DNA of 32,361 nt. Origin: Candidatus Pelagibacter sp. Lineage in GTDB: Bacteria; Pseudomonadota; Alphaproteobacteria; Pelagibacterales; Pelagibacteraceae. Positions within the stretch are counted from its first letter, which is position 1, and each line of letters opens with the position of its first letter. Below are positions 1 to 32,361 of this stretch, in pieces. The position numbers and the translations under genes are program-made. The notes below the pieces were generated by a model, which saw only the letters and a program-made list of their open reading frames with translations, was not told where the DNA came from and made no database searches. Location: assembly GCA_002692055.1 (NCBI GenBank), contig NZJW01000009.1, positions 14,322-46,682 on the forward strand, read 5' to 3'.

Positions 1-771
1 TATTTTGACTTTTATTTTCTCACCAACAGTAAACATATCATTTAGATTTGATATTTTTAAATGTGATACTTCAGATGAATGAAGTAGACAGTCTAGACTT
101 TCAATAGAAACAAAACAACCATATGATTGTACTGCCTTAATAATACCCTCTACTACTTGACCAACTTTATAATTTTTGATCACCTTTTCTTTATTCTTAT
201 TTTTTTCTTGCTCTAATATTTGTCGTCGACTTGCAATGACATTCATTCTTACATTATCAATTTTAATTATTTGGAATTCCATTGGTTTGTTCATATATTC
301 ATTCATATTTTTAATTGGTTTATCTGCAACTTGGCTGTTAGGACAAAATGCAAAGATTCCAAATATTTCCACTACTACTCCACCTTTCACAGTGTTTTTA
401 ATTATACCACTTACTTTTTCCTGTTTTTCAAATGCTTGCTCTATTTTTTTCCATGATTTTGCTCTTCTTGCTTTCTCGATACTTAAAACAATGTTACCAT
501 TACGATCTTCGGTACGTTCTAAAAAAACCTCTATTTCTTTTCCTTCTTCTAATGCGTCTAGTTCAGCATGAGGAATTTCGTTTCTATCTACGATACCACT
601 AGATTTTGCCCCTTTAATAAAAACATGAACATATTTGTCATCTATTTTCTCAACAGTTCCTGAAACAATCGTATTATCTTTTAAAATAATATTATCTAGG
701 TTTTTGGATATTAATTTTGCAAATTCTGAATTTGTATCTTGATTATATACTTTTAAATTGTCTGTACTCAC
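1..771 (-). CDS. rpsA: 30S ribosomal protein S1, partial (3' end outside window)
   Basis: Ribosomal protein S1 binds mRNA on the 30S subunit and promotes initiation, especially on messages lacking a strong Shine-Dalgarno. The reverse-strand reading is open from 771 to the left edge, about 257 codons. It shows tandem S1/OB-fold repeats, with cores such as VSGTVEKIDDKYVHVFIKG, VSGIIKNTVKGGVVVEIFG and VEGIIKAVQSYGCFVSIES; the third repeat is cut by the window edge. The start is GTG at 771-769. An in-frame TGA lies five codons upstream with no ATG or TTG between, so GTG is forced. The G of the upstream aroA-cmk stop is the first base of this GTG (TAGTG), implying translational coupling. The order aroA, cmk, rpsA is common in proteobacteria. 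Confidence 0.95.
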   Translation of the reverse strand, partial: MSTDNLKVYNQDTNSEFAKLISKNLDNIILKDNTIVSGTVEKIDDKYVHVFIKGAKSSGIVDRNEIPHAELDALEEGKEIEVFLERTEDRNGNIVLSIEKARRAKSWKKIEQAFEKQEKVSGIIKNTVKGGVVVEIFGIFAFCPNSQVADKPIKNMNEYMNKPMEFQIIKIDNVRMNVIASRRQILEQEKNKNKEKVIKNYKVGQVVEGIIKAVQSYGCFVSIESLDCLLHSSEVSHLKISNLNDMFTVGEKIKVKI

Positions 772-2768
772 TAATATTTTTTTATCTCACTTTCTATTAA
801 GAAAATTATTTTCTCTAGTGCGCGCGATATACCATTTGTGTCATTCCGTATCAATATAGAATCCTTCGTTTTTTTTAAAGGACTCACTTTTCTGGATTTA
901 TCCGCTAAATCCCTAGCTTTTAGAGCATTTAAAATCTCTTTAAAATCAACATTTTTCTCATCTTTCTTGGCTTTTAATTCTAAAAATCTCCTTTTCGCTC
1001 TGAGTTTTACTTTAGCATCTATGAATAATTTAATATCGCTAAAGCCTGCAGGTAATATTTTCGAACAAATATCCCGGCCACCTACAAGAATAATTGAATT
1101 CGGACAGTCAAAAATAAGTTTTCTTTGAATAGGTATAAGCACCTTTCTAATTGAGGGAATTTTAGCAATTTTAGAGACATAATTTGATATACGTATTGAG
1201 TGCAGTTTTGGATTTTGCAGTTTAGTAATATTGACGCTATTTAAACAATTTATTAAATATTTAATATTAATTTTCCCTCCCCCAGTATTGAGGTGAGCTA
1301 AAGTTAAATAACGATAAAGCAAACCAGAGTCTATAAATACAGCTTTAGATTTATAAAATTTTTTTATTTTCCTTAAGATACTCGACTTACCTGTAGCTAC
1401 CCCACCATCACATGCCACTATAATTTTTTTATTTTTTTTAAACCGTAAACTTTTTACAGTTTGTAAAAAATTAGGAAATGAAACTTTTGTACAATTGAAA
1501 TCATTTATTTGAATCTTTTTTCGCGATACAGATGATAAAACATAAAATGCCATGGCAATTCTATGGTCTTTGTTAAAATTCTTAATAATCGGAATATTAT
1601 TAGAAAAAAATTTTTCTGTTATACCATTTATGAATAAATTATCTTTATTCCTCTTAACATTAGCACCACATAATTTTAAATTCTCAAACATCGTTTTTAA
1701 TCTATCTGACTCTTTAAACTTGAGTTCGCTTAAATTATAAAATTTACTTTCTGTTTTACAAAATAAAGATACTATTAATAATACTGGAACTTCATCGATT
1801 ATACTGGCAACTTCATCAGGTTTAATATCAATACCTTTCATATTAGGTGTGTAAGATGCAATTACATCGCCAGTAGGCTCACCATAGTATTGATGAATGT
1901 TTTCAAATCTAATTTTTGCTCCCATTTTCTTTAGAATTTTTATAAACCCAATTCGATAAGGATTTAAACAGACATTTTTTATTCGTATCTGACTTCCTTT
2001 AGTCAAAATAGCTATACAAATTAAAAATGCACTTGAAGAGGCATCAGAAGGAATTTTATAATTATTAATTGGCTGCAAATACTGCTTGCCCAATATTTTA
2101 ATAGTTTGTTTATTTTTATTTTTGAATACTTTAATAGGATAATTTAAATATTTTAATAATCTTGAGGTGTGATCTCTTACATTGCTAGGACATTCAATAC
2201 TAGTTTCACCAAAACTTATGATACCAGCAAGTGTTGCCGCACTCACCATTTGAGCAGATGGTTTGTCAATTTTAATCTCTGCTTGTATACAATCGGAGTG
2301 TCCCTTAATATTTATTGGTAAAAAATTTCTTTCAGTTGGGCATATATTCATTAAAAACTCTTTTAGAAATTCTAGTCTATAAGGTCTTTTAGTTAGACTC
2401 TGATCCCCGACTATTTTAGCATAAATTTTAGAACCCGCGATAAGCGGTGTTAATAAACGAAATGTAGTACCACTATTTCTACAATCAATTAATAACTTCT
2501 TTTTAGTCTCAGGGTAACCAATTCCTAAACCATAAACAGTATATTGATCTTCATATTTGTTGACTTTTATACCAAGTTTTTTAATAGCCATTATTGAAGT
2601 TAAGGCATCTTCTCCAGGCTGATAAATTTTAACTTTCGATATTCCATGAGCAATACTAGCAAATAATATTGATCTAATGGTAAGGCTTTTATCTGAGGAT
2701 AATCGTACAGAACCTTTAATACAAATATCATTGTCTGGTATCAATTTATTTAATTTTTTAATTGCCAT
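771..2768 (-). CDS. Fused EPSP synthase / cytidylate kinase (AroA-Cmk)
   Basis: One 665-residue ORF carries two enzymes. Residues about 1-440 are 3-phosphoshikimate 1-carboxyvinyltransferase (shikimate pathway: shikimate-3-phosphate plus PEP to EPSP). Visible motifs are SSDKSLTIRS near the N-terminus, NSGTTFRLL (about 96-104), PSAQMVSAATLAG, DEVPVL (about 325) and DHRIAMAF (about 400). Residues about 445-665 are cytidylate kinase (CMP/dCMP phosphorylation), with P-loop GGVATGKSS (about 453-461), FIDSGLLYR, GGRDI and SRKVSPL. The P-loop differs from the usual GPSGSGKG style but keeps GKS. In most bacteria these are adjacent separate genes; here no stop or internal restart separates them. Fused versions are known in databases, so the fusion is unusual rather than unique. 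The ATG at 2768 is 54 bp from the divergent FYDLN-acid gene. Confidence 0.93.
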   Translation of the reverse strand: MAIKKLNKLIPDNDICIKGSVRLSSDKSLTIRSILFASIAHGISKVKIYQPGEDALTSIMAIKKLGIKVNKYEDQYTVYGLGIGYPETKKKLLIDCRNSGTTFRLLTPLIAGSKIYAKIVGDQSLTKRPYRLEFLKEFLMNICPTERNFLPINIKGHSDCIQAEIKIDKPSAQMVSAATLAGIISFGETSIECPSNVRDHTSRLLKYLNYPIKVFKNKNKQTIKILGKQYLQPINNYKIPSDASSSAFLICIAILTKGSQIRIKNVCLNPYRIGFIKILKKMGAKIRFENIHQYYGEPTGDVIASYTPNMKGIDIKPDEVASIIDEVPVLLIVSLFCKTESKFYNLSELKFKESDRLKTMFENLKLCGANVKRNKDNLFINGITEKFFSNNIPIIKNFNKDHRIAMAFYVLSSVSRKKIQINDFNCTKVSFPNFLQTVKSLRFKKNKKIIVACDGGVATGKSSILRKIKKFYKSKAVFIDSGLLYRYLTLAHLNTGGGKINIKYLINCLNSVNITKLQNPKLHSIRISNYVSKIAKIPSIRKVLIPIQRKLIFDCPNSIILVGGRDICSKILPAGFSDIKLFIDAKVKLRAKRRFLELKAKKDEKNVDFKEILNALKARDLADKSRKVSPLKKTKDSILIRNDTNGISRALEKIIFLIESEIKKY

Positions 2769-2822
2769 TACATTAGTAGATCAATATATACCCACTAAAT
2801 TAAATTATAAAAAGAGATTTTA

Positions 2823-3119
2823 ATGGCTGACAAAAAATTTGGACAAAAAAGGGTGTGTCCGCACTGTGAAAAGAAGTTTTACGATTTAAATAAAAAATCG
2901 CCCTTTAAATGTCCTTGTGGTGAAAATGAAATTACAATTGAAAATGAAGACATATTTCTTCCTCAGAACAACCCTGTGGTTCAACAACCCCAAAAATCAG
3001 AAGCAAAAGATGAATTTGCTGATATAGAAAATACCGATAATACATCGGAGGATAATGAAGACGATGTTATTTCACTTGACGATGCTGCACTTGAGGAAGA
3101 GCAAAATACTAAGAACTAG
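2823..3119 (+). CDS. FYDLN-acid (TIGR02300-type) zinc-ribbon protein
   Basis: A small protein of 98 residues. The N-terminal half has a zinc-ribbon-like CPHC...CPCG set (about residues 12-36) surrounding the KKFYDLNKKSP motif that names the family. The C-terminal half is strongly acidic and low in complexity (many Asp, Glu and Asn). The family is largely alphaproteobacterial, often beside aroA, and has no established function; cytoplasmic location is inferred from the lack of a signal sequence. It is transcribed divergently from aroA-cmk across a 54-bp gap that must contain both promoters. Its TAG stop shares a CTAG tetranucleotide with the stop of convergent lptB. Confidence 0.88.
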   Translation: MADKKFGQKRVCPHCEKKFYDLNKKSPFKCPCGENEITIENEDIFLPQNNPVVQQPQKSEAKDEFADIENTDNTSEDNEDDVISLDDAALEEEQNTKN

Positions 3120-4081
3120 ATTTTAAAACCAGTACCCAAATAATATTTAATTGCTTTTTGATCTTTAATTATATCTTTTGGCGGACCTTCGACCATAACT
3201 ACGCCATCTCTAATAATTATACAGTTATCCAATATATCTTGAATAGCAAAAAAGTTATGATCAGTAATAATAACTGAAAGACCCATATCTCTAAGTTCTA
3301 AAATAAATTTTTTAATTGATGATATACTTAATGGATCTAAAGCAGCCATGGGCTCATCAAGTAACAGCACCTTTATATCTTTATTACAAATTCTTTGTAA
3401 AGTTGATATTTTTTTATACTCACCACCTGACATATTATTCGCCTTTACGTTCGCTAAGTACTGAAGACCAAAATAAGATAATAGCTGATAAATCTTAGCC
3501 TCGATTTTATTCTTATCCTCAATATGCAATTCTAAAATAGCATAAAGATTTTCGTATGCTGTCATATTGCCAAACAGTCCTTTGTGCTGCTCTAAAAGAC
3601 TAATACCTTTAAGAGCTCTTTTATGGATTGGTAATTCATTAATTTTCTCATTATTTAATTTAATTTCACCAAAATCTGGAAAAATTTTTCCTACGATAAG
3701 ATTAAATAAAGTTGATTTTCCGGCACCGTTAGGTCCAAGTAATCCTAAAATTTGCCCGTGGTTTAAAGATAAAGAAATATTTTTTAAAATTGGTTTACCA
3801 CCTAAGGTTTTTGAAATTTTTGATATGCTTAAAATTTTTTTATTTGTTTTCTTATTTTGTTCATTAAATTTTATTATGTTTGTTGAAGCAATATTAATTT
3901 GTTTCTTGTTATCATTTTGGTCTTTATGTGCTAATAATTTATTATTTATGATATTTGTTAATATTAAAATATCATTATCCTCATATAGAAATTTTTTTTT
4001 TAATAATAACGTTTTATTCTCAGCTGTAACTGCTTTAATTTTAATCCTTTTTTTTTTGCTAAAATCAGTTTCTTTTTCCAT
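3116..4081 (-). CDS. lptB: LPS export ABC ATPase LptB with N-terminal extension
   Basis: ATPase that powers LPS extraction from the inner membrane with LptF/LptG. It has Walker A GPNGAGKST (about residues 113-121), signature MSGGEYKK, Walker B VLLLDEPMAALDP and switch IITDHNF, in the LptB/LivF-like arrangement. At 321 aa it is about 80 residues longer than usual LptB (about 240). The extra N-terminal segment is Lys/Asn/Ile-rich with strand-like stretches such as INIASTNIIKFNEQ. I found no in-frame ATG, GTG or TTG between the ATG at 4081 and the ATPase domain, so the extension is probably translated. It overlaps the end of lptC by 17 bp and is co-oriented with lptC, kdsD and rnd. lptA, usually between lptC and lptB in alphaproteobacteria, is absent here. 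An A10 run (3992-4001) lies inside the extension. Confidence 0.9.
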   Translation of the reverse strand: MEKETDFSKKKRIKIKAVTAENKTLLLKKKFLYEDNDILILTNIINNKLLAHKDQNDNKKQINIASTNIIKFNEQNKKTNKKILSISKISKTLGGKPILKNISLSLNHGQILGLLGPNGAGKSTLFNLIVGKIFPDFGEIKLNNEKINELPIHKRALKGISLLEQHKGLFGNMTAYENLYAILELHIEDKNKIEAKIYQLLSYFGLQYLANVKANNMSGGEYKKISTLQRICNKDIKVLLLDEPMAALDPLSISSIKKFILELRDMGLSVIITDHNFFAIQDILDNCIIIRDGVVMVEGPPKDIIKDQKAIKYYLGTGFKI

Positions 4082-4655
4082 AAACTCTATCTTTTTTTTT
4101 TAACATAAATATTTCTAAATTATTTGTAATGGTATTTAGTTTAGCAATATCTCCTTTAATGATGTTTTTGCCATCCTTGTATATTACATTTTTTTCTAAT
4201 TTTATTAAGTTTTTATCAGCTAAAAAATTTGCTTCATTAGCAGTTATTATTCCATCTTTATTTGAAATTTTTACATTTTGATAATATTTAATATTTTTAG
4301 ATTTCTTATAATAATTTGCTTTATCAGCCGTAACATTCAACTTACTCCCATCATTAAGCCTTGTATAACTAAGGACATTATTCAATTCAATTAGATCTGG
4401 TTGATCTTTGTTTAAGTATGCTTCTTTGCCTTTAGTAATATAATCTCTCCCACTATCATCAGAAGTTTTGTATTCGACATTCGTAAATTTAGTGACATTT
4501 TTCTCAATATTGTTGTTTATATTAATATCATCAGATAGATCTTTTTGTATTTTGATAGATCCTTTGTTTTGTGAAATATGATAAAAATAGAAAATTGCCG
4601 ATACCAAAACTACAAATAATAAAAAAAAATTAGATTTTGCTTTTTTGGTCATCAT
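4065..4655 (-). CDS. lptC: LPS export protein LptC
   Basis: A bitopic inner-membrane protein of 196 aa that passes LPS from LptB2FG to the periplasmic bridge. The N-terminus has a single membrane segment (about residues 8-26, FFLLFVVLVSAIFYFYH) after a Lys-rich start. The periplasmic part contains the repeating jellyroll-type pattern of the LptC/LptA fold, for example LNVTADKANYYKKSKNIKYY, then IITANEANFLADKNLIKLEK. Its ATG forms an ATGA overlap with the kdsD stop. The 3' end overlaps lptB, and a run of ten A (4092-4101) lies seven codons before its stop. Loss of one A would join this frame to that of lptB without a stop. Assignment rests on domain pattern and operon position. Confidence 0.85.
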   Translation of the reverse strand: MMTKKAKSNFFLLFVVLVSAIFYFYHISQNKGSIKIQKDLSDDININNNIEKNVTKFTNVEYKTSDDSGRDYITKGKEAYLNKDQPDLIELNNVLSYTRLNDGSKLNVTADKANYYKKSKNIKYYQNVKISNKDGIITANEANFLADKNLIKLEKNVIYKDGKNIIKGDIAKLNTITNNLEIFMLKKKDRVYGKRN

Positions 4656-5626
4656 TTATTCATAAACTGTATAATTGAATGAATATTTACTAGACCTCTA
4701 AACTTACCTTTTGATTTGACTAATAATACGGTAATTCTTTTTTTATTCATTAGATTTAAAGCTTCTGGAGCAAGCATCATTTCATCTACAAAAGTCGGAT
4801 TTTTTGTCATTATATCACCTGCTTTTAATTTTTGGAGATTTGAAAATTTACTCGCCGCTCTTGCTGTATCTCCATCAGTTATAATTGATAACTTTTTTGC
4901 TTTTTTTTCTTTTACTAAAACGCATCCAAGTCTCTTAGATGAAATAACTGAAAGTATTTTAGAAAAATACACATCTTTATTTACATAGGGTATTTTATTT
5001 CCTGTAATTAAAAGTTCTTTTATGGGCGTTAAAGATTTTCCAATACTACCATGCGGATGATGTTCACCAAATTTTGATATTTTGAAATTTCTTTTTTTCG
5101 CTACTGTAATTGCAAGCGCGTCACCTATACAAGTCAATATAGTAGTTGTACTTGTTGGGACGAGTGAAAAATTTTTATCACCCGCCTCTTTAATTTTTGG
5201 ATAAATTATATTTATATCAGAATTTTTTGATAATTGTGATTTCGAATTCGAAGAAATACCAATTATTTTTATTTTATATTTTTTTGCAAATTTTAATATT
5301 GAAATTAATTCATTAGTATTCCCACTATTTGAAGCAATAATTAATGTATCATTTTTTTGGAGACTACCTAGTCCGCCATGACTTGCTTGATTTGCGTCTA
5401 AAATATAACTGGAAATTCCTAATGACGAAAAAGTACCACAAGTTTTTTCTAAAATAAGTTTAGATTTTCCAACTCCAGTGAATACTATATTTCCTTTGGT
5501 ATTATTAATGAGATTAACAGCTTTTGAAAAATTTAAATTTAAATTTCTTTGTACTTTTTGAATTGACAAAATCTCTTCTTTTATTATTTTTTTACCAAAA
5601 TTTAATATTTGTTTTTCTGATTTCAT
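4652..5626 (-). CDS. kdsD: Arabinose-5-phosphate isomerase, KdsD/KpsF type
   Basis: Converts ribulose-5-phosphate to arabinose-5-phosphate, the first committed step to Kdo for LPS. The N-terminal SIS domain (about residues 35-185) has GVGKSKLILEK, then NQASHGGLGSLQKNDTLI and ASNSGNTNELI, the usual sugar-isomerase signature, followed by HHPHGSIGKSL. Two CBS repeats follow (about 205-324). I chose the ATG at 5626, one base after the rnd stop (TAATATG). A TTG at 5638 would add four residues but overlaps the rnd coding end. It is followed by lptC with ATGA coupling. The rnd-kdsD-lptC order is a recognised alphaproteobacterial arrangement linking Kdo supply to LPS export. Confidence 0.92.
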   Translation of the reverse strand: MKSEKQILNFGKKIIKEEILSIQKVQRNLNLNFSKAVNLINNTKGNIVFTGVGKSKLILEKTCGTFSSLGISSYILDANQASHGGLGSLQKNDTLIIASNSGNTNELISILKFAKKYKIKIIGISSNSKSQLSKNSDINIIYPKIKEAGDKNFSLVPTSTTTILTCIGDALAITVAKKRNFKISKFGEHHPHGSIGKSLTPIKELLITGNKIPYVNKDVYFSKILSVISSKRLGCVLVKEKKAKKLSIITDGDTARAASKFSNLQKLKAGDIMTKNPTFVDEMMLAPEALNLMNKKRITVLLVKSKGKFRGLVNIHSIIQFMNK

Positions 5627-5627
5627 A

Positions 5628-6242
5628 TTAATGTTCAAAAATATCCCCTAGGCCATTTAAATCTAAATTAGTTCGTGTTTCTAAAAATTGAAAACATTTT
5701 TCAGCTAAATTTAATTTATTTTCTCGATTTAGAATTTTTTCAAGCTCAATTTTAATTTTATGCAAATGAAGTACATCGTTTGCTGCATATTTTATTTGCT
5801 GATCAGTATAATTTTCAATACCCCAATCAGATGTTTGCATTTCTTTATCAAGTTTTATACCAAGCAAATCTTTTGCCAAATCTTTAAGACCATGATTATT
5901 TGTAAATTTTCTACAAATTTTTGATGCAATTTTAGTATCAAAGATATTATTCACTTTAATATGAAGGTGTTGTTTTAAAAAACCTAAATCCGCTCTTCCA
6001 AAATGAAAAATTTTCTTGATTTTTTCGTCCTCTAAAATTTTTTTTAAATTTGGCGCATTATATTTATTCTTAAATTTTACAAAATGAACAAAGTTTGAAC
6101 CGTCTGACAATTGTAACAAGTGAAGTTTATCTGTTAGGGGATTTAATCCAGAAAATTCACCGTCAACAGCTAATGTTGTGACGTTTTTTAAACTTGTGTC
6201 GGTCGGAAGATCGTTTAAATGTAATGTATATTTAAAATTCAT
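5628..6242 (-). CDS. rnd: Ribonuclease D-like 3'-5' exonuclease, short form
   Basis: A 204-aa DEDDy-family 3'-5' exonuclease domain. Exo I is VDGEFSGL (Asp27, Glu29), Exo II is FHFGRADLGFL, and Exo III is KYAANDVLHL, which holds the Tyr and Asp expected of DEDDy nucleases. E. coli RNase D is about 375 aa with C-terminal HRDC domains; those are absent here, as is normal for the short alphaproteobacterial version found beside kdsD. Likely role is 3' trimming of tRNA or other stable RNA; the in vivo substrate is unknown. It starts with ATG and is probably the first gene of the rnd-kdsD-lptC-lptB operon. Only 23 bp separate it from the ATG of the divergent NDUFA9-like gene. Confidence 0.88.
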   Translation of the reverse strand: MNFKYTLHLNDLPTDTSLKNVTTLAVDGEFSGLNPLTDKLHLLQLSDGSNFVHFVKFKNKYNAPNLKKILEDEKIKKIFHFGRADLGFLKQHLHIKVNNIFDTKIASKICRKFTNNHGLKDLAKDLLGIKLDKEMQTSDWGIENYTDQQIKYAANDVLHLHKIKIELEKILNRENKLNLAEKCFQFLETRTNLDLNGLGDIFEH

Positions 6243-6265
6243 ATTTCAATTACTGATTGTATAAC

Positions 6266-7225
6266 ATGTCTTTAGCTTATGTAAAAAAAATCTGTCTTTT
6301 CGGGGGCGCTGGCTTTATAGGGCGTTCAATTGTGAGGCTTTTAGCTAAAAATGGATTTGAGGTTAAAATAGCCACAAGATCACCATTTGATCAAGATTTA
6401 TTAGAATTAAAATCAACTGTTAGTGACCCTGGTCAAATAAGTGTTGAAAAAATTAATATACACTCAAAAAGTCAAATTAAGGATTTCATTAAAGACTGTG
6501 AGATTTGCATAAATTTAGTCGGTATACTGTATGAGAAAGGTAGCAATACATTTAAAAAAATTCATACCATTTTTGCTGATAATTTAACATCTGTAATTAA
6601 AGAAACTAAGTCAATTAAACATTACATTCACTTTTCAAGTTTAGGTGTAAAAAATAATACCAGCTCAAATTATTTAGAAAGTAAATATAAAGCAGAGGAA
6701 ATTGTAAAAAAAAATTTAAAAAATTATACCATCATCAAACCATCTATAGTTTTTGGAGGTGGTAAAAAAGATTTTACAAATACCTTTGCTAAATTAGTAA
6801 ATTTATTTCCAGTTATACCGTTAGCTGGAGCCACAGTCAAATTTGCCCCTGTTTATGTAGGTGATATAGCGTTAGGTGTTGAAAAAATTATCGACCAGGA
6901 AATTAAAATGGAAACAATTGAGTTTGTTGGAAATGAAATTTTTAATTTAACAGAAATAATAAAAATTATTTCGAATGAGACACGTGTTAAAAATTTGATA
7001 ATTCCAATACCATCATGGCTAGGTAAGCTACAAGGTTTGGTTCTGGGTTTAGCTCCAAACCCTATGTTAACGTTAGATCAAGTAAGAACATTAGAGTCTG
7101 GAGATAATATTGCTACAGGAAAAAATAGAACGCTATCTGATTTAAATATAAAACTTACAGATATCAGAAAAGTAATTCCAAATTATTTGTGGAGATTTAG
7201 AAAAGGTGGTCAGTTTGCTAAATAA
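6266..7225 (+). CDS. NDUFA9-like NAD(P)-binding SDR protein
   Basis: An atypical short-chain dehydrogenase/reductase of 319 aa. The N-terminal Rossmann motif is FGGAGFIG (residues 12-19) and a YLESK (Tyr136-Lys140) motif sits at the SDR active-site position. It matches the bacterial relatives of complex I subunit NDUFA9 (COG0702 group), which bind NAD(P)H; direct association with bacterial complex I is inferred from the family name only. The ATG at 6266 was preferred over a TTG nine bases upstream. Its 3' end overlaps convergent uppP by 16 bp. A gene of this family beside uppP is a frequent alphaproteobacterial arrangement. No other complex I gene lies in the window. Confidence 0.8.
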   Translation: MSLAYVKKICLFGGAGFIGRSIVRLLAKNGFEVKIATRSPFDQDLLELKSTVSDPGQISVEKINIHSKSQIKDFIKDCEICINLVGILYEKGSNTFKKIHTIFADNLTSVIKETKSIKHYIHFSSLGVKNNTSSNYLESKYKAEEIVKKNLKNYTIIKPSIVFGGGKKDFTNTFAKLVNLFPVIPLAGATVKFAPVYVGDIALGVEKIIDQEIKMETIEFVGNEIFNLTEIIKIISNETRVKNLIIPIPSWLGKLQGLVLGLAPNPMLTLDQVRTLESGDNIATGKNRTLSDLNIKLTDIRKVIPNYLWRFRKGGQFAK

Positions 7226-7989
7226 AATAATAAGGCAAAGCCTAAAAATAATCTTAAGATTACAAATAAAGTAAGAGAATTTTTTTCTACAAAAGATAAA
7301 AATATTTTAATACAAAATAATGAGGTAACAAAGGATAAAGAAAATCCTATAAACAAAAATAGAAGAATATCTTTATTAAAATTTATCACAACCTCTCCTA
7401 TACCTAAAACAGTTGCAGCAAAAAGTGTTGGAATAGATATGAGAAAACTAAATTTTGCAGAGTCTAATCTTGAAAATCCTAAAAACCTAGCACAAGTTAT
7501 TGTAATTCCTGATCTACTAGTTCCTGGTATTAAAGCAATAACCTGAGCTAATCCGATGTAAAATGCATTCTTATTTGAAATATTATTTTTAAACCTTTGA
7601 CTCACTAAAGTTTTATCAGAGAAATATAAAATAATTGAAAAGAATATGGTAGCTGCAGTCACGATTTTAATATCTTGTAAAAATATATTGATTTGAAAAA
7701 AATTTACTAAAAATCCAATAATGATTACAGGTAAGGTTGCTATAATAATGTTATGAAACAGAGGGATATTACCTACAATATTAAAAATTTCTTTTTTAAA
7801 ATATACTAGCACGGCAAATAATGATCCAGTATGTGCTGATATGTTAAATAAAAGGTTTTTATCTTTGTCTTTCAGCAGCAGTATCTCTTCGAATATAACC
7901 AATAGCCCACTAGATGAAATTGGTATCCATTCGGTGATACCTTGAATAATTGATAAACAAATTAAACTAAAATAAGTCGAAGCAGCCAT
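7210..7989 (-). CDS. uppP: Undecaprenyl-diphosphatase
   Basis: A polytopic inner-membrane enzyme of 259 aa that dephosphorylates undecaprenyl-PP, recycling the lipid carrier for peptidoglycan and surface polysaccharides. Two BacA/UppP motifs are clear: IIQGITEWIPISSSGLLVI (about residues 14-32), the E/Q-rich plus P-SS motif, and LIPGTSRSGITIT (about 153-165), the PGxSRSG motif. Hydrophobic segments throughout fit about eight transmembrane helices. It starts with ATG at 7989; upstream lies the 212-bp region shared with divergent gltD. Bacitracin resistance is a known side effect of overexpression in this family. It serves the glycan and LPS genes elsewhere in the window. Confidence 0.95.
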   Translation of the reverse strand: MAASTYFSLICLSIIQGITEWIPISSSGLLVIFEEILLLKDKDKNLLFNISAHTGSLFAVLVYFKKEIFNIVGNIPLFHNIIIATLPVIIIGFLVNFFQINIFLQDIKIVTAATIFFSIILYFSDKTLVSQRFKNNISNKNAFYIGLAQVIALIPGTSRSGITITCARFLGFSRLDSAKFSFLISIPTLFAATVLGIGEVVINFNKDILLFLFIGFSLSFVTSLFCIKIFLSFVEKNSLTLFVILRLFLGFALLFYLAN

Positions 7990-8138
7990 GGTTTATTTCG
8001 AATATTATTATTTCGTTGCAAAGGCTATAATTAGTTAAATTGAAAAATATTAGTTTTTTTTAAATTTGAATAAAAACCTTAGAAAAGTATTAAAAATTGC
8101 GGCATTTTACAACATTTGTTGATTTTATTGAGTTTTAA

Positions 8139-8156
8139 GGTAAACAAAAGTTTACC
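8139..8156. promoter_or_regulatory. Perfect inverted repeat upstream of gltD
   Basis: GGTAAAC-AAAA-GTTTACC: 7-bp perfect arms around a 4-bp spacer, centred about 54 bp before the gltD ATG. It is too short, and lacks a T-tract on the gltD side, to be a convincing terminator. The symmetry suits a dimeric transcription factor operator. The regulator is unknown. It could also act on divergent uppP, but lies about 150 bp from that start. Confidence 0.5.
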
Positions 8157-8164
8157 AAAAATAC

Positions 8165-8188
8165 TATACATCAAAAAAATAATGTATA
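8165..8188. promoter_or_regulatory. Second inverted repeat just before gltD
   Basis: TATACAT, ten A-rich bases, then ATGTATA: perfect 7-bp arms, ending 13 bp before the gltD ATG. It lies 9 bp beyond the GGTAAAC palindrome, so the half-sites of the two differ. In RNA it could form a weak hairpin in the 5' leader; in DNA it could be a second operator or include the -10 region (TATACA or TATATT). No good Shine-Dalgarno precedes the gltD ATG. Confidence 0.4.
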
Positions 8189-8201
8189 TTAATTCGTTCC
8201 T

Positions 8202-9638
8202 ATGTCAAAAATGTTAAAATTTGTCGATCTTAATAGAGAAACGCCTGAAAAGGTTAACTCTCAAGTAAGAAAAGATAATTTTTTAGAAATTTACAAAGAG
8301 TTTATAGACACAAAAGCAAAGGAACAAGCAAGTAGATGTTCTCAATGTGGAACACCATTCTGCCAAGTACACTGCCCACTCCAAAATAACATACCTGATT
8401 GGTTAAAATTAACGGCCGAGGGTAGATTAAAAGATGCTTATGAAGTTTCCGCTGCAACAAATTCCTTACCAGAAGTTTGTGGAAGCATTTGTCCTCAAGA
8501 TCGTTTATGTGAAGGTAATTGCGTAATCGAACAATCAGGGCACGGCACAGTTACAATAGGTGCAGTAGAAAAATTCATTACGAATACTGCATGGGATAAT
8601 GGGTGGATAAAACCCATAGTACCTTTAACAGAATTAAAAGAATCAGTTGGTATTATAGGATCAGGTCCTGCAGGCATAGCCGCAGCGATGGAACTTAGAA
8701 AAGAAGGTTATCAAGTTACTATATATGATAGATATGATAGAGCTGGTGGTTTATTAATTTATGGCATTCCAAATTTTAAACTAGAAAAGTCAACAGTTTT
8801 AAGAAGAATAAAGCTTTTAGAAGATAGTAAAATTAAAATCATAAAAAATTTCGAAGTAGGAAAAAATAGTAGTTTTAAAGAACTAAAAGAAAAGCATGAT
8901 GCAGTCCTTATAGCTACTGGTGTTTATAAAGCTAGACAAATAAATACACCAGGATCTGAATTAAAAAATATTTACCCTGCAATGCATTTTCTTACTGCTT
9001 CGAATAAAAAAGGATTAGGCGACAAGGTTGAAGAATTCGAAAATGGATCACTTAATGCCGAGGGTAAAAATGTAGTCGTAGTTGGAGGAGGAGATACCGC
9101 AATGGATTGTGTAAGGACTGCGGTAAGACAAAAAGCTAAATCTGTATCTTGTTTATACAGAAGAGACAAAGTGAATATGCCTGGCTCAGCAAGGGAAGTA
9201 ATGAATGCAGAAGAAGAAGGTGTAAAATTTGTTTGGTTATCAACTCCTAAAGTTTTTGAAGGAAATAAAAAAGTAGAAAAAGTAATCATAAATAAAATGA
9301 GATTGGGTGAGGCAGATTCTTCAGGTAGACAAACTCCTAAAGCAATAGAAGGATCAGAAGAGATTTTAAAAGCCGATCTTGTTATTGAAGCTCTTGGGTT
9401 TGAACCAGAGGAGATTCCAAAATTATTTAATGAGCCTAAATTAGAGATTACAAGATGGGGTACTATCAAAGTAGACTTAAAGACACTTAAGACAAATATT
9501 AAAGGTGTTTTTGCAGCTGGAGATATTGTGCGAGGTGCTTCACTAGTTGTTTGGGCAATAAGAGATGGCAAAGATGCAGCAAAAGGAATAAGTCAGTACT
9601 TAAATAAAATTAATCAAAAAAAAATACGAGCAGCGTAA
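8202..9638 (+). CDS. gltD: Glutamate synthase small subunit (NADPH-GOGAT)
   Basis: The 478-aa NADPH-oxidising flavoprotein subunit of glutamate synthase. It passes electrons via FAD and Fe-S clusters to GltB. N-terminal cysteine motifs are CSQCGTPFCQVHC (Cys46, 49, 54, 58) and CGSICPQDRLCEGNC (Cys93, 97, 103, 107), for two [4Fe-4S] clusters. FAD-binding GSGPAG (about 152-157) with YDRAGGLLIYGIPNFKL, and an NADPH Rossmann VVVGGGDTAMDCVR (about 293-306), follow; a second FAD contact AAGDIVRGASLVVWAI is near the C-terminus. Length is normal. It precedes gltB, and the stop TAA and gltB ATG share a base (TAATG), implying coupled expression. Two inverted repeats in the leader suggest regulation. 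Confidence 0.97.
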   Translation: MSKMLKFVDLNRETPEKVNSQVRKDNFLEIYKEFIDTKAKEQASRCSQCGTPFCQVHCPLQNNIPDWLKLTAEGRLKDAYEVSAATNSLPEVCGSICPQDRLCEGNCVIEQSGHGTVTIGAVEKFITNTAWDNGWIKPIVPLTELKESVGIIGSGPAGIAAAMELRKEGYQVTIYDRYDRAGGLLIYGIPNFKLEKSTVLRRIKLLEDSKIKIIKNFEVGKNSSFKELKEKHDAVLIATGVYKARQINTPGSELKNIYPAMHFLTASNKKGLGDKVEEFENGSLNAEGKNVVVVGGGDTAMDCVRTAVRQKAKSVSCLYRRDKVNMPGSAREVMNAEEEGVKFVWLSTPKVFEGNKKVEKVIINKMRLGEADSSGRQTPKAIEGSEEILKADLVIEALGFEPEEIPKLFNEPKLEITRWGTIKVDLKTLKTNIKGVFAAGDIVRGASLVVWAIRDGKDAAKGISQYLNKINQKKIRAA

Positions 9639-12600
9639 TGACATTTAAAAAATTCTTAAAAAATAAAAAAAAATTAGAAGCGGCAAATGTAAAGATTGTA
9701 GATCATGATGCTTGTGGTGTAGGTTTTGTTGCTTCAATGACGGGTAAGCAAAAAAGAGAAGTTGTAGAAAATGGTATTGATGCATTAAAAGCTGTTTGGC
9801 ATCGTGGCGCTGTAGACGCAGACGGAAAAACGGGTGATGGCGCAGGCATACATATAGAGTTTAGCAGGGATTTTTTTAAGGAGCAAATTAATGTTACCGG
9901 TCACGACGTTTCTGACGATCAAGAAATTTGTCTTGGTATGGTTTTTCTACCAAGAACAAATTATTCAGCCCAAGAAAGATGCCGAACACTATTGGAGCAA
10001 GAATTATTAAACAATGATTTTTACATTTTTGGCTGGAGACAAGTCCCAGTAAATCCTAAGGTTTTAGGACAGAAGGCTAATGATACACGTCCTGAAATTG
10101 AACAAATTATTTTTGCATGTGAAAAAAAACTGGACTTTCAAGAACTGGAGAGAAAACTTTTTGTAATTAGAAAGAAAATAGAAAATCAGGCAGCAAAAGA
10201 ACAGTTGAATGATTTTTATATTTCATCACTAAGTTCCAAATCAGTCATTTATAAGGGTATGTTTTTAGCAGAAAATATATCAGACTTTTATCCAGATTTG
10301 ATGGATGAAAGATTTACTTCGAGGTTTGCAATTTTTCATCAAAGGTTCTCGACAAATACGTTTCCATCGTGGGAGTTAGCACAGCCTTTCAGAATCATCG
10401 CTCACAATGGAGAAATCAACACTTTAAAAGGTAATGTAAATTGGATGAAGACACATGAAGCTGGAATGGAAAGCGATCTCTTTGACAATATTGATGATAT
10501 TAAACCAATTATTAAAGCAAATAATTCGGATACAGCATCTCTAGACTCAGCTTTTGAATTATTAGTTAGAGGTGGAAGAGATCTTCCAATTGCAAAAATG
10601 ATGTTAATTCCAGAGGCATGGTCTAAAAAAAGTAAAATTATTTCTAAAGCTCATCGTGATATGTACAATTATTTAAATTCTGTAGTCGAACCATGGGATG
10701 GTCCAGCTGCAGTAGCAGCTTTCGATGGCCGTTGGATAGTTGCTGCATCTGATAGAAACGGACTTAGACCTTTGAGATACACAATCACTAAAGACAAAAT
10801 GTTATTTGCTGGGTCTGAAACAGGAATGGTTCACGTGTCAGAAGATAACATTCAATACAGAGGTAGAGTAGGACCTGGACAAATGATTTCTTTAGACTTG
10901 GATAAAGGAAAATATTTTAATGATAAAAAAACTAAAGATCATTTAGCATCCAACCCAGTTTACAAGGAATTTGCATCAAACCACATAGAGTTATCAAAAA
11001 ACTTTAAGAATCTTAAAGAAAAGCATCTGTTTCAAGGGCAAGAACTAAGACAACGCCAATATCTTGCTGGTTTAAGTATTGAAGATTTAGAAATTATTCT
11101 ACATCCAATGATTGAGGACGCTAAAGAAGCAGTTGGTTCAATGGGTGATGATACTCCAATAGCAGTATTATCTAGTAAATTTCGACCTTTATCACATTTT
11201 TTTAGACAAAACTTCAGTCAAGTTACCAATCCACCAATTGACTCGCTAAGAGAAAACAGAGTGATGTCATTAAATACTAGATTAGGAAACCTTGAAAATA
11301 TATTGGATGATAAATTAACTAAACAAAAAAGTTATTTGCTTGAAAGTCCAGTTTTAACGAATGCTCAATTTAAAAAAGTTCACGATACCTTTAAAGATGA
11401 AACACAAATCATTGATTTATGTTATTATATTAACGAAAAACATACCCTAAAAAATCAACTCGATAGAATTAAAAGTGAGGCCGAGGAATTTGTACGAGGA
11501 GGTGCTAAGCACTTGGTAATAAGTGATGAAAATGTATCAAAAAAAAAATTGTCTATTCCAGTAATTTTAGCACTTGGAGCTATACATACATACCTAACCT
11601 TTCTTGGTATAAGAAAATTTGTATCAATACATGTTAAATCAAGCGAATGTTTGGATACTCACTACTTTGCAGTTTTGATAGGAGCTGGTGCCACCACAGT
11701 TAATCCATATTTAACGTTAGACTCTATCCACCAAAGATTTGAAAAAGGTTTATTTGGTAAATTAAGTTTTGATGAATGTATTAATAGATATGTAAAAGCT
11801 ATTAATGACGGGTTACTTAAAATTATGTCAAAGATGGGAATATCCGTCATCAGTTCATATCGAGGTGGACTTAATTTTCAATCTTTAGGACTAAGTAGAT
11901 CATTAGTCTCAGAGTATTTTCCAGGTCTCGAGTCAAGAATATCTGGAATAGGTATTTTAGGTATAGAAGAAATGATCAAAAAACATCATCAAAATACGTT
12001 TAGAGAAAATATAATTTCACTACCTATCGGGGGTATCTATAAATACCGTCACGGCGGGGAAACACATGGTTATCAAGCTAAAACAATGCATTTATTACAA
12101 AGCGCAGTAACAAATGACTCTTTTGATACATACAGAAAATATTCAAAACTAATTCACGAAATGCCACCAATACATTTAAGAGATTTACTAGGTTTTAAAT
12201 CTAAAAAAAAATCAATTCTTTTAGATGAAGTTGAGTCAATTACAGAAATTAGGAAAAGGTTTGGAACAGGAAGTATGTCAATGGGAGCTCTATCAAAGGA
12301 GGCACATGAAACTTTAGCAATAGCCATGAATAGGATTGGCGGAGCTTCTTGTAGTGGCGAAGGCGGAGAAGATGAAGATAGGTTCGTACCTAGAGCAAAT
12401 GGAGACAATGCTAATTCAAGAGTAAAACAAGTAGCATCAGGAAGATTTGGTGTAACAGCAAAATATTTAAATCATTGTAATGAAATTGAAATTAAAATTG
12501 CCCAAGGGGCTAAGCCTGGTGAAGGAGGACAATTACCTGGCTTTAAAGTTTCAAAATATATTTCAAAATTAAGACATTCTACACCAGGTGTAACATTAGT

Positions 12601-14146
12601 GTCACCTCCGCCACATCACGATATTTACTCTATTGAAGACCTGGCTCAATTGATCTATGATTTAAAACAAATTAACCCAAAAGCCCGTGTAGGAGTAAAA
12701 TTAGTAGCATCAACTGGAGTTGGTACTGTCGCTGCAGGTGTAGCGAAAGCAAAGGCAGATATTATTTTGATAAGTGGACATAATGGTGGATCTGGGGCAA
12801 CGCCACAAACGAGTGTAAAGTATGTAGGGTTACCATGGGAAATGGGTTTAACAGAAACTAATCAAATTTTAACAATGAACAACTTAAGACACAAAGTAGT
12901 TTTAAGAACAGATGGAAGCATCAAGACTGGAAGAGATGTTGTGATGGCTGCAATGATGGGTGCCGATGAATTTGGTATCGCTACAACCAGTTTGATTGCA
13001 ATGGGCTGTATCATGGTCAGACAATGTCATTCTGATACTTGCCCTGTAGGGATATGTACACAAAGAGAAGATTTAAGGTCAAAATTTACCGGAACACCTG
13101 AAAAAGTAGTAAATCTATTTTCATTTATTGCTGAGGAAGTAAGAGAGATCCTAGCTGAACTTGGTTTTAAATCTTTAAATGAGGTTATTGGCAGAACAGA
13201 TTTATTAACGCAAATATCAAAAGGGTCTTCAAATTTAGATGATCTAGATTTTAATCCTCTTTTGGTTCAGGCAGACCCAGGAGATCACCCAAGGTACTGC
13301 AAGGAAAAAATTAGAAATGAAGTCCCTGACACCTTAGATGAGAAAATAATCAAAGATGTAATTTCGCTAATCGAAAGCGGCCAGAATGTCGAATTAAGTT
13401 ATAACATTAAAAATACAGACAGAACTGTTGGAGCAAGATTAGCTTCAACTTTGGTAACAAAATTCAAAGGCAGATCATTTAATGATAATCAAATCAATAT
13501 AAAGCTAAGAGGCTCTGCAGGACAATCGTTAGGAGCATTTGCTGTAAAAGGTATTAACCTTGAAGTAATAGGTGATTGTAATGATTATGTTGGAAAAGGT
13601 TTATCGGGTGGAACAATCATAGTTAGACCAGCAAGAGCTACTCAAATAGAAACTGAAAAAAATACTATTATTGGAAACACTGTATTGTATGGTGCAACCA
13701 GTGGAAAATTGTTTGCTGCTGGTCAAGTTGGAGAAAGGTTTGCAGTAAGAAATTCAGGCGCAACTTCTGTCGTTGAGGGCTGTGGCACAAATGGATGCGA
13801 ATATATGACTGGAGGGACAGCGGTATTTTTAGGCGAAGTTGGAGACAACTTTGCTGCTGGTATGACTGGAGGTATGGCTTTTGTTTATGATCCTGAGTCT
13901 AAACTAGAAAATCTTATCAACCCAAATAGTGTAACTTGGAACAAAGTTGAAACTGAGTACTGGAAAAAATATTTAAAAAATTTAGTTGAAGATCATGCTA
14001 AATTTACTAAATCTAAATATTCTGAAAAAATGCTCCATGAGTGGGATATTAATTTAAGCCATTTTGTTCAAATTTGCCCTATAGAAATGCTTAACAAACT
14101 AGATCATCCTTTAACAAATAAATTTATAGAAAAAAAAGCTGGCTAA
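9638..14146 (+). CDS. gltB: Glutamate synthase large subunit
   Basis: Converts glutamine plus 2-oxoglutarate to two glutamates, with electrons from GltD. It is full length (1502 aa). The N-terminal class II glutaminase domain has HDACGVGFVASMTG, with Cys26 the nucleophile expected to be exposed by removal of a 25-residue propeptide. The FMN/synthase domain includes SSGEGGEDEDRF-like sequence, KPGEGGQLPG and GHNGGSGATPQTS. The [3Fe-4S] loop is GCIMVRQCHSDTCPVG (Cys1124, Cys1130, Cys1135; C-x5-C-x4-C). The C-terminal glycine-rich beta-helix runs from about 1280 to 1430 (GKGLSGGTIIV, GGTAVFLGEVGDNFAAGMTG). It forms an operon with gltD. The 3' end is 2 bp from a convergent hydrolase gene, leaving no room for a dedicated terminator. 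Confidence 0.98.
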   Translation: MTFKKFLKNKKKLEAANVKIVDHDACGVGFVASMTGKQKREVVENGIDALKAVWHRGAVDADGKTGDGAGIHIEFSRDFFKEQINVTGHDVSDDQEICLGMVFLPRTNYSAQERCRTLLEQELLNNDFYIFGWRQVPVNPKVLGQKANDTRPEIEQIIFACEKKLDFQELERKLFVIRKKIENQAAKEQLNDFYISSLSSKSVIYKGMFLAENISDFYPDLMDERFTSRFAIFHQRFSTNTFPSWELAQPFRIIAHNGEINTLKGNVNWMKTHEAGMESDLFDNIDDIKPIIKANNSDTASLDSAFELLVRGGRDLPIAKMMLIPEAWSKKSKIISKAHRDMYNYLNSVVEPWDGPAAVAAFDGRWIVAASDRNGLRPLRYTITKDKMLFAGSETGMVHVSEDNIQYRGRVGPGQMISLDLDKGKYFNDKKTKDHLASNPVYKEFASNHIELSKNFKNLKEKHLFQGQELRQRQYLAGLSIEDLEIILHPMIEDAKEAVGSMGDDTPIAVLSSKFRPLSHFFRQNFSQVTNPPIDSLRENRVMSLNTRLGNLENILDDKLTKQKSYLLESPVLTNAQFKKVHDTFKDETQIIDLCYYINEKHTLKNQLDRIKSEAEEFVRGGAKHLVISDENVSKKKLSIPVILALGAIHTYLTFLGIRKFVSIHVKSSECLDTHYFAVLIGAGATTVNPYLTLDSIHQRFEKGLFGKLSFDECINRYVKAINDGLLKIMSKMGISVISSYRGGLNFQSLGLSRSLVSEYFPGLESRISGIGILGIEEMIKKHHQNTFRENIISLPIGGIYKYRHGGETHGYQAKTMHLLQSAVTNDSFDTYRKYSKLIHEMPPIHLRDLLGFKSKKKSILLDEVESITEIRKRFGTGSMSMGALSKEAHETLAIAMNRIGGASCSGEGGEDEDRFVPRANGDNANSRVKQVASGRFGVTAKYLNHCNEIEIKIAQGAKPGEGGQLPGFKVSKYISKLRHSTPGVTLVSPPPHHDIYSIEDLAQLIYDLKQINPKARVGVKLVASTGVGTVAAGVAKAKADIILISGHNGGSGATPQTSVKYVGLPWEMGLTETNQILTMNNLRHKVVLRTDGSIKTGRDVVMAAMMGADEFGIATTSLIAMGCIMVRQCHSDTCPVGICTQREDLRSKFTGTPEKVVNLFSFIAEEVREILAELGFKSLNEVIGRTDLLTQISKGSSNLDDLDFNPLLVQADPGDHPRYCKEKIRNEVPDTLDEKIIKDVISLIESGQNVELSYNIKNTDRTVGARLASTLVTKFKGRSFNDNQINIKLRGSAGQSLGAFAVKGINLEVIGDCNDYVGKGLSGGTIIVRPARATQIETEKNTIIGNTVLYGATSGKLFAAGQVGERFAVRNSGATSVVEGCGTNGCEYMTGGTAVFLGEVGDNFAAGMTGGMAFVYDPESKLENLINPNSVTWNKVETEYWKKYLKNLVEDHAKFTKSKYSEKMLHEWDINLSHFVQICPIEMLNKLDHPLTNKFIEKKAG

Positions 14147-14148
14147 AT

Positions 14149-14901
14149 TTACGCCTGTACAATTCGAATTAATTCTTTTCCAATTCTTTTTAAATCACTT
14201 TTAGAGGATAGGCTATGATCTCCAGAATTTTGGATAAAGATTAAGCTATCTTTTGCAATTAAACTTTTTGATAAAAGGTATGAATATTCAATTGGAACAA
14301 TATCATCTTTTAAACCATGAAAAAATCTGAGAGGAAAATTACAAATTTTTCTTTTTTTTAAAATTAAATTTTTATTTCCTCCATTAATTAAATTTTTTCC
14401 GATTGGATAAAAACCTTCATAGTTATTTTTTAGTTTATAGATTTTTCCTGATTTTATTAGGTTCTTTGTTTTTCTTGAAAATGTATTCCACATTAAGTAT
14501 TTTGTGAAATCTGGTGCAGAGGAAATACCAATAAAACCTATAATATTTTTAATTTTCCAAATTAATCTTGCTGCAATCCAGCTTCCACAAGATGATCCAA
14601 TTAAAATAATTTTTTTATTATTAAGTTTTGACTTACAAATTTCTAATGCTTCATTGATCCAATCATTAATACCCTGATGTTCAAAAACACCTGATGATTT
14701 ACCATGACCTGAGTAATCAAAAGCTAAAAAGTTAATTTTATTTTTTTTACATAATGATTTTAAGTATTTTACTTTTTTACCAGATATATTTGACATCAAG
14801 CCATGTAAAAAAAATACGGTAATTCTACTTTTTGTACTCACTTCGGTGTAATACAGAGACTGTTTTTTCGATGTATAGAAATAATTTTTTTTGTTTTTCA
14901 T
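14149..14901 (-). CDS. Alpha/beta hydrolase
   Basis: A probable serine hydrolase of about 250 aa. It has the oxyanion-side FFLHGLMSN motif, FDYSGHGKSSG, the nucleophile elbow GSSCGSW (G-x-S-x-G), an acid in HGLKDDIVP and the catalytic His in SGDHSLSSKSD. This set fits the BAAT/serine-aminopeptidase-like esterase group; the substrate cannot be told. I used the ATG at 14901, because the longer reading from a TTG at 14943 would overlap the start of the divergent glycosyltransferase. No signal peptide is seen, so it is probably cytoplasmic. It is convergent with gltB. Confidence 0.8.
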   Translation of the reverse strand: MKNKKNYFYTSKKQSLYYTEVSTKSRITVFFLHGLMSNISGKKVKYLKSLCKKNKINFLAFDYSGHGKSSGVFEHQGINDWINEALEICKSKLNNKKIILIGSSCGSWIAARLIWKIKNIIGFIGISSAPDFTKYLMWNTFSRKTKNLIKSGKIYKLKNNYEGFYPIGKNLINGGNKNLILKKRKICNFPLRFFHGLKDDIVPIEYSYLLSKSLIAKDSLIFIQNSGDHSLSSKSDLKRIGKELIRIVQA

Positions 14902-14933
14902 TAGAATAAATATATAGTTATAAAATCTTTTAA

Positions 14934-15170
14934 ATGAGTGCAAATATAAGGTTACTTCAAATTATTCCAAATATGGATATTGGCGGCGCAGAAACAGGCT
15001 GTTTGCATGTAGCAGAGCATATATCTAAAGAAGGAGGCTTCTCAGCAATTTTAACAAGTGGTGGAAAATTACTGGAATTAATTGATAAAAAAAAAATCAA
15101 AATAATTAGATGGCCGGTAAATAAAAATTTTTTTATTATAATATTAAATGTTTTTTATATTTTTTTTTAG
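14934..15170 (+). CDS. GT4 glycosyltransferase, N-terminal piece (frameshifted)
   Basis: The first 78 codons of a GT-B family 4 glycosyltransferase. It opens with LLQIIPNMDIGGAETGCLHV, the typical GT4 glycine-rich start that binds the acceptor side, and continues to a TAG inside a T-rich stretch. The reading ends in ...NVFYIFF and the next piece resumes in the +1 frame with FRIKLNKINIVHARSRAPAW. Removing one T from the nine-T run at 15140-15148 joins them into one protein of about 378 aa with correct GT4 order. So this is either a genuine broken gene, a phase-variable or slippage-read gene, or a base-calling error in a homopolymer. Confidence 0.7.
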   Translation: MSANIRLLQIIPNMDIGGAETGCLHVAEHISKEGGFSAILTSGGKLLELIDKKKIKIIRWPVNKNFFIIILNVFYIFF

Positions 15171-16071
15171 AATTAAATTAAATAAAATTAATATTGTTCA
15201 TGCAAGAAGTAGAGCACCAGCTTGGTCAGCCTATTTTGCATCTAAATTAGCAGGTGTAAAATTTATAACTACATTTCATGGTACATATAATTTTAAATCA
15301 AAAATAAAAAAATTTTATAATTCTATAATGGTTAGGTCAGACCATGTCATTGCTGGATCTGAATTTATATTAAATCACATTCATTCTAATTACGATATTA
15401 AAGCACCCTCATCAGTTATAAAAAGAGGTATTGATGAAAAATATTTTTCGAAAAAAAACATAAATGCTGAGGAAATTGAAAAATTAAGGAAATCAATGAA
15501 TATAAGTGAAAAAAAATTTATTATTTTATTACCAGGAAGATTGACTTATTGGAAAGGTCAAAAATTGTTTATTGAATCATTACATATTTTAAATCAAAAA
15601 AAAAAACTTGAAAATGTACATGCTATTATTATTGGAAGTCACCAGGGTCGATTAAACTTTAAAAATGAACTCGTCAAAATAATTAAGTCATACAAATTAG
15701 AAAATAAGTTATTAATTGCTCATGGGTTAAATAAAATGCCAGTCGCATATTCAATTGCAAATCTTGTTTTATCTAGCTCAATAGAACCAGAGGCATTTGG
15801 GCGAGTAAGTGTAGAAGCCCAGTCTATGGAAAAACCCGTATTGGCTAGCGACATAGGTGGATCGTTAGAAACAGTTATAAATAACAAAACTGGCTGGTTA
15901 TTTAAAAATAACGATGCAAATGATTTAGCAGAAAAAATTGAAATCATAATAAAAACTGAGCAGAATGTACTTAATTTAATTGGCAAACAGGGTCGAAAAA
16001 ATGTCAAGCAAAACTATACAAGAGATGTAATGGTATCAAGAACACTGGAAATCTATAGTTCATTAGTTTAA
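15148..16071 (+). CDS. GT4 glycosyltransferase, main piece (frameshifted)
   Basis: The remainder of the GT4 enzyme, in frame +1 relative to the first piece. Family features are VHARSRAPAWSAYFA, TTFHGTYNFKS, the donor-domain opening IILLPGRLTYWKGQKLFIE, and the nucleotide-sugar binding region SSSIEPEAFGRVSVEAQSME with the E-x7-E pattern. These match the SAR11-type LPS/polysaccharide GT4 proteins I know of; donor and acceptor are unknown. Alone, this piece would lack the N-terminal glycine-rich loop, so it is unlikely to work without the first part. A stand-alone reading would begin in the T-rich overlap and need its own initiation. It ends 14 bp before thrS. Confidence 0.75.
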   Translation: MFFIFFFRIKLNKINIVHARSRAPAWSAYFASKLAGVKFITTFHGTYNFKSKIKKFYNSIMVRSDHVIAGSEFILNHIHSNYDIKAPSSVIKRGIDEKYFSKKNINAEEIEKLRKSMNISEKKFIILLPGRLTYWKGQKLFIESLHILNQKKKLENVHAIIIGSHQGRLNFKNELVKIIKSYKLENKLLIAHGLNKMPVAYSIANLVLSSSIEPEAFGRVSVEAQSMEKPVLASDIGGSLETVINNKTGWLFKNNDANDLAEKIEIIIKTEQNVLNLIGKQGRKNVKQNYTRDVMVSRTLEIYSSLV

Positions 16072-16085
16072 GAGTCTAAAGTATT

Positions 16086-17999
16086 ATGGTTTCAATTAAA
16101 CTACCAGATGGTAAAATTAAAAAATACGACTCTCCTGTTACAGGTATTCAAATAGCAAAAGATATAGCTCCATCCTTATTGAAAAAAGCTTTGGTGATAG
16201 AGGTAGATGGAAAACATAAAGACTTGGACGTGGAAATTAATAAAGATTCGAGTGTAAAAATTATTACTATTAACGACGACTATGCTTTAGAATTAATAAG
16301 GCATGATTCTGCACACTGTATGGCCATGGCAGTTCAGCAATTATTTCCAGGAACGCAGGTTACAATTGGTCCAGTAATCGAAAATGGTTTTTATTATGAT
16401 TTTGCAAGAGATGAACCATTTAACGACAGTGATTTAAAAAGAATCGAAAAAAAAATGCATGAAATAGTTGACCAGGATCTAAAGACTAGAAGAGAGGTGT
16501 GGGATAGAAATAAAGCAATAAAGCATTTTAAAAATATTGGTGAGCAATATAAAGCAGAAATTATAGAGAGTATTCCAAATAATGAAGAGCTGTCTATATA
16601 TTTTCATGGAACGTGGTACGATTTATGTAGAGGACCACACTTACCTAGCCTTGGTAAAATTGGTAAAGCATTTAAATTAATGAAAGTTGCAGGGGCATAT
16701 TGGAGGGGAGACTCTAAAAATAAAATGCTTCAAAGAATATATGGAACATGCTGGAGAACAAAAAAAGATTTAGATGATTATTTACATAGAATTGAAGAAG
16801 CAGAAAAAAGAGATCACAGAAAAATTGGCAAAGCTCTAGATCTTTTTCATTTTCAAGAAGAAAGTCCAGGTGCAGTATTTTGGCATCAAAAAGGTTGGAC
16901 TTTGTTTCAATCTTTAATTAAATTTATGAGAGAAAAACAAAATGATGCTGGTTATTTAGAAGTGAATACACCAGAAATGCTAGATAAAATCCTATGGGAA
17001 AAGTCAGGACATTGGGAAAAATTCCAAGAGTATATGTACACCACAGATGCTGATGATAAAACTTTCGCAATTAAGCCCATGAATTGCCCAGGGCATGTTC
17101 AGGTTTATAACCAAGGTTTAAAAAGTTACAAAGATCTGCCTTTAAAAATTTCTGAATTTGGAAAAGTTCATAGATATGAACCTTCTGGTGCTCTTCATGG
17201 TTTAATGAGAGTCAGGGCGTTTACGCAAGATGACGCGCATATTTTTTGTACTCATGAACAAATTACCGAAGAGTCACTAAAGGTTACAAATTTAATTTTA
17301 GATATTTATAAGTCATTTGGTTTTGAAAGTGTAAAACTTAAATTTTCGGATCGTCCAGTTAAAAGAGTTGGTAGCGACAAAATTTGGGATCAAAGCGAAA
17401 AGGCACTACTCGACGCAATCAAAACAAGTGGTCTTAAGTATGAGGTAAACAAAGGAGAAGGGGCGTTTTATGGTCCAAAAATTGAATTTGTTCTTATTGA
17501 TGCAATAGGACGGGAATGGCAATGCGGAACATTGCAAGTAGATTTTAATTTACCAGGAAGATTAGACGCAACATATGTCGCAAGTGACGGTTCAAAAAAA
17601 GTTCCTGTTATGCTGCATAGAGCAATGTTTGGATCTTTGGAGAGATTTATTGGAATTTTAATCGAACATCATGCAGGTAAGTTTCCTTTTTGGCTATCAC
17701 CGGATCAAGTTGCAGTATTACCTATAAGTAACGAACAAAACGATTATGCAATTAAAGTGAAGATGTCACTTGAAAAAAAAGGATTAAGGTCTATTATCGA
17801 TATTAGAAATGAGAAGATTAATTATAAAATACGAGAACATTCTGTTTCGAAAATTCCTATTTTAATGATTTGTGGCGCTAAAGAAGTTGAAAATAATACT
17901 ATTACAATTCGTAGACTTGGACAGGAGCAACAGCAAACAATGAATCTTAATGAAGCTATAGAACAATTATTGATCAAGTCGCTCACACCATCTATTTAA
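16086..17999 (+). CDS. thrS: Threonyl-tRNA synthetase
   Basis: Charges tRNA-Thr. It is full length (637 aa). The N-terminal TGS domain (about residues 1-62) is followed by the SAD editing domain with HDSAH (His73, His77), which clears Ser-tRNA-Thr. The class II core has zinc-ligand Cys334 in MNCPGH, motif 2 FGKVHRYEPSGALHGLMRVR, and motif 3 near HRAMFGSLERF. The anticodon-binding domain (VAVLPISNEQNDYA onward) is C-terminal. It starts with ATG at 16086 and is the first gene of the thrS-infC-rpmI-rplT-pheS-pheT-lepA run. I saw no T-box-like or thrS operator structure in its short leader, so its regulation is unclear. Confidence 0.98.
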   Translation: MVSIKLPDGKIKKYDSPVTGIQIAKDIAPSLLKKALVIEVDGKHKDLDVEINKDSSVKIITINDDYALELIRHDSAHCMAMAVQQLFPGTQVTIGPVIENGFYYDFARDEPFNDSDLKRIEKKMHEIVDQDLKTRREVWDRNKAIKHFKNIGEQYKAEIIESIPNNEELSIYFHGTWYDLCRGPHLPSLGKIGKAFKLMKVAGAYWRGDSKNKMLQRIYGTCWRTKKDLDDYLHRIEEAEKRDHRKIGKALDLFHFQEESPGAVFWHQKGWTLFQSLIKFMREKQNDAGYLEVNTPEMLDKILWEKSGHWEKFQEYMYTTDADDKTFAIKPMNCPGHVQVYNQGLKSYKDLPLKISEFGKVHRYEPSGALHGLMRVRAFTQDDAHIFCTHEQITEESLKVTNLILDIYKSFGFESVKLKFSDRPVKRVGSDKIWDQSEKALLDAIKTSGLKYEVNKGEGAFYGPKIEFVLIDAIGREWQCGTLQVDFNLPGRLDATYVASDGSKKVPVMLHRAMFGSLERFIGILIEHHAGKFPFWLSPDQVAVLPISNEQNDYAIKVKMSLEKKGLRSIIDIRNEKINYKIREHSVSKIPILMICGAKEVENNTITIRRLGQEQQQTMNLNEAIEQLLIKSLTPSI

Positions 18000-18024
18000 T
18001 GCATAAACGAAAATTTTCTAATTA

Positions 18025-18528
18025 ATGAGAGGTCCAAGAGTTAATAAAAGGATACGTGCAAATGAAGTTCAGCTTATTACACACGATGGAGATAATATTG
18101 GAGTTGTGCCTATAGGTGAAGCTTTAGATAGAGCGAGGGAAGTAGGTTTGGATTTAATTGAAGTAGCACCAAATGTTAAACCACCAGTCTGTAAAATAAT
18201 TGATTATGGAAAGTATAAATACGAACTTCAAAAAAAAGCTAGTCAGGCAAAGAAAAAACAAAAAATTATTACTTTAAAAGAACTTAAGTTTAGACCTAGC
18301 ACTGATAAGCATGATTATAATTTTAAAATGAAAAATGCGAAGAAATTCATAACAAAAGGAGACAAAGTCAAATTTACAATTAGATTTAAGGGTCGAGAAA
18401 TGGATTATATGAAAGCGGCATATGATCTTGTAGACAAAATAATCGATGATACAAAAAGCATTTCTAAAGTAGAGCAAAAAGCAAAACTTGAGGGTAGACA
18501 GATGACCCTTATAATCCAGCCAAATTAA
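18025..18528 (+). CDS. infC: Translation initiation factor IF-3
   Basis: IF-3 binds the 30S subunit, prevents early 50S joining and monitors start-codon fidelity. The 167-aa protein has the N-domain RVNKRIRANEVQLI and VPIGEALDRAREVGLDLIEV, a Lys-rich linker, and the C-domain with KELKFRPSTDKHDYNFK and FTIRFKGREMDY. It starts at ATG 18025. The E. coli gene uses a rare AUU that allows autoregulation; with ATG here that mechanism would not apply. It lies 25 bp after thrS, the conserved order. Confidence 0.97.
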   Translation: MRGPRVNKRIRANEVQLITHDGDNIGVVPIGEALDRAREVGLDLIEVAPNVKPPVCKIIDYGKYKYELQKKASQAKKKQKIITLKELKFRPSTDKHDYNFKMKNAKKFITKGDKVKFTIRFKGREMDYMKAAYDLVDKIIDDTKSISKVEQKAKLEGRQMTLIIQPN

Positions 18529-18579
18529 TCAATTATTGATATTGTTATATTATCTTTATTAGGTATAACCACTCTCGTT

Positions 18580-18786
18580 ATGACAAAGTTAAAGACTAAA
18601 AGTTCAGCAAAAAAAAGATTTAAAATAACAGCTAAAGGAAAAGTTAAATCCGCACAAGCTGGAAAAAGACATGGAATGATTAAAAGAACAAATTCCCAAA
18701 TCAGAAAATTAAGAGGAACAACGACTTTATCTAAACAGGATGCTAGGATTATAAAGTCTTATATGCCCAATAGTTTAAGAGGATAA
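18580..18786 (+). CDS. rpmI: 50S ribosomal protein L35
   Basis: A 68-aa basic 50S protein. The sequence [20 protein letters not shown] and the C-terminal [12 protein letters not shown] region are typical of L35. It starts with ATG 51 bp after infC, one of the larger gaps in this operon, and ends one base before the rplT start. In other bacteria the infC-rpmI-rplT unit is autoregulated by L20 through leader RNA; I could not identify such a structure in this 51-bp spacer. Confidence 0.97.
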
Positions 18787-18787
18787 T

Positions 18788-19144
18788 ATGGCAAGAGTAA
18801 AAAGAGGAAAAACCAGTAAAGCAAAACACAAAAAAGTACTTAAGTCTGCTAAAGGGTATTGGGGCAGAAGAAAAAGCACTATACGTGTTGCTAAACAGGC
18901 AGTTGAAAAAGCAATGCAGTATGCTTATCGAGATAGAAGAAGAAATAAAAGAACTTTTAGATCACTTTGGATACAAAGAATTAATGCCGGTGTTAGAGCC
19001 GAAGGTTTAACTTATGCTAAATTTATCAATGGGCTTGTAAAATCAAAGATAAATATAGATAGAAAAGTATTGGCAGATATTGCATATAATAATCCGGAGA
19101 CTTTTAAATCTATCGTAAAAAAGGTACAGTCCCATTTAAATTAA
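18788..19144 (+). CDS. rplT: 50S ribosomal protein L20
   Basis: A 118-aa 50S assembly protein that binds 23S rRNA. Family motifs include [38 protein letters not shown] and [17 protein letters not shown] good Shine-Dalgarno-like AAGAGGA (18777-18783), within the rpmI 3' end, sits 4 bp before the ATG. Most other starts in this window lack one, so the site stands out. Order rpmI-rplT-pheS is conserved. Confidence 0.98.
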
Positions 19145-19151
19145 AATTTAA

Positions 19152-20219
19152 ATGTTAGATCTAAAAAACTTATCTCAAGAGATAAATTCTAAAATTCAGG
19201 AAATTACAGACAGACAATCTTTAGAATCTTTAAAAACTTTTTATTTAGGAAAAAAAGGTATGATTACTGAAGCATTTAAGGGAGTTGGAAAGATAGATGC
19301 CGATCAAAGAAAAATTTTTGCAGCAGAATTAAATATAATAAAGACAAATTTACTAAATCAAATCAACTCTTTTGAGACAAAAATTGAGCTTGAAGAGATA
19401 GAAGATAAATTGAGTTCTGAAAAAATCGATATCACACTTCCAACAAAAGAATTTAAAAAGGGAAAGATTCATCCAGTATCTCAAGTTATTGATGAATTAA
19501 CATGTATTTTTGCAGAGATTGGATTTTCTGTTGCAGAAGGGCCCGACATTGAAAATGAATTTAACAATTTTACAGCACTAAACACACCTGAACACCATCC
19601 AGCGAGAGATATGCATGATACTTTTTATTTGGATAAAAATAAAAAAACTTTACTACGAACTCATACATCGCCAGTTCAGATACGAACAATGCTAAATAAC
19701 AAACCACCTATTAAGATCATTGCTCCGGGTCGGACCTATAGATGTGATAGTGATATGACGCATACACCTATGTTTCATCAGTTAGAAGGTCTTCATATCG
19801 ACCAAGATGTTAATATGGGAAACTTAAAAGGTTGTTTAGATTTTTTCTTAAAAAAATTTTTTGAAGATGAAAATATTGAAATGAGGTTTAGACCTAGTCA
19901 TTTTCCATTCACAGAACCAAGTGTAGAGGTAGATATTAGTTATAAGCTAGAAAATAACAAAATTGTAGTTGGCAAGGGGGACAAGTGGCTTGAAGTTTTG
20001 GGTTGTGGAATGGTTCATCCCAATGTTTTAAAAAATGTTAAAATTGATTCAAAAAAATATCAAGGATATGCTTTTGGTGTAGGCATAGATCGTCTTGCAA
20101 TGTTAAAATATGGAATTACTGATTTAAGATCATTTTTTGAGGGTGATTTAAGATGGTCAAATCATTATGGTTTTGACGCAAATGACGTACCTACAAATTA
20201 TAGAGGTCTTAGTAAATGA
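19152..20219 (+). CDS. pheS: Phenylalanyl-tRNA synthetase alpha subunit
   Basis: The catalytic alpha subunit of the heterotetrameric PheRS, 355 aa. An N-terminal coiled coil (about residues 1-85) is followed by the class II core: SFTEP-type [12 protein letters not shown], motif 2 [18 protein letters not shown] and motif 3 [17 protein letters not shown]. The Phe-binding pocket region looks intact. Its TGA overlaps the ATG of pheT (ATGA), so the two subunits are translationally coupled. Confidence 0.98.
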
Positions 20220-22585
20220 AACTAACTACGTCTTGGTTAAAGAAACATTTAAATACAAAAAAATCAGTTGATCAAATAGTTAATACTTTGACAAATATAG
20301 GTTTAGAAGTTGAAGAGGTTTTAAAAACAAATAATAATTTAAAATTTTTTAAGATTGCAAAAATATTAAAAACAGAAAAGCATCCGAATGCTGACAAATT
20401 AAAAGTGTGTGATGTTGATATTGGTGGTAAAGTTGAAAAAGTAGTCTGTGGAGCATCAAATGCTAGAAATGGACTTTTTACAGTATACGCATCACCTGGT
20501 GCGGTAATTCCAAAAAATGGGATGAAATTAGTTGTCGCTAAAATTAGAGATGTAGAGTCAAGAGGCATGCTCTGTTCCGAGAATGAATTAGGAGTTTCAG
20601 ATGTAAGCGATGGTATTATAGAAATTAAAAATAAAAAAATTGGCGAAGGTTTTTTCAAAAATAGTGAGGAGGTAATAGACATTGCCATAACTCCAAATCG
20701 TTCAGATTGTTTAGGTATAAAGGGTATTGCAAGAGATTTAAGTGCTTTTGGTATTGGAAAATTAATTAAAGAAAAAAAATTTAAGTTAAAAGAACAGTCA
20801 AAAAAAAAAATTAAAGTTGGAATTAAAAAAAATTCTGGATGCACTACATTTGGTTCGTTGTTTATCGAAGATATTAAAAATTGTGAAAGTCCAAAATGGT
20901 TAAAAAAAGACTTAGAGTCTTTAGGTTTAAAATCAATTTCAGCAGTTGTGGATATAACGAATTATGTGATGTTTGATCTCAATCGACCAATGCACGCTTA
21001 TGATGCAGATAAAATCGATGGAAATATAATTGTAAGACAATCAAAAACTCATGAAAGTTTTGAAGCTTTAGATGAAAAGAAATATAATGTACCAGAAGAG
21101 GCATGTTTAATTACAGACGAAAAGAAAATATTAGGTTTAGGAGGTATAATTGGTGGTCAATCAAGTGCAATTGATCAAAATACAAAAAATATAGTCTTAG
21201 AAGCTGCTACATTTGATCCAGTAAAAATTGCTAAAGTATCTAAAACATTAGGTATTATCACTGACGCAAAGTTTAGATTTGAAAGAGGTGTTGATCCTAA
21301 CTCAATAGAGAGTGGATTAAAATTAGCAGCAAAATTAATTCAAGATATTTGCGGGGGAAAAATTTCAAAAATTAATATCACAGGTGATACCAAATATAAA
21401 AATAAAAAAATTAAATTTGATATAAATAACTTTAAAAAATTAATAGGGTTTTCAGTTAGTAGTAAGGATGTCCAAACAATTTTAGGAAGATTAGGATTTA
21501 AGATTAAAGTTAAAAAACACGTTTTAGATATTAATGTGCCTAGCTGGAGATTAGACGTTAGCCAAGAGGCAGATATAATTGAAGAAATTTTAAGAATTAA
21601 AGGATTAGATAAAGTTTCATCTATACCTCCAAGTTCAAATGAAAATAAACCAGCGTTAAATTATCATCAAAAATTATTTCACTTAGTTCAAAGATCATTT
21701 GCGAGTAGAGGTTTTTTTGAAACTATAAGTTGGTCATTTACAAATAGTAAATTCAATCAATATTATTCGGATCATTCAATAAAATTAACTAACCCAATTT
21801 CATCTGATTTAGATGTATTGAGAAGTTCGAACTTTGTAAACTTAATATTGCAAGCAAAATCCAATCTAGATAGGTCAAACTTGAATCTACAGATGTTTGA
21901 AGTTGGTCCTGTATTTAAAAGTGATTTGAGTCAAGAAACAATAGCATCAGGCATTTTAGTCGGTAAAAAGGTGAGCTCCACTTGGATTGATAATGATAAG
22001 GACTTTAGTGTAATAGATGCAAAGGAAGATTTATTTTTTATTTTAAGTGATTTAGGATTGACATTAGATAGCTTAATAATAGAAAAAAGTGATAAAAAGT
22101 ACTATCATCCAGGCCAATCAGGCAATGTTTATTTAGGAAATACGAAGGGCCCTAAAGTTGCAAGTTTTGGCACAATTCATCCTTTGATATTGAAAAAAAT
22201 GGACATTGATAAATCAAATATTTATGGTCTAGAAATCTATCTCGATAATTTTATAAAACCAAAAAAGCTATCACGAGTTTCAAAAAAACAGCTTAAAAAA
22301 TACGATTTTCAAATTGTAGAAAGGGATTTTTCATTTATTTTAGATAAAGATATTAGGGCCGGGGATTTAGTTTCAGCGATAAAAAAAACAAATGAAATAA
22401 TAAAATCAGTGTATGTATTTGACTTATATCAAGGTGAAAATATCGAAAATGATAAAAAGTCTTTAGCAATAAAAGTCCACTTTGAGCCAACAGATAAAAC
22501 TTTGAATGATAAAGAGATTGACGATTTATCAGATAAAATTATTTTAGCCGCTAAAAGCATGGGCGGTTCATTAAGATCGCAATGA
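20216..22585 (+). CDS. pheT: Phenylalanyl-tRNA synthetase beta subunit
   Basis: The beta subunit of PheRS, 789 aa and normal in length. It has the EMAP/OB tRNA-binding domain (about residues 40-150, [20 protein letters not shown]), the B3/B4 editing domain with [20 protein letters not shown], the B5 domain, the pseudo-catalytic core ([26 protein letters not shown]) and the C-terminal FDX-ACB domain ([18 protein letters not shown]) that binds the tRNA anticodon. Its start overlaps the stop of pheS, and its TGA overlaps the ATG of lepA, again as ATGA. Three genes in a row are therefore coupled. Confidence 0.98.
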
Positions 22586-24384
22586 CAGATACTAGCTTAA
22601 TAAGAAACTTTTCTATTGTTGCCCATATAGATCATGGAAAATCTACACTTGCTGATCGATTAATACAAACTTGTGGCGGATTAACCGATAGGGAGATGAA
22701 AGAGCAGGTTTTAGACTCAATGGATATCGAGCGAGAAAGAGGAATAACAATTAAAGCACAAACTGTAAGATTAAAATATAATCATAGTGACGGCAAGGAG
22801 TATATTTTAAACATAATAGATACCCCTGGGCATGTTGATTTTAGCTATGAGGTTAATAGGTCATTGGCAGCCTGTGAAGGATCGTTACTTGTTGTGGATA
22901 GTACGCAAGGGGTAGAGGCACAGACACTTGCAAATGTTTATCAAGCTTTAGATAATAATCATGAAATTATTACTGTACTTAATAAGTCAGATCTTCCAGC
23001 ATCAGAACCTGAAAAGGTTAAAAAGCAGATAGAGGACGTAATTGGAGTAGATACCCAAAATTCAATATTAGCGTCTGGAAAAACTGGTGAAGGGATAAAT
23101 GATATTTTAGAATCAATTATCAAAAACCTTCCTTCTCCAAAAGGTAAACATGATAAAAACCTCAAAGCTTTATTAGTAGATAGCTGGTATGATAGTTATT
23201 TGGGAGTAGTCATTTTAGTAAGAGTTATTGATGGTAAAATTAAAAAGAAAGATCAAATAATAATGATGTCCAATAATTCAAAGCATGAGGTGGAGAGAGT
23301 TGGTATCTTTACTCCAAAACCTATTGATATTGAAGAAATTGGTCCTGGGGAAATTGGATTTATCGTAACTGGTATTAAAGATTTATCGGATACTAAAGTT
23401 GGAGATACAATCACTACAGTTAAAAATCCAACCGCAAACTCTTTAGCTGGTTTTAAACCAAGCAAGCCAGTTGTCTTTTGTGGATTGTTTCCTATAGATA
23501 GTACAGATTATAGTCTATTAAAGGATAGTTTAGCAAAACTGAAATTAAATGATTCAAGCATTGAGTATGAACCCGAAAATTCAACCGCTCTTGGTTTGGG
23601 TTTTAGATGTGGTTTTCTAGGTCTATTACATTTAGAAATTGTCGTTCAAAGATTAGAACGGGAATATAATATTGGTTTAATAACAACTACACCTGGTGTA
23701 GTGTATAAACTTGAAACTACTGATGGAAAAACTTCGGATCTACAAAACCCATCCAATATGCCTGATCCATCTTTAATTAAAACTATCAAAGAGCCTTGGA
23801 TAATAGCCACAATTATAACACCGGATGAATATCTGGGCTCTATAATTAAGATTTGTGAAGATAAAAGAGGCAAACAAAGAGATATGAGCTACTCAGGCAA
23901 TAGGGTTGTATTAAAATATGACTTACCTTTAAATGAAGTGGTATTTGATTTTTATGATAAAATAAAATCAATTACTAGCGGTTATGCAAGTTTTGATTAC
24001 GAAATTAGCAGTTATCTCACTGGAGATTTAATAAAGTTATCTATCTTAGTAAACGAAGAGCCAGTAGATGCGCTGTCAATAATTATTCACAAAGAAATCG
24101 CACAAAGGCAGGGAAGACTAATATGTGAAAAATTGAAAGATCTAATACCAAGACATCAATTTCAAATTCCAGTACAGGCTGCAATTGGAGGCAAAATAGT
24201 CGCGAGGGAGACAATAAAAGGATTTAAGAAAGACGTACTTACAAAAATACATGGTGGGGGAGCATTAGATAGAAAAAGAAAACTTTTGGAAAAGCAAAAA
24301 AAAGGAAAATCTAAGATGAAACAATTTGGAAAAGTTGAGATTCCACAAGAAGCGTTTATTGGTGTCTTAAAAATAAATAAATAA
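22582..24384 (+). CDS. lepA: Elongation factor 4 (LepA)
   Basis: A 600-aa ribosome-associated GTPase that acts on stalled or pre-translocation ribosomes and in 30S biogenesis. GTPase motifs are AHIDHGKST (about residues 13-21), DTPGHVDFS and LNKSDLP. The LepA-specific C-terminal domain is present ([35 protein letters not shown]). It is coupled by ATGA to pheT and is the last housekeeping gene before the glycan cassette begins 5 bp downstream; a co-transcribed lepA-epimerase message is therefore likely. Confidence 0.98.
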
Positions 24385-24388
24385 GTTT

Positions 24389-25381
24389 ATGAATATATTA
24401 ATTGCAGGTGCTGGTGGTTTTATTGGAGGACATTTAATGAAACGATTAAAATCACAAGATCATAATTTAATTTGTGCAGATATAAAGCCTCTTGAATATT
24501 GGTTTCAAATTGATGAAGATAATAAAAACTTCTCTATTGATTTGAAAGATTATGAAAATTGTAAGACGATTTTTAAATCGAAAATAGATTTTGTGTTTAA
24601 CATGGCTTGTAATATGGGGGGAATGGGTTTTATAGAAAATAACAAAGCAGAGTGCATGCTTTCAGTATTAATAAATACAAATCTTTTGCGAGCAAGTAAC
24701 GAACATAAGATTAAAAAATACTTATTTTCATCAAGTGCATGCGTTTACAATGCAGATAAACAAAAAGAAACTTTCATTGAAGGATTAAAAGAGGACGATG
24801 CATATCCAGCAATGCCAGAAGATGGATATGGATGGGAAAAACTTTTTAGTGAAAGGATGTGTAGACATTTTTATGAGGATTTTAATTTAGATGTGAGAAT
24901 TGTAAGATACCATAATGTTTTTGGACCTATAGGAACATTTGATGGAGGTAGAGAAAAGGCGCCAGCTGCTCTATGCAGAAAAGTAATTAACGCTAAAATT
25001 AATAATGAAAAGATAGTTGAGGTTTGGGGCGACGGTGAGCAAACTCGAACATTTCTGTATATAGATGATTGCATTGAAGGTACAATGAATGTTTTTAATG
25101 GAAACTATAGAGATGTATTTAATATTGGTAGCGATGAACAGGTATCCATTAATCAAATGCTTGATATGATTGAGAATATATCAAAATACAAGTTTGATAG
25201 AAAATACCTATTGGATAAACCTAAAGGTGTAAGAGGCAGATCTAGTAATAATTATTTTATTAAAAAAAAGTTAAATTGGTCACCATCTATTAAATTACAA
25301 GATGGTTTAATTAAAACATATAAATGGATAGAAAATCAGATACAGCAAAAAAGTAATATTAAAAAATTTTCTAGATTTTAA
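24389..25381 (+). CDS. GDP-mannose 3,5-epimerase-like SDR
   Basis: A 330-aa extended SDR. Rossmann motif GAGGFIGGHL is at residues 7-16. Several stretches closely match plant GDP-mannose 3,5-epimerase: ACNMGGMGFIENN, SSSACVYNADKQ, GYGWEKLFSE, HNVFGPIGTFDGGREKAPAA and GSDEQVSINQM. The residues known to be catalytic in that enzyme are all kept: Cys118 and Lys190 (acid/base pair) and Tyr147/Lys151 (redox). Predicted reaction: GDP-mannose to GDP-L-galactose and/or GDP-L-gulose, as donor for a surface glycan. In plants the product feeds vitamin C; nothing here suggests that. It starts 5 bp after lepA and heads a run of glycosyltransferases. A related epimerase/dehydratase specificity is possible. 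Confidence 0.8.
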   Translation: MNILIAGAGGFIGGHLMKRLKSQDHNLICADIKPLEYWFQIDEDNKNFSIDLKDYENCKTIFKSKIDFVFNMACNMGGMGFIENNKAECMLSVLINTNLLRASNEHKIKKYLFSSSACVYNADKQKETFIEGLKEDDAYPAMPEDGYGWEKLFSERMCRHFYEDFNLDVRIVRYHNVFGPIGTFDGGREKAPAALCRKVINAKINNEKIVEVWGDGEQTRTFLYIDDCIEGTMNVFNGNYRDVFNIGSDEQVSINQMLDMIENISKYKFDRKYLLDKPKGVRGRSSNNYFIKKKLNWSPSIKLQDGLIKTYKWIENQIQQKSNIKKFSRF

Positions 25382-25386
25382 TATTA

Positions 25387-26628
25387 ATGAAAAGGTTATT
25401 TATTTTTGAACCCGAGTGTTCTGATCCTTTGGGACATTCTCTGAACTCATTACGTCAATACTCAATATTTTTTAAAAAAAAACTTAACGTTTATTGTATT
25501 ACAAATGCTTCGCTCAAAAAAAAATTTTTTTTTAAGGAAGGTAAGATATTAAACATCATTAGTTTTAAGGAGGGTTGTTTTAAAATAAAAGATTTTTTTA
25601 ATTTTACAAAAAACTTATTTTTTTTTATATATAAAATATTTTCTTTTGTTGTCTTTGTTATTTATAATAAAAGTCTTTTTAAATTTATAAGCGCCTGTAC
25701 AAAATTATGTTTTGTCCCAAGATATATACCTGATTTATATCGATTAAAAAAATATAAAAAAATTAATAACAAGGACTCAATATTTATTCCAAGTGGAAGA
25801 CCACATATCCTTCAATCAATTCTTTTCTTATATTTTCTAGATAAAAAAAATTTTCCGACTATTCATTTTAGGATAGTCCATCCTGTAAAATATAGAAAAA
25901 ATAGAGATAACTTTTTTAAGTATTTAGATATTTTTGAAAATTTTAAACTTATTAATAAAAAAATTTTCTTTTATGCTGAGAATAATAAATATAAGGAAAC
26001 ATTGGAAAGATTTCATAAATTTGATACTTCTATCTTTAATGGAATATCTATTACGAAATCAGAAAAATCAAATAAAAATATTATAATTTCGTTTTTAGGT
26101 GAGTCAAAAAATTATAAGGGGTTTTACAAAATACCAAAATTAATTAAAATTTTACAAAAAAAATACTTAAAAAAACTGAAATTTATAATTCAAATTTCAA
26201 AAAGAAATAAAGAAATACATTCAACATCTCTAGAACTGAGAAAAATAGCCTTATTAAATAAAAATGTTAAAATAATAGAAGGATCTCTCGATAATCTTGA
26301 GTTTGAAAAATACTTAAGTATTACAGACATAATGCCTTTATTGCACCCGTTGAATAGAGCCAAAACATTTGGTAGTGGATTTATTTATACTTGTATGGGT
26401 GCAGAAATTATTATGATTATACCTAAAGGTGCAAGTGATTGGAAAAAAGTTATACCCTACAAGAGTTATTTAGAAGCAGATTCGATTGATAATTACGTAA
26501 AAAAAATTGATTTTATTATTAATAATTTAAATAAATATAATCGACTAGTTCAAATTACTAAAAAGGCTTATCTAAACGAAATAAAAAATAGTAAACTAAT
26601 AAAAAGAATTTTAAAAAATGAAAATTGA
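25387..26628 (+). CDS. Putative GT-B-like glycosyltransferase, unassigned
   Basis: Not recognised as a named family. The 413-aa protein is very Lys/Phe/Ile/Asn-rich. The C-terminal half has a GT4/GT-B-like donor domain pattern: IIISFLGESKNYKGFYKIP (about residues 235-255, compare the usual F.G....KG motif), KIIEGSLDNLEFEKYLSITD and PLLHPLNRAKTFGSGFIYTC, in the place of the nucleotide-sugar motif. A hydrophobic patch (about 75-105, FFFIYKIFSFVVFVIYN) may be a membrane-association segment. Its context, between a GDP-sugar epimerase and two other glycosyltransferases, supports a glycan role. Its 3' end overlaps the next gene by 11 bp. Donor and acceptor are unknown. Confidence 0.55.
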   Translation: MKRLFIFEPECSDPLGHSLNSLRQYSIFFKKKLNVYCITNASLKKKFFFKEGKILNIISFKEGCFKIKDFFNFTKNLFFFIYKIFSFVVFVIYNKSLFKFISACTKLCFVPRYIPDLYRLKKYKKINNKDSIFIPSGRPHILQSILFLYFLDKKNFPTIHFRIVHPVKYRKNRDNFFKYLDIFENFKLINKKIFFYAENNKYKETLERFHKFDTSIFNGISITKSEKSNKNIIISFLGESKNYKGFYKIPKLIKILQKKYLKKLKFIIQISKRNKEIHSTSLELRKIALLNKNVKIIEGSLDNLEFEKYLSITDIMPLLHPLNRAKTFGSGFIYTCMGAEIIMIIPKGASDWKKVIPYKSYLEADSIDNYVKKIDFIINNLNKYNRLVQITKKAYLNEIKNSKLIKRILKNEN

Positions 26629-27457
26629 GAGTCAAAATATTCTAGTTGCTGGTTGTATTAGAAATGTTGGAAATAAACTAATTAAAGATTTAGAAATTGT
26701 TAAAAAAGCAATACATAATTTTAAGAAAAAATCTTTTTTATTAATAGAGTCAGACTCCACGGATAATACAAGAGATGTATTATCAGAATGTGAACAAAAA
26801 ATTGAAAATTTTAAAAGTATACCATTAGGTAAAATTAGTGATCAATACAAGTTTCGAACTGAAACGATTGCTTATTGTAGAAATATTTATGTTGATAGAA
26901 TTAATAATGACGATACTTATAAGGATATTGATTTAGTTTTAATTGTTGATCTTGATGGAATTAATAATTTATTAAACCATGAGTCCATATCTAGTTGTTT
27001 TGAAAAATATAATTGGGATGCGGTCTTTGCCAATCAAAAGAATGCTTATTATGATATATTTGCTTTAAGACATGAATATTGGTCCCCAACAGATTGTCGA
27101 CAAGAATTAGATTTTTTTGAAAAATACAGGAAGACCAGATCATTTAATTATTGGCATTCAATTTATTCAAAAATGATCGAGATACCGGAGACCAGTGAAT
27201 GGATCAAGGTAAACTCAGCATTTGGTGGGGCTGCAATTTATAAAAAGCAATGTTTTAAAAATAATTTTTACGTTGGAAGAATTAAAGATAAAGAGATTTG
27301 TGAGCATGTTAAATTTAACGAGAATTTAGTAAAAAAAGGTTTTAATTTGTATATTTGCCCTAAATTTATTAACTCTAACACAAATGAACATACCAAAAAG
27401 AAAATGTCACTTAAATATAGAATCAAATTTGCAATACAGAGTTTGTTCGTAAAATGA
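26618..27457 (+). CDS. GT-A-like glycosyltransferase with VDLDG motif
   Basis: A 279-aa protein without a signal peptide. It opens with NILVAGCIRNVGN, then LLIESDSTDNTRDVLSE, YCRNIYVD, and LVLIVDLDGINN, in which Asp111-x-Asp113 is a DxD-type metal/nucleotide-sugar motif. Later come WDAVFANQKNAYYDIFALRH, SAFGGAAIYKK and CEHVKFN. The overall order resembles fungal GT62 (Anp1/Mnn9) or GT69-like mannosyltransferases, but this is motif resemblance from memory, not a search. It overlaps the preceding gene by 11 bp and the GT9 gene by 4 bp (ATGA), so it belongs to the same operon. It probably uses a GDP- or UDP-sugar made by the cassette; specificity is not readable. Confidence 0.6.
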   Translation: MKIESQNILVAGCIRNVGNKLIKDLEIVKKAIHNFKKKSFLLIESDSTDNTRDVLSECEQKIENFKSIPLGKISDQYKFRTETIAYCRNIYVDRINNDDTYKDIDLVLIVDLDGINNLLNHESISSCFEKYNWDAVFANQKNAYYDIFALRHEYWSPTDCRQELDFFEKYRKTRSFNYWHSIYSKMIEIPETSEWIKVNSAFGGAAIYKKQCFKNNFYVGRIKDKEICEHVKFNENLVKKGFNLYICPKFINSNTNEHTKKKMSLKYRIKFAIQSLFVK

Positions 27458-28371
27458 AAAAAATACTAATTATTCAAAAAAGAATAGGTATTGGGGATTT
27501 TTGTGTTTTTCTACCACCTATTAATGAGATTTCAAAACTTTTCAGTAAATATCAAGTTAATGTTATGACCAAAGAAAGAACACAGGCAAAAGAGTTTATA
27601 TTTGATCATAATTATATTAATGAAGTGTTTTATGCTCCTGATTTAAATATTTTTAAAGAGAGCATATGGATTTATAATCATATCAAAAACTTAAAATATG
27701 AGAAATGTTTCATTTTTCATTATAGTTTAAGATACTTTTTATTAGCAAAATTAGCAGGAGTAAAAAATGTGTTTTCATATGGATTTTTTAAAAAAAATGA
27801 AAATATAGTAAAAAAGTCTCAAGAATTTATTAATGAAAAATTAAATTATAAAAATAATAATTTTGAATTTCATATTAATTATAATGAAAATGTTCAAAAA
27901 AAAGAGCAAATAGTTTTTGGGATTGGAGGTAGCGGTAGAGATAAAAAGTGGGATATTAATAACTATATTGAATTAGCAAAATTATTAAATCAAATTAAAA
28001 AATTTAAATTTGTACTAGCAGGTGGTAAAAATGAAGCTGAGGATGCAAATTATATTATAAAAAATTTAAAAAATAATAACATTGAAGCAATCTCAGTATG
28101 TGAATTAAATATAAAGTCTACTTTACCATTTTTAATGGGTTCAAAGTTATATGTTGGAAATGATACTGGTTTTATGCATCTTTCAGGATGTTTTGGAGTT
28201 CAATCCTTTGGTCTTTTTGGACGAACGTCTATAAATTATTCGTCATATAATAAAAATATTGTACCAATATCTTTACCAGAATCTCAAATGAGTAATATAT
28301 CTAGACCTGACGCAATTAATTTTATAGAGCCAGAATACGTACTTAATTTTCTGCAATCTACTAATTTATAA
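27454..28371 (+). CDS. GT9 family glycosyltransferase (heptosyltransferase-like)
   Basis: A 305-aa GT-B protein of family 9. N-terminal [20 protein letters not shown] is the acceptor-domain loop of LPS heptosyltransferases. The C-terminal domain has [22 protein letters not shown], ... [13 protein letters not shown], and [18 protein letters not shown] (the DTG..H-A/S motif). It might add heptose or another sugar to the LPS core; GT9 proteins in streamlined marine alphaproteobacteria are not all heptosyltransferases. It ends 5 bp before tRNA-Ser and closes the cassette that begins after lepA. Confidence 0.85.
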
Positions 28372-28375
28372 ATAT

Positions 28376-28465
28376 GGAGAGATGGCCGAGTGGTTTAAGG
28401 CGCACGCTTGGAAAGCGTGTAAAGGGGCAACTCTTTCGCGGGTTCGAATCCCGCTCTCTCCGCCA
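28376..28465 (+). tRNA. tRNA-Ser (GGA anticodon)
   Basis: A complete 90-nt serine tRNA. The acceptor stem GGAGAGA pairs with TCTCTCC, G73 follows and CCA is encoded. The anticodon stem-loop CACGC-TTGGAAA-GCGTG gives anticodon GGA, which reads UCC/UCU. There is a long class II variable arm (AAAG...CTTT) and a canonical T arm GCGGG-TTCGAAT-CCCGC. It lies directly after the GT9 gene. Its 3' three-quarters are repeated downstream (29109-29179). Confidence 0.97.
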
Positions 28466-28469
28466 TTTT
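28399..28469 (+). repeat. 71-bp direct repeat, copy 1 (within tRNA-Ser)
   Basis: Runs from the D-arm 3' edge of tRNA-Ser(GGA) to four bases beyond CCA. It matches 29109-29179 at 70 of 71 positions (28458 C versus 29168 T), offset by exactly 710 bp. A tRNA 3' end repeated at both edges of a small segment is the classical signature of site-specific integration at a tRNA. Confidence 0.9.
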
Positions 28470-28512
28470 TCTCAATATTGAACAATCTATTTTATATAAA
28501 AATATACTGCTG

Positions 28513-28529
28513 GGCGGCGCTGTGACGGC
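28513..28529. repeat. GC-rich 17-bp direct repeat, copy 1
   Basis: GGCGGCGCTGTGACGGC in a very AT-rich setting. It matches 29028-29044 at 16 of 17 positions, in the same orientation, offset 515 bp. It lies just past the 3' end of the lipoprotein gene (which reads leftward). Its base composition differs sharply from the flanks. Origin unknown. Confidence 0.8.
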
Positions 28530-28560
28530 GCTAGCTAACCCTAAAAGCTTATTTATTTCT

Positions 28561-28977
28561 TTATTTTATCTTTTTGCAATTCTTAAAATAATATGGACTC
28601 GAAGAAGTTCGTCTAAAACCATACTCCCAAGTTTCTTTATCGTAAGTTTTGATGTAAGAGATATATTCTAATGTTCTGCCAACACGATTTATCCACGTGT
28701 AAGTATAATCCTTTGTTAAAATATTTATTCCATCTGATGACTTAATTTCATAAACTATTTTGGTAGGATATTTTAATATACTACCCATCATTCCAACGGC
28801 TTTGAAAGTTAAAGTCTTTGTAACGGGGTCAATGTCAAAAACTACATCTATAGTTTTGTTTGTTCCACCTTTACCTTTGCATTTAAATATTTCTTTTTTA
28901 AGATCTACTATTTTATTGCTATCACCACAGCCACTTAATAACACACCCAGAGCCACGATCCCGAAAAGCCTTTTCAT
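28561..28977 (-). CDS. Small putative lipoprotein, hypothetical
   Basis: A 138-aa protein of unknown family. The N-terminus is a lipoprotein signal: MKR, a hydrophobic core, then LLSGC with Cys17 as the lipidation site. The mature part is short and mostly beta-like (IDVVFDIDPVTKTLTFKAVG; YTYTWINRVGRTLEYISYI), with two further Cys residues (Cys33 and one in YYFKNCKK near the end) that might form a disulfide. It is the only gene between the two tRNA-Ser copies and is opposite in strand to its neighbours. An AT-rich inverted repeat lies 18 bp upstream of its ATG. Expected location is the outer or inner membrane, periplasmic side. Confidence 0.75.
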   Translation of the reverse strand: MKRLFGIVALGVLLSGCGDSNKIVDLKKEIFKCKGKGGTNKTIDVVFDIDPVTKTLTFKAVGMMGSILKYPTKIVYEIKSSDGINILTKDYTYTWINRVGRTLEYISYIKTYDKETWEYGFRRTSSSPYYFKNCKKIK

Positions 28978-28994
28978 TATTGTTAATTAAATTA

Positions 28995-29015
28995 GCAAAT
29001 ATATAATTTATTTGC
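28995..29015. promoter_or_regulatory. Inverted repeat upstream of the lipoprotein gene
   Basis: GCAAATA-tataatt-TATTTGC, perfect 7-bp arms with a 7-bp loop, 18 bp before the lipoprotein ATG. The AT-rich centre could include a -10 element. It is a possible operator or leader hairpin; no regulator is suggested. Confidence 0.35.
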
Positions 29016-29027
29016 GACTAAAACCTT

Positions 29028-29044
29028 GGCGGCGCTGTGGCGGC
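29028..29044. repeat. GC-rich 17-bp direct repeat, copy 2
   Basis: GGCGGCGCTGTGGCGGC, one mismatch from 28513-28529, same orientation. With copy 1 it brackets the lipoprotein gene and its upstream region, nested inside the tRNA-Ser repeats. Confidence 0.8.
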
Positions 29045-29108
29045 AATAGAAACAAAAAAATCAAAATTTATACTTAAAAACCGTTGAATTTATTGGCCCT
29101 AGGTTAGT

Positions 29109-29174
29109 GGCGCACGCTTGGAAAGCGTGTAAAGGGGCAACTCTTTCGCGGGTTCGAATCCCGCTCTTTCCGCC
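29109..29174 (+). pseudogene. Truncated tRNA-Ser (GGA) copy
   Basis: The 3' part of tRNA-Ser(GGA), from the end of the D arm through the anticodon stem-loop (TTGGAAA), variable arm, T arm and CCA. It has one mismatch (29168 T) in the acceptor strand. The 5' part is missing or badly degraded: upstream sequence TTATTGGCCCTAGGTTAGTGG only faintly recalls the D-arm region and cannot pair with TCTTTCC. It cannot make a cloverleaf, so it is not a working second tRNA. The matching block continues five bases past CCA to 29179, with shared T's. Confidence 0.85.
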
Positions 29175-29250
29175 ATTTTGATGGAAAATTTGCGCTAAGC
29201 AAAGTATTTATATTTTCTTATATTTTAAAATATGAGACTTAGGTGAATTA

Positions 29251-30072
29251 ATGACTAATCTTGCTATACTAATTCCAACACATCGTCTGGACCTAAATAG
29301 TAATGAAAAAAAAACATTAAATAAGCTTACAGAAAATTATAATAAAGAACATATTTATTTTATACTTCCAGAAAAGATTAAAAATACGCAAAAAACATTT
29401 CATATAAATTGTTCCTATTTTGATGATTATTATTTTTCTAGTCATAGAAATTACAATAAACTTCTACTTTCAAAAGAATTTTTTGAAAGATTTTTAAATT
29501 ATAAAAAAATTTTAATATATCAACTGGATTGTTACCTTATAAAAAATTTTGATTATTTAGATATGTTTTCAGAGTATGATTTTGTTGGCTCTCCGCATAT
29601 AAATAAAAAGAAAAAAAATTTTAATGGTATTTTAAATGGCGGATTATCCTTAAGATCTGTTAAGCCCTCACTTGAAGTATTAAATTCATCAAGTATATAC
29701 TTATCTTATATAACTATACTCTCTTTAATTAGATATTTTAGAAGTTTAAATAGATTAAAACATTTTATGACTTTTATTTTTAAAATATGCAATTTATTTT
29801 TAAAAAAATTATTTAATAAGAAGTCTGAGGCTAAATTCAACGCAATATTTTTAGAGATTTTTCCAAATTACTTTAATGAAGATATTTTTTGGAGCTTATT
29901 TTCAGTCATGTATAAAAAAAACTTTAACGTTATAGACCCGAAGGTAGCTGTCAAATTTGGTTTTGATAAAGACCCAGAGGAATTATTTATCTTGAATAAT
30001 AAAAAACTTCCTTTTGGATGTCATAATTGTTGGAGTGAAGAAAATAATAAATTCTGGAAAAAATATTTCTAA
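29251..30072 (+). CDS. DUF5672-like putative glycosyltransferase
   Basis: A 273-aa protein with motifs of the DUF5672 family, found in polysaccharide loci: LAILIPTHR at the start, ILIYQLDCYLI (a DxD-like acidic position), EYDFVGSPHINKK, NGGLSLRS, NEDIFWSLFSV, and C-terminal LPFGCHNCW. These suggest a GT-A type fold, but no enzyme activity is established for the family to my knowledge. A Shine-Dalgarno-like AGGTG (29241-29245) precedes the ATG. It lies just past the truncated tRNA and may belong functionally with the 24389-28371 cassette. Its 3' end overlaps the convergent serine hydrolase by 4 bp. Confidence 0.7.
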   Translation: MTNLAILIPTHRLDLNSNEKKTLNKLTENYNKEHIYFILPEKIKNTQKTFHINCSYFDDYYFSSHRNYNKLLLSKEFFERFLNYKKILIYQLDCYLIKNFDYLDMFSEYDFVGSPHINKKKKNFNGILNGGLSLRSVKPSLEVLNSSSIYLSYITILSLIRYFRSLNRLKHFMTFIFKICNLFLKKLFNKKSEAKFNAIFLEIFPNYFNEDIFWSLFSVMYKKNFNVIDPKVAVKFGFDKDPEELFILNNKKLPFGCHNCWSEENNKFWKKYF

Positions 30073-31172
30073 CTCTTTTCAAAAATATCATAAAATTTTT
30101 TTATTAAATTTACCGCTCTTGTATCAGCACCCATCCCTTGATTAATCTTTCTCGTAACATAAGATATACCAATACCGTTTATTGGATCGCCAAAGCCAAG
30201 TGAACCACCCCAGCCATTATGTCCAAAATTTTCTTTATTTTTCCCAAACATCCAACCACCCCGTAAAATGAAACCAGAGTACGTCCACTTTATAGGTAGT
30301 TTCAAGCTTTGATCTATTTTTGATTTTGCATCAATCAAGATTCTTTTAAATTTCTCCTGCTTAATAATTACACCTTTATTAAATTTAAAATCATTTGCTA
30401 ATATATCATATAGTTTTGCAATCGATAATGCTGATCCATGACCACCCATTGAGGGAACACCTGCTGTTCTCCATTCTCTTGTATTATAATATAAAATGTC
30501 ATGTTTTGGATTATTGAATGCATTAAATTCTGTCGTTTTTTCATTTATTATTTTTTTATCATCTATCAAGTCAGCTACATTTTTGAAATCACTTTCTTCT
30601 AGTCCAAAAATAAAATTAATATTAAATTTGTGTTTAAAATTTTTTTTAAAATATTCATTAAGGGTTTCACCTGTTATTTTTCGTATCAAATTTTCTACTA
30701 AATAACCGTGGGTTTTTGCGTGGTAAAAGGTTTGAGTACCAGGTTTATGATCTGCAATTTGATTTTCTAATAATTCTATGATTTTATTATAATTTAACAA
30801 ATCTTTATTTTTTAACTTTTGTTTAAATCTATAAACTCCTGATTGATGTGATAGTACGTGCTTTACTTTGATATCTTTATTAAATTTTGGCCAGTAAAAA
30901 GAGACATTTTTATCAATATCTAATTTTCCATCATTCACAAGTTTGGCAACGCAGGCTGCGTAAATCCCCTTGCTTAATGAAAAAGTATTCACAATAGTGT
31001 TTTGATCCCAAAGTTCATTATTATTTTTAAACCCTCCATGTAAGTTAATTATTATATTTCCATTTTTGACAACGGAAAAACTTGCTCCATTTTCAATTTT
31101 ATCTAGAAAATAATTTTTAAAAATATCTTTGATTTCATTAAATTCTGGAGAACAAATTCCGCCAATTTCCAT
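30069..31172 (-). CDS. Beta-lactamase-fold serine hydrolase
   Basis: A 367-aa member of the serine beta-lactamase-like/class C esterase group (EstB-like). The nucleophile motif FSLSK gives S-x-x-K at Ser65-Lys68. The second motif is YHAKTHG (Tyr150), the Y-H-A form common in esterase-like members rather than the YxN of true beta-lactamases. The third region is FGHNGWGGSLGFGDP. Activity is more likely esterase or peptidase than antibiotic cleavage. No signal peptide is seen, so it is probably cytoplasmic. Its ATG follows the stop of the E2 gene with no gap, so it is likely the downstream member of a 2-oxoacid dehydrogenase operon. Confidence 0.85.
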   Translation of the reverse strand: MEIGGICSPEFNEIKDIFKNYFLDKIENGASFSVVKNGNIIINLHGGFKNNNELWDQNTIVNTFSLSKGIYAACVAKLVNDGKLDIDKNVSFYWPKFNKDIKVKHVLSHQSGVYRFKQKLKNKDLLNYNKIIELLENQIADHKPGTQTFYHAKTHGYLVENLIRKITGETLNEYFKKNFKHKFNINFIFGLEESDFKNVADLIDDKKIINEKTTEFNAFNNPKHDILYYNTREWRTAGVPSMGGHGSALSIAKLYDILANDFKFNKGVIIKQEKFKRILIDAKSKIDQSLKLPIKWTYSGFILRGGWMFGKNKENFGHNGWGGSLGFGDPINGIGISYVTRKINQGMGADTRAVNLIKKFYDIFEKS

Positions 31173-32361
31173 TTAACTCGCGAGCTTAAATGCAAAATTG
31201 TGGCCCATGCTCACTTTTAGGTCTTGACAAAATCTTGCTGCTTCAGCGCCATCGATCATTCGATGATCATATGATAATGAAATTGGCATCATTTTCCTTG
31301 GAGCGAATTTACCATCAACATAAACCTGTTTTACTTCAGTTTTTCCAATACCTAGGATACATACTTCAGGTAAATTTACGATTGGTGTAAAAAAGCTCCC
31401 GCCTATACCACCAAGACTTGATATGGTCATCGAGCCTCCGAAAAACTCTTTTTTATCTATTTTAAGATCTTTACATTGCTTACTTGTTTTTCTGAGTTCT
31501 TTTCCTAAAGTAAGGATATTTTTTTTATCTACGTTTCTAATTTTTGGTACCATCAATCCATGGGGAGTGTCTACTGCAATTCCAATATGAAAATATTTTT
31601 TATAAATTACCTCATCTTTTTCAGGATTTAGTGATGAGTTAAAATTAGGATATTTTTTCATCGCGTTGACTAGAGCTTTCATAATAAATGCAAGCGGCGT
31701 TACAGGTATTTTTTCTTTCGTATTTAAATTTACTAAATTCTTTCTAAAATCCTCCATTTCAGTAATATCAATTTCATCATGTTGAGTAACATGAGGAATA
31801 CTATTCCATGCCTTGACCAAATGAGGTCCAGATAATCTTTTAATTCTAGAAATTTTTTGAATGTTTATATCGCCAAATTCAGAGTGCTCATATGGTAAAT
31901 CTAATTTTTCCTGATTCTTAACTATATTTGTTGTTTCAGGCATGTTGCTATCCTTTATATAGTTTTTAATATCTTCTTTCTTTACTCTACCACCACGACC
32001 TGATCCTTGAAGTTTATTTATATCAACACCTAGCTCTCTAGCAAATTTAAGAGTATTTGGACTTGCTCCAGTAGAGTCAGAAAGTTCTAGTTCAGGACCT
32101 CTTTTATTCTTATATGATTCTGACTTTACTTTTTCATTTTGAGTGCTGTCTAAGTTAGTTTCTGACTTTACCTCAACTTTATTACTAATCGAATCTATTT
32201 CTAAAACTGCATCGCCTTCGGATACTTTATCGCCTATTTTCAAATATATATTGAGTATCTTACCAGACAAAGGAGAGGGAACTTCCACACTGGATTTATC
32301 ACTTTCTAGAGTGATTAAAGGATCACCTTTATTAATTTCATCTCCATTTTTTACTAAAACT
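31173..32361 (-). CDS. aceF: 2-oxoacid dehydrogenase E2, lipoyl acyltransferase, partial (5' end outside window)
   Basis: E2 core of a 2-oxoacid dehydrogenase complex, probably pyruvate dehydrogenase. The reading frame is open through the right edge. Near the edge is a lipoyl domain with the lipoylated Lys in LESDKSSVEV. Then come an Asp/Glu/Lys-rich linker, the peripheral subunit-binding domain (SPNTLKFARELGVDINKLQG, GRGGRVKKEDI), a second linker, and the catalytic acyltransferase domain ending with SYDHRMIDGAEAARF, which holds the active-site His and the DG motif. A GTG at 32288 is an internal Val codon of the lipoyl domain, not the start. The stop TAA directly precedes the serine hydrolase ATG. 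Choice of aceF over the 2-oxoglutarate E2 is from the domain sequence style and is not certain. Confidence 0.85.
   Translation of the reverse strand, partial: VLVKNGDEINKGDPLITLESDKSSVEVPSPLSGKILNIYLKIGDKVSEGDAVLEIDSISNKVEVKSETNLDSTQNEKVKSESYKNKRGPELELSDSTGASPNTLKFARELGVDINKLQGSGRGGRVKKEDIKNYIKDSNMPETTNIVKNQEKLDLPYEHSEFGDINIQKISRIKRLSGPHLVKAWNSIPHVTQHDEIDITEMEDFRKNLVNLNTKEKIPVTPLAFIMKALVNAMKKYPNFNSSLNPEKDEVIYKKYFHIGIAVDTPHGLMVPKIRNVDKKNILTLGKELRKTSKQCKDLKIDKKEFFGGSMTISSLGGIGGSFFTPIVNLPEVCILGIGKTEVKQVYVDGKFAPRKMMPISLSYDHRMIDGAEAARFCQDLKVSMGHNFAFKLAS

Follow-up and report, generated by a model that had tools for sequence, protein, structure and literature searches.

Why does the 3' end of a tRNA gene stand twice around one small gene in a genome of Candidatus Pelagibacter? 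The window, by which we mean the whole stretch of 32,361 nucleotides that was analyzed, contains a single tRNA-Ser(GGA), located by both ARAGORN and Rfam. The original prediction, made from the sequence alone, reported that the 3' end of this gene is duplicated 710 bp apart with the 5' part missing from the second copy, and this is confirmed: 71 nt recur with one mismatch (99%; 78 nt at 95%), and the copy begins at tRNA nucleotide 17-24 (29102-29109). The copy is not a functional tRNA, because the mismatch falls in the acceptor stem. A BLAST search of the whole genome with the repeat (E ~3e-30) returns one other partial match only, to a different tRNA-Ser on another contig. The locus is arranged as follows.

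27454-28371, plus strand: GT9, neighbor gene
28376-28465, plus strand: intact tRNA-Ser(GGA), the insertion site and attL side (ARAGORN, Rfam)
28400-28416, plus strand: putative crossover core in the anticodon arm, GGCGCACGCTTGGAAAG
28512-28529, plus strand: left arm-type repeat pair GGGCGGC-GCTG-TGACGGC, period 11, 46 bp past CCA (putative function)
28561-28977, minus strand: cargo gene for a predicted lipoprotein of 138 aa, lipobox LLSGC, no Pfam family
29027-29044, plus strand: right arm-type repeat pair TGGCGGC-GCTG-TGGCGGC, period 11, 57 bp ahead of the tRNA copy (putative function)
29102-29175, plus strand: partial tRNA-Ser copy (nt 17-90), the right end and attR side, with one acceptor-stem mismatch
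29251-30072, plus strand: DUF5672, neighbor gene
30069-32288, minus strand: genes beyond DUF5672

The segment had been described as about 640 bp with one lipoprotein gene and no integrase. It measures 636 bp, and its ORFs include a single credible one, that of the lipoprotein, and no integrase. The further statement that this gene reads against all flanking genes holds for GT9 and DUF5672, but the genes beyond DUF5672 lie on the minus strand as the lipoprotein gene does. No relatives of the lipoprotein are detected in the seven other genomes of the genus or in viral contigs, and its structure prediction (mean pLDDT 50) is unusable. Elsewhere in the window, a 665-aa ORF (771-2768, minus strand) resembles, judged by eye, a fusion of EPSP synthase (AroA) and cytidylate kinase (Cmk).

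Within the genus of the window the tRNA-Ser site varies. Two congeners (G006 and G002) have a lone tRNA-Ser with the downstream core gene directly after it, which is the empty site. In a third (G004), tRNA-Ser is followed by one different gene, encoding a trypsin-like lipoprotein protease, and then by a tRNA copy; the cargo at this position is thus exchanged. Two more (G001 and G003) carry a lone tRNA-Ser with other genes alongside. At the G003 locus (L022, G003:C22) about 11 kb of glycan genes separate tRNA-Ser from the DUF5672 gene, which lie close together in the window, and both sides of tRNA-Ser are therefore variable. Empty sites, other cargo and a lipoprotein without relatives all support the proposed integration at the tRNA. 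The original prediction would have been abandoned if all close relatives shared the two copies and the lipoprotein, and G006, G002 and G004 differ. Its other escape, an assembly duplication, is rejected, as many genomes, single-cell genomes included, show this layout around other cargo. It had also placed the island exactly in a glycan cassette. A glycan cluster is indeed present here, but the location is partly incidental, because it is the tRNA that the elements track, and this gene has other neighbors in other genera.

The wider family was surveyed through 60 tRNA-Ser loci, 13 of them chosen for a visible second copy, together with loci from a pattern scan of GTDB genomes. Cassettes are found at tRNA-Ser in at least 20 of 297 sampled Pelagibacteraceae/SAR11 genomes, many of them single-cell genomes, and this count is a lower bound; four further genomes show the left end only. 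The 27 measured cassettes span 441-2001 bp and contain one to three genes, and their tRNA copies begin at tRNA nt 9-22, mostly at 17. Tandem cassettes occur as well, with two each at loci L055 and L060 and at least two at L318. At L048 (5040-6000, G027:C4) the first cassette is followed by a second left end with an arm pair, another tandem array, in which small repeated 81-aa genes reach the contig end. The cargo is varied and includes lipoproteins and other exported proteins, a 579-aa exported repeat protein of autotransporter-like look (no Pfam match), a protein resembling methyl-directed restriction enzymes, and an MrcB_N/NOV_C protein.

Just inside the ends of these cassettes lies a second pair of repeats, which the original prediction did not mention. 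The pairs consist of GC-rich 7-bp units with a period of 11. The left-end expression matches 25 of 27 left ends, compared with 0.27% of random 60-nt windows; the arm expressions were composed after inspection of the sequences, and the last one for the right arm is loose. Among 49 loci without a second tRNA copy, four match the left-end expression and look like remnants. The spacing is rigid: the left pair begins 45-46 bp past CCA in all 25 matched cassettes, and the right pair ends 65-66 bp ahead of tRNA nt 17 in 23 of 27 (57 bp in the window). The inner units of left and right pairs agree better within an element than between elements (0 of 100,000 permutations; 155 of 100,000 for the eight most distinct elements). 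A strict arm pattern, GGNCGTCRTATGGNCGTC, has 10 matches in the 297 genomes, every one of them at a tRNA-Ser cassette, while the reversed control has none. In the genome of the window the motif is confined to the two cassette ends. Since fixed spacing and matched ends are expected of integrase arm sites, we infer that the pairs are arm-binding sites of a tyrosine integrase.

The pairs might instead regulate expression of the cargo and have no role in recombination. The left repeats do lie just ahead of the start codon wherever the cargo gene reads forward, in most cases, and in the window they are preceded by a promoter-like match. However, the number of promoter matches in the window is not above chance, matching repeats follow the genes at the right end as well, the left version varies together with the right, and the motif appears at both ends of an integrase element (G014, below). 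We regard a purely regulatory role as very unlikely.

The same ends bear on the suggestion that the segment is decayed, a large island that integrated once and was deleted down to one gene. Small size, the absence of an integrase and a mismatched tRNA copy would all fit such a history. It does not readily account for many independent cassettes with complete ends of identical type, similar sizes, mostly 55-92% coding content and unrelated cargo, nor for congeners that are empty or hold other content. Decay is highly improbable here; this part of the original prediction gives way to membership in a family of small elements whose ends are conserved and rigidly spaced.

An integrase is encoded at the same tRNA in two genomes of other genera. 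In G118, tRNA-Ser and a left arm pair (TGTCGTC-GGTG-TGTCGTC) are followed immediately by the gene for a 328-aa integrase. The only close relative of this integrase in the 297 genomes (47% identity) belongs to G014, where a 5.3-kb satellite-like element occupies the same tRNA-Ser and encodes proteins with matches to the families of integrase, primase/helicase and small terminase. The left arm (GGACGTC-GTGT-GGGCGTC) and right arm (TGACTCC-ACAT-GGACGTC-AACAG) of the G014 element have the form found in cassettes, with the right arm farther from the tRNA than cassette right arms. By eye, the short N-terminal domain of both integrases looks arm-binding; the G118 integrase has no Pfam arm-binding match. 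Further tRNA copies in G118 are on another contig than the integrase element, and their linkage spans a contig gap. Such elements are rare at tRNA-Ser, being present in 2 of 297 genomes, one of them interrupted by a contig end, and in none of the window's genus; a motif scan of the first 66 loci revealed no integrase beside tRNA-Ser. With their shared tRNA and end motif, these elements answer the original call for larger islands with integrase and lend support to its reading of a minimal, trans-mobilized island.

Other candidate movers were considered and rejected. The remaining island integrases of the family are located at tRNA-Met, Arg, Leu, Cys or Glu. Weaker relatives of the G118 integrase (30-35%) also reside at other tRNAs, and the two that were examined have a similar gene order. 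Satellite-like elements with an integrase and a large primase-like ORF were noted near tRNA-Met and tRNA-Glu (L334, G093:C4; L335, G216:C1). Where a tyrosine recombinase is detected in a cassette-bearing genome at all, it is usually a single one, about 317 aa long; a recombinase of this kind is carried by most sampled genomes of the SAR11 family (for example L124 1462-2412, minus strand, G000:C6, and L119 1459-2409, minus strand, G032:C3). The 317-aa protein of G032 is related to plasmid site-specific integrases and falls far under the XerC and XerD cut-offs. It scores 36 bits against the integron-integrase cut-off of 265 bits, and it has a close relative in the window's genome (86% complete). 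That relative, the single tyrosine recombinase of this genome, was rejected as the mover: it resembles plasmid-type site-specific integrases, its G032 counterpart is under all three cut-offs (XerC, XerD and integron), and neither lies at this tRNA. Exact-pattern scans of viral contigs, an insensitive method, gave no match to the tRNA-Ser core, the arms or the integrase, and the tRNA 3' end by itself produced matches that were unspecific.

The absence of a dedicated integrase from most cassette genomes, where the recombinase is of another type or none is detected, could mean that the cassettes owe their spread to homologous recombination with DNA that the cells take up. The tRNA repeats of 66-74 bp, or flanks of greater length, would then provide the homology, with no integrase active today and the ends mere relics of an element integrated long ago. 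In most pairs the copy and the host tRNA do not differ, so the copy could play this part. Against this, a 2001-bp cassette is 99.25-99.5% identical in genomes of three species (G234, G137 and G069), whose flanks are 77-82% identical where alignable. A near-identical cassette in flanks of about 80% identity indicates recent movement between species, as judged from these alignments, and long flanks, which stayed behind, do not explain it. Nor does homologous recombination need arm spacing fixed to 1 bp or the matching of left and right arms, and live-looking integrase elements occupy the same site. We consider this route unlikely. The segment in the window is, in our assessment, probably an integrative cassette that is non-autonomous and depends for its movement on satellite-type integrases acting in trans.

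The point of strand exchange may be read from the repeats themselves. In cassettes the part of the tRNA that recurs extends from about nt 17-25 to nt 90, in the G014 element from nt 1 to nt 40, and because the two overlap in the anticodon arm the crossover was placed there; strand exchange probably occurs in this arm. The anticodon arm is one of the crossover classes in Islander's list. With a crossover there, the tRNA would regain its 3' half from a cassette but its 5' half from the G014 element. The G004 locus (L018 9076-10423, G004:C4) raised the alternative of a crossover near the 3' end of the tRNA: its element ends and tRNA copy resemble genus g5, and its intact tRNA matches that of the congener G003. 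That case fits a crossover near the 3' end better than one in the anticodon, while the G014 element indicates the anticodon arm instead.

The cassette can be pictured as a single gene flanked by a pair of attachment ends that could still be recognized by an integrase, the tRNA core with the left arm sites on one side and the right arm sites with the tRNA core copy on the other. Insertion would be specific to tRNA-Ser(GGA); the strands would probably be exchanged in its anticodon arm, which would leave the tRNA gene intact with a displaced 3' copy at the far end. The missing enzyme would be a tyrosine integrase of about 328 aa that acts in trans, or in cis where a tandem neighbor encodes it. 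Its donors may be related elements with the same tRNA and end motif, such as the one in G014. Movement in trans and the route between cells are what we infer from this arrangement.

The cassettes are close to two known kinds of element. The first are additive cassettes of flexible genomic islands, described, in the portions available, for fGI1 of Ca. Actinomarinales (PMC7771536), fGI-2 of Methylophilaceae (PMC10872708) and fGI1 of Alteromonas (PMC4119200). These too vary among strains in presence and content, and that of Actinomarinales also sits in a sugar-coat island. The SAR11 cassettes share with them a conserved tRNA target with a partial tRNA repeat at the far end, and presence in some relatives with absence or different content in others. 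They differ in their size of 0.4-2 kb, one to three genes, matched arm-like end repeats and a candidate source of integrase; the available portions of the three papers describe neither such ends nor the SAR11 tRNA-Ser. The second are CIMEs, cis-mobilizable elements defined as decayed ICEs or IMEs (PMC5704250). Like these, the window cassette lacks integration and transfer genes and keeps attL and attR, whose att function is putative here, and tandem placement with integrase-bearing elements is possible. Unlike CIMEs, the SAR11 cassettes have likely relatives that look satellite-like and not conjugative, and they recur as a whole family.

Other kinds are more distant. Tycheposons resemble the cassettes as cargo-bearing elements at tRNA genes of streamlined marine bacteria, but in the part of PMC10872708 that describes them they measure 4-200 kb and carry a tyrosine recombinase; the cassettes measure 0.44-2.0 kb, and that of the window has one lipoprotein ORF and no tyrosine recombinase. 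Phage satellites of the PICI-like type combine an integrase with replication and packaging genes, as the G014 element does, whereas the window cassette has no integrase, primase/helicase or small-terminase gene. Integron cassettes offer a functional analogy only, in single-gene cassettes, arrays and a trans-acting tyrosine recombinase. In SAR11 a tRNA and arm-type repeats make up the site, the integrases found belong to the phage type and are extended at the N-terminus, and no IntI scores above cut-off. A literature search, with most subscription journals outside its reach, returned no description of such cassettes in SAR11.

SAR11 bacteria are among the most abundant in the ocean and are supposed to harbor few mobile elements. 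A family of tiny, sharply bounded cassettes without integrase at one tRNA would give them a concrete route for exchanging surface and defense genes. Searching for the paired-repeat pattern near the tRNA 3' end can reveal more cassettes, and which integrase and which satellite move them becomes testable. We give an even chance to the broader proposal that tRNA-Ser(GGA) acts as an integron-like capture platform, at which integrases of phage satellites, working in trans, exchange a large stock of one-gene cassettes for surface or exported and anti-phage proteins between SAR11 species. If true, it would provide gene turnover for genomes supposed to be poor in mobile elements.
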